64,000 nucleotides of DNA, from positions 63,403-127,402 of the forward strand of contig CACVBU010000605.1 in the NCBI GenBank assembly GCA_902728285.1, in the 5' to 3' direction. Shown here in pieces: positions 1-64,000 of the stretch. Under the pieces are notes generated by a model. It saw only the letters and a list, made by a program, of their open reading frames with translations. It did not search any database and was not told the origin of the DNA. Each line of letters starts with the position of its first letter. Position 1 is the stretch's first letter. Both the position numbers and the translations under genes were made by a program. The DNA is from Clytia hemisphaerica (lineage: Eukaryota; Cnidaria; Hydrozoa; Leptothecata; Clytiidae).

Positions 1-889
1 GAAAGGAAATACACAATGAATTTTGTAATAGCAGTTAAATTTATTTCGTTTGATAAATTTCGGACGTAGTAGGAATTTCAAAACGTTCGAATACAAGAAA
101 ATACTACTTTTCGGACGTCAAGGAAGCAAGGGTTCGAAGACATTCGAAAGTTTGACGTTCGAATGTGACATTCTAATACTTTTAAAGGCCAAAACGTTCG
201 AAAATGTGACGTTCGAATACTTTAAAGGGCCAAAACGTTCGAAGTGAAAGTGTTCGTTTATTTTTAAAGGTCAAAACGTTCGAATCAGCTGAGCTAGAAA
301 AGAAACTGTTTCCGAGCTGTATAATTTGAACTTATTCGGTTTTTAAAGTGACAAATCAGCTGATTTTTACTCCGTGTTGAATAAAATCACATAACATTAA
401 CGAAAAGGAAAAGTGGACTTTGATGTATTTCTCCATTGACGAATCGACGGTATCCTATTCTCACAAGCCGTGTACAGTGGATAGAAAAAGGGAAGGTTGG
501 CAATGTGTTGGATGGAAATAAAATGATCCGTGGAGAAGTGTTGGAACGAGAAGTAAGTTTCTCAGCAGGAGCTGCCTGTTGATATTTAGACAAAAATTTT
601 ATCACTTATGAGTTCCCCCGATTAGCTTTTGTTAATTTCGGTAATTTTTGTTTGATAATATTCATTCTGTACAAACTTTCATTTCATTTTGTCACCTCTC
701 CTTGTATTATGAATAAGAAAGACTGATCAGGGATTCCTTGTTTTTTTCTCTATAAGCATAACTTAAATTGGCCATGGTTGAATTAAGAGCTACGATAGTA
801 AAAGAATTGGCTAATTAACACCCCGAAGCCTTGGCAACCTGATATTTTATCCAAGAAAAGTGTACACTATCAATTTATTTCTTTAACAG
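1..889. other. Left-edge non-coding stretch with TTCGAA cluster
   Basis: No supported gene. Positions 60-290 hold about ten copies of AACGTTCGAA or TTCGAA-like motifs at irregular spacing; the small ORF there is a by-product of this repetition. A gtaagt-like donor near 551 could belong to an upstream exon of the BEN-like gene, but I could not match its phase to the exon at 890. Confidence 0.4.
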
Positions 890-3800
890 GGACGAAAGGT
901 GAACTAATCGAATTTGATTTGGAATGGCAAAAGAAAAAAGCTGAACAGACTAATGAGGTATAAAAATTTTTTCTCGATTTTTTCTTCCTTCTTTATCTGA
1001 TCGGATCGGATGAAGTCTTTGCGATGCTTGTAGAATTAAAACGGTAACGGATAAGAGAAGCGATTCACGTTTGCGTTCAATAGCGTCTGCGATTATTCGG
1101 TGGTTTTCGAGTTAAATCGTTTTCGATAACGAATTGAGAGAAGCGATTCTTGTTTACGTTCAAAAGCGTCTGCGATTATTCGGTGGTTTTCGAGTTAAAT
1201 CGTTTTCGAAACGAATTGAGAGAGCGATTCTTGTTACGTTCAAAAGCGTCTGCGATTATTCGGTGGTTTTCGAGTTAAATCGTTTTCGATAACAGATTGA
1301 GAGAAGCGATTCTTGTTTGCGTTCAATAGCGTCTGCGATTATTCGTTGGTCTTCGAGTAAAATAGTTTCGATAACGGATTGAGAGAAGCGATTCTTGTTT
1401 TCGTTCAATAGCGTCTGTTTCATCTGAAATAAAGGAAGAATAGCTTAGTTTGTTGGTCAAAAAATTTTTACTAACATTTAGTGAAGAGAAAAATAATACA
1501 TGTTTTTTATAAGCATACAAAAAACCAAAAGCTGGCGCGGAAATGCTTGGCTCGAGAGATTAACAAAGCTGAAAAATATTATCATTCCAGTAGAGGCCAC
1601 TATATCCAATGAAGTATAAGCCCGAAGGGCTAGAAATGACAGATTGAAACTAAAATTTACTTCTAAATTTCGAAAAAAATATCAATCGTAAAGAAAGGAA
1701 TTGCTAGATTCAATCTGTCGTCAAAAATGCGGCGCATTTTATAAGGCTTCACTTTTTCTTGCCTGAGAAAGGTTAGAGATTTAAAGGGATAATCAGATGG
1801 TTTGAGATATTTTGCCTATAGATAGCTTCTAGGATTTTAGGAAAAACTCCTAAATTTTTGGGTGTACTTATTTTCCTGACTCAAGTTATACCACTTTGAA
1901 ATTTTGAACCTTTGCTTGAAAACAATAGAAAAAAGTGTGAAAAGTCCCTGAAAAGTCCCATTTTTCGAGATTTCAAATTGGTATAACTTGAGTTAAGAAA
2001 ATAAATACACCGAAAAATTTAGAGGTTTTTCCTAAAATCCTAGAAGCTATCTGCAGGCAAAATATCTCAGACCATCTGATTATTCCTTTTTAACTCTACT
2101 TTGGGCTTTAAACTCAATGACTATATCTTCCCTTGTACAAGAAGTTGTGCAAGGGATTTTATGAATTAATTATTGCTCATCTGAAAATTTTCAATTTTGT
2201 TCAGGGGGGGGGGTCTTGCAGTTACTCCTTGACACTATGTGGAGTAACTGCAATTTTGGACATTTTCTACAGACACCACCACCCCTGCAGTTATTCCATA
2301 GTGTACTAACTGATTTTACCCTCAAAATTGGTGTATACCACCCCTAAAAATGCCAAATTTGGTAATTTTTTCACTGAATTCCTCATTTTTGATAGCATCT
2401 TACTGGGTATGTCTTATCAACTTATCAACGACCGTTCAAGAGTTAAATATCCAAGTTTGTTAAAATATCTTTCATGCCTTGATTTTGATTGAAGAAAAAA
2501 TTTTGTGATTTTTTTTTTACTTTTGAAAAAAAATATTTTGAATTTTTTTGCTTCCGGAATTTTTAAAAACCTAAAATGTTAAGTGAAAAATTGAAAAATT
2601 TGCTCACTTAGTACACCATATCCTACCAAAATCGACAATTTTGGGCTTAGGCACCACCCATGTTGCAGTTAGTCCACTGGTGGAGTAACTGTTTTCCCAA
2701 ATTTTGGTTTATATACCACCACGGTAGTAATTGTCATAGTGTTTATATAATAACTGCATGACCCCCCCTGTTTTGTTTGAAGTTTGTTAAAGCTGGCAGT
2801 TAAATGTACTATCATTTTTTAGAACTCAACTCTGGTAAAGTCAACATCACCAAAATCAACCACAAAAACAAAGTCAAAACAGGTCGCGGAGCCATCAAAG
2901 TCCAAAAAGGTTGCCAAGCTATCAACATCTAAGCAGGGTGGTGCCCTGTCCAAAAAGGTTGTTGAGCCATCAAATTCAAAACAGGTTGCCAAGCCACCAA
3001 AGACTACAACAAAGGTCACGGAGCCAACAAAGTTAACCAAGAAAAAGGTCACTAAGTCATCACATTCCACCGAACCACCAAAATCAAAAAAGATTGTTGT
3101 CGAGCCAGCAAAGTCAAAGCAAGAAACATCAACTACCAACAAAAGTAAATCAAAACTAGTAAGATAGAGGCCCCCCCAGTCGACCCTCAATTCACGTATT
3201 CACGTGCAAATTTTTGCCAATTCACGTATTCACGCGCGAAAAAAACCATTTTCACGTTCACGCGGTAATTTTGCTTTACTTGTTAAGGGTGGCAACAGCA
3301 ATGTTAAGGCTTAGCTTTAAAGGATTTCCCTCCGATTTTCTTCGTCGCAGACCCGTATCTATCAAGGATAAATTTCAAATCGAGGCTTGGCCTAAAATCA
3401 TGGACTGGAAAGTCTCAGGCTTCAAAGAGGTGGTGCAAGAAAAGGTCGTCTAGTTTGACCTTCGTCTCCTAGAAGGAAATTTTTGGAAAAGAAGACCGCG
3501 AGCGAAGCGAGCGCGAAAAATTTTCGACAATTTTTTCTTCTTTTATTCCCGGCTAGTTCGAAACGCAGGTCACAGGTCACAGGTCAACAGGTCACAGGTC
3601 ACAGGTCAGTGATGACAGGCTGACTCTAATCAATGTCATTGCAGAGGAAAATGTTTGGAAAACACAAAGAATTATCAAAAACATAATTCTCAAGCAATTT
3701 CATCCATATAAAACCATTTCAAACATCAAAATTTAACCATGTGCTTTTATCGATCTTTCGCAGTTTGCGCCGTGTATAACGCAGACCAGAAAATTTAAAA

Positions 3801-6800
3801 CCATACGTATTATACGTATAACAGGTATATTACATATTGTAATGTTTGTAATGTTATATGATGGTTACAGATAATAAAACTCATCGCTCTAAAACTACCT
3901 TCTCAGAGAACTCACGAGCTTCTGATTGGTGTAATTTTATATCCAGCCATATTGTTATCATCACATTTGGTATGCTAAATATTTTTGGTGTTTTTCTCTT
4001 GTAAGACATGATATTTTGTGATCCTGTCAACATTTTTGTCAAAAATTGTCATTAAGTCATTAAAATAACAATTGAATGATTAATTAGTTTCATCCTTCTA
4101 AAACCACTCTCTTAGGGACCTCACAAGCTTCTGATTGGTGCCGTTTTATATCCATTCGCACTATCAACATCACATTCTGTATTATAAATATTTTTCGTGT
4201 TTTTGTCTTGTTAGGCAACATATTTTATGATTTTGTCATTATTTTTGTAAGTAAGTGTCACTAGGTTGTTATTTTATTCAATTGTCATTTTATAATATCT
4301 AAATAACATGTATTACTTTTTTGTAATTTAATGCGTTATGTATTGATGTTATGTTATGGGCAAAGACTTTCCTAACTGAAAGTGACGCCCCCAAAATAAC
4401 ATAACATATGTATTGATGTTATGTTATGTATATGTTATGATCTTATTATCTTTTTTCCGGTCTGCACTTTGTTGACCTGTGACCTGTGACCTGTTGACCT
4501 GTGACCTGTGACCTGCGTTTCGAACTAGCCGTTTTATTCCTGAGAAAACGGTCTTAACACGCTATTGTTAAACCCAAGTAGCCTTCTTGGTCACACAATT
4601 CATTCAAAATCTTGCATTATATTCAACACTGACCATTTACTGGCAAAAACCTGGTACGGCGAGCGAAGTACCTGCCCTACACGGTGCGGCATCACAAGAG
4701 TTTCTTCTGAATGTTCGATGATGCATTTATACAAGATTTATTAGAACTACCTATTTATGTAAATTATTAAAAGAGCAAATACCGTTCCCTGTCTCCAAGT
4801 TAATGCGGTATCATTTTGTGTACTGCATTTAGTAACAATATAAGTGACTACAGAAAGACGACCATCATTAGCGTCGACCGAGAAAATTTTCTCTAAGACT
4901 CTTTCGTTTTGGCTCAAAACACTATCGTTTGATGCATTATTTGCATTACAAAAGTTGTCATTAAATGTTACAAAATGCGTCCTCAGAAAAATATGGAAAA
5001 ATATTTGTTTATCTTTAAATTTTATAAAGTTTTGATTATTTTGAATAACTTTACAATAACATTACGTCAGTATGATATCCAAGATTATATGCGAGCGAAG
5101 CGAGCAAGAAAATTTTTTAGATTTAGGTTTATTTAGTTTTGTTCTAGACAATAATTCGCTTTTCACGCAGTTTCACGTTCACGCTCAAAATCTCGATTCA
5201 CGAATTCACGCTGGAAAAATCTTATTTTCACGTTCACGTTGATATCTCAATTCACGTATTCACGCGCCGAAAAAGTCCAATTCACGTATTCACGACAGAA
5301 AAAAGGGTCATTCACGTGTCACGCCAACCCCTGGGGGAGCCCCTAAGATACTTACAGTTATTGTAATAGATATTCAAAATTGACTTTAGTATTTCCCCAT
5401 CATGTGTAGTGGTCCAAGTCTAGAAGAAAAATAAATTTGTAACAATTTAAAGATAATTTTGGGTTACTTTGAGAAGTTATCATGATATTTAATTTTGGGA
5501 AGTGAAAAAGGTCATATTCTGGTAAGAGCTGATATTTTGAAAATTTAAGAAAATTCTTGAAAACTAGTTTTTGCCAAAATGAGTACTTATAATAAATAAT
5601 TTTTTCAAGTAAGAACAAGTAATGACCATGAAAACTATTATTTATTAGGTGATGGATGGAAAACCAAAATCTAAATCAAAAGCAGCTAAATCTGAAAGAG
5701 CTAAAGACTCAGTTAAAGATAGCAGTGGTCCAGAACCGGTAAAATACTTACAATTATTAGATATTGCTAATAGAGTTTCCAAAATCTTGTTCCAAGTTTG
5801 TCACAGCTCTTAAGTTTGTATTCACGTGATGTCAGAAGATCCACAAGAACTGAAAGTGAGAAGGAAGACAAGGACTTATCTTTTTGTCACTGTTTATTTT
5901 TGGACGGGCAAATTTTGACAGGAAAGTAATTCATAATCTTAATTCAAATCAGTTTTACAGGATTTTTACATTTAGTAGAATAATGACTTGTTTTATTCAG
6001 AGCTCGCGTTTTCATTTTTATAGGATCGAAAAATGAGTCAAGGAGAGAAAGATGTTGTCAAAGCCTTCCACCACCGCCAAAGTAGTAAGATGGAAAAGTT
6101 CAACGGGTTCTTAGTTGAAAAGGTTGTATTATCCAAAAAGAAAAAGGTTAAAGCAAAAGATCCACGAAACTTTTTAGAAAAACCTAAAAGAAATCATCAC
6201 CATCACTGTCACCGTCACCCTTGCCTTTGGTGTCAGAATCAGGTTTACGACAGTCTTTGTCACCATGGTCACCTTCAAAGTTACCATCGCAATCTCGGTC
6301 CCCATCACGTTTACGTTCATTGTCATCTTCAACTTCAAGCTCGTTAACATTATCATCTTTACTGTCAAGCTTGTGTACATCATCATCTTTACCATCACAT
6401 CCACGTTCACCGAAAGCGAAACTTCTGGAGACTCCGTCAACTGTGGACAGGTTATCTCCATTGTCTTCAACAGCTAATTCGCCATCCTTTGGTCAAGAAT
6501 TATCAAATGTGTCGTTTACTACACCAGTAGCAAAAAGCCCAAGACAACTGAAATCTAGAAAATCACCAATTGCAAATAACCAGGCTGTGGCTGTACAAAC
6601 ATCACCAACAGTTGATTCCATCATCCAAAGAAATGGCAGCCCTGATTTTTCAAGACTATTTGGTTCTACTCAATCAACCCCGTTCAATCACAAAAACATG
6701 CAAATTGAAGATCTACGTCGTGACATTACAGAATGGAAAGAACAGATGAGTAATCAATTGACAGAAATCAAATGTCTTTTAACAAATTTGACTTCTCCTC

Positions 6801-7405
6801 CACGTAAGGACAGCAACGAAGGCGTCATCGATGTTACACAAATGGACAAGTATATCCACACTGATAACTTCGCTCAAAGCTTTCTCGCTCAACTACAACC
6901 TGAATTACTGTCAGGTTCACTCAATCAACAACATCAACAAGGAGCGTCAAACCATCACCAACAACAATCTTTGAACCATCATCAACAACAGCCGTCACCA
7001 CACAACAATCAGCAACAACGAGCCTCATACCTTCAGCAAGACTATTCAAATCAGCTTCCATCATCAAACCAGTCTTCTCAAGAGAGTGATATCAATCATA
7101 CAATATCTAAATCAGAGAAAAAGGATATGATCAAGTTAGCATCTGATCACGGACTTGTATTAATCAAAGCCAAATTTTCCATCAGAGAAATTCTAACCTG
7201 CAACATCAATGGCCGACAAAAATTTAAACCATTCGATCACAGAGTTATATCGTGCATTCTCAATGAAGTCAATAGCAAGTACAGAGTTCCAGAATATTTG
7301 GAGGAAGATGTGCAAAAGGGCATAACAGCAAAATTAAAGCGTTTTCGACAAAGTCTACGGGAAAAACTGACAAAGGAAAATAAACTTCATGAATTTTTAG
7401 AATAA
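890..7405 (+). CDS. Lys/Ser-rich protein with C-terminal BEN-like domain (4 exons, 5' end missing)
   Basis: Four exons can be joined: 890-957, 2823-3158, 5649-5738 and 6024-7405. Each junction has AG and GT borders and all three splices fall in phase 0. Exon 2 is 112 codons of Lys/Ser/Thr/Pro-rich sequence with recurring SKKV, EPSKSK and KQVAKP units. Exon 4 continues with basic sequence, then an S/P-rich block (about 6186-6440), a predicted coiled coil (IEDLRRDITEWKEQM, about 6700-6790), a Gln/His-rich tract (6920-7060), and a roughly 95-residue C-terminal domain starting near DMIKLASDHGLVL. That domain resembles a BEN domain (DNA or chromatin binding), which would make this a nuclear factor; the assignment is from pattern memory. 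The frame changes by -1 near 6191-6193; one extra A there gives KRKSSPSLSPSP. No start codon was found. The stop is TAA at 7403-7405. Confidence 0.6.
1030..1425. repeat. 83-bp tandem array (about five copies)
   Basis: The motif GCGTCTGCGATTATTCGG recurs at 1083, 1166, 1246, 1329 and (partly) 1411, a period of 80-83 bp. Copies share GAGAAGCGATTC and CGAGTTAAATCG. The array lies in the first identified intron of the BEN-like gene. Confidence 0.85.
1771..2097. repeat. Foldback repeat, arms about 130 bp
   Basis: The sequence from about 1771 to 1903 (containing ATAATCAGATGG and TAGCTTCTAGGATTTTAGG) returns as its reverse complement at about 1965-2097 with a few mismatches. The spacer is about 60 bp. 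No coding content; probably a non-autonomous DNA transposon. I saw no clear target duplication. Confidence 0.8.
2202..2770. mobile_element. hAT-like MITE with CAGGGG termini
   Basis: The left end CAGGGGGGGGGG-TCTTGCAGTTA matches the reverse complement of the right end TAACTGCATGACCCCCCCTG. Both flanks carry TTTTGTT directly next to the termini. CAGGG ends and a target duplication near 8 bp are typical of hAT elements. Non-coding and intronic. Confidence 0.65.
3550..4531. mobile_element. MULE-like element with AGGTCA-array terminal repeats
   Basis: A 59-bp terminal inverted repeat starting CGGCTAGTTCGAAACGC occupies 3550-3608 and, inverted, 4473-4531. The flanks TTTTATTCC at 3541-3549 and 4532-4540 are an exact 9-bp target duplication, the size typical of Mutator-like elements. 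The interior contains two diverged copies of a segment of about 190 bp (about 3870-4059 and 4080-4265, both with AGCTTCTGATTGGTG). Non-autonomous. Confidence 0.85.
3567..3608 (+). promoter_or_regulatory. Six AGGTCA half-sites (DR1/DR2 spacing)
   Basis: Six perfect AGGTCA hexamers in direct repeat, separated by 1, 1, 2, 1 and 1 bases; a mirror copy lies at 4473-4514. AGGTCA with 1- or 2-base spacing is the DR1/DR2 arrangement recognised by RXR, HNF4 and COUP-type nuclear receptors. Binding is inferred from motif identity only. Confidence 0.5.
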
Positions 7406-8770
7406 AATTTCAAAATTTTAGACATCTAGTTCCAATAGTGCACCTTAAAGGTTTTATTTTCACATAAGTGTTCCCGCTTCATACCAGGAGTCTTTCCGAC
7501 CAATCTTGCTCCACATTTGTGTCAATTCAATATAAAAACGCTTGTAAATCAAAATTGATAAGTGAGCAAAGAATATAACTCTTATTAACTATCAGCGAGT
7601 CCATTAGTTTGATGGCTTTTATGAACGTTTTGAAAGTTTCCCAACTCAAAAAAATTTTCACTTACATTTTACAATTATGTGACCCAAATTTCTCAAGTGA
7701 CTGGTCTGTAGCCAACCTTTTTGAATGCCCGATGAACAATACATCCATCTTCCCTTTAAATAAAGACAAAGGAATTTCAATTACTTTAGCATTTGAAATG
7801 TTTTGCAACTATGAGACTTTTAGGAGATTTTACATTCTTATGAGATGCTACTCAATATAATCGATTTTTTCTTCTTGATGGTTCTGCAAATGCTCCTTTC
7901 TAACATTTGATTGCAAAAATTAATTTTCTTTAGGAATATTGTATATTATAGGTATACTGTAAAAGTAAAAGTTGTAGTTTTTTTCCAGAAAATTTTGAAT
8001 CATTTTGTTCTTTTATTTATTTAGATACTTATTTTTCTAATTCCAAATTCACAAGGAAAGGTTTTGTAAGCCTACTTTAATTATTGAATAGAAATGTTTG
8101 TATTATTTTTGCAAATTACCCGTATTTTGAATTGCATGCTTGTCATTATATCTTAACTTTTAAAAATTATTCTAGTGAAAAATAGTCAGTTTTTTCCACG
8201 CCCACAACTTTTTTGCAGCAGCCACTAACTACCCACAATATTTTTCTAGACCCCTAAGATTTTATCTGGATATACCAGACATCATTCCAGATCCACAAGA
8301 TTATTTCACAAACAAGATTTTCTTTGGGACCCACAAGGACGAACATGCAAAAGGCAGTAGGGCTCAATCCACGAGAGCATGTAATTAATCATTCTCAGTA
8401 AGAGAATAAAGCTTAGATCACAAATAACTAATGTTTGCATTGTCTAATTATAATTGCACAAGAATTCTATTTCAAAATAATAACAAAGATAATATTCCAT
8501 TTCCTGTTTTTGCGGAAATGTTTTAGGCAGTCATCCAAAAAATTCTGTTCGCGTTGCAAAGGGTGTTAAAAATACATGCGGGCGGTCGGACAGGCTGTCG
8601 AAAAAATTCCCAGGTTTTTTTTTAAAAGCTACACTATAAAAGAACAAATTGCTTTTCTTTGATTTCTTTCGAATCTCCACACCGGAAAATCAGAGGGTGG
8701 GTGACACAAGGAGAAAATTTTTTCGATGACCGCCGTATTACCTCTATTCCTTAGTCATAACAGAATTCCA
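7406..8770. other. Intergenic, no supported gene
   Basis: The 3' flank of the BEN-like gene. The 83-codon ORF at 7609-7860 has low-complexity AT-driven composition and no recognisable domain. A stretch at about 8260-8388 is open in one frame (reads DIIPDPQDYFTNKIFF) and might be an isolated exon; no clear splice partners were found. Confidence 0.4.
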
Positions 8771-9306
8771 ACCAGACGTCCGCGCTCGATAGAATCGATC
8801 ATCGGAATGGCTCGATGACGGATCGATGGATTACTTAACGATCCGGATGGGAGATCGATGGAAGATTCAGCCATTAAAAAGTCTTGAGTATCGATCCTTC
8901 GTTGATCCATTATCGAGCTAGTATTTCAATCGAGTATATCGATTCGTTATTGATCGTTAATCGATTCGTCATCGATTGTTAATCGATTCGTCATCGATTG
9001 TTAATCGGTTCGTCATCGATTGTTAATCAGATCGTCATGGATTGTTAATCGATTTGTTATCGATTGTTAATCGATTTGTTATCGATTGTTAATCGATTTG
9101 TTATCGATTGTTAATCGATTTGTTATCGATTGTAAATTGAGATCGATAAAAGATCGATGATAGATCGATAATTAATCATGAGCTTAAAAAAATCTTGAGT
9201 ATCGATCCTCTATCGATCTCCCATCCGGATCGTAATCCATCGATCACATATCGACCCGTCATCGAACTGTTCCAATGATCGATCCTATCGAGCGCGGACG
9301 TCTGGT
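8771..9306. mobile_element. Foldback element with 22-bp ATCGAT satellite core
   Basis: Inverted ends starting ACCAGACGTCCGCGCTCGAT (8771) and ending in the complement at 9306, arms about 120 bp. The target duplication is TCCA (8767-8770 and 9307-9310). The core (about 8935-9140) is about nine copies of a 22-bp unit, CGATTCGTCATCGATTGTTAAT or variants. The whole element is dense in ATCGAT palindromes. Non-coding. Confidence 0.85.
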
Positions 9307-9310
9307 TCCA

Positions 9311-10335
9311 AGAACCACAGTGACTAACAGTCCACACACAAACACAGCAAAACAGTGTGCCCTTTATTTGCAATTTCTGTCAGATTTCATTTCTGCCCAA
9401 CTGTTAGTTTTTGAAGTTCATTTAGATTCAGACAATTTTTTGCCAACCACTAACTCATTTTTTTACCTAAAAACTACACAAACACAAGTTATTTGTGATC
9501 GTGGCCTTATTCAATTGATTCATTTTTTCATTCAGTAGTGTGGCAAGTATAAATTTTCTCTGTATTTGTCAAAGGCAGCTTAACCTTGCCCCTTGGTCAT
9601 GAAGGCTTGTATAAAATTCAATTTTGATTAGAGCCTATTTTCTTGTAAGGAGAAAATAGTTACTAGTTTAAAATAGCAGGATTGCCACTTACAGTATAGC
9701 TATGTAAGCTTTCTTTTTGTGAAGTTTCTTCCATGTGTAGTTTCTTTCATGTGTGAAGTTTCCTCCAGTCCAGTGAACCTCCAGCTTGAAATTTCTAAGT
9801 AAAAGAACTTGCGATGTTCGATGCTCACATGTGAATTCTTGAGTTCGAGCTTTGTATATTTTGCCGAACATTATAAAATCCCCGAACAGTCATGTAAAAA
9901 ACAATTCCGTAAAATGTATGCTGTTTGTTATGATTTCTCGTTTGCCGGCAAACGTTTCGAGCGGCAAAATGTCCGCACCATGACCGCACTGAATACCGCA
10001 CTTATTAAAATGGTGCTCTTTAGTGACCGATCGAGTGCGTTTGAATGGATTTTTAGAAAAGATTTTTGGATGATTTCTGGCCGATACAAAGGTACCATTT
10101 GACCGCACGGTAAATCGTTTCGCCGCTTTTTTGCCGCACATTTTATCGAACTGTCCGCACCAAGACCGGTCTCATTTTTAATGTACTCCAAATCGCTTGG
10201 GGGGTCACAAATGTCCAGTCGTTTATATGTTCATGGTTTTATATTTTAAAGATAAAACCAGTCTAATAACCAATCAGATTGGAGAGTCAATCCCACGTCA
10301 GAAGCCAAAACAAAGTTCTATATTTTATTTCTCAG
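9311..10335. other. Intergenic / upstream of unrecognised gene
   Basis: No supported exon. Positions 9930-10170 contain a cluster of CCGCAC motifs and the palindrome AAACGTTTGCCGGCAAACG-like sequence; overlapping ORFs on both strands there are not convincing. Confidence 0.35.
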
Positions 10336-11096
10336 GTTCAATTCAAGAGGATGCTACCCTCAACCATGGAAATACATCAAAACCGAGTAGGTCAGAAAAC
10401 GGTAAGTAGTGGAAATTAGGATTTCAAATATTGAAAAATACTTTAAAACTGTTGCATGTTTTTAAGAGAAAAAAAATTAACAAATTCATACTACTTTGTT
10501 TCAGGATGGATTCTAAAATCGTCTTCCACCGCAAAAACAATTGTTAACGGCGTTTTCGGTAAGAAATTAAATATATTTAGATTAATAAAGCCTTTTTGTT
10601 TTTGTCATAACACATTGTTGTCCAGTTCCTCTTTCTTGGTCGAATCTCGTTATGCTCTTTCGAAACGTTTTTCATTTCCCTAGGGAAATTTTGTCTAGGG
10701 AAATAATATCTGGAATCTTTTTAAATATTTATTTAGCTTCACCAAAACTGCGAAAAGTGCGAAAATGAGTCCTTTTATTAGAGTTCCTTTTAGACGTTTT
10801 TATGTATCTTTTAATCACACTCTTTAATTTCTTTTTCTCGTTTAGAACTTTCTAAGAGTGATATTAAGCCAGGCATGTTCGTAACTTTAAATCCTGAACG
10901 TGGTCATAAGGATACGTATTGGATTTTTTTATTAACGAAAACAACAAAAAACAAAATAGAAGGTATTTTCATTGAGAGAGTTGACGACGGTAGAGATGTA
11001 GAGATTTGGGAAGCTGAAGGAGTTGACTTGGAACTGTATAATTCGGAAAGAAACGGGAACGAAACCTATATTTTATGTTGTCGAAATGATAACTGA
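10336..11096 (+). CDS. Unrecognised small protein, 3' three exons
   Basis: Exons 10336-10401, 10505-10558 and 10846-11096 join with matching phase (each splice leaves one base) and AG/GT borders, giving an open frame of about 123 codons to TGA at 11094-11096. The first part is Ser/Asn-rich. The last exon encodes a compact domain of about 80 residues beginning SDIKPGMFVTLNPERGHKD, with alternating hydrophobic residues suggesting a beta-rich fold, and ending LCCRNDN. I do not recognise the family. The first exon here starts two bases into a codon, so at least one upstream coding exon is missing. Confidence 0.55.
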
Positions 11097-11752
11097 AGGT
11101 GCTTATCACTGTCTCCCTCAGACAGCAGTGCAATTTTTGATAGGACAAACAACTTAATGTTTAAATATATTTAAAATTACTGCAGAGTGATTTAAAAGTT
11201 TTCGAAAAGTCTTCTCAATCATTTTAATATCGGTAATTTTCGCGGCTAGAACTTTTATTTTTGTCGATAAAAATTATGAAGGCCTTGTTATTGGCCAACA
11301 TTTCCAATAGCGATACTGCTTAATTTATTAAAAACCTAACGTATGCTGTTACGTGAAACACTAGACTTGAGTTGTTTATATTATATGCGTGTAATATAGT
11401 AGTATTGGCGCAGATTGGCGTTATATGATGGTACGATTATTGTTAAGAGATTCAATTTATATAAAATTGTTCCCTCATTATTTTCTGCTTTATTAGTTTT
11501 CTGAATTAGTCGTCTAGCTTGCTAGACTAGTGAAACACAGATATTTTACTATAGTACGATACTTTAAAGGAAGAAACTTTCACGAATGGACAAATTCGTG
11601 AGAATTAACTTTTGTGAAAATGGAGCTCTCTAACATATTTCGCGGGAATAAACTTTTGCGAATCAGGCTACCTGTGATTTGCTTTCTTTGATTTGGCTTT
11701 TGTTTTCTGATCTCAAGTAATTTTTTTTTTCAAAAAACTAGTTCTCTTTCAT

Positions 11753-11917
11753 GAATATTGCCCTATGTATTACAATGAGGTGAATACAGTCGCTCTCATA
11801 GTGTATGCCCGCGAATGGCATGGTTGGGAGTTCGAGTCTCGCCGGATCCGTTGGTTTTCCAACGGTTCTGGTGGCTGGTCAGAAAACAATATGAGAGCGA
11901 CTGTATTCACCTCATTG
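11753..11917. mobile_element. tRNA-related SINE-like retroposon with 30-bp inverted repeat
   Basis: Flanked by a perfect 14-bp direct repeat TAGTTCTCTTTCAT at 11739-11752 and 11918-11931, as expected for a retroposon. The body contains a perfect 30-bp inverted repeat (arms 11771-11800 and 11890-11919) around an 89-base loop. The loop holds a box-B-like GGGAGTTCGAGTCTCGCC, suggesting tRNA ancestry. The antisense ORF across it is a known type of spurious SINE translation. Confidence 0.7.
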
Positions 11918-12599
11918 TAGTTCTCTTTCATATTTTCAACTTTAGAGGTTTTGAAAATGTACATTATTATAGATAATTCAATAGTTTTTTACTGTTTGTG
12001 TACTTAGAGATGAAGAAACACATAAAAGTAAAAGATGCATTTTCAAAGAAAAAATGAAAAGGAATGAATTTCAACTGTATTTTTTAATTTTGCATTTGGA
12101 GCCGTCCGTGCCCTCAAAAAAATCCGATTTTTAGAGTGAAATGAGAGTTACAAGCTTTACATTTTATACTTTATCGTTGAAGCATGCCATTTCAGAATGG
12201 AAATAAAAAAATCGATAATTTGTTGCCTTTATTTCTCATTTTGTACAACTCTGCTGTCTCTGTAATTCGAATAGACTAGATTCCCTGTTTGAGTTCGATT
12301 CTAGCGTAGTTGAAGCCATTTTGTTGCTGGAAAATTAAAAAGTCTCGTGTCCATTTTTTGAAAAGTCATTTTTTATTGTTTGCTACTTGAGGTAAGTTTT
12401 TGTGCAATTTGTGTATATTTCAGCGACGACTTGATACCAAGTCACTGATTACAAAGTGAAAAAGGAACTAATTTTGGCTGGATTTTTGTTTGGTAGACGG
12501 AGAGTTTTATTAAACTTAATTTAGCTTATCGCCAATAATATTAAGTTTGAAGAGTCAATTACAATTCAGGATTTTTCATTACCACTAACGTTTACCCAG

Positions 12600-13809
12600 A
12601 CTTTGGCAATGAAATCGACAATGAAGCTATTCGGAAGCGACTTAACGTATTCCGGACATCTTCCCTTAAGCGAAAAGACCCTTCGGTCGAAGGTGAGCTA
12701 ATTATTGATCATATTTACAATCGACATATCCACCAAAAAATTAAGCCTCTTTTTGCGCCTTCACAGTCAGCTAAGTAATGTAAACAAAGAATCTAATAAG
12801 GATATCATTCCTGCTTCAATAAAATTTTTATCGTCCCATTCTTTCACCGACTATATGTTCATTATTGATGTTTTCAGGCTGGCTCCGTATCAACTGTATG
12901 GAGGTGTTCCATTACTTGGCCGAACAGCTCAAACACGAACCAATCTTCGACACACCAACACACAGATGGAACGGTGCGGGTGCTGTCCAAGAGATGGGAG
13001 CAGTCTTCAACGATTTTGATTTCAGCCCGATGGATTTGATGTTGGCAGACGAAAAGGCGGAGTTCTCTTTGAGCCAGACCCCAAACATCCCGCCTCACAA
13101 TGTTCAGACAGCAGATGCAGATGTGCCATCATCGACCAGCACCTCCAACGACAGTGCAACAGTCGAAGCAATTGATCACGCGATCATTGAGGCAGACCGT
13201 GTTGAAGGCGTGTTATACGAAGATCTCTTGTGGGACACGCCACTTTTCATTGGAGAAGTGTGACAAAGAGTACGTGCAAAAAGTGGTCTTGAGCTTGAGC
13301 TTGCATCAAACAACGAAGTGGCAATGTTCCAGCGCCGAGCTCGCGTGTTCTGGGATGGCCCTGACACACTATACGATGCGTAGCTGGTACGCAAGGGTTA
13401 CGAACGACCATGGTTCGATTACCGCCTCATGAATTGCTTGTTTCCAAGCTTCGATCCTGACGCCGAACAAGAGCCCCCAACGCAACAACAGCTACAACTT
13501 CCACTGAAAGAAAGTTTGGACCAGTCCAAAAAAGAGCAAGCGACGTCAAACGAACAACAATCAGAGGGAATCGATTTGCCTTCAACTGCAAACCAATCAG
13601 AGGAGGATTCATTGAAAGAGATCACGTCAAATCAGCCAACTAGAGAGGGAACCAATTCGCCTTCCACTTCAACTGCAAACCAATCAGAGGATGAACCATT
13701 GAAAGAAATCATGTCATATCAGCCATCTAGAGAGGAAACCAATTCGCCTTCCACTTTAACCACAAACCAATCAGAGGAGGAACCATTGAAATCTTCTGAA
13801 GAATATTGA
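12600..13809 (+). pseudogene. Unrecognised gene with two in-frame stops
   Basis: Exon 12600-12692 joins exon 12878-13809 in phase (AG/GT borders, one base carried over). From the splice onward a single frame runs to TGA at 13807-13809, interrupted by TGA at 13261-13263 and TAG at 13381-13383. The protein reads sensibly across both stops (for example RARVFWDGPDTLYDA before the TAG and LVRKGYERPWFDYRLMNC after it). The N-terminal part includes WLRINCMEVFHYLAEQL. The C-terminus has three diverged copies of a Ser/Thr/Gln-rich unit (NQSEEEPLKEI, NSPST). Family not recognised. Either a recently inactivated gene or two base errors; no frameshift is needed. Confidence 0.55.
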
Positions 13810-14049
13810 ACAAAAGTTTCATTCCATTTTGTAAAACGTGTTATTTTATCATTCGAAAAAAAAAAGTTAACTCAAGCTTATTAGCAAGTTAATAATGCGG
13901 TATTTCAGTTATTCTAGTACCCAATTTTGAAACACAACGAGAAAAACCTTCGTTTCATCTAATTTTTTTATAAGCACTAGAAGTTTGAAAACTTTGAACA
14001 GTTATACATTTCGAAAATGTTTTCTTATGAAAAGCTTTGAAAAATTGTC

Positions 14050-14935
14050 TGATAAACTTTGAACACCAGAATCAAGTGACAAGCAGGGGATTAGAAGGGA
14101 TAAGATTTCGAAAGTGTCCGCTAAAAAGCATGTTCAGTGTCCAATAAACTTTGCACACCAGAATAAGGGGATAAGACGGATAAGCAGGGGATAAGATTTC
14201 GAAAGTGTCCGCTAAAAAGCATGTTCAATGTCAGAAAGACTTTGCACCTCAGAATTAGGGGATAAGATGGATAAGCAGTGATAACGAGTGACAAGCAGAG
14301 GATAAGAGGGGATAAGGTTTTCAAATTGTCCGAGAAAAGCATGTTCAATGTCCTATAAACTTTGCACCTCAGAATTAGGGGATTAGACGGATAAGCAGTG
14401 ATAAAGAGTGACAAACAGGGGATAAGATTTTGAAAGTGTCTGCTAAAAGCATGTTCAATGTCCGATAAACTTTGCACATCAAAACTAAGGGATAAGACGG
14501 ATAAGCAGTGACAACGAGTGACAAGCAGGGGATAAGAGGGTCGAAGAGGGTTGAAGAAGGGATAAGGTTTTCAAAGTGTCCGAGAAAAGCATGTTCAATG
14601 TCCGATAAACTTTGCACACCAGAATTAGGGGATAAGACGGATAAGCAGTGATAACGAGTGACAAGCAGGGGATAAGAGGGGATAAGGTTTTCAAAGTGTC
14701 CGAGAAAAGCATGTTCAATGTCCGATAAACTTTGCACCTCAGAAGTAGGGGATTAGATGGATAAGCAGTGATAAAGAGTGACAAACAGGGGATAAGAGGG
14801 GATAAGGTTTTCAAAGTGTCCGAGAAAAGCATGTTCAATGTCCGATAAACTTTGCACACCAGAATTAGGGGATAAGACAGATAAGCAGTGATAACGAGTG
14901 ACAAGCAGGGAATAAGAGGGGATAAGATTCTTTTT
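14050..14935. repeat. 120-bp GATAAG-rich satellite, about eight copies
   Basis: The motif ATGTTCAATGTCCGATAAAC recurs at exactly 120-bp intervals (14591, 14711, 14831), with shorter diverged copies to the left. Each unit carries about four GATAAG motifs plus GATAAC. Because 120 is divisible by three, long antisense ORFs persist across the array; they are artefacts. Confidence 0.9.
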
Positions 14936-16790
14936 TTCTCCGTTTTTAGGTCATTTTCAAGCTTATTCAACAAAACGAGAAAACGATTTCAATCATCAAT
15001 CTTCGTATTGTTATATAACAATTCCTACTTCACTAGCATGTTCCGTCAATTAAATGCTATTTAGCAAGTGAATCGAAATATCGACCATATTTTACATCAT
15101 GTGTTATTCTTTTTGATAACTTAAATTTTGAGTTTCTCGAAGATGCACCTATTTGGAATTTGTTTTCTTCTTTATTAAATGCTATTTGTTAAACCATTTT
15201 CCTTGATGTTCCTGATGCATGTATTAATTGAGAGCAGTTTTTATATCGACTACATGATTACTGAAAAGTACAACGGGTTATGAATAATTTACATAAACCT
15301 AAACGTTATAAAGTTATCAATTCACAGCAGTTACTTATATTGACTACAAGATTGCTGTATTTCTATCTACAACGTATTACGAATAGTTTAGATTCAACAA
15401 AACCTAAACGTTATAAAGTTTGCAATGTTGCTGACTTCAGACTTACACAAAGTTGCTGATACAATGGTGCTGTTTTTTCCTGATTGTAGGCTGGTGTTCT
15501 TGGTCGTTTAACTGTTTTAAATGTCATACCATACAGTAGTTGGAAATTGAATTGTGTTGAGACGGACTCGTCTATATACGGACAATATTTTTAAAGCAGG
15601 AAGCATATTTTTAGAGTTTTCATTTTAAACGATGATATTTTTACACGAAAAATACTAATCTTATTACAATACATCATATAAAGTCCTACTTGCAATCCTA
15701 CTAGCGACCTTAATAGTCTACCGAGAAAATTTGAAAGATTCGGTGGGTTAGGGTTATCACGTTTCGTTTTAGGCAGATATTCAGGGTTTTTGCTCTTTTT
15801 TAATAACTTATATTTTTTGAAAACATCGGTTTCATAGACTTCCTTTACCATTTTCTTTTACTAACGAATGATAAATGTTTTTATAACTCTGTACTCCTGA
15901 TTTTCCCGGAATAATACTAAATTGCCGAATAAACGAGACGAGTTTTTGCAAGAGTTCCTATGATTGAATTGGTATGTAAGCTGTATGCCTTGTTAATTTA
16001 GAAACGTTACTATATAAACAATATTTTCACACGATTTCAAACGATTGCATTAATTAAATTGATTTTTTAAGTCTCTTCGGCTACCGTATGAAAACGAGCC
16101 AAGTAATAACACTAACACTAATTCCCATGACACTGGTTAGCTAAAAAAAGTATTTTTCGAATATATATTCTGTTCAGTTCCTAATAAACGGGGGAAGGTT
16201 ACTTTGATCGGATCAAGTTTCGCGGAAATTTGTTTCGCAAAATCGCGTGGAATCGCTGATTCGCGAAATTAATCCATGGGAAATTTCTCAAACTTCTTAC
16301 TCGCGAAGTTAAATCCAAACAATTCGCGACTTTTTTTCCTCGCAAAAATTGATCCGAAGCTTGTGGCACTTCCATTGGTACGTACTATACGCGAAAATAT
16401 ATATATATGGGGTGTGATGTCAGCGCGAAGTTGATTGACATACATAGCTCGGATAACGTATATATACGTCTTGGAAAGGTGGTTTTACCACACCCAAGTC
16501 TCTTGGCTATAGCTCAAAACCACTTCATTTTAAGGTATATAAACCGAATGATTTTAGAGAGAGTAGGAAAATGGCTTTTTAATGGTACCAAAATATTTGT
16601 CTATCTCTTATGCTACAAGATTTAACGGCTATTTGAAGTTTGAATTTTATGTAAAAAAATGCAAAAACTGTTCACTTTTTTCAAAAGTACTGCGCTGTCA
16701 AAGGGTTAACCCGCGATTTAAAACAAAAAGATAGCAAAAAAGAAGTCTTCGAATAAATTGACAATGTAATGTCTTCATTTACATTAGGTG
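14936..16790. other. Intergenic, no supported gene
   Basis: AT-rich sequence. Positions 16200-16345 contain scattered TTTCGCGAA-type motifs resembling those at 11580-11665, possibly relics of one MITE family. The ORFs at 15591-15851 (minus) and 16407-16625 (plus) have no recognisable features. Confidence 0.4.
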
Positions 16791-17562
16791 TTTTTATATT
16801 GAGACGAAAAGTCGTCTCAGACGAGTAGTTTGTAAAATGAGCTCTGCGGAAGAGATGATGCTTTCTCTATTGAAACTTGAATGGAAAGTGCACTCATCTA
16901 TATATTAATAGCCGTAGTCTGTATGTCAGTTTGTTTTTTGTTGGTTTGTTTTTTGTGTGTCACTTTCGTTTTCGCAAGCAATGTTCTTTTAAAAGATGAC
17001 TTTTGCTTCTTGCTCCACAAATGTGTTAAATCAGATTCGCGCCGTTTTAAAAATCAGGGGGGTAAGTTTTCTTGAAAAATCAAATCTTTTCCGTATTCAC
17101 CCGCACAAGTTGAACACCCGTCCCCTCTAATATGATTTTGATTGGTTCTTAGAAAAACTTAAAAACATGATAGGGGGTCATATTGGACTTTATTCTAATG
17201 GGGTTTGCTGACTGTATCCACCAAGATGCGGAACAATACAACACCCGTCACAACTGCTAATTTCTTATTTTCATAATCTACATACCTTCACTTTCATTTG
17301 ATTTTTGCTGGAGCTGGCTGGATTAACTAAAAGTTCACTAATAACCTTTGCCTTGTTGATAGAGAGAATTGGGAATGGTTTTGGATAAAAAAATCACTGT
17401 CATACCAGTTCAAAATTAAGTGTTTCTTCGAGCTATGTTCAAAGTATGAGTATGTTATTATTTGTTTTCATATCCTAGGTAGCTCATGTTTATAGCAGGC
17501 CAGATAATATGTGTATTAAAAATTTTACTCAGTCATGTGCAGAGTAAAAATCCTTCCCAAAA

Positions 17563-19016
17563 ATGAGCCAAGATAATCGAAATGTCCTGATTGATGATGA
17601 TGAAGGGGTGCCTGCTGAGAGGGGTAGAAGAACTGCTGCTGAAAATGCGAACAGCAGACTCAGCAGCGCAGACAACTTGCTTTAGAGCGGGTTAGGAATA
17701 GGCATGCTAATGAAAATGAGCAGCAGACGCAGGAGCGCAGACAACTTGAAAATGAGCAAGCTAGGGACAGGCGTGCAAATGAAAATGAGCAGCAGACGCA
17801 GGGGCGCAGACAAATTGAATTAGAGCGAGCTAGGGACAGGCGTGCAAATGAAAATCAGCAGCAGACGCAGGAGCGCAGACAAGTTGAATTAGAGCGAGCT
17901 AGGGACAGGCGTGCAAATGAAAATGAGCAGCAGACACAGGAGCGCAGACAACTTGAAAATGAGCAAGCTAGGGACAGGCGTGCAAATGAAAATGAGCAGC
18001 AGACGCAGGGGCGCAGACAAATTGAATTAGAGCGAGCTAGGGACAGGCGTGCAAATGAAAATCAGCAGCAGACGCAGGAGCGCAGACAAGTTGAATTAGA
18101 GCGAGCTAGGGACAGGCGTGCAAATGAAAATGAGCAGCAGACACAGGAGCGCAGACAACTTGAAAATGAGCAAGCTAGGGACAGGCGTGCAAATGAAAAT
18201 GAGCAGCAGACGCAGGAGCGCAGACAAGTTGAATTAGAGCGAGCTAGGGACAGGCGTGCAAATGAAAATGAGCAGCAAACGCAGGAGCGCAGACAAGTTG
18301 AATTAGAGAGAGCTAGGGACAGTCGTGCAAATGAAAATGAGCAGCAGACGCAGGAGCGCAGACAAGTTGAATTAGAGCGAGCTAGGGACAGGCGTGCAAA
18401 TGAAAATGAGCAGCAGACGCAGGAGCGCAGACAAGTTGAATTAGAGCAAGCTAGGGACAGGCGTGCAAATGAAAATGAGCAGCAGACGCAGGAGCGCAGA
18501 CAAGTTGAATTAGAGCGAGCTAGAGACAGGCGTGCAAATGAAAATGAAGGACAACAGCATAGGCGAAGGAATATTAATGCTCAAATTCAAAGGAATAGGC
18601 GTGCAAATGAAAATATTGAGCAAGGGCGTCAAAGGAGGCAAGCAAATGTAGAGCGAAACAGAAATATTCGTGAAAACGAAAATGAGGCACAGATTGCACA
18701 TAGGCGTAGAGGGGATAATGCCCGGCACCGCAGACCAAGGCGCTTGAATTTAGCTCACATTGGTAACCCCCTTCCTGATGAACACTATTTAGGAGCTTTT
18801 AACCATGTTTGTGAGTTTTGTGGGGCCTTGAAATTTGAAAAAGAAGATGAATTCAAGTGTTGCTCTAAAGGCAAAGTTTCCCTGCCTCAATTAGAACCTT
18901 TTCCACCTCAACTTCAACATCTTTTCACTGATGATTCAAATGAGGCCAAGGAGTTTCGAAAAAAATTCGTATTTACAATAACACTTTTGCTTTTGGGTCT
19001 TTTTCTGCCAACTTGA
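17563..19016 (+). CDS. Helitron protein N-terminal extension (frame-broken)
   Basis: ATG at 17563 opens a frame (SQDNRNVLIDDDEGVPAE...) that must shift by -1 near 17650 to enter a long Arg/Glu/Gln-rich repeat region (unit read as ENEQQTQERRQVELERARDR). It then continues through RRLNLAHIGNPLPDEHYLG and a CxxC pair (CEFCG, with a later CC), typical of the region before the Rep domain in Helitron proteins. The frame ends at 19016. A -1 shift at the seven-A run 18959-18965 would join it in phase to the main ORF at 19013. Confidence 0.7.
17652..18545 (+). repeat. 69-bp coding tandem repeat, about 13 copies
   Basis: Unit length is exactly 69 bp (23 codons); GCGTGCAAATGAAAATGAGC recurs at 17771, 17840, 17909, 17978 and so on. 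A higher-order period of 207 bp (three units) is visible: the variant GGGGCGCAGACAAATTG appears at about 17800 and again 207 bp later. It encodes a charged helical, Arg/Glu/Gln-rich segment of the Helitron protein. Confidence 0.9.
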
Positions 19017-22000
19017 GACCTCCTCCAGGCATTGGTCCTCCAACATTTAGAATTTGTGGACAAATTTGTCATCGCTACGGTACTCTTTTTCCTAACGAAG
19101 AACAACCACAATATGCTCAATTGTATATCATTGAAGCTGCACAAGCTTTAGATTTGAGAATGCAGAATCCATCTGCAGTTGATTGTAATAGGGCCACTAT
19201 GGCTTTAATCCAGGATGTTCTTGAAACAGTAAATCCTTATGCTGCTTCTTTTAAGCACATGAAACAGGTTGAACAAGAGGAACAAAATCGTGCTATAGCT
19301 GAAAACCGTCCAGTTTCTAGGATAACCATGGTAATGAGAGAGGGGCACGATCAAAGGCGTGGCAATGCGCCTTTGCATGAAGAGGTGGCTGCCATCTTCA
19401 CAGGAGAAGATGGTGCTCCACCAGCTGGTAGGAATATTGTTGTCTATCCACGAAACCATCATTTGCAAAGTATACCATCAACATCTAGCGTAGTTGATCC
19501 ATATATCTATCCATTACTTTTTCCAAGAGGTGATCTGGGCTGGGATATGAATATGCCTCACGTAGCTGAGAGGGCAACAAGGACCAGGAATCATGTGACA
19601 CAACTTGAGCATTATGTTTATCGGTTAGCTATCCGAAGGGGGTTCTCTGCACTCCATTTGTCAGGTAGGCTATTTCAGCAATTTTTGGTGGATGCTTACA
19701 CAAAAGTTGAAGGTTCAAGGTTGGACTTTCTTCGTCACAATCAGCAACAATTAAGGGCCGAATGTTATCAAGGTTTAGTTGACCATCTTGAAAATGCTGC
19801 AGAACAAAGAAACTTGAATGCAGGTCATGTTATTGTTTTGCCTTCAACCTTTTCAGGGTCTCCCAGAGCCATGCACCAGCTTTACTTGGATGCAATGGCT
19901 GTAGTTTCTAAGCATGGAAAGCCAGATGCCTTCTTGACTTTCACGTGTAATCCTAGATGGCGTGAGGTAACTGAGAACTTACTTCCCAATCAGAAAGCGC
20001 ACGACAGGCCTGATTTACTTACTCGTGTGTTTCGCATGAAGTTATTTGCCATGAAAAAGGAAATAATGCAGGATGGTATTCTTGGAATGGTTGTTGCCCG
20101 TGTTGATGTGATTGAGTTCCAAAAGCGTGGTCTTCCCCATGCACATATTTTGATTCATTTTGCAGCTGAATTTAAGTTGAGAAATGCAGATGATATTGAC
20201 CGCTTGATTTGTGCACAGCTCCCTGATCCAGAAACTGAACCTGAGCTTTACGAGATCATCAAGTCCAACATGATTCATGGACCATGTGGTGCTTTGAATG
20301 ACCGTAGCCCGTGTATGATTGATGGTAGTTGCTCAAAAGGTTTTCCAAAATCTTTTAACGATGAAACGGTTATGAATGTGGATGGCTATCCTTCTTATCA
20401 TAGACCTGACAATGGCCGTACTGTTAGAGTAAGGAATCTTGATCTTGATAATAGATGGGTCGTGCCATATTGTCCTTATTTGTGCAAAAAATATAATGCT
20501 CACATTAACTTGGAAGCCTGTGTTTCCATTAAAGCTGTCAAATATCTTTACAAATACATCTACAAAGGCCATGACACAGCCCATATTGAGATTGCAGAGA
20601 GAATAGATCATGATGAGATTAGAACTTTTCTTGATGCACGGTATGTTTCTGCTCCAGAAGCATGTTGGCGTTTATTCGCTTTTCCTATGCACACTCAGAG
20701 TCATACTGTTATCAGGTTGGCGGTACATTTACCTAACTTTCAGCGTGTTTATTTTAGGGAAGGCGAAGAAGAAAATGCAGCTGATAGAGCTGGCAATAAT
20801 GAGACTATGTTGACTGCTTGGTTTTTGCTGAACCAAAATGATCCTACTGCCAGGCAAATTCTATATCCTGACATTCCCTATGACTACGTCTTTATCAAAT
20901 CTAGAAATGGTAACAAGTGGAAAGTAAGAGAGCGAGGCCATGGAACAGTAATCAGTCGGATGTATAATGCAGGTATACGTGAAGGTGAAAGATATTTTCT
21001 AAGAGTTTTGTTGTTACACGTTCCAGGTGCTACATCCTTTGAATACTTGAGAACTTTTGACGGGGAAGTCTATCCAACTTTCAGAGAGGCATGTTTAGCA
21101 AGGGGTCTTTTAGCTGATGATAATATCTGGGTTGAGACTTTGAATGAAGTAGTTCATGTTGCCACACCAGTCAAAATTCGAAGAACGTTTTGCACCATCC
21201 TCATTCATGGTGAGCCAAATAACCCGGCAGAGCTATGGGAGAGTTTTAAGGAGCACATGATACAAGACTTCTTACGCCACCATAGTGAATTGCAAGCTGA
21301 GCAAATGACTTTATCTAACATTGCAAACATGCTCCATCAATTTGGAAAGTCTTTACAAGATTTCAATCTGCCTGATTTTGATATAGAGATTGTTCAGGAA
21401 CAACCAAATGCTGCTGCTAATCGAGTGGAAGCCGACCGTGTTAGGCCATCCTTGAATGAGGCTCAAACCACTATAGCTGATGCTGTCATTAACGCTCTTT
21501 CAAATAATGATTTCAACTCTGCTAAGCTGTTTTTTATTGATGGTCCTGGTGGTTGCGGTAAAACGTACACCTACAACTACATTATAAAGGAGGCCAGAGC
21601 TCAATCTTTCACTGTTTCCACCTCCTCCTGGACAGGTATTGCTGCAACACTTCTTGATGGGGGGAAGACGTGCCACAGTCTTTTCAAGTTGCCGGTACCT
21701 GTTAATGATGGTTCTACATGTAGTGTGAAACCCAATAGTACCCATGCAGAATTTTTGAGGAATCAAGATATTTTTATCTTCGACGAAGCATCAATGATCC
21801 CCAAACATGCTCTTGAAGCTGTAGATAGAATGTTGAGGGATATTTGTAACAGTGGCGTACCATTTGCTGGAAAAGTTGTTTTGTTAGGTGGCGACTTTCG
21901 ACAAACCCTTCCGGTCGTAAAAAGAGGAAGTCCAGCCCAGGTTGTTGAAAGTTGCTTGAAAAGAAGTCCTCTTTGGCCTCTAGCACAAGTATTTCATTTG

Positions 22001-22873
22001 AATCAAAACATGCGGACAGGTATCGGGGAGCAAGAATTTTCCAACTTTCTTTTGCGATTGGGTGAGGGTGCTTTGCCAATGAAAGCTCACGAACCATATC
22101 TAGGGTGCATCGAAATTCCAGAACAATGTGTGCTCCCTAAAGACTCTGATCTGATTCAACAAATCTTCGGAAATTTTGCAGATGGTGAGGACCTAACAAA
22201 ACGGGTGATTTTAACTCCAACAAATGAAGAAGCCTTGGAAATCAATGAAAGAATTTTGCAACGTCAGACGGGGGATGTCTGTACTTATTTCAGTTTTGAT
22301 TCGGTGGTTGCTGATACACAGGAGGAAGTTGATCTTTATCCTCAAGAGTTTCTAAACTCAATTACCCCAAGTGGAATGCCTAGACACAAGTTAAATCTTA
22401 AAGTGGGGTCTGTGGTAATGTTACTTCGTAATTTGTCCCTGAAAGATGGTCTTTGTAATGGAACGCGTCTCAAGGTCTGTAATTTACAAGACAATGTCAT
22501 TGATGCAGAAATTCTTACTGGTTTTTTTGCTGGTCAAAGAACTTTGATTCCCAGGATCACATTTTGTCCCAACGACACAAATTTACCATTTCAACTGAAA
22601 AGGGTCCAGTTTCCATTACGGCTATCTTATGCTGTTACAATCAATAAAAGCCAGGGGCAAACTTATGAAAAAGTTGGTATATTTTTGCGTCGACCATGTT
22701 TCTCACACGGACAACTGTATGTTGCTTTTTCTCGCACACGTGCATTCAACTGTGTTAAAGTTCAAATTTGTAATTCATTCCAACAAGGGTATGCTAGACG
22801 CAAATGCTATACAAAAAATGTTGTATACCCTCAGATTCTGATTTTATTTTACCTCCTACTTTATTTTTCATGA
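19013..22873 (+). CDS. Helitron RepHel (HUH endonuclease and Pif1 helicase)
   Basis: This 1286-codon ORF carries both activities needed for rolling-circle transposition. The Rep part contains the HUH motif LPHAHILIH (about residue 375) and the paired-tyrosine motif YLYKYIYKGHD (about residue 513), which nick and join DNA. The helicase part is Pif1-like: Walker A GPGGCGKT (about residue 843), Walker B FDEAS, a GGDFRQTLPV motif, and late motifs SYAVTINKSQGQT and YVAFSRTR. Every key motif looks intact. The annotated start is only where the frame opens; conserved sequence continues upstream in another frame, so the true protein probably begins near 17563. No introns. Confidence 0.93.
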   Translation: MRPPPGIGPPTFRICGQICHRYGTLFPNEEQPQYAQLYIIEAAQALDLRMQNPSAVDCNRATMALIQDVLETVNPYAASFKHMKQVEQEEQNRAIAENRPVSRITMVMREGHDQRRGNAPLHEEVAAIFTGEDGAPPAGRNIVVYPRNHHLQSIPSTSSVVDPYIYPLLFPRGDLGWDMNMPHVAERATRTRNHVTQLEHYVYRLAIRRGFSALHLSGRLFQQFLVDAYTKVEGSRLDFLRHNQQQLRAECYQGLVDHLENAAEQRNLNAGHVIVLPSTFSGSPRAMHQLYLDAMAVVSKHGKPDAFLTFTCNPRWREVTENLLPNQKAHDRPDLLTRVFRMKLFAMKKEIMQDGILGMVVARVDVIEFQKRGLPHAHILIHFAAEFKLRNADDIDRLICAQLPDPETEPELYEIIKSNMIHGPCGALNDRSPCMIDGSCSKGFPKSFNDETVMNVDGYPSYHRPDNGRTVRVRNLDLDNRWVVPYCPYLCKKYNAHINLEACVSIKAVKYLYKYIYKGHDTAHIEIAERIDHDEIRTFLDARYVSAPEACWRLFAFPMHTQSHTVIRLAVHLPNFQRVYFREGEEENAADRAGNNETMLTAWFLLNQNDPTARQILYPDIPYDYVFIKSRNGNKWKVRERGHGTVISRMYNAGIREGERYFLRVLLLHVPGATSFEYLRTFDGEVYPTFREACLARGLLADDNIWVETLNEVVHVATPVKIRRTFCTILIHGEPNNPAELWESFKEHMIQDFLRHHSELQAEQMTLSNIANMLHQFGKSLQDFNLPDFDIEIVQEQPNAAANRVEADRVRPSLNEAQTTIADAVINALSNNDFNSAKLFFIDGPGGCGKTYTYNYIIKEARAQSFTVSTSSWTGIAATLLDGGKTCHSLFKLPVPVNDGSTCSVKPNSTHAEFLRNQDIFIFDEASMIPKHALEAVDRMLRDICNSGVPFAGKVVLLGGDFRQTLPVVKRGSPAQVVESCLKRSPLWPLAQVFHLNQNMRTGIGEQEFSNFLLRLGEGALPMKAHEPYLGCIEIPEQCVLPKDSDLIQQIFGNFADGEDLTKRVILTPTNEEALEINERILQRQTGDVCTYFSFDSVVADTQEEVDLYPQEFLNSITPSGMPRHKLNLKVGSVVMLLRNLSLKDGLCNGTRLKVCNLQDNVIDAEILTGFFAGQRTLIPRITFCPNDTNLPFQLKRVQFPLRLSYAVTINKSQGQTYEKVGIFLRRPCFSHGQLYVAFSRTRAFNCVKVQICNSFQQGYARRKCYTKNVVYPQILILFYLLLYFS

Positions 22874-23430
22874 TCTACTTAGGATGTAAACGGAATAATA
22901 ACTACTTGGACAAAGAAAATTTGATTGGCTAATGATTTTTGCATTTCAATCGTTTGTTGAGTTTTTCTATAATGAGATTGTGTTTCTGTATATAATTACC
23001 AACCTGCTCAAGATTCATGTCAACAAGTTCCATCACTACCCAAGTTTGACTGGAGAACCTTCAATGAGATCCCCATTCCATATGGGAGACAAACCACTTC
23101 AAATGGTTTGTTTTTGGAATTCATCTGCGACTGAACCACGATGTTCTCTGACACAAGCAGTATAAACGAATTTCGTTTTGCATGTTTCATCTTCCCACTT
23201 TTAAAAACTGAATTCATATCCATCCCTTTGCAATTAGCACAACCAATGACGATTTCTTATCCCAGGGCTTGATTAATGATGATTTGTATTAAAACTGAGA
23301 TTGAGCCCTGGTAATTGTTAAACCTTTACTCGAATTGTATTTGTTTGTTTACTACTTACTGATTTTATCTGGTTCAGTTTTGTTATACTTATCTTCTTTT
23401 TTTCAGTAATAATTAAATCGAATAATAAAA

Positions 23431-24625
23431 ATGGGCAATATATTGATTAAAAACTCCTTCATGAAGGATCAAGAATGCCAAACAAAAAAACTGACCCCTC
23501 GAATGAAGTCTTCTTCGACCCAGACTGACGGGGGGTCAGTCATTAATGAAATTGATGACCACAGTAAGACATTTACATTCTGTTATTTTGGATTTGATCA
23601 TTGTCACATCTATTCATTTTGGTACACAAGCTTCTTAAATCTCTATTGTGATTTTGTTCACTTTACAATTCTTGGGAAATTTCATTACATTTTTAGATTA
23701 AAAAACCCAAATTTTAGGGCTTTGATACGCAACACCTTTTTCACAACACCAATTTACTACCCTATTGTTTTTCTTTTATGACTATTTTTGTTTTCCTTAC
23801 AGCACGGTTGATACTTGGCATTGTTGCCAAATCCCGGGAGGAGCTCAAGGAGCTTCTCAAAGCTAAAAAAAAACTAGAGAGCGGTAAGAAAAATTACATG
23901 ATTTTGTTACCGTTTCGGTAGGCTGACCATGAGTCAGTCAGTAGGAATAGTTTCGGGCCCTTTTTTGGCCATTTTTGATGACCTGTTTTTTTCAGTACAA
24001 ATCTCTGTAAACACAATTTTAAAAAAGTTCTGGAAAGGGAATTTCGACTTCCATCTGAAGAATGAAAATGGGGTCATTTGCAAAACTTCAATATTTAGTT
24101 AACCTAAAATGGCCCAAAATCAGCCATTTTTCTTGATGCAGCTATGCAAGAAGTTTGACATTTTCAAATTTGGTTTGAAAAGTAGACATTTAAAAGTACT
24201 ATTTTGAAATGGTATTGTTTATAGGGTTTTCGTGTCTAGATTGCAAGATATCTTTAAGTTTGAAGTTTGATTTTTGCTGCAAAATTTGTTTAATTTTAAA
24301 CTTTAAATTTCTGTTACAAGTCATCGAAAAACGACCCAAATGGCCCACTGACTAATTGATGAAATAGTTCAAAAACTCATTTATTGCTGGCATTTTTTTC
24401 ATCAGCTTTTACAGTATCTTGTGATAAATTTACAACAATAAAACTGTCCTCCATACTTTTCTTTTAGTGAGCGCATACAATTCCAGAGCCCGAGCCTCAT
24501 CGTCGTCATCTTCGCGGTTCTCGCCGTACACTACGGTGAAGGACAGAAATGATCGTTTGTGTCGTATTTGTTTGGTTGTTTGTTGCGTTTCGTTGGATTG
24601 TTTGTATAGTTGTAGTACATGTTAG
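23431..24625 (+). CDS. Three-exon small gene carried inside the Helitron
   Basis: Exons 23431-23563, 23803-23883 and 24468-24625 have consensus gtaag donors and pyrimidine-tract AG acceptors and join in phase, giving 123 codons and TAG at 24623-24625. The ATG follows a T-rich acceptor-like sequence. The protein starts MGNILIKNSFMKDQECQ; MGN is a possible N-myristoylation start. A Ser/Thr stretch follows, then a Lys/Glu-rich helix (SREELKELLKAKKKLES), a Ser-rich patch and a Cys-rich tail. Family not recognised. Because it keeps introns, it looks like a host gene fragment captured as genomic DNA by the Helitron. Confidence 0.55.
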
Positions 24626-25447
24626 AATACTTTTTTGAGTTCTATGTATTTATTTTTATTTTTTCTATAAATTTTTTATACCCTTCCTGAAGAATCTACA
24701 GCGTTGCGTTACGGTATCATGCCTTACTCTCCTCCTCAATTGATTATTTTTCGAACCACTGAGGTGGCATTTACTCAACTACTTAACGAACCTACCCCAA
24801 TTTTTTTAGCTCAATTCAACTCATTCCCTTATGAATTTCAAAATCAATTATTGCATTCATTTCTGTTCTCCCGTCTTCTGTAGAAAGGAGACTTCACGTC
24901 ACAACAATGTATAGTCATATAGTCATAGAAATTAAAGATCAAGGCTAAATTTATTGTACATTCAATCATTGATAAGAATGTAAACAGTTGTTTAAGGAAT
25001 TCTATTTTATCAAAACTTTATTCTTATTCCTAATATTATCATCTTAAAAAAGAAAATTATCCAGACAATATATTTATTTTGTAAATTTTTTAAATTTTTA
25101 TTTATTTATTTTTTCTTAAATGTATTTTTACAGCCAAAGCTAGATAGAAGATTTACTAACTTACAGATAATGATATTTTATCTTTTTGACATACAACCTG
25201 CCCAATCATTGTTATGAGCCTCTTAAAATGTACCTAAAACGTTCAAGGAACTTATTATAAGCGTTTTTAACTTTGAGAACTAACAGTTATTTAAAATTTA
25301 CACTCATTTAAAAGGATTTGGATGAACTTAGGGGTTATTTTGGGAAAATGCCAAATAATTTAATCTCGGCGAAACTTTTTTCTCAATTTTTCGATTATAT
25401 AACACTGTCTTAGCTAATATTATGCAATGACTTGATTACTTGGTATT

Positions 25448-25513
25448 GGCAAATCGAAAAGTTTCTAAAAATACCGAGGACTCTCGGTATTTTTAGAAAC
25501 TTTTCGATTTGCC
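25448..25513. repeat. Perfect 31-bp hairpin, 4-base loop
   Basis: The arms at 25448-25478 and 25483-25513 are perfectly complementary with loop GACT. The arm begins GGCAAATCGAAAAGTTTC and ends ATACCGAG. It lies in the 3' part of the Helitron, about 320 bp before its end. It could be a small palindromic insertion or a small-RNA hairpin. Confidence 0.85.
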
Positions 25514-25838
25514 TGACCCTTAATAATTTGTTTGCGCTTTATTTGGTCTTTGCTTGACCATCCTTTAAGATTTGCAATAAATTTATGATTGATGTTCTAA
25601 TAACGTCGTGCTTCACTTCGACTTGAAGAAAATTAAGTCACAGGGGACACAACTTAAAGGTTTTCCCAAAAAAAACTCGCCCAAATGGACTATCCATAGT
25701 ACAGTGAAGTCTCCATAACTCGAATGTCTCCTTAATTCTTTTTATTTGATCTTGCTTTCAAGCGAGCTTCAACATCCAAAGGACTTTTAATGCGTTCAGC
25801 TACAGCTTAACAGGCGTGCGACGCCGGGTACCGGCTAG

Positions 25839-27023
25839 TCTATATATTAATAGCCGTAGTCTGTATGTCATTTTGTTTGTTTTTTGTGTGTCACTTTCGT
25901 TTTCGCAAGCAATGTTTTGTTTTTTTAAAAGATGACTTTTGCTTCTTGCTCCACAAATGTGTTAAATCAGATTCGCGCCGTTTTATAAAGACTTTGAGTT
26001 GTTCGATAAGTTTGTTTTGATTGATAGATTATAATATCTGCCCAGACGTGCCCGAGCCCGCCTCTTATGTTTTTTCCTTATTTGATTTGAGACATTCGAA
26101 TTCGTTTCAAAACAAAATAAAAGAAAATCTTTCAAACAAAATCTGTTTTAGAAAAGAACAAATTTAAAACATTTAAAACATAAGAATCACAAGACAAGTT
26201 TGTTGGAACAACTAAACAGCAACATTAACAATACATTCGAAAGGCGGTAAAACAAGAGATCTTTCTTCGTAAAAAGGGACTTATAAACATCTATGTCGAT
26301 AATTATATTGCTGTAAATCTAAGTCATTCATTGTTGAATTCGAAAAGTTATGACGAAGGTGCCTAGCTGCTTGACTTTTGGCCCTTGGACCCTTAGCGAG
26401 ACTAGAGAGAAGAAGAAACAAGCGAAATTTTGTGAAGTTTACTTCCCTTATTGGGACTAATTTGATTAAATTTCTATATTTCTGGGGGTAAAAAGTTGAA
26501 TTTTTTTCCCTATTTTTACCGACTCTTAGTGGGACTGTAGTTTGATTTTCTGATTTTTCCAACCCTTACAGGGACTGCCATTTTTAAAAAGGCATCCTTA
26601 AGAACGGCTCATGCCCGTATCCTTCTCTTGCCTAAGTACCCACGGGCTGCCTTTTTTCGACGAATCTCGTGTCATGTCTATAATTTCACTCCTCTTATCT
26701 TGACATCAAAATTTTCCTAATCATCAACAAGTACGGCAAATGTAAAGCGAGCGAAGCAAGAAAAAAATCTAATTGCAATGGTCTAAATGGTATAGTTTGT
26801 TTGAATAACGCCCTTTCTGATCATTTTTGCAACAATTTAAAAATCTTTTTCAAAATATGGTTAAAAGATACGTGACCTGGGAGGGACAGAGTCAAACTTT
26901 GAAGATCATTTTTCCCTTTAATTTTGACTTCATCGTATTTTAAGCCAGCTTCCCAACATCCAAAGGACTTTAAAATGCGTTCAGCAACAGCTAAACCGGC
27001 GTGCGACACCGGGTACCGGCTAG
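25839..27023 (+). mobile_element. Non-autonomous Helitron, 1.2 kb, tandem with the first
   Basis: Begins TCTATATATTAATAGCCG directly after the CTAG of the first Helitron and ends CACCGGGTACCGGCTAG, followed by T. About 150 bp at the 5' end and about 80 bp at the 3' end match the larger element; the interior is unrelated and has no coding capacity. The host site would have been A (16896) joined to T (27024). Confidence 0.88.
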
Positions 27024-27726
27024 TACATAATAATGTTTCACAAGTTTACGTCTCAGATAAACTAATCGTCTCAATATAAATTGAACTATTCAAAAAAACA
27101 TTTGAGTTTTATGGAAGTCTTTTTTGTGTTGTGTCAAAATTTGGGGAGTAAATTATATCCACTTTTTGAAAATAAAATCGAAAGATTATAATGTCCCGGA
27201 GACGACAAATCTATTTTAGATCACGCGCAGCGGAAGGGAGAATGAATCATAGACCGCGCGACAATTTTTCTCAACTGCATCCGCCCAGACCACTCCTTTT
27301 CTATACGATGGAGTTCTTGATTTGTGACACTTCTACGCAGGTCGTAGGTGTTAAATCTCGATTACCCGACTTTGCAAATAATAAGTACATTTGTAATAAT
27401 AATTCTTAATTGAGACGCAAAAGGAATTGTGGGTAGTACCTTGATTGCAGCATGGAACTAACAACTAATCCTTTTCCTTCTAACCATTCCCAAGCATACA
27501 CGCGTCAGAGATAAACCGGATAATTAGAGGTAAATAAATGAAAGATTCTTTTCTATGCTCATTTCCAATATTATTAGCTTCTTGAAACCTACAAATTGTT
27601 CAGTGCAAAACTTGCAGCACATACTAAGATGAATGCTTCCTACTAAATTTCAATGGAATATAAAATTTCATGAATATAACAACTTTTTGATTTATAATAA
27701 ATTATATGACCAATTTTTATTAACAG
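27024..27726. other. Host sequence right of the Helitrons
   Basis: An ORF of 72 codons at 27191-27409 (MSRRRQIYFRSRAAEGR...) has G+C-richer codon use than its surroundings but no recognised domain. A T-rich acceptor at about 27726 marks the first coding exon of the RPA-like gene, so part of this may be its 5' UTR or intron. Confidence 0.3.
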
Positions 27727-29696
27727 AATGGAAAACAACGAAACTGCAGTCAAAGAAGATTCTCATACTCCAAAAAAGCAAATGGAAAACAAAACTCCAG
27801 TCAAAGAGGATCATCCTTCAACTCCAAAAAGGCAAAGGCTCCAATACAATTCTCCAACAAGCAGCAGAAACAGTAACAACTTAAGTAAGAACATTTTTCT
27901 TGGATATGTTACGATTTTCTTTATGATTCAGGGGTTACAAAGGCTGGAAAAGCTAGCAAAATAGTCTTTTTCAGAGGTTGGCTGGACTGGACCTCTTTTT
28001 TAGAGACAAAAGGCCAAAGGGCAGAAAAAGCTAGAAAATCCATTTTATCAGTAGAATTGAATATATTTTTGCAAGAAAACCCTAAAAAAGTTTAATTTCT
28101 CTAATTACATGGGTAACCTAGAAAAAACACAAAGAAATTACAAAAATTATATAAACTAGCTAAACAAAATAACTTATAATTTAGAAAAAATGTATATACC
28201 CAAGAATAGAGGATAAGATAACTAACACCAAAAGTATTTTCTTAACTCTGATACAGTGACATGCAATCTAAGTATTAACTTATTATATGACTACTTTTAG
28301 CCTTGGGATTTCTAGCCTTTTAGCTGCTGATGGAATTAAATCTTATGTTCACCATAAGCCACCTTGTATGTCTGAAAGCCTGCTGCATGAAGTTGTCATT
28401 ATTTCTCTTTTATCCTGCTCAAAAAAAAAGATTGAAATCAAAACAAACAGTCAGTGTTTTTAACTCATTACTGCCAGTTTGGCTAATCCTGAACATCATA
28501 AATGCAGCGTAAATGTCAAAATGACCAATTCTATCCAAATGATGCAGGTGTTCCAATTTAATAAATAATGACAACTTGGCTGCATCTAATTCAGAAAGTC
28601 AACCATACGGTAAACACAAGATGCATTTCCATCAGCCTTATATAAAAATATTCATTGTTTTTCAACTTTCATTCTTAGCTCTATCTGGGTATGTGGTTAA
28701 TGTTAATGATGAAGTTGTCTCTGCCAGCAACAAAAACACATACTTTGACATTGATGTAAAGTACTCTCCGACCTGCCGATCCAAGGTGAGGGTTATGAGT
28801 GATGACACTCATTCCCATAACAAATTTCTGCAACTTCAAAGTGATGCAGTTCCAATCAAAATGAGCCAACTTTCACCAATCAAGACTGGAAAACAGTTTT
28901 TTAATCCGTCTTTCGGTGCAGAATTAACAGAGGATGAAACTTTTGCTGTACATGAAAAAAGGAACTTTTGATTGCTGAAGTCCAAAAGTGCCCACCATCT
29001 GGACTATTTACCATCACAGGTGAGATTAGGTGGTTGGACTATCAGAAGAATGTAAACTCTTATCGATCGGTCAAAACCTTGCCGGAAGCCAAAATCATTG
29101 ATGATTCGTCAGAGCAAATGAACTTCACTGTATGGCAATCACAGTTGATAGAGATCCAAAGTTTAGAAGAAAATAAAACATATCGAATAACAAACGTAGC
29201 AGTTACTTGGTTCAACAGCCTGATGAAAATATCAACAACAACAACATCTGAATTTCAAGTTCAAGGAAAGCAAGTGTATGATTGGTCAAAACACCCTGGA
29301 ATCTCTCAGTCAACACGAGTATGTTGTCCGACCATGCTTTCAGTCAAACCAGAAAGCTATGTGTCTTGTCCTCTTGCTGAATGCCGCAAAAAATACACCT
29401 AAAGGAAGAAGACGCGGATGATATAACATGCAGTCATTGTGGTGAGGATCTCTTACAAAAACGGTGTACAGTCACCTACACTGTCAATGTTACTGTTGAA
29501 AAGGATTCCAGACAGGTTAAGTTGACCGCGTTTCCAGCATGTTTAGAAGAGTTTTTCAAACTCAGTGGTGGTAAATCTAATCTCAAATCCCTTGCACGTG
29601 CTGGAAGAAGAATTAGAACTGGAAGAAGTGGACATACACTATGATAAGAAGCGAATAATCACAAAGATAGAACACCATCCAGAAGATTTGATTTAG
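27727..29696 (+). CDS. RPA1-like OB-fold / zinc-finger protein (frameshifted)
   Basis: Exons 27727-27884, a 15-base micro-exon 28595-28609, and 28679-29696 join in phase. The N-terminus is Lys/Pro-rich (TPKKQMENK, TPKRQRLQ). The large exon encodes an OB-fold region like the DNA-binding domains of replication protein A large subunit (DDSSEQMNFTVWQSQLIEI then ENKTYRITNVAV), followed by a zinc-ribbon-like region with CCP, CPLAEC, CSHCGE and C residues, as in the RPA1 C-terminus. The expected role is single-strand DNA binding. Three frame breaks occur: one A missing in 28955-28960, one A missing in 29388-29393, and a shift near 29610. The final frame ends EHHPEDLI and TAG at 29694-29696. It could be a damaged copy of a multicopy family or an intact gene with sequencing errors. 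Confidence 0.65.
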
Positions 29697-31598
29697 TAAG
29701 ACCTGGCTTTTTAACCCTGTTGGTTTTGTTTTCTTTAACTTTAAATGATTTTATCATTGCTTTCTTTAGTTCGCTTATATTCTATTCATATTTGAAATTA
29801 AAAGTTTTTGCACTGTTTTTTTATTTAAAACACTTGAATTGAATTTATCTTACCTCTTTGATGTTTGCTGTCAGCAATTCTATAACAAAATGGTCATGCA
29901 TATCTCAATTTGTGACGTTTTTATCTTGTATTTTGTGTACCAAGCTGACATTTTATTTTTTTATAAAGATTTTTAAACATAGTGTAACTACATTTTTAGC
30001 TGACATTTTATTTTTTTATAAAGATTTTTAAAACATAGTGAAACTACATTTTTTAGTAGCTTAGGCAAGACAAATTAAATTTGTTGTTCTACAGAACTGA
30101 TAATTCAATTGAAATAAAAATCTATTTTACTGATCGGCCGACCCAAATTTTTCAGATGATCTGTCTGTAGAACACATGAATTGTCTCGTCTTGGTGAATT
30201 TTCTTTAGTATGTTAAAACTCTTAAAGGCATGATGAAAAACCCATCTGAGGAATTACGCAGTGTCTAGTGATAGAACTTTTTGAATTGTGCCCAAAACAT
30301 TTGAAAATTTGTATTTGTTTTTAGTTTTTGCCAGGAGTTTTTTAATTAAGCGCGGTCCCTGCACAAACCACAAACCAAATTTGTCAGATGGTGTATTTTC
30401 ATTGCTTCTTTAGAGCTTTGAAATAACACCATCTGAATATGAGGTTATCTTTTTGAAGCTTCCACATCTAGCTTTTGTGCTTTGGTGTGTAAACAAATTA
30501 TTTAAGTTGAAGCCTTCAAATGTTTAGCTATTTTACATTTACTCAAGTTAGTATTTTTTACTTTTGAAACTTTCAGTTTTAAGGATGGTTTTCTTTAACA
30601 TTTCTTTCTTGTTAATTTTGGCATTTTTAAAACTCCTTCATTTTCACTTAAAGCTAACAACTCTTTTAATTAAAGCGCTCTGAACTTTGGCTAAAGCCTA
30701 ATATTCACTGCAAAATTTCACTTATGACTATCATTCTCTCATTAAATAACGTCCGAAACAACAAACCACAATAGATTTGAGTAGACGCACTAGTGGCCTC
30801 TATTATATCAAATAACTTAATATATGCAGTGTGCATAGCTGTCAACCTGAAGCGTCTAGAATGCGGTAGAAACAGATTAAAAAAACAGTCAGGAAAAAAA
30901 TCAGGGAATCGGGAAATTAGGAATAAAAATGCAATTATTTTTGAGAAAATTTTTCACAGTGATGACGTTCGATGATCAAGGATTCACTTCAGTGAAAATG
31001 ATAGTTACAGCACTTTTCTACAAGATCTTCATTTTTTTCTTCTTCATTTTCATCTTCATTTTTAGAATTTTTTTAAAGATTTTTTTATTTCAAATTTTTC
31101 CATTCACTAATATCTTTCCAATGATACCAAATTTGTAAAGATTGAAGAATTCCTTCAAAAACTATATAGGTAAAAGAAAAAAGAGTGCACACTTATCGTG
31201 CATAACTTTTAGATTCAACCCGGGGGGGAAAGAAATTGTGTATACATGTGAAAATCTGCAAAAATTTGCAAAAAAAATTCTCAAAAAGATTTTAACTCCG
31301 GTCCTCAGGACCGGAAACAGTGTTTTCTTCATAGACCGGAGTGAATTTCACCCCGGGGTGAAATATTTTTTTATTTCAACCCGGCTACGTGTAACCACCG
31401 CCTTAGAAATTGAAACCGCATGATTTATAGTATTTATTTATTTATTTTGTTTGTATGACATAAATCATTTATACTTATTTGAGAGGTGCAAACAGTTTTG
31501 AGTTCAAGCTCGTTTCTTTTTATTATCTACACACCTTCTAACAAACAAATTTAAATTGTCAAAGTGATATCTAGAAAACTGAGAGAAAAAAATATTGT
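29697..31598. other. Intergenic, no supported gene
   Basis: AT-rich. A direct duplication of about 55 bp (GACATTTTATTTTTTTATAA...) occupies 29945-30054. The ORFs at 30793-31423 are low-complexity. AATAAA signals on the minus strand near 31431-31449 could serve the minus-strand gene ending at 31599. Confidence 0.5.
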
Positions 31599-34500
31599 TC
31601 ATGAATAAAGCAGCTTGCACTCCTCCTTTTTACTTTTTCCCCATTTCAATGATTTGTCAATGTCTAATTTCGAAAGAGTCTGGGGATTGAATTGTAGAAA
31701 TGACTCATAGCTCTGAATCAAATCTTTGCCTTGATCAAATACATTTTGTTCCATCAGCTGCGTGGCAAGGTTTCGTACATCTTCCAAAGTTTTTGCTTTA
31801 TTTTTTGAAGAGGCTTGCTCCTTTATTTTTGTTTCTTTTTCAAAGTTTTCTACAATAGTCCTAAGATTTTTGACTGCCTTGGAAACTCGTTCAGCATTTT
31901 CCCGATTCACATTGCCACGTAGATCACGTAGCAGCTCAATTTTAAATTATTTAAGTGCTCCATATGTAAATCCATACTTATGTTGTATCCTTTCAACCCA
32001 TGCTTATTTATAAAGCGTTCCCAAATCAGGCTGAAGGCTGATGATGGTTCCATTTGGATTCGTGTGATTTCCGACGATAGAAGAAGGGTGGAAATCGAGC
32101 TTCTCCGCGTTTTTCGTACGAAAATCTACCATCTTGCGGAGATTGGAACAAACTGCGCATGCGCAATATGCTTTAAAGAAGCTGCTTGTCAGCTTGTCAA
32201 TCCTCGCTCTTGCATACGCCTTGAACTAAGAAAGAAAATCAAGCGATAAAGGACGCTGTCCGACAATATATGAATGAAGAGTTCAAACAAGATCAATCTA
32301 AAGCTATTGAAAAACTGAAAACAAGATTAGACAAGAAGAGAAGCTATGACCAAATTCATTTCAATAAGAAAGGACACGAGGAACAGTTCCAGCACACCAC
32401 TCAAGTATTAGAGAATGTGGACGACAATTTGGAGGCATTGGAAGAGAAAGATTTTGATGTTGCAAAAAACTTCCTGACTAAAGGTAAGAAACTTTTAGAA
32501 GAAAGGTTGCAACACTTACAAATCGCTGACAGGGAGGGCTGGCTAGTGCTTAAACATTATAAAAGGAATATTTTGGTTTCGTCTGGAGACATTCAGGAAA
32601 AGCATTTAAAGGACGCTCGTAAAACTCGTAAAATTGCTGAGCAGATAAAGGCCAAAATGGAACAAGAAAACAAGCCTAAAGACAGTAAATACAGAAGGAT
32701 GGATGAAATAACTTGTTACAACTGTAAACGTATCGGTCATTTGTCAACTTTTTGTCCTTTTGCTCAAAAAACAAAGCCCTCATATTCCTTCCACTAAAAG
32801 TAGCTCTTCATCGTCGTCATCAAAAAGATCATCTACTTCAACATCAAAAAGTCGAACTGGGAAATGATTTAATTTCATAAATGAATAAATGTATTCAAAG
32901 CTGGACAGTTTCTTTTTGAAGAACTACGTGTTCGTTAATTTTCGGGAAAAAATTGCGTTATATTTGATAAAGATACAATTTGTTTTTCTCATTTATGTGT
33001 TTTTAAACACTTTTTCATACAGCGAATTTGTTTTGCAATTTTTACTTTGTCATTTAATTCAGAGTTCTGGGAGTTCAAATGATCACAGGAATACCCCGTC
33101 ACTGAGAAAACATCACAATTCTCAAGCTTTTGGAAAAACGAATTAAAAACACCATCTCTATTGTCTAATATAACAGATCATGGATATAAATTGCCATTTG
33201 TGAGCACTCCTCCTTCTTTTTATGCCAAAAAACAACGCTTCAAGTCTGAACAATGCAGCTTTTGTTGAAGAGTCGATCGAAAAACTAATTAAGGATGGTC
33301 GCATCAAGCAAGTAAAAGAAGCTCCTTTTTGTGTGAATCCTTTGACTGTAGCAAAAAAGAATGAAAAATTACGACTTGTTATTGATTTGAGGCACATCAA
33401 CTCTTTTATCGATCCATCGAAATTTAAATATGAGGATTTGAAGACTGCTGCAGAAGTTTTTGAGAAAGAGGATTTTGTTATCATCACGTACCGATTAATG
33501 AGGACTTTCAGAGTTTTCTCGGTTTCTCGTGGAGCTTCAAAGGTGTAACAAAATATTTTTCTTTTTGTGTCCTGCCTTTTGGATTAAATATTGCCTGCTG
33601 GATTTTTACAAAGCTCATGCGTCAGCTAGTAAAGAGATGGCGCCGTCTTGGGATCAGATGTGTTATGTACTTAGATGACGGTATAGCAGGTGAGAAAAAT
33701 TTTGACAAAGCTATTTCCAACCGAAGCATTATCCTTTGTGATTTATGGGCCGCAGGTCTAACTATTAATTTTCAAAAATCCAGTCTCAGGCCAGAACAAA
33801 GAAAATCGTGGCTAGGATTTATTGTAGACACAACAAAAATGACATTTACAGTTCCTGAAGTAAATTAGAGCGTCTCAATTCCGATATAATCTTTACATTA
33901 CAAGAAGGTTGTTCATCTTCCAGAAAAATTTCAAAAATAGCAGGTCAAATTATATCCATGTCTGTTGCTGTTGGTCCACCTGCTTATCTATTCACGAAAC
34001 AAATGTATAAGTTTGTTGAGTCTAATGATACTTGGGATAAAATTCATCTTCTACCTTATGCCGTTGAGCATGAACTGAACTTTTGGAAAAATAATTTATC
34101 AAAACCAAACCCGAAATCACAAAAATCTTTTTTTCTGACGCCAGTGAAACTGGTTATGGAGGATATACAGTTAAAAATTGGGAAAGATTATCGCGAAAGG
34201 AAGCTTCAACGAATTAGAGAGTAAAACTAGTTCCACCTTTCGAGAATTGCTCGCTATTAAAAATGTTTTGGAGTCTCTTACAGAATTCGTTAAAAATGAA
34301 ACTATAGAATGGTTCACAGACAATGAAAACTCTTGCAAAATCATCAAATCTGGTAGCACAAAACAACATCTTCAAAACGTAACGATCGAGATATTCAACT
34401 TTTGTGTCATAAATAATACATTGGATCCCTAGGGACGAAAACTGTGTTTCAGATAGGATCTCGAAATCCATCGATACAGACAATTGGTCTATAGACATGG

Positions 34501-37500
34501 AAAGTTTTAACTATGTACTAAGTCAATTCGGAGTTATTACAGTGGATAGGTTTGCAGATAACCTCAATGCAAAAGTGGAGCGATTCAATTCAAGAGAATT
34601 TTGTCCCGGATCATCCGGAGTTAACGCTTTTTCTTATCACTGGGGAAACAATGAAATTAATTGGCTTTGTCCACCAGTACATTTGATTGGAAGAACTATC
34701 TCTCATTTAAAAAACTGCCAAGGAAAAGACATTCTTTTTGTACCTTTATGGCCGTCTGCATACTATTGGCCATTGCTCACTTCAAATGGGAAAGAATTTT
34801 TATTCTCTTGCACTGTATATTGATTTTACAACATAACATTCTTAAGAAATCTCGTATGCTCTTGCAAAATGCTGTTTTTATATCCTTTTTGATGCTTGCA
34901 AGTGATCATATCATTGATGTTTATGAGATCTAGATGACTATGTATCAATGAACTGAAAAACGTTTTATTTCTTTTTTTGACAAACCACTGAACAGATTTA
35001 AAGTTTCAAGACAATTAGGAATTTGAAAATGATGTTTAAAAACTCCGCTGTTTGTCTTTCCTTCCTTGTGTTCACTGCAAGATCTGTCCAATAAACTATG
35101 CGTTATGTGTCTATTATTGTTTGAGATTTGAGAAGAGAAAATAGCTGAGAAGTGTGATTTCCGACGATCGAAGAAAGGTGGAAATCGAGCTTCTCCGCGT
35201 TTTTCGTACGAAATTCTACCATCTTGCGCAGACTGGAACAAACTGCGCATGCGCAATATGCTTTAAAGAAGCTGCTTGTCAGCTTGTCAATCCTCGCTCT
35301 TGCATACGCTTTGAACTAAGTTAAGTTTCACATTCAAGTCTACTGTTATAACATTAATGCTACTTCTGTTTCTTACACGCTCCCGAACCTGGAAAACCTG
35401 TTTATCAATGCTGGGCAACCATGACCCAATGATCGAGATGTTCTACTACTGGAGCGATACCGGGACACAACTATCATTGAGACATACATTCGAATTACAC
35501 AGTTGCAAAATACGTTACATTACAAAAATTCGACACTCTAACGTGGACATTTGAAACCATAAAAGAACTTTATACCAGAAACCAAACTATAAAATGTTTT
35601 GAATTTTTTACGTTATATTTCACATTATAAAGTGGGAGGACCTTTAACCTCCGAAGGTCGGCGATAATGTTTCCTCCAGAATAAACAGCCGCTGGGGGTT
35701 TTACGCTACATGCTTCGTCACAGTACAATTTAATTATTATCAAGTTCTACGTAATTATACACATATTTTCATTTGATGAATTTGAACATGTAAAATTATT
35801 TCAACAATACAAGTATATCACTTTAGAGGATATTAACAATAACCATGCATTCTAAAAAAGTATTTTTTATTATTACTAGCTAGCGTGATGTTAAAATTTA
35901 CACAAATGACCACTGTAATACTTACTGTAACCAATTCTATTTTATAATGTAACGTATATGTATTTCAATACTAAAGGCGTGTTCACTGCAAGATCTATAC
36001 AATAAACTTATGTGTCTATTATTGTTTGAGATTTGAGAAGAGAAAATAGCTGAGAATGAAGAAGGATTCAAGTACAGTGTAGGCATATTTGTTCCTTCCA
36101 TAACATTTGAAATACAGAACTGCTACTCGGTACAAATCAAACAGTCGTTCACCACCCCCTTCTTTGATAGCATCATTGATGGATCGCAAAAATAAATTAT
36201 ATGTAAAAAGAGCCTTTTATGGTATTCCAATTTGTGATTTGTGTTGTCCTTAGTTTCTTCTTCCAAAGTTTCATCTTTTGTTACGGATTCATCTGATCTG
36301 AATAGAAAATGTTTATTGTTATTTTGATTTTTTTTAATTTTAAAATTTTCTATATATGGTTTTTACGTTTTAGTTTATTTTATATTATTGCGCGCGTTTT
36401 ATACTTTCAATAAACACATCTTTTTACTATCTTTTATCTGTGGTGGTGTCTAATTAACACTGCTTGGCCTACCTACACAACCCTATTTCCATCATATAGG
36501 AGGATATTTTCACAAATGGCCGAAATCCTGTGTAGGTCGAAAACTGAGGAACAGATAATGTGTTTTCTTGAAATATTTTTTGACTCATATTGAGTTACTT
36601 CTTTCCATCTTAACTCATATTGAGTTACTTTCTTCCTTAAAGTCATTTTAGATCACTAGTTTTACATTGACGGATTTCTATGTCATCCTATTTTCCTTTT
36701 CTACTCCAACCTGATTGATTTTCTGTGAATGTTCATTCTAGATTTTTGTTGTATTTGTATTGTCTTTTTGTTTTGTGGGTTTTTGTCTTTATTGTTTCCA
36801 TTTTGAGTAGTTAAAGGTTTTATACTTCTAGACTATATATATGGTGAAGATCAGAGATCTGACCTCAAGGAGAGAAAGTGTTGAAAATACTAAATAAAAT
36901 AAAGATGAAACATAAAAAGGCACTAATATTTTTATAATTATACGTTTTTTTTTTTCCATTTTTTTGAATTTTTCTAAATATATAAATGAAACCAATCAAA
37001 CATCCTGTCGAGAAATGAGAATTTTAAGCGAAAAAGAACCAAAAAACCAATAGACATAAAGTTTAAAAAGCCAAACAGAAAGACCCAAACACCAAAAACC
37101 ACTCAAAAACCCAACCAATGCAATCTGGAGACTTGCGACAGGCGCAGCATGTTTTAAGGACGTCCAACACACAGCCTCCCCCAGATTCCATAACCCTGAA
37201 CCGACCCGCAGTCCAAACAAACTAACAACCATAGAAAAATAAACAAAAACTCCCACACAAATACAAAGAAACAAAAAAGGGTAAACAACAGACAAGAACA
37301 AGACAAACGACAAAATACAAGTATCAAAAAACACAAATTTTCAAAAAGTAGGCCCAGAACCCGATTCGACACCTAAAGTCCGTGCAGCCGTCTGTACGGG
37401 AAAGGACGAAAGAGAAAGTGACTGAGAAAACTAACATACAATACATAATATTAAAAAAAAAAACAAAAAAAAAACAAAAAAAAAAATGTTTCAATTTTTC

Positions 37501-40500
37501 AAAAATGCAGTTGCGCTAAAAAACCATTTAAGGGCCCCCCCAGCGGTTTGCGTGAATGCGTGAATGGGCTTTTTGGTTGCGTGAATGCGTGAAAATCGAA
37601 AAAAAATTGCGTGAATGCGTGAATTGAAAAAACTTGCGTGAACGTGAAAATCCATATTTCTATTGCGTGAATGCGTGAATCTGCCCTGTTCTTTGCGTGG
37701 ACGCGTGAATTTTTCCTTTTCACAGTTTGTAGAAAACCCCAAGGTGCGCACCTATTCCAAATTCAAGGGATGCCAGGTGAAGGTGTACAAAAAAATCAGC
37801 AACTTTCAAATTCTCTATTTTATAAAACGATTCATGATTTAGATGCACTTTCTAGCAATCTAGACACCTTAAATTTCCAGATTTTTTCGCTCGGGCCAAA
37901 CATTGGTATTGGCCCTCGAATCTTAAATAACTCTAATCCCCCCGTGTTTGTTTCAGATAAAACCATGGTTATGCATGATGACTGATCCAGGACCAGGGCC
38001 AGGGCCAGAGTCACTGGGGGCAGGAGGCGGCCATGACTTCACCACGATTTTGCAAATAAAAAGAAACTTATTTCAAAGAAATTTTTACCCATGATGTAGA
38101 CTTTTGATAACCTGATTTCTTGGCAAAATTAATCTGAAATGGAGTCGTATTTAAGCACATCAGAGAGTTAAAATAGAAATTTTCTCCTGTCGGCGCAAAA
38201 CATGGTTGCGCCTCCTTAGTCACGATGTTTTCGGCCCCTCCACGTTAGGAAATTAATTCGCGAGCCCTGATTAAAACCTTTCTTTTTAATTTTTTTTGAT
38301 CGCTTTGCTCGCAACAAATGTTCATTCTTTTACTTCATTTTACAAGCTATCAAGCGATCGTACCTTGCCTCTAACGAATTTTGACTACATTCTTTTTCAA
38401 TGGTGTTAAAGAGAGCATTTTTAGCCGAACGCGAGTGACAAAAATACAAAAATTTCCTCTCTACGTAAACCATGATTGCGCCTCATTACCCCTGAGCTAA
38501 GCATCATGGTGTCATACTCGAGTTTGTTGACCTATTTTTGATAATGTTTAAGCTATTTTTTGTACAAAAATTTGCCTGCGGCGCATATCTTTTCACTTAC
38601 TATCGCGATACGTTAACTGCAGGAGCTTCACCTTTTCCAAACGATCGTGACAAGTTAGAAGAATCAAATATTTTGCGTGATGGCATGTGATTAAAGTTGA
38701 AAAATTACGTAACGCTTTTTGGGGGCTTCTTATGACGCTACCAAACACGGTGTTTTATAGTCAGTTCTACAGGAAAAAATCACTACTGAGTTAAGTTTTT
38801 CTCAAGTGCATGACCAGATCCGGTCGAATAATATCTCGAGTACAGCCTTATCATACTTTTTTATGCAAATCGAACGTTTTACTCCATAATGGCGGAAATT
38901 ACGTAAATTACGTAACTTAGCGAAATGTGAAAGACCTCTATTTTTGGCATTTTACCCGATTTGTTCCGAAAATTTCCCCGATTTCCCAAAAAATTGGGTT
39001 TGCGTGAATTTCGACAAAAACTTGCGTGAATGCGTGAATTGCGAAAATTTTTTGCGTGAATGCGTGAAATTTGGGTCCGCTGGGGGGGCCTCATTTAAAG
39101 ACTCCCCGAATTTCATAAAAAATATATATATAGTATGTATAGTGAAGATATGTAATATCTGTCATTTTAGAAAAAGAAAAGTATTGATATATAAATAACT
39201 CAAACTGATATAAACGAAAAAAAGTTAAGAATATTTTTGTTAATTGTGTATATTTACGATTTTTTTGGTATTTTTAATCTTTTAATCATTCCGAAACAGA
39301 GGGTAATTTAGCAAAAAGTTAAAGGGAATTTAAATGGTGGTATGTGAAAGAAAAACCTAATCCAAATGAAGATAGAAGAAAAGTAATAGTGGAGAAACAA
39401 TGAATTGCAAAAAACTTTTTTGATAAACACACTTCCGTACAATCATTTACACAAGTTCATCAAAATACATATAAAATGGGGACAAATACAAAAGCAAACA
39501 CATCAAATGAATTAAAAAAAGATACAAACACAAAACAAAACCCGAAGTCCCAGACTTGTGACTGGCATAGTGACTTTCCACGTGTTTAAGGGCCCACACT
39601 CAGTCGCCTTCGGAAAACATAATAGAAAAAGGAACTGACCAGAAGCTTCCAAACAAATAACAGACAAAAACAGACACTACAAATCTCGTCTGGCTTTCTT
39701 TTTACAACAAAATACAGTACAAAAGGGCAGAAAGACGTACACTACAGGTGAAACAAACATTTGTAACAAACACAATCTCACACAAAAATGGAAAAAAATC
39801 ACACGAAAATAGTCCAATGGCCAAGTAGCAATTTTAAAGGCCACCTTGACATCGAGTACATATGGGTTTTTATTGCATTTCCTATTACTATGGTATATAC
39901 CGGGTGCGCCACAAAAAAGTTTCTCTCTTTAAAACTAATTTTCTAGAAATCTAAAGATTTTAAAATAACCATTCCTACTTAACTGGAAAGAAGAAAGATA
40001 AACTTAAATTTTGATGGGTCATTTATTAAATTCGATTCATTAGATCAAAAGTTACGCTCAATTGAATAAAAAAGTTACTTTCTGAAATTGTTAAAAAAAC
40101 ATTAAAAATCGACCTATCAAATTAAACAGAAGCATAATTACATGATACATCACTATCTTAGTTTCAGCCATTAAAAATGATAATTAGCTGTCTAAATGAC
40201 CTTTTGTTGTGTAAAGGAAAGTTGAATTTCAATAAAAGGCAGAAAATTCGTCGAAAAAGGCAAAAAAATCTGGTAAAATTCATGAAAATACATAAAATAT
40301 TGGTTTCGAGGTAGTTCCAGCCTTAAATAGACTTTATCCACTAAAACCGAAAATCGGAGGAAAATTTCGGTAAAAGTAAATTAAAGTGATTTTGATGAAG
40401 ATTTTAAACCCTTTTGGCCTTTCAGTTTCGAAATTTTATGTGTTTGATCACTGAAAATGCTTTTAATCATGTAAAGGCTATTGCGATTGCCAATTTTATA

Positions 40501-43500
40501 TAAAAATTTGATAGGTCGATTTTCAACGTTTTCGAGCACTTTCAGAAAGTAACTTTTTTATTCAATTGAGCATAACTTTTGATCTAATGAATCGAATTTG
40601 ATAAATGACGCATCAAAGTTTAAGTTTATCTTTCTTCTTTCCAGTAAAATAGGAATGGTTCTTTTAAAATCTTTAGATTTCTAGAAAATTAGTTTTAAAG
40701 AGAGAAACTTTTTTGTGGCGCACCCGGTACTAAGTCTAAAAAGCCAAACTTGCCCTCCCCTACTTTTGGGGAAAATTTTTTACATGGTTTTTAAGGAATG
40801 ACATAAAAAATGTCAAAAAATCGTGAAAACAAAACAAAAAATGGTCCAAACATAGTCAAGTTTATACTCGTTTGAAAGATATTTTTATGTAGATTGCGAT
40901 GATAATGATCCTAGAAGTTTCCGTATATATAAATATCTTATTACAAGGAAAAATTCATAGGCCTTTAGAAATTTTAGATCTTATCCCGCACCAGTAAGAT
41001 TCTCGCCATTTCCTTGGTTGAAAGACATCACGTGGAGGTGGGATATAAACCGTATCCTGTCTCCCTCGCGTTCGATTGAGAAAAAAAAGAAGACATTGCA
41101 TATTGACGAATGCACTTTCGAATGTTTTGATCGTCAATATTCGAATGTTTTGTTTTGAAAAGACAGGAAAAATTAAACAAGGGGACTAAGACATGAAATT
41201 GTAGTGATTGAGAATGTTTGTGTCAATAAGATGCGGAAAATTTAGTTTTTTTAATTTTACTTTTCTTGGGTTGATATGGATTTGGCACGACTTTCAATTG
41301 TGATGCTATAAAATCCCTTTAAAATGTCACTTTCACATATCCCGCTTTTCAGTTTCAGTAAAAATGCTATAAATGAAAGAAAAATAGTTGGTCATGGAAT
41401 CTCCACAAACATGTGCATTTCAGAGCATCTTGACAACTTGTTCAAAGGGTGAAAAAGTGTTTTATGAAAAGCCTTTGTCACAGCATCAAATCACTGTTGT
41501 GCTTGAAGCAACCAAGAAAAGAAAGGATGGCTTTGCGGTTAATTTCAACAACATCAATTCGCCATTAAACTATCATACAAGCTTTTACGTACATATACTT
41601 CAAAATCGAAACTTGAGAAGTGTGTTGCTAAAAGAAAATCGGAAGACCAATCTACTGCATGTACAGCAGCAAAAAAGAAATTACGGAGCAAGTGAGTAGA
41701 TTCTTAAACTTTATTTCAAAATCATATCTCTATCTAGAGTTCTAGGTGAGTTCTGTTGATGATTGATTGTGATTTTTTCTTTCAATAGCTCTGCCGAAGA
41801 TAATTTTGACTACAACGAGTGCTGTATCTTTTGTGCAAAGAAATGCTTGGTTAAACCTGATGAAAAGCATCCTGATCGATTTGAAAAGAACCGTGGTTAC
41901 CTTTGCAGAACCGCCGATAGAGGAAAAGCTTCCACGTTCAAGGAAGTACTTGAAAAGGTATCTTTTAATTGTTTATGTTTGATATACTAGTGTATATGTA
42001 TAAGAATTGCGAAGCGATCCAGGCAAGTCACTCGATTCGCAAGTTGCAAGCAAAATATTTAAATCAAAAGGGTCATAGATTTGAAATAGATAATTGATTC
42101 GTAAATGTAAGACCGAACTCTTTAGGGATTTATTCAGAAACTTACGACGTTTACTTCTACAAATTCGAGGAAAGTTATACAATTTTTTTAATGAATCGTT
42201 AAAAATATTCCTTTAATCAATTATTGTCTTCTCTACTCTCTGAGAATATTCAATGAAAAGTTCATTCATCGTTTTTACTCGGTAAAGTTTGTCAACCTTA
42301 AACCTTAAGTCCGGGCTTTAAGTATTTTTAATTGTTAGTTTTTGTTTTGACTCGTTTTACTTCCGGTTTCGAATTCCTTGTGTTCGAAATCGAACTTTCA
42401 AATCTTTCTAATTTCTAAATTCGAACGTTCGAATAAAAACATTCGAAAACTTTTTCCAAATTGCAATTTTTTGTAAACACCCCTTTACTTAACAAAAGAA
42501 CTAACATAACACCCCTCTATGTCACAGATGCGCAGGGAAACTTCGCAAATTTTTTTCCCCGGAGGAAAAATACCCTGGAATTTCATCCCCACTCATAATT
42601 CAATTTTAAAAGATTGGAGTCCAAAACCATCCCACTGGATTTTGGAACAGAAGAATTTCTATCCCCACTAGGATTTTAATAGGAATTTTTATCCCTACTA
42701 TAGAGCCCCTAAGGAAAAAGATTCCACCGGGCTGTGAGACTGGGGTGTGGACTAGTTACAGTAAACAAAAAAGTTTCAATAAAAGTCTTTGATCTGCGCC
42801 AAATAATTTTGTATCATTAAAAGGCTTTATATTTTGAAAAATGACCCCCCTCCAACTAGCCTATTCAAAAAGTCCCCCCTTGCAGAGAGCCCAGAGGAGC
42901 AACAAAATTAAACAAACTTTAAACACCACCATCTCGCTCGATAAACCATCGAGACAGTATAGGACAAATACAAAGGATTTCAAGACTAGAATTTAATGGA
43001 AATAAGTTAACTTATGCAATTTCAATATTCAGAATTACAATAACCATGCCTAATTAGGAGTATCATTGCATCATAAATTCTGAAAAATGTAACAAAGTTC
43101 TGAAATTATATTAAAACTATTATATAGGGCTGTAAAATCCTGATATGAAAATAAAGAAAATTCAGATAAAAAGAACTGAGATCAAAAAGCTGAGATTAAG
43201 AAAGAATTCTCCAACGGTTCTAGTCTAACTCAGGAAAGCATCTAAATTTTCCTAGCTGTGTATTTTTTCAAAGTTGGCAAATCTAAAGGCTCTTAATCTT
43301 AAGTCTGCTAGGCTACGTCATATCTTCCTTCGTTTCGAGCGTAAAACTCTTACTCTTGTAACACAGAAATTTTAAACAGTTAAAGTGCATCATAAAAATA
43401 ATGTCAAGTTTTGTCGATGTATTTTGACATTTTACAAGTCATTACCATTACCAATAATGAAATCCTTTGTAATACAATCACATGTTATTGTTCTATTTCT

Positions 43501-46500
43501 CTCTGACCACTAATGCGTATTCATAAACAACAAACAACAACCACATGGATGTGGCCACATCATCGAGGGTTTGCCAAGCTAAAATTTCAAAAACAAAGAC
43601 AAATGAACAGTTCTCCTTCCACTGAATGAGGGGTGAAATAAATTCTTCCAGGCTAGCCATATATCCAAAATATTTTTCTTCCCATTTCAAAACATACGAA
43701 AAGTCCGAATTCGTGTTGTGCTAAAAGGAATGGTTTTCCAACCATATTTATACAGTTCATTTTTCAGCATTGATCCTCTTCTTACAAAGAAGCAACAACT
43801 CTGTTGAGCCTTGTCTGTTGATGAAAGAATAAAAATTCCATCTTCTTTCTTCTCATTCCGCAAGTTCATGGTTCAGCTGCCTTCTTCGTTTCTTTTCAAG
43901 CACCACCTCTTTTTCTGTTTTTCTTTTCAAAACACCAACGTCTCTTTTCAAAACACCAACGTCTCTTTTCAAAACAACAATGTTTTTGTAACATTCGAAT
44001 TTGGAAAAGTTCGAAAGCCTTTGCTCGAGTCAGTGCAATGACTTCTTAAAAAATGAGCGCCATTTGAGCGTTTTGAACGCTTCTTGAACGCGCTGATTTT
44101 CCGATCTCTTCTTTAGATATTCTAATTTAAACCTTAGGGAGATAAAAACAAGGCTTATCTAGTAGCGGCGACCGCGTGTATTATCCCGTAGCTTTTAAGA
44201 ATTGGTATATTTAAACGCCCGAGGCGACACTATTTGAAAAAAACGAATTTAACCATCCGTAATTCCAGGTATCTCCGCCGCGATTCTAGGTTTGATCTAA
44301 GGAAGGGCGGATGGCTTCCTCAATTATTTCTGGGTTTGAAAGATTGGATATATTTAGTAATTTTTCATTTGCGCTCCCCAGCGTAGGTGAGATTTAAAGG
44401 TACATATACACGATAGCAAAACTGCTTCGCTCATGTATATTCGCTTCGCAAAAATGTTAAGCATAGATAAAATATCTAGCTAGAAACGTTTTAAAAGCGT
44501 TAATAAAGGAAATCAAACGGAAAAAACCAGCTATTATAAAATTCCAATACATTCTAATAGCAACCACCTTTATTTTAGGTATGTGACGAGAGAGCAGATA
44601 TTAAAGCAGATAAAGTCCGCATTCGCTTACAAGGTGCCTTGTCCGATATTCATGCTGTCAATGGAAGGTATGTAGTTGCTTTTTGTTATTTTGTTAGCTC
44701 TCCAGCACTGCAATTTTTCTCATTATATTAACTTAGCCACTTACTTTCTCAAAACTGTCCAATCAGAATAAAAATCTTTTTTTTTTCAATTTCTATATTG
44801 TTTTTTTTAGGTACCACAAAAATTGCTATCGTGATTTCGCGAACAGAAGAAAAATAGAATCTGCCAAAAATCAAGCAGTGACAAAGATCCATTTAACTAC
44901 CTCTTGAGAAGTATGAGGAGTGAAGACGAGAAAGTATGGACTTCAAAAGAGCTGCTCGGGTGAAACAAGGCATGTCCCAAATATATTTTGCGTGGCGCGC
45001 ACCGCTTCCAAGTATTCCTTAACGTTCATATATAGCTCAAAAGAATCATATCAACGAGCGGATTTCAAAAAGTGCTGGGTCAAAAATTTGCATTAAACCA
45101 ATCTTGATTGATTTTGACGTTATAAAATACATCGAAAAAACACGTCATAAGTAAGATTCAAATGACGTCATTATTGAAAAACAGCGATAACTTCAATTTC
45201 ATTAATGCAATCAACACCAAATTTTGACTGGATTTGTAAATTAATGATTCTGAAATATTTGTTCAAAAATGTTCAGAAAATTTAAATGACGTCATTTGTT
45301 GTCGGGAAAAATTAAAATACGTCAAAAAATGCTGACGTCATCATTATTTTTCAAATTTTTTTTCATGAAATATTTTAGAATCGTTAATTTACATCTTCAG
45401 TCAAAATTTTGCTTTGATTGTAGTAAGTCAATCGAAATTATCGCCTTTTTTTAATAATGACGTCATTTAAATTGTCTTTTTGACGTCTTTTTTCGATGTA
45501 TTTTATAACGTCAAAATCAGTTTTTGGCCGATATCTTGAGATTGGCTTGATGTAAATTTTTGACCCAGCACTTTTCGAAATCCCCTTGTTGATACGATTC
45601 TTTTGGGCTATATATGAAAGTTAATGAATAATGGGAAGCGGTGTGCGTCACGCAAAATATATTTGGGACATGCCTTGTTTCACCCGAGTTTGATGAACGC
45701 ATACAGAAACAAAGGAGGATCTGAAACAAATAGTACCCGACTTGTTGATCGCATAAAGGAAAAGATGAACGATGAAATTTATTGCTTCAAAGCTCCTGGA
45801 CTATCTACGATCATAATGCACAAACGCAAAGCATCCACTATTCTTGAGCTTGTTTCAGCAAATGAAGAAGAAGAGGAATTCCTTGAAATCTCCAAGATAT
45901 CCAAGAAAGTGAAAGGCGAGTTGAAAAACATGACAGGTATTAAGGAGAATTACCCTGTGCTCGATGAAAAGACAATCGAAGAATCAATCATACCAACGAG
46001 ACGAGACGAAATTCTTGTGGGAATATCTCCAGACTTTGCAACAAACCGACTGGCTACTGCTGTTATTAGTAATATTGTGACTTACATAGCTACTAGCAAA
46101 GTCTCAATGTTACAGGTTGCACTTGGACTATTTCTGAAAGAACAGAAAATTATAAATTGTTTTCAAGAGTTGGGGGTGTCTTCCTCGTATATGACGAAGT
46201 GAGGAGATTCAAAATATCAGCTGCCCATTACGCTAGCAAAGATGAAAATGTAAAACTTAACGCTAAGGATGGGCTAGTTCAAGGATCGTCGGACAACTTT
46301 GATGCTAATCTCTCAACCCAGAATGGCTTAAAACAAACGCACTCCCTGGCAACAGTGATTCTTCAAAACTCAAATTCCAAGCAAGAGACAAAAAGAGACC
46401 CGATACCTCGACTTGACAAAAAAGAACTCTCTTCAGTACAGATCCAAGAACCAAAAACTCAAATCTTCAAAGGAGAGAAGAAACCCCCAATGCCAAATGA

Positions 46501-49500
46501 CTTAGCAAAAAGGGAAGTTCCTCGACTGATGTTGTTATGTAATCAGCTGTTGACGTCTTCGAGAAGTGATGTCAAAGATTTTGATTTCATGAAAGATACA
46601 TTAACAAAACCAAATATTCCCGACTTTGGAGGGTATAATACAAAGCAGATGAGAGAAAATGGAGTATCAAAAAAAAATATGACAGCAGTGAATTACAAAC
46701 CATTAATCAACAAGACACCATCAGATCCATCCACGATTCTAACAGCCATGTGTGATGTCGAAAGTGTTTCCAACAAAGCAGGTCAGAAGGAAACTGTGCT
46801 CACCTGTGATCAGCAGCTGTATAGGGTCACAATGGACATCATCTGGAATGACCCGGCAAGATGGGCAAATTTCTACCCAAGAATTGGTGGGATGCACTGG
46901 CTCATGAGCTTCGTTGGGTCGGTTGGAAAACTCATGAAGAATAGTGGACTTGACAAGCTACTGAAATCAGGTTTTGCAGGCGTTGAAAAGATGTTGACCG
47001 GCAAAAAATATCCCATGAATGTACGAGCACTCCGGATTGTTGCTTTTGAGCTCCTAAAGCATTTAGTCGACGAAAGTACTACCCGAGAAGACCTAGTCAA
47101 GTCCTTAGATGATCTATCAAAAAACAACAAGCTGGCACAACATTGGATAACGAATCTCATTGATCCAGTGTTCCTCATGATGAAATACCTACGTGCAGAG
47201 AGAGAAGGAGAATTTGGATTGCATTTGTACTGCTGTCAAAAGATGATCCCGTACTTCTTTGCTGCTGGCCATCTGAACTATGCGCGTGATGGAATCGTCT
47301 ACCTCAGATCAATGCACAGGATGCCAAGCGATCTACTGAAACAGTTTATGAAGGGAGAGCATATCGTAAGACTCAAAGACGGAAGATTCAATGGTATATG
47401 GAGTGATATGGCAATCGAATCAACCTACATGAAAGTAGGAAAAGGTAAATACATTTTTATCTCAAACATCATAAACTACACGAATCTGATCTGGTACTGT
47501 TTAGTTAGTATCTCAAATTCTTGTTATCATATTTTCAAATGTTGCTGATTCAGGCTAGGCTGGTCAAACTACTTATCCTTGATAAATTTAACATTTGTAA
47601 ATTTTACCTTCTTTATTTTCATCAGGACCAACTGGGATGATTGGTGTCACCACAAGTGAAAGGACAGTGGCAATCTGGGCAAATAGTCATCATATCTGTG
47701 GAGAGCTCTTGACAGAGCTTGGTGAGCAAAGGGATAAAAGGCAACCAGACAATAACAAACACAAGGATGAAGGAAATGGAAGAATCAAATCAGATAACAA
47801 CGATCGTATGAAAATCAGAAAAGCTCTAGAGAAATGCATCCACCCACTTCAAATTCACACCCATGCCTCTAATACACTCGTCAACATCTACAGTGGAGAA
47901 GAATCTGACTCTTCTGTAAATGTCAATTAGGCTCGCGAGACTGGTGAGAAGTAGATGATCACCTTCGAAAATGATCTTCCGGATTCGTTTAGAGCCACTA
48001 TCAGCTCAAAGGTGATACTCATGCAATCTGTGAACGACAAACGGTCAAAGAAAAAGAATGAAAAAAATGGATACAACACAGACGTCATTTTCTCCCGTGT
48101 TCTTTATCTTCTTGGAACAAATCAAATGGAATTCGAAGACATCTTCAATTACGAGCTCGCTTCTATTCCAACTGCACTATTCAAGGAATCTGGAGAGCCC
48201 AGGTACCCAAATTGCAAATCGGTCTTAATGAAAAATCTTAGGTGCCAGGAGAGTTCTCGTGGAATCAAACCTGAGGCAGTAGTTGTTGATGGAGGAGGAA
48301 TGCTGCACAACATTTATTGGCCCTCGACTGGTACTGTAAAGGATTTGGTTGACAATGTCGAGCATTATCTCCAAAAAGCATCACCTTCGACAGATATAAG
48401 GCTGGTAGTATTAAAGGAGATACGCGAAATGCAAGAATCGGCATTTTCAGGAGGAATCATCAATTAACTTTGGAGATGGAATTGCCCCCAAAGGAAATTT
48501 GTATGTCGTCATCAAAAACGAAAGAAAATCTCATTGAGATCATTTCGGAGGAGCTGTGCAAACGGTTTGAACAATTGAAGACGAAGCGATTCATTGTTAC
48601 ATCAAAAAGTGATGTTCCCACTGAGGTAAGAAAACTATTTGTGTATTTCCAAGACCTCTTGTGCTAAGGATTCCTTTTACCGTGCCTGTTAGAATCTATT
48701 TTACCGGGCACACTGGACAAGTCATAACATTAAAACGATTGAGTTACAAATGTTCTGTCTATTAATTATTCCAGAATGTATTTTTATTTCCTTTCCTATA
48801 CAGGTTTACAAAGGTGTCCGCATCAAACGTCACGATTTGACTTCGTACTACGATGAAGCCGACTACATAATACCCCAACAAGTTGACTGCATCAATAACG
48901 AAGAGAAAAAGGTGATCAAAGTTTTGAGTGCAGACACAGATGTTTTCGTTCTTCTATGTGGTCATTTCTTTGAGAGAAAGTGGTCTTCAAAGATCTACAT
49001 GGATCCATTCACAAAAGAAAACAAAATTATTAACATCAACAATTCGGTTAAACGTAGCGGAAATCTTACCCAACATCTAATTGCACTCCACGCTCTCTCT
49101 GGTTGTGATACAGTCCTGATGCTGTTCAATATTGGAAAATCAAAAGCAATCAACGCCGCTAAGAATGTCCCTCTTTTGCATATTGGTGACATCAACTCTC
49201 CAATAAAATTGGTGGTCAAAGAAGGAAAGCAGTTTGTTGCAAAGTGTTATGGCCAAACTCACGAATCTTCATCTACAAATAGACGTAACATCTGGGTGAG
49301 CAAGACTGATGGTTCGAATTAGTCAACCAAACCACCCGCACTCAAATATTTGCCACCAACCGACGAAGCTCTCGAATTGAACATCATGAGAGGGCATTTT
49401 GTTGCAATCATGGGGAAAAATTGTGTCAGTGGCATTCCCCCAGACCTGGATCCTTGTGACTATGGCTATGAAAAACGTGAAGATGGAGTGTCGTTGACGC

Positions 49501-52500
49501 CGACCATGCTTCCAGACGGTGTCGATGTTGCTCCAGAAGAGATTCTGCAGATGACCCGCTGCAAATGTGCATCTTCAAAATGTATTAACAAGAAATGCCC
49601 CTGTAAAAAAGCTGAAGTCGACTGCACTGAATTTTGTAGTTGTAAAGAATGCGAGAACCATAAAGAGCCTGATTTTAAAATGTTAAACAATGATGAAAAT
49701 GACGAAGAGCATTTGGATAGTAGTGATAACGATGAAGATGACGAGAATGACAATTAATTTTTGTGCTGTATCATTTACCAGTCAATACTTACTTGAGATT
49801 CTGATAGCTCATTGCATTATCACATTTGGAATTTCTTCATTTTTAACACTTTTTTCCAGTATTTTCGAAATATTTCAAAATTTATATATACGGAAACTTC
49901 TAGGATCATTATCATCGCAATCTACATAAAAATATCTTTCAAACGAGTATAAACTTGACTATGTTTGGACCATTTTTTGTTTTGTTTTCACGATTTTTTG
50001 ACATTTTTTATGTCATTCCTTAAAAACCATGTAAAAAATTTTCCCCAAGACTTTGGGAGGGCAAGTTTGGCTTTCCGTAGGGAATTTCCCTTCTGTCCAC
50101 TATTTCTCTCAGTTTGAACCACAAGTGATTTTGTGGTTTAGAGATGCTGGCTAAATCGATCTAGCCTGCCAGGGTGCAGTATGCAGTGCTGACGAGTCCC
50201 AATAAGGACGAAATGCATATGCTGCTCTGCCACCCAAATCTCCTGAGTGAATATAGTTGGACAGAAATTCTTATTTCTTCACATATATATCTTATCGATC
50301 TTATGATAAAAGGTCATAGTGCCCTTTTCTACATACCTTAGGGTAACAAATGTAAGCGGGGAGAAACAAATCCACCAAAATTTCTACCCTCAATATTTGT
50401 TTCCCCAAGGTAATTTTTGACATATATATAAGGTTAATGTTTACCTGTCGAAACCGTGTTTGTTAATTTTATGCTTGTCTCTGCCAGTTTTGGCTTTGTA
50501 AAGATAGAGTTTCTTGAAGTCACTGCGATCACACATTGAACATAAATAAAATTTTAATTTCTTTATTACGTTGTCCTCTTTTTCATTTCATTTCTGTCTG
50601 CTTTGAGCTCCATCTCGTACATGACTGTGAATCTGATTTGGTAATTAAAATTAAAATACTATTAGTAATTATGGAAACGGGGACTAGTCTTCACTGTACT
50701 CTCAAAAAAGGAAATCATGCAATATATAGTTATCCTAAAGTTTGGTTTGAAACATTTATTTACTAACCGTTTGAAAATTTCTTCCACGTTACTTTGTAAC
50801 CAGTGATATTTTATTTTGTCCGAACCATTTTTGATGTCATCTGGAATGATGTCGTCTAAAGAAGGAAAGAACAATTTCATATTATTTTTGTTATTTATGT
50901 AGACCTAGTGTGTAGACATTTGATACGTTAGAAAACTAATGAAATCTTAAGTCCTTCAGTGTTTTAATAACATAACATGAATCATTCATACCATCAATTT
51001 TCATCTTGAAATGAGTCATCGCAGCAACAACAATTAATGCGTCGGTTTCGATGTCACTGAATTCTTTAAAGGCGTTAAAGTCTTCTTTTGCTCCCTTTTT
51101 GGCATTGGTGTTATGAGTTACATTCATGGACCATTCTGTCGTGCCGTGCTGTGCACCTGAATCTCGTCGGCGAAATATTGTCTATTTAACCTATTCAAAT
51201 GAATGTTACTGATTGTACTCGATTATTTTCCAGATTTTTTAAAACGTTTTTGGGAACTTTAACTATTATATCATATTTCAGAGTTTTCTATTTATATAGA
51301 AGAATTTTATGTTTTGGACTTTGTTATTGTAAATAATGTAAATGTAAATAATGTATTCGATATAGGTTACCTCGTATAGCGTGCATTTTAAATGCCAATC
51401 CTCGTATACTGGTTTTAAACCTTGAAGCATTTCGTATGCGTTCCTGCAATCGACAAACCCCTGTTGTACATTGATCTTCTCCGAACAGTAAAGGTTTGAT
51501 GACTTCTTTTATAACTTCCCCATAAAGACAAAAACCCACATATATATATGTTTTATAGTAAATATATTTTTCGTAACTATTTGTCCATAACAGCCAGGTT
51601 AATCTGAGTAGCTCAAAAAGATCTTTTTAATACCTACCACTTAGGATTTTTCAGACATTTCTTTCGTGAATGGGTGGGCAATGTGCCAGCAGACGTTCTT
51701 TCGAAATAATTTGAAGGCAGGCAAAAACGTAACGATACTTCTTGCGATTAACACCTTATACGTTTTGGCATGGTCCGGCACTCTTCCAGTGTTCTGTTTG
51801 CTGAATTTCAATGAAAGTCTTACATGAATATTACTCTTCTGTGCGTAATTGTAGGGGGTGTTCCCCCCATTTTGTATATTTTTTTCAGAACATCCACCTT
51901 CCCCTGCTTATTCGACCCCCCTACAATTACGCACAGAAGATTAGGGTAAAAAGCATACTTAATATACAAAACAAATTCAAGTAAAATCAAATTAAAGGTT
52001 TGACAGGCTTTATCATTCAAAAAAAAAATTACCTTTGGAAGGATGAACTCGGTGTAGAATAGCCATGTAATGAAACCAGTGGTTGCTCTCGTTTCGTTTG
52101 TTCTTACCCTGATGACGTGTCCTCTTCTCAAAGTCTAAGTTACCTCCGACAATCTGGGAACGTTAAAAAAGCATATCAAAGAGTAGAAAAGATTACATTT
52201 CGATTCCTCAGAGACATATTATAAACAAAGTCCCTTAAATATATCTGGGAGAGGTTTCGTTAAGCGCCGTATCCTCGATGCCTCCTCGAATGTAGACTAG
52301 TAAACCACGTCGTTGTATTTCGCTGCAGATTAAACTTGCAATAGGATCTATTTTTCTATATGTTCACTGAATACAATGACTAGTTCCAAAATGCGCTATT
52401 TACTAAATAAACAGTGGAGTGCTTTCTATACCGCGGCGGAGTGCTCACTAAAAACAGCGCACTCACTCTCGCGGATTGGAATAAAAAAGTAAGACAAAAC

Positions 52501-55457
52501 TCTGTGCTATTTATGCTTTATTATTCTTATTATTTTTTTTAACTAAATTCAATTCACTCAAATCAAAACAAACTCGCATCCTGATTATTTTTGAATTTTA
52601 ATGTATTATAAAAGAAGGTGAGTGCAATGTACAATGGAATATCAGTCAATTTAGAAGCTTTTTTTTTGAAAAAATTGAAAGTTCTTTCTTCCATAATTCA
52701 TGCATAAATGCACTAATAAGATGCCAACAACAAGAGTTAAAACTATTCACAAAAAGTATGATATTTTTGTGAATGAAAAGAATATGAGCTGGACTGTACC
52801 TACCAGCTAGGTACCCCAAAACAAAAATATTCATATAAGGGGAAAAATCTTTTTCAAATGAAAAAGATGAACATTTTTTAGAAAAACGGCATCAAAAATA
52901 TAAAAGATCAGGGGCCACTGCAGGCATAAGAAAACTTTTTCTTTTGTAGAAGCCAAAAAGAAAAATGTTTTAAAAAAGCAACAACTTTTACAAAACATAA
53001 AATTATATGTATTTGTTCATATTGACCTTTAATTTTGCTATAGAAATTATATATAGTACCTACATAAAATTACTTCCAAATCCAAGTAGATTTTTTTAAA
53101 TTGGCAAAAATCCAATCAAAATTTTCATAAATTTCAAACTCTAGGTTTGAAAGACTTTCACGTATAAATTTCAGTCTGAACTTGTTCAACAACACCAGGG
53201 GACAACACAAAATTACAAGGTAGAAGTCTGCCGGGGGCACCTTGGCGAATAACCGGGACGTGCCACGCTGGAGTTTGAAAAGTGGACCCTGTGAGATATG
53301 AATGTTTGGTAAATTTGGAACCCTTTAAGAACGAAAAATGATTCGATCGAAAAAAATCAAAATATTTTTCCACTTTAAAAACCCTGTAAGTTGGCAAAAG
53401 TGACTTAAAGTAGACGAAAAATTCAAATATTTTTAAATTTCCACCCTAAAAATTGTCTACATCTTGAAAATTTTGGGACCATATCAGATATCTCAAGAGT
53501 CTGAAAAAGGGACCCTGGTCAGCGGTATGTCCCCGTACTTAATTTTGCCTAAGTGCCAACCCCTGGAAGTCTGCCAGTAGTGAAAACCCAAAACATCTTT
53601 GTACATCTACCATTTAGAGTCAAAGGTAGTGAAATCAAGATAAACGACGGGCATCCGAAAGCCCAGGAAACCAGTCATCTCAATGTAAAATGTTGTTATG
53701 TTCATTCACAACAAAGATGTGTCTCAGTTGTCAGCTTGTCAGAATATTGTTTCCACGTAAAAAGCATTCAATTTTTAAATTCCAAATCATAACTTCACTT
53801 TTCATCATTTCCACACCATCATATTGCACCACCAAAAATGTTATATAAATACCATACTTTCCATCTTAACCTTTGAGGATTTCTGTAACCATTTCGGAGT
53901 TACATTCTCTGGGATAAGGTTATCAGGTTTAACTTGCACCCATAGAAAAAAGCAGTGATCTGTTACCCAATGAATGTGAGCATATTAACATATTGAACAT
54001 TCCCTGCAAATAGTATCCTGCACGCAGTCATGGAATCTCAGCTGTGTCATAACATAATGTCATAAATATTGCACTTGTACTATAGATTTACCAACGTACC
54101 AAGCTGACAAAATTTCAAAGATCCCAGTGTTAAAAGATGTCATGAATGTTTATAACCATGCATAATCAAAAATCTTTCAATCACAACAATCACATGAAAA
54201 AGTGAAAGTATAATCCATATATGCAGATATGAGTATGTTTGTTTTTGTGAATAAATCAACGTCCTAACCAAGCCAGAAACAATGTATGAATAAAGTATCT
54301 CAGATAGAGAATGCCAAGAAAGTTTAAATCTGTGTTTATAAACATTTAAAAGCATTAAAAAATTGCTCTTGCAAAAAAGTTGGAGAAGTCCTCGCCACGT
54401 TTTTCTGTTTTTGTGTTTATATCTTTTTTCTCATCCGTAACTCCGAGAAACTCAAATATTGCGATGAGAATAGAAGGAAAAAAAAGCTGTGTCCATTCAT
54501 TTTATCTTCCCTCTTTTTCGAGGGAACGTTGCCTGAGATTAGATTGAAGCAAAATACCGTATTGCACCACTTGGAACTAGTCTGTCTTTCCAATCCACTC
54601 TCCCGCGGCAATTTCTATTTTTTATAAGAACTCTTTATTATAAGCACTATTCCCGCATTCCTGTGTCCAAAGATAGGAAAGATAGACGCTTGCTAGTCTA
54701 CCTCGAATGTGATACCCCCGTCTTTTTGTATTTTCAAAATATGTTTTTTCCATCCCAATTCTTCAGCATCAAAGTTTGCCCCAAAATCCCCGTTTCGTTT
54801 CAAAGCAGTATTGTATCCATTTGACAGACCCATTTTGTTGAACCCTTTCGACGCATTTGACAATACAGGACATAACGCATCAACTTTCTTACACGATTGA
54901 GTGTCACTAAAATTTACAACGCTATCCATATCCACTGCTTGAAGCTCGCCAAGTGCATTTGGTACTTCGTCGTAGCATGCTTTCGAGATGTCGTCGAGGT
55001 CAGCAAGCTCAATTACGTGTTTCTAAAACAGCAGCGAAATTAACTCAATATGTATTTCGTTCCCCGTATGAGGCGAGTATTATTTTAATATATTGATAGT
55101 CCAACATACCGTTTCATTGTCAACCTTCCGTTTCTTCGTCCCAATAATCAGCTCACCGTCAACTTCTTCTGCTTTCCTTTTAATCCCAGTCCAGCTTTGC
55201 TTTATCCTCCCAACTTCTTCTATCTTTTTCACTTTTGATTCACATGGTTTACAGATCGATTCCGACAGGTCAGGGTCATCTTCGACGATGATGCCAACTA
55301 CACGTAATCTGTCACTAAGTGAAGCGTTGCCGTTTTTTTTTGTTTTAGATAAATTGAACCTACATTCTTTAGAATTCTTATTCATTTTGTATTCTTGGAA
55401 ACACAACCTACAGTAATTTTTTAATTTGTTTGGTCGTTCAATGTAATTGGAAGCCAT
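31599..55457 (-). CDS. DUF6589-like multicopy family gene, split by transposons
   Basis: Seven minus-strand exons join: 55457-55110, 55022-54702, 52153-52033, 51514-51371, 51156-50992, 50855-50768, and a last exon from 36297, interrupted between 36057 and 32061, ending TGA at 31601-31599. Phases agree at almost every junction, including the 14.5-kb final intron (AAA CG | A). About 635 residues. Exon 1 has ZAD-like CRLC and CKPC pairs and basic KRK patches. Later landmarks are IVGGNLDFEKRTR, HWFHYMAILHRV, IKPLLFGEDQ, LKPVYEDWHLK, FDLYRVAVLYFKCYGRNKY and ISMDLHMEHLNN, the pattern I associate with DUF6589-type proteins abundant in cnidarians; function unknown. Small indels occur in exon 4 and twice in the last exon. 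The last intron holds an Academ-like transposon and two MITEs; the last exon holds a PAT-like retrotransposon. Confidence 0.7.
32062..32230 (+). repeat. Split direct repeat A1
   Basis: 169 bp beginning GTGTGATTTCCGACGAT and ending TTGAACTAAG; nearly identical to A2. It contains the palindromic GCGCATGCGC. It defines the left element end, next to host GGATTC. Confidence 0.9.
32270..32797 (+). CDS. Gag-like protein with zinc knuckle
   Basis: This 175-codon ORF starts 40 bases after repeat A1. It is highly charged and helical, with a Lys/Glu/Gln-rich N-terminal half (for example SKAIEKLKTRLDKKRSYDQ), and ends with the CCHC zinc knuckle CYNCKRIGHLSTFC (about residues 153-166), the nucleic-acid-binding signature of retroelement Gag proteins. 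A Ser-rich tail continues in another frame (about 32790-32870), so the C-terminus may be cut by a frameshift. It would package element RNA. Confidence 0.8.
   Translation: MNEEFKQDQSKAIEKLKTRLDKKRSYDQIHFNKKGHEEQFQHTTQVLENVDDNLEALEEKDFDVAKNFLTKGKKLLEERLQHLQIADREGWLVLKHYKRNILVSSGDIQEKHLKDARKTRKIAEQIKAKMEQENKPKDSKYRRMDEITCYNCKRIGHLSTFCPFAQKTKPSYSFH
33141..34823 (+). pseudogene. PAT/DIRS-like Pol: RT, RNase H, methyltransferase-like (broken)
   Basis: Fragments in three frames read in DIRS-type order. The RT region has CVNP, LRLVIDLRHINSF and KFKYEDLKTA, then a gap of about ten residues near 33475 that removes the first catalytic aspartate motif, then FLGFSWSFKGVTKYF, VLPFGL and the YLDDG box (33668-33682). 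RNase H landmarks are TFRELLAIKN and EWFTDNENSCKII (34235-34350). The final part (VDRFADNLNAKVERFNS, WLCPPVHLI, VPLWPSAYYWPLL) resembles the methyltransferase-like segment of DIRS/PAT elements. Frame breaks include one extra A near 33230 and a stop near 33867. Only about 245 bp separate this from repeat B1, too little for a recombinase gene. Confidence 0.8.
35068..35151 (+). repeat. Split direct repeat B1
   Basis: GTGTTCACTGCAAGATCT ... AGCTGAGAA; the partner of B2 (35979-36056) with a few differences, directly abutting A2. Confidence 0.88.
35152..35320 (+). repeat. Split direct repeat A2
   Basis: Near-identical 169-bp copy of A1. After it lie 658 bp without recognisable coding content before B2, longer than I would expect and possibly a later insertion. 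Confidence 0.9.
35979..36056 (+). repeat. Split direct repeat B2
   Basis: 78-bp copy of B1 ending AGCTGAGAA. The next base (36057) is host coding sequence of the minus-strand gene, which fixes the right end of the element. Confidence 0.88.
36298..37531. other. Intron sequence with strand-skewed tracts
   Basis: Part of the last intron of the minus-strand gene. The sequence is T/G-rich at 36700-36840 and strongly A/C-rich at about 36980-37450. TTGAGTTACTT repeats at 36591 and 36618. ORFs on the minus strand here (VFLSVVYPFLF...) reflect composition only. Confidence 0.5.
37532..39091. mobile_element. C-rich TIR transposon, copy 2
   Basis: The termini GGGCCCCCCCAGCGG and CCGCTGGGGGGGCCT are inverted repeats, flanked by CATTTAA at 37525-37531 and 39092-39098. 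Subterminal arrays of GCGTGAATGCGTGAA (about 37547-37690 and 38998-39070) run in the same orientation at both ends. It shares end sequence and array type with copy 1 at 3167-5343. No transposase was recognised; the interior ORF at 37671-37985 is unrecognised. Confidence 0.8.
39092..39899. other. Intron sequence, A/C-rich, no gene seen
   Basis: Strongly A- and C-skewed on the plus strand at about 39480-39830, similar in character to 36980-37450 and 59700-59950. No open frame worth reporting. Confidence 0.5.
39900..40727. mobile_element. Long-TIR MITE, TA target
   Basis: Starts CCGGGTGCGCCACAAAAAAG and ends in its complement. Inverted arms exceed 220 bp with about 95 percent identity by eye. 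TA lies directly outside both ends (39898-39899, 40728-40729), fitting a Tc1/mariner-type target. Non-coding. It sits 10 bp left of the Academ-like element. Confidence 0.88.
40740..40933 (+). repeat. Left TIR of Academ-like element
   Basis: Matches the reverse complement of 49880-50074, differing mainly near the outer end (CCCTACTTTTGGGG versus CCAAAGTCTTGGGG). Confidence 0.92.
41394..49757 (+). CDS. XPG-like nuclease / CXC-domain protein of the Academ-like element (damaged)
   Basis: Exons 41394-41691, 41789-41957, 44578-44667, 44811-47444 (interrupted by a MITE at 44955-45688), 47626-48625 and 48804-49757 join with consensus borders. Domains in order: a Cys-containing N-terminal region (ECCIFCAKKC); a central domain with ARWANFYPRIGGMHWLMSF (46857-46915); a PIN/XPG-like nuclease with VVVDGGGMLHNI (about 48277), VLSADTDVFVLLCGHF (about 48925) and ALSGCDT (about 49090), matching the acidic and GCD motifs of FEN1/XPG; and a C-terminal CXC zinc finger CKCASSKC...CKKAEVDCTEFCSC (49558-49660) with an acidic tail. 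Likely a transposase component. Breaks: a base missing near 41588, an A missing at 44866-44870, a TA duplication near 46190, a shift near 48380, and three in-frame TAG codons (47928, 47952, 49320). Confidence 0.75.
43921..43985. repeat. 23-bp tandem repeat, three copies
   Basis: TCTTTTCAAAACACCAACG repeated three times, in intron 2 of the Academ-like gene. Confidence 0.85.
44955..45688. mobile_element. Long-TIR MITE inside a coding exon, CRE-rich
   Basis: Ends CTCGGGTGAAACAAGGCATG and its complement; inverted arms about 300 bp. It interrupts exon 4 of the Academ-like gene between AAAGAGCTG and TTTGATGAA. It carries four perfect TGACGTCA palindromes. The exact end versus target duplication is ambiguous because the palindrome extends into CTCG/CGAG. 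Confidence 0.85.
49880..50074 (-). repeat. Right TIR of Academ-like element
   Basis: Begins about 120 bp after the stop of the nuclease/CXC gene; inverted copy of 40740-40933. Confidence 0.92.
50075..50565. other. Intron sequence right of the Academ-like element
   Basis: No exon seen. On the minus strand this is the part of the last intron of the DUF6589-like gene lying between its sixth exon and the transposon. Confidence 0.5.
50566..50632 (-). CDS. Possible alternative terminal exon with poly(A) signal
   Basis: Minus strand: the acceptor ACCAAATCAG is followed by one base completing the codon left open by the exon at 50855-50768, then 21 codons (FTVMYEMELKADRNEMKKRTT is the end) and TAA at 50568-50566. 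AATAAA overlaps the stop (50567-50562). If used, it would give a shortened protein ending before the Academ-like insertion. The phase match could be chance. Confidence 0.3.
51835..51940. repeat. 24-bp perfect inverted repeat, 57-base loop
   Basis: TCTTCTGTGCGTAATTGTAG plus GGGG at 51835-51858 pairs with 51917-51940. It lies in an intron between exons 3 and 4 of the minus-strand gene. TTA occurs near both sides, so it may be a tiny Harbinger-type MITE. Confidence 0.75.
52154..54701. other. Large intron of the minus-strand gene
   Basis: Separates exons 54702-55022 and 52033-52153, which join in phase 0. Apart from the dispersed repeat at 52294-52492 I see no exon or gene here; small ORFs at 53158-53792 are unconvincing. 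Confidence 0.5.
52294..52492. repeat. Dispersed 200-bp repeat, copy 1 (SINE-like)
   Basis: About 90 percent identical by eye to 60286-60485. Both contain AGTAAACCACGTCGTTG and end near a box-A-like GGCGGAGTGGTCA / GGCGGAGTGCTCA segment, suggesting a tRNA-derived SINE family. Confidence 0.8.
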
Positions 55458-56390
55458 TACGCACGCGATGATAATCTCATAATCTCTTCACGTGGTTTTT
55501 GTTGTGGTTTTGAAATCGAAAGTGAAAAGTGATTAGCGCGAAAGTGATGTAATCAATTCATTTCTGATTTTTTTCAGTATATTTAGAATTTCACAAGTTA
55601 TCAAGAGATTATTCTTTGTAAAATATAAAGTTTTAATTATAGTCATTGAGATTATGTACTTTTTAGTCGGTTTTTGCAGTTATATGTTCAAATTTTAATT
55701 GAAAAAAGCTCAGTTCTTTTTATTAAGAATCGTATTTGCTTATTTACCATAGCTTCAATCTATCAAACCTTGGTCAAACTTTCTAGTGTTTTGCATGGTC
55801 GGGTTTTCATTCTTTGTTGGTTGTATTGATATTTTTGACTTTAGAAATGATTGAAGCGCATATTTTGCACTTCATTTTTACTATTTTTACAATGCATTAG
55901 TAGTGTTTTGACATAAAATTTCTATAATAAGGGGTTAAAGCATTTGTGTATGTTTGAAAAACACTTTTTTGATTGCCAAATCAGCTTGTTGTTCTCAGCT
56001 TTAAAGACAATGTTTTTTTTCATTTCTGCCATTTTGACTTATTTCTACCATTTTGATTATGTAAATTAATGCAAATTATCTCCTAATTATATTTTCGAAA
56101 TCAGTGAAGTGATAAATGAAAGTGACAGTTGAAAAATTTGAAATGCTCAATTGAACCTGGCTATCCATTTTCTCTTTTGGATGTTGCAGGAAATAAGAAA
56201 ATGGTTTGACAGCGTTTCCTGGCTAATTTTCAATATGAGATATAACCGTATATGAATTATTTTCTTAATTTTTCTGCAAAATTAATGTATTCAAAAAAAA
56301 TCTAGTATTTTTTTTTTTTTAATTTTTAACACAAGTCATGAGACCGACAGAAAAAAAGTAGAATAGAAAGAGATCAACAAAAAGAAAAAA
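55458..56390. other. Upstream region of the minus-strand gene
   Basis: Starts just before the ATG at 55457 (minus). AT-rich, no ORF. Any promoter of the DUF6589-like gene should lie here; I cannot identify a core element. Confidence 0.4.
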
Positions 56391-57145
56391 AATGTCAAAG
56401 AACATGGACAACCACAGCTATTCTCAATTTACTGAGTTTTCGAAGAGAGAAATTGGCGAAATGTTGATAGATGTTTCCCTCTCCTTTGCTAGAAAATTTG
56501 ATGGTAAGTAGAGAAGCTAATGAATAAAAAAGACGTCAACAAAGAACGGAACAACAAACGATCTGAAACACAGCTCAACAACACAGAAACAAAAAACCAA
56601 TCATATGCTGAAGTCACCAAAGAAGATACAAATCAAGAGGTGACCATAAAAAGTTTCATCAAATCAGTGAACGAAGATGAGCGTTGGCTCAAATCAACCA
56701 AGTGCAACATCATGGTGCATGATTTAAGTGAAAACAAGCACGAAAACGAAGAAGAGCAACGAGTTGGTGACAAAGATTTTATAGAAAGAACACTGAAACA
56801 ACAAATGGGTTTCGATGTGACGATAATCAAGGTAGAACGCATAGGTGCTCGTAAAGATGAAATGTATACAAATGAACGATGGAGACCATTAAAAGTTACT
56901 CTCAAAAGTGAAGAAGAAAGGATTAGAATACTTGCATCAGCCCACAAACTAGATAAAGACGATGATTTTAGAGTATCAGACGATTTTTCAAGGAAAGAAT
57001 GCGAGATAATAAAACAATGGCATCATAGAGCAAAAGAAAAAAACATCGAAAGAAGAAGACAAGAGTCATATATGGAAAGTGAGAGGTAGTCCTAGGACTA
57101 AACTCTATTTAAAGAAATTTACGACGGAAACAACATGATTGTAAG
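56391..57145 (+). pseudogene. LINE ORF1-like relic
   Basis: ATG at 56391 begins a frame (SKNMDNHSYSQFTEF) that breaks near 56510. The main block, 56520-57089, encodes a charged protein with an RRM-like middle (CNIMVHDLSEN ... VERIG) followed by LKVTLKSEEERIRILAS and FRVSDDFSRKECEIIKQW, the layout of ORF1 proteins of L1/CR1-type non-LTR elements. A further shift near 57075 leads to KVRGSPRTKLYLKKF, the usual end of such ORF1 proteins. No reverse transcriptase ORF2 follows, so this is a truncated or internally deleted copy. Confidence 0.65.
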
Positions 57146-57251
57146 AAGAGTGGGTTAGAGGCCCAGGTGCCTAACTGTAAAACTCTATGACAGAATTGAC
57201 AAACGAAGGGAATAGACCAGCGGCCGAGGTAGTGAATTGTGTCACTTCGTA

Positions 57252-58209
57252 GGGCACCCCTTAGATCAGGGCAAATTTTTCATATTATGCTCCTAATAGG
57301 GTGTAGAATTGACAAAAAAAATTTGCCCTTCGAATCTTCTGCAGTTTTCGAGTGAATCGATTTTTAGTTAATCGATAGAACTTATCAAGGGTCCCCCCTT
57401 TACTAACGGTTTTTTCGAAGTCTGAAAATCAAATATCTGATGCTACCAACTTATTCAGCTTGAAAAGTAGATAAAGAAAATGGGGTTATTTTTTAAGTTT
57501 CGACCACCTGGTGCCGAGAAACGGCATTTTTAAGGCGAAAAATCGACGTTTTGGGCATTTTCCGCTGACGTCAGCATTTTCCTAGAAGCATTTTCAGTAA
57601 AAATCACTCCCACGGCTGGATAGCCCTGAATTAGTAGTATCCAAAAATGGTATGGTTTGTTAACTTTCTATGTCTAAATCTCGAGATAATTCATTTTTAA
57701 GGTGGGTAAATATGCTGAAAAACTGCTGACTCAGCAAAAAATATCGATAATTTTCAATATTTAAACCAAAATATCTCGAGATTCTGACATCGAAAGTTAA
57801 CAAACCATACCATTTTTGGATACTAGTAATTCAGGGCTATCCAGCCGTGGGAATGATTTTTTCTGAAAATGCCTCTAGGAGAATGCTGACGTCATCAGAA
57901 AACGCCCAAAACGTCGATTTTTAGCCTTAAAAATGCCGTTTCTCGGCACCAGGTGGTCGAAACTTAAAAAATAACCCCATTTTCTTTATCTACTTTTCAA
58001 GCTGAATAAGTTGGTAGCATCAGATATTTGATTTTCAGACTTCGAAAAAACCGTTAGTAAAAGGGGGGACCCTTGATAAGTTCTATCGATTAACTAAAAA
58101 TCGATTCACTCGAAAACTGCAGGAGATTCGAAGGGCAAATTTTTTTTGTCAATTCTACACCTTATTAGGAGCATAATATCAAAAATTTGCCCTGATCTAA
58201 GGGGTGCCC
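57252..58209. mobile_element. Near-perfect palindromic MITE, 958 bp
   Basis: Starts GGGCACCCCTTAGATCAGGG and ends in its complement, flanked by TA (57250-57251, 58210-58211). The arms extend about 430 bp each with few mismatches, leaving a short centre near 57720-57760. Non-coding, with GCTGACGTCA motifs in both arms. Lies 3' of the LINE relic. Confidence 0.9.
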
Positions 58210-58861
58210 TACGAAAACCATTATTAAGGCCTTTTCTGAACCTTGGACGCTGGCCTAGAATGATAAGATCTATAAATTGTAAAGATGTAAGACTGTTTCA
58301 TAGCGGTCAATAGACCTGAGAAATACACTTCTATAAATAAATAGAGATAGACAAATTATGAATAAACGACAAGGTAGATACCCCTGCAAAATGAAATTTT
58401 GTGAAACAACTATTGATGTCAGTTTGAGAAAAGAATGGTCTGGAAACCTTTATAAAAAAACAGAATTTTAATTACCATAGCCCTTTTTCAACAGGTAAGA
58501 GGGGTTCAACCATTACGGGATGTTTTTTTATTATAAAGCTACTGTTAGGTTCCAAATAAACAGGCCCCCTTAATTTTTAAGAATATTTTCAGCTGGCAAA
58601 GAGAAGGTCATTTATTTTGCCTCAAATAGCCTGATTTTACTCTAGTCTATATTTACCTTACTTTTGGATTATTTTTAAAAGTACAATCTCCAACCCCCCC
58701 CCGTTTATTAAAATCTCGAAAATTTTCCAACCCCCCCCCTTTATTCGAACATGCTGACCTTTTTCTTTCTAATTTTACAGAGCATGAATTGGATGGAAAT
58801 CTATTTCTGACTTTGCTCACATCTATTTGCGGATGAATTATGATTTTTCTAGGCATTTTCC
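58210..58861. other. Intergenic, no supported gene
   Basis: Two C-runs (58695, 58730) and AT-rich sequence. A T-rich acceptor near 58850 precedes the first candidate exon of the plus-strand gene. Confidence 0.4.
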
Positions 58862-61800
58862 TTGGGACCATTTAATAAGTGTGTTTGTTGCGGGGTAACA
58901 AAGAGGACAGAAGTATTGAGTAATGCAATGAGTGCAATGAATAAAAGAAATTTTTTCAATTCATCATTTACATTCAACAAAAATAATTCAAAAAACTTGA
59001 AAGAAGTGTTATCAATGTCTATTATTGTTTCATCAACCATCAAACATAGTGTAATACTAGGTACAAAATCATGAAAATTTGTCTCTCATCAAAAGTACGC
59101 AATCGTTTCAATTTTCAGGTTGATGTAGAGAATTCATCTGCCAAGACTTTCACTGATGACGTGGACATGACTGTATGTAAATTGAAATAATCCAATTTTG
59201 TGTAGAAAAAAATTAGCCATTTTGGTCCAGGTGTACCAAATATAGCGTGCCTGTGCCAATTTTGTACTTTTGTCAAACTTGTTTTCATCAAAGGCCCCTC
59301 CTCTAATAGTTTCACACTTCCAGCAGTTGTTCTTTTCTCCAAAAAATATGTTAGGGTGCTATGTATAGTTTTGACAATGATTTTATCCCTTAGATTTCAA
59401 AGGAAGGAAAAAGGAAAAATCAGACAACCAAATCACTCAGTGGGACGTCTTCAAAAAAATTAAGAACTGTAAGTTTCTAAGCTCTTATTGTTTTTATGTT
59501 AGGGATTGCCTGACCTCAAAGCAGATTATGGTTTCTGCATAAGAGTATGTTCAAGTTTGTCGCTTGAGTTATTTAGAAAAAGTCGGGGAAAAGAGGGAAT
59601 TGACCTCTGTTCACCTCACTATGTTATAGCTGAGCAGTGCTAACATAATGTATGATTTTGAATATTATCTGAAAAAGCTAATTAAAATTCAGAAAACGCG
59701 TGTCAAACTAAAAATCAAAAACATTCAAACTGAGCAAGAAATCATTTTCCCAACTTAACGTGACAAGGACAAGAGTTGAAAACCAACACAACAAAACAGC
59801 AACAAACCTTAAAACCAACAGCAATAACAAAATAAAACCAAAGAACCAAAAAGTAACAACCCACAAATAAACAATCTTACAATAGACAAACAATAAATAT
59901 AAATATAAAAATTCAGCGTAAAGAAAACCGGTAAGTGAATTTAAAGAAAGTTGAGAAATAAATGGAGTGCGGATAGATGAAGACCAAAGTCTGGCATCAG
60001 GTGTGGCCATGAGTAAGCTTGCCCTGCTACTCTAGAGTCACCCGTCATCTAACCAAAGGTTAGAAAGTGTTGATCAAGCACAATCTAGAAAAGAAAAGAT
60101 TTAGAAAGGAAGACGCATAATCGAAAAGTTGGCCGAGGGCCCGGTTAGGCGTGCCGTATCCGAGTGGTCGTACGGTAGAAAAAGAAGAAGGAAATGAGGA
60201 CTTCAAACAAAAAACACACAAATTTATATCAATACGTGTGAACTTCTTTAATCAAAATTTTACTAATGTGAGTCGCTAATCCACTAGACTAGTAAACCAC
60301 GTCGTTGTATTTCGCTGCAGATTGAACTTTCAATGGGATCTATTTTTTTATATGTTCACTGAATACAACGACTAGTTCCAAAAGGCGCTATTTACTAAAT
60401 AAACGGTGGAGTGCTTTTTCATCCGTGGCGGAGTGGTCAGTAAAATTATCGCACTCACTCTCACGGATTTGAAATAAAAAGTAAATAAATCAAAACATTT
60501 CATTTCAAACAGAAAAGCAAAGATGGCTGAAAAAGGAGAGGAAGATATTGCTTTGCTATACAAGACTTGAATGAACTTTGAAATTTAAAGCTTATTGAGT
60601 CTTTTTAAACTTCCATTGAACTTCATCATTTTTTTTTGTAATGAAATAACAATTTTTGAAAAATTTTCAAGAAATTAAAAAAGAGTTAATTAATAAAGTA
60701 AAGGCGTAGATTACATAGCTCTGACTGAGAAAAAGTGAACGTTTCAAGTTCTTCCTCCCTTGCATCGTCTTTGTGATTTCTGAAATTTATTTTCAGATAT
60801 TGCTTTGCTATACAAGACTTGAATGAACTTTGAAATTTAACGAAAATTTTCTATCCTAAAATTTAGACATTACCATCAGCTGAAGCCAAAGCCTACAGAA
60901 AAGTCATAGCAATCGCACAGAAAGGAAAAGCAAGAGAGGTAGTCAAATCAGTTTGGAGAGATTTCCCAGGAATTTTCAAGGAGGCAATGGCTGACATCGT
61001 TCCAAAGGTTGTTCGCCTAGAAGCAAATTTATTGTTTAGACAAAATTGTTTTCGTCTGGAGAAAACAGAATCAATTTTAAATTTTTCATATAAAAAGCAA
61101 GACGAAATGGTAAAGAAGAATGCACCGTTCATTAACATGTTTTCTGAAGCTCTTGTAGTCAATCCAAGAATCAAAAGAAACAAAAAGAAAACCCAAGCAG
61201 ATTGTGTACCAGGCAAGATGACTGGATTAGCAACCTTGTTGTTTCAAAGAAATAAAAAAAACAATGCTACTCAAGTCATAAATACTTGTGTTTTGAGAAG
61301 AGGCCAAGTCAAGAAGGAAGTTTATGGAAGGTATAAAAGTTAATCAGTCCAATGATATATTATATTTTTTGTTCGAATTCTCTACTGAATATCATTAAAA
61401 TATAATATATCAGGTTTAACTATTAAAGGCCCAAACAGAAGCCTCCAAAAATTTAAAAGATTTTGTTTGGATTTTTGTATTTCTAATGTCAAAAAAATTA
61501 TAAATGATTTCAACAGAAATTTTTGAATGCATTTATAAAACACAAATTGTAACAAAATTAAAAGAAAAAGATTGATTTTTCTTCAACAGTCAAATTAATT
61601 CCCCACCAAATTTAAAATATAGTTTGCAAATGCAAATGCATTCCCTTGATTCCTGCTATTTCAGGCATTAAAAATGGTTTAATAGTGTTTTTTGGCCAAA
61701 ATTTTCCTTTATTCGCTAAATTTAAGTTTCATTTTAGAAAATTTAAATTATTTTTGCATTCATACAAATGTTGTTTTATAAAGGAGCATCGTTAGAAAAT

Positions 61801-63958
61801 ATCTATTTGTGCAAAAAATGCATTTTTTGATGCAAAAATCAGCACATTTGAGAAAAATTGACCCAAGAAAAAAAAATTTGTTCTGATGGGACCAAAATAT
61901 AGAAGTCTCTATGTCAAAATGTACCCTAAAATTTTAGTATATTTGGAAAATAAGAAAAATCAGAAATAAAAATTGTTTATTCTGGTACAAATTCCTCACA
62001 TACTACTTATGTTAGTGTTTTTAGTACCCATGGAGGGAGTACTTAGGCAAAAATGGGTGCTGGGTATGTGAGAACGGTAAGGGTCGGTTTTCAAAGTCTC
62101 TCTAAGGGTTACAAAAATCAGAAAAATTAAATTAGTCTCTAAGGATCAGAAAATTTATGATTTGGAGAATTTTTCTTGATTTAGAGTGAAAAAATTGTAA
62201 AAAAGTCTCTCCGGGTTCGGAATTTTTCAGAAATCATTGAACATTTTTCAAAAGTCTCTCTAAGGGTCAGCTTTAGGAGTCCCATCCGCACATACCTCTC
62301 ATCCGCCAACCCTAGTACCCCGGGTTTTAGTACCTGTGACTGAGACCAAAAAAATCCAGTATATCACAACGTCTAAGTTTTAATACTGGGCTTGACTAAC
62401 CCTCACTACATATGATATGTTTCTTCTATCCTGTATAAAAAATTTCTTTTCAAAGATTCAATAAAGTGGGATTGTGTTTGTCTTACACCTCAACAACACG
62501 TAAACTGGCTGAGCTTGGAGTTGACCATGACAAGACCGTCAAATCTTGGGGCAATAAAGTCAGAGACGAACAAGAATTTTTGACCAAAAGCGTCGAGGAA
62601 CAGCTCCTTTCTCCACAGAATATTCCAATCGTTAAAATATCAAATCTAGCAAGTGAGTAAAATCTCGGCATAATAAAAACAGCATTTCTGATGATAGACA
62701 GAAATAATTTTTTGCTTTATAAATAAGTTTACTATCGTTTCCTACTTAGGGGGTTAATACAGAGAAAGGCAAGAATTATATTGTTTGGACACTGTCAAAG
62801 TGTATTAATTCTATTAAGCAAGAAAAAGTAACTTTATATAATTAGATGTCAATACTGACAAGTTATTTACAACTTTTTTAAATAAACAAAGCCTAATTTA
62901 GACAATTATAAGTAGATAAAAAGCAATCCTAAGGCTTTCGACAATATTCCCTTGTCAGAGCGTATATCGTCATTGAAAATAATAAAACAATAACATTTTT
63001 AGAGAAAACAAAACCAGATGATCAGAAGCAGCCACCGACCTAAAATTTGCAAATATCTGTTCTGATTTGCCAGCTGGAAGGATTTCCACGAAATAAAGAA
63101 CAGTTCCTCGTTTTCCAGGCGAGAAATTTTTACTTCAGAACAGTTATATTTTTCCAGCTAGGAGGTAAAAAAACTTTCAGAACAGATACGAAATTACCAG
63201 GCGATTGATTTTACGCGAGTTAACTGTTCTTATCTACCAGGGCTGACAAAATCTTATAAGAACAGATCGGTAAATTCCAGCTTGACATTGAAGGACTTTT
63301 AAGAACAGAAACTTAATTTCCAGCTAACAGTTCGAACAGATCCACAATTTCCAGATGTTTTGTAGAACAGATGGAGAATTTTCAGCTGCCACTCCAGGCA
63401 ACCACATTCAGGACTTTTTTTAAATTCCCTCAGAACAGATAGGAAATTCTTAGACACGTTATTTATAAATATAAGATATCAGACTATTTTTTCATAAGAA
63501 CAGATCATATTTTTCCAGCTGGTCCCAATCTTCAGTAGAACAGATCATATTTTTCCAGCTGGTCCCAATCTTCAGTAGAACAGACCATATTTTTCCAGCT
63601 GGTCCCAATCTTCAGTAGAACAGACCACTTTTTTCCAGCAGACTTTTTTCTTTAGTTCGGTAAGAACAGACCGCCATATCCAGCTGGAACGTGCCTTCAG
63701 AACAGATATTTTGAAGTCCTCCTTCGGTGGATGCTTTCGGATGATGAACCTGATGAACAACAAGAAATTGATGAACCAGAAGGCGAACTTGACAAAAAAA
63801 TGCTAGAGCTTTCCTTGTACAGAAACGACCTATCAATAATTGAATGTCTCAATGGCAGATTCATGTTGGTGGATGACAACGTTGATATAATGCTAAAACG
63901 TAGACATTATACAACATCAAAATCAAATCAGGATTTGCATTTGTGTCATGCTATTGCT
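58862..63958 (+). CDS. Second DUF6589-like gene, partial, runs off the window
   Basis: Well-supported exons: 59119-59172, 59394-59468, 60867-61330 and 62456-62652, all phase-consistent, then an exon from about 63701 to 63958 with a gtaag donor. A possible first exon (58862-59074) encodes FNKCVCCGVTKRTEVLS. The 60867 exon ends QVINTCVLRRGQVKKEVYGR and splices to FNKVGLCLSYTSTTRKLAE, the pattern of DUF6589-type proteins. The last exon carries FMLVDDNVDIMLKRRHYTT and LHLCHAIA, equivalent to IVGGNLDFEKRTR in the minus-strand gene. Unlike that gene, these exons carry no frameshift. The phase between 62652 and 63701 does not match, so a small exon is missing or the acceptor differs. Function unknown; the C-terminal half lies beyond the window. 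Confidence 0.65.
60286..60485. repeat. Dispersed 200-bp repeat, copy 2 (SINE-like)
   Basis: Partner of 52294-52492; lies in the intron between 59468 and 60867. A tRNA-like fragment (GTATCCGAGTGGTCGTACGG) lies about 130 bp to its left at about 60157. Confidence 0.8.
63057..63705 (+). repeat. Array of about 16 two-part modules AGAACAG-(17/18)-CCAGCTGG
   Basis: AGAACAG (or GAACAG) begins at 63097, 63137, 63179, 63259, 63302, 63333, 63364, 63432, 63497, 63537, 63577, 63617, 63663 and 63699, with inverted TGTTCT at about 63057 and 63224. In twelve copies a CCAG or TCAG block, often extended to CCAGCTGG, starts 17 or 18 bases after AGAACAG begins. Gaps between modules vary in sequence and length, except for three 40-bp identical units at 63497-63616. 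The array fills the 3' part of an intron of the plus-strand gene. Confidence 0.8.
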
Positions 63959-64000
63959 GTAAGTCCAAATATGTATTGGGTTTAAAATTCATAAATTAGA

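Follow-up and report, generated by a model that had tools for sequence, protein, structure and literature searches.

A two-part motif array in Clytia hemisphaerica DNA makes up a 717-bp nonautonomous transposon with 6-bp target duplications

Introduction

Target-site duplications of hAT transposons are usually 8 bp long. The two ends of Hermes are unlike each other, measure about 450 bp and have imperfect 17-bp terminal inverted repeats (TIRs) as well as 17 and 14 short subterminal repeats, and left repeats 2–7 are oriented opposite to the first (PMC10368747). Ac/Ds elements have many AAACGG repeats that are bound co-operatively, and short derivatives arise via internal deletion; some elements without the subterminal hexamers still move (PMC3260210). 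Kat1 is a further known parallel (PMC4763223), and 6-bp duplications are described for hAT6 (PMC12730594). The soybean CACTA element Tgmt* has asymmetric two-part subterminal motifs, its left side having 4 in a span of 159 bp and its right side 24 in 732 bp (PMC2613891), and CMITE of Acropora is about 100 bp long, has TTAA duplications and has been linked to piggyBac (PMC2872659). Duplications of 6 bp are also on record for IS3EU, GingerRoot and Polinton; IS3EU ends in TA..TA and GingerRoot in TA..TA or TG..CA (PMC10045372). Dada makes duplications of 6–7 bp, inserts into small RNA genes and is described as having no TIRs (PMC3706591).

Here we describe a 717-bp element in a stretch of 64,000 nucleotides of C. 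hemisphaerica DNA, hereafter called the window. Its layout is comparable to that of Hermes, with unlike ends, imperfect TIRs and repeats that largely run opposite to the first one on the left. It differs from hAT elements in that no transposase was seen, in its motif and in its right end, CGAAAG. Tgmt* is likewise a large element with two-part subterminal motifs, but there the termini are CACTA with a 3-bp duplication, whereas here they are CAGAAG...TTTCG with 6 bp. Like CMITE, the element is short and nonautonomous with a conserved interior, although CMITE belongs to a different family. The literature searched contained no paper recognisable as describing the 717-bp element, though it may have a Repbase or Dfam entry. 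We regard it as a new family of an ordinary kind, the nonautonomous transposons that carry subterminal repeats, here in unusually pure form.

Results

Ends, target duplications and empty sites

A first-pass annotation had placed a regular array of short modules at 63057–63705 of the window. The modules are present there, but the feature is larger and has exact ends. A search of the species' own genome (417 Mb in 951 contigs) with this stretch gave 315 candidates, the best 40 of which were scored and showed 98–100% identity. Twelve copies fetched with their flanks, the window copy included, have 717–718 bp in common and are surrounded by unrelated sequence. The other 11 are 99.16–99.58% identical to the window copy and have exactly the same ends, which lie at 63023 and 63739 (forward strand).

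All 12 near-identical copies are flanked by a 6-bp duplication. In the window this is GATGAT, at 63017–63022 on the left and 63740–63745 on the right, as seen from both the comparison of copies and the empty sites. The duplication is perfect in 31 and longer in none of 34 complete copies. L032 and L056, both among the 34, agree in their duplication and in their neighbouring sequence and probably represent a single insertion. The three exceptions are a single mismatch (L031), a match over 5 bp (L037) and AAATGA displaced by two bases (L039). The flanks of the window copy recur without the element at two loci, C453 and C827, where GATGAT is found once; these are empty sites, and their downstream flanks are 98% identical over 261 bp and 95% identical over 172 bp, respectively.

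The array thus makes up a mobile element, a nonautonomous DNA transposon of 717 bp with exact ends, 6-bp duplications and empty sites. Defined inverted-repeat termini, a duplication of fixed length and many non-coding copies of similar size make it MITE-like. A satellite would consist of tandem units at unrelated positions and have no element ends; the exact ends, the duplications and the empty sites do not agree with this.

The TIRs are 16 bp long and imperfect, matching at 13 of 16 positions. The left one (CAGAAGCAGCCACCGA) occupies 63023–63038 on the forward strand, and the right one, which reads CGAAAGCATCCACCGA inward on the reverse strand, occupies 63724–63739. Both ends open with CRRAAGCAKCCACCGA when read inward. 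In both, the TIR is followed by exactly 12 unlike bases and then by AAATATCTGTTCTGA at base 29, so that the outermost sites face inward and are equally far from their respective ends. The palindromic CCAGCTGG stands at base 48 on the left, completing the left-most site (63051–63077, reverse strand), and at base 53 on the right. The orientation of the right-end site is common to all other sites except the one at 63224.

Host sequence around the insertion

The array had been taken to lie in an intron. This location is unproven, because a possible 3' splice site, TTTTTAG, lies 20 bp before the element and both paralogues have a frame, reading EKTKPDDEPDDQQ or ETTKPDDEPDDQQ, that runs through the empty site without a stop. 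The insertion may instead lie just inside an exon, judging from these reading frames. The short downstream piece matched no Pfam family.

Composition and spacing of the modules

Sixteen sites were found in the element, in agreement with the approximate number first noted: 13 exact AGAACAG and one CGAACAG on the forward strand, and two CTGTTCT that represent the reverse strand. The left subterminal array (63097–63354, forward strand) has AGAACAG at 63097, 63137, 63179, 63259 and 63302, CGAACAG at 63333 and a reversed CTGTTCT at 63224. In the right subterminal array (63364–63705, forward strand) AGAACAG is found at 63364, 63432, 63497, 63537, 63577, 63617, 63663 and 63699.

The second part of the module, CCAG, had been described as keeping a constant offset of 17 or 18 bases. 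This is true of 11 of the 14 forward modules (nine at 18 and two at 17); two of the others have TCAG or TTAG at offset 18, and the right-most one has no such part. The composite of AGAACAG and CCAG occurred on average 0.035 times, and at most once, in 1,000 dinucleotide shuffles of 63057–63705. AGAACAG or CTGTTCT is found four times in the 63.3 kb of the window outside the element. When the entire window was scanned less strictly, with two mismatches allowed and at offset 17 alone, the 15 matches did not exceed chance (11.65 expected; 18 of 100 shuffles reached 15); the majority of modules have offset 18.

Successive forward sites are 31–80 bp apart across the whole element. The spacers, first described as variable, do mostly differ from one another, and AGAACAG, CCAG and the 17–18-bp offset are retained between them. 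This does not extend to 63497–63639 (forward strand), where the right array contains a plain 40-bp tandem unit in 3.6 copies, the sole array that Tandem Repeats Finder detected in the element.

Copies and size variants in the genome

The left 25-mer of the element matched 215 places in the genome with at most two mismatches and the right 25-mer matched 162, while the reversed-pattern control gave 0 in both cases. Pairing was done with the matches listed, i.e., 100 of the 215 left and 100 of the 162 right ends. These 200 ends gave 57 left-right pairs, 53 of them 561–760 bp long and 22 exactly 717 bp, and copy lengths among them cluster near 677, 717 and 757 bp. A copy of 678 bp has one junction between 40-bp units fewer but a copy of 760 bp has no extra one, and the link of copy length to unit number is not general.

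The remaining four pairs are long (1,245–5,640 bp). They were considered as autonomous partners, at C273 (3,460 bp), C93 (1,815 bp), C133 (5,640 bp) and C562 (1,245 bp), and rejected, since the fetched sequences are copies split by foreign insertions. Among the listed ends, 43 left and 43 right ones were unpaired. A right end was found within 901 bases in 16 of the 40 left ends fetched, and a left end in 7 of the 20 right ends fetched; the others are cut, split or part of longer relatives. At 155 bp, the copy L084 is made up of the two ends with two AGAACAG, and its CTAAAC duplications match.

The composite AGAACAG-N10/11-CCAGCTGG occurs at 603 places in the genome, and its reversed control at none. 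Of 100 listed places, 68 lie at most 1.5 kb from a listed end of the 717-bp family, which is a lower bound because the listed ends are 200 of 377 and the other 177 could not contribute. With these numbers the array does not behave as a diverged ordinary satellite at random positions with variable motif spacing, the outcome that would have spoken against the first-pass annotation. Among the other 32 listed places are loci whose inner letters differ and, at C128, the right side of a long relative. AGAACAG-N11-CCAGCTGG with different inner letters is found away from listed ends at C34:794589, C75:1424781 and C89:402001, which possibly represent a diverged sister family. An exact-pattern search did not find the left end in viral contigs, and Rfam had no match in the window.

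A long relative sharing both ends

Four left ends (L033, L042, L043 and L047) run past 390 bp into common sequence. Searches with pieces of this sequence and of its continuation at C265 gave long matches at C265, C273, C522, C540 and C128; the numerous further matches are to short dispersed fragments. C522:437388–449073 is a relative of 11,686 bp with both ends present and TTTTCT on either side. All 16 of its sites ([AC]GAACAG or CTGTTC[TG]) lie in its first 329 or last 439 bases and none in the 10.9-kb interior, a clustering near both ends of a full element that comes from the one long copy read. At C128, the positions of the left-hand match and of the right-hand modules imply a second long copy.

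The 717-bp element aligns with this relative from its left end to about 330–360 and at its right end from about 320–340, the left array to the left end and the right array to the right end. The two alignments overlap at approximately 63343–63385 of the window, the putative internal-deletion junction where left-end and right-end sequence meet. The short element resembles a pair of subterminal arrays that came together when a longer element lost its interior; we infer the direction of this change from the aligned sequences.

Inside the relative at C522 (L088, L090 and L089), at element positions 7790–10199, there is also a repeat about 550 bp in length, which occurs at C273 as well.

Transposase search and superfamily

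No open reading frame (ORF) of the 11,686-bp relative exceeds 128 aa. Sixteen ORFs reach 75 aa or more, and the 10 of these that were compared with Pfam gave no meaningful family. The sole Pfam match, Phage_tail_X (E 0.043, below cut-off), is implausible.

A tnp2-like ORF of 649 aa was found about 8 kb inward of the left end at C265. It matches Transposase_21 just below the Pfam cut-off (E 1.9e-6) and DUF1258, also below cut-off. We rejected it as the partner transposase because it is absent from the C522 element and from 8.9 kb read at C273, and because the other tnp2-like matches are unlinked to listed ends: when the 99 best matches were compared with the 200 listed of 377 ends, C265 alone had one inward within 20 kb. 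The linked tnp2 transposase of CACTA/EnSpm elements was not seen in this comparison. A hAT transposase was sought in the same way, and the 99 best Dimer_Tnp_hAT matches included four within 20 kb of the 200 listed ends, all on the outer side. Such comparisons have limited power because they take in 100 left ends out of 215, 100 right ends out of 162 and the best candidates of each search.

The ends of the element, CAGAAG...TTTCG, and its 6-bp duplication also speak against CACTA/EnSpm, which has CACTA termini and about 3 bp. IS3EU and GingerRoot were rejected on their TA..TA termini (for GingerRoot also TG..CA), Dada since the element has TIRs and varied duplications rather than no TIRs and a small RNA gene target, and the piggyBac-linked CMITE on its TTAA duplication. 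The 6-bp duplication is a feature shared with Polinton. It is also that of hAT6. Compared with the hAT terminal consensus, the left CAGAAG fits partially and the right CGAAAG poorly. Membership of hAT6 is possible, with a duplication of the right length and right-end letters that do not clearly fit. It could also be imagined that the element stands for an undescribed superfamily or deep lineage with 6-bp duplications, whose transposase would read a rigid pair of AGAACAG and CCAGCTGG palindrome 17–18 bp apart at both ends and whose short derivatives would hold little else; we regard this as unlikely.

Other repeats in the window and in copies of the family

The stretch 3551–4530 of the window has inverted ends of 58 bp, with GGCTAGTTCGAAACG followed by six CAGGTCA heptamers and the reverse complement at 4473–4530. 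TTTTATTCC is found on both outer sides, and the stretch is likely another DNA transposon. Its heptamer includes AGGTCA, which is nuclear-receptor-like. At 17652–18547 a 69-bp repeat is present in 13 copies that are 92% alike; its length is a multiple of three, and it is possibly a repeated coding stretch.

Two of the foreign insertions were also inspected. The one in L023 (~311–5147, about 4.8 kb) lies in a copy of the 717-bp family, has the ends GAGGCCCCCCCAGCGG and CCGCTGGGGGGCCTC with CTAAAT on both sides, and would seem to represent another family that makes 6-bp duplications. The insertion in L022 (~418–1502) has long inverted ends (CAGTCAGGGACAGTCGCCTTATTAGGAGACG) and a stretch resembling a tRNA T-arm, although ARAGORN detected no tRNA in it.

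Discussion

The modules fill a mobile element, and in the long relative the sites are confined to the ends; for these reasons we read them as subterminal repeats. Most likely, a module-rich-ended element some 11.7 kb long lost its interior, so that a left array of about 330 bp and a right array of about 440 bp came to adjoin. A transposase supplied in trans would then bind the two-part site, AGAACAG followed 17–18 bp on by CCAG(CTGG), along both ends and bring the two ends of the element together. Cutting would take place at the 16-bp TIRs, followed by insertion with a 6-bp stagger. We consider it very probable that the element is a deletion-derived short transposon whose modules are transposase-binding subterminal repeats, a reading that infers the deletion, the binding and the identity of the transposase. 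Two observations count against a need for the array. Ac/Ds elements that move without their hexamers speak against the necessity of subterminal sites, and L084 has only two AGAACAG and yet matching CTAAAC duplications; either few modules suffice or its deletion followed insertion.

Among 17 copies below 96.5% identity, with the window copy as reference, 6.2% of non-CpG module sites and 9.2% of spacer sites have changed, a ratio of 0.68, and 4 of 684 shifted masks give a ratio as low. One of these copies, L038, is 61% identical and badly aligned; when it is left out the ratio becomes 0.70, a value attained by 32 of 684 shifts. L056 had been dropped as a duplicate, and the 17 copies share history. 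Module columns contain slightly more gaps than spacer columns do (13.5 vs 11.9%). Module conservation offers weak support for a binding role. The composites that have other inner letters at other loci would fit a constraint on the site.

The modules could also be a by-product, a minisatellite that expanded within a transposon and kept AGAACAG and CCAG through shared ancestry without any binding role. Tandem repeats within short mobile elements have been reported (PMC4596501, PMC7492417), the right array does contain 3.6 plain 40-bp units, and the conservation test is weaker once L038 has been removed. Outside the tandem units, however, the spacers differ while both parts and their 17–18-bp offset persist, the long relative has sites at both ends and none in its interior, and the composites at C75:1424781, C89:402001 and C34:794589 have been kept despite their other inner letters, all of which makes this origin distinctly unlikely. 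The first-pass annotation had offered three functions for the array, and the anatomy of the element favours subterminal repeats that a transposase would bind; the steroid-receptor/E-box platform and the decoy acceptors it also named rest on motif resemblance.

AGAACA and CAGCTG resemble steroid-receptor-type half-sites and E-boxes, which a host might use as a co-operative enhancer platform carried on a transposon. Of the 14 forward modules, though, only 5 have CAGCTG after them, and the anatomy of a transposon already accounts for the arrangement, so we find such a platform very improbable as an explanation of the array; a side effect of the modules on host genes as an enhancer is possible. 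A decoy array of 3' splice acceptors (TTTTCCAG), through which transcripts would lose the element by splicing or take it up as an exon, would agree with the pyrimidine-rich CCAG in the majority of forward modules and with an insertion 20 bp past the possible acceptor TTTTTAG. An acceptor needs neither an AGAACAG partner nor a constant offset, however, and we give this idea hardly any credence.

With the deletion-derived transposon as the preferred reading, a puzzling array has been resolved into a bounded mobile element with natural size variants of 155 bp, 559–796 bp and 11.7 kb. As these variants differ in module number, they offer a ready series on how many subterminal sites the transposase needs. 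They also call for caution elsewhere, since clusters of enhancer-like or splice-acceptor-like motifs can be transposon ends.
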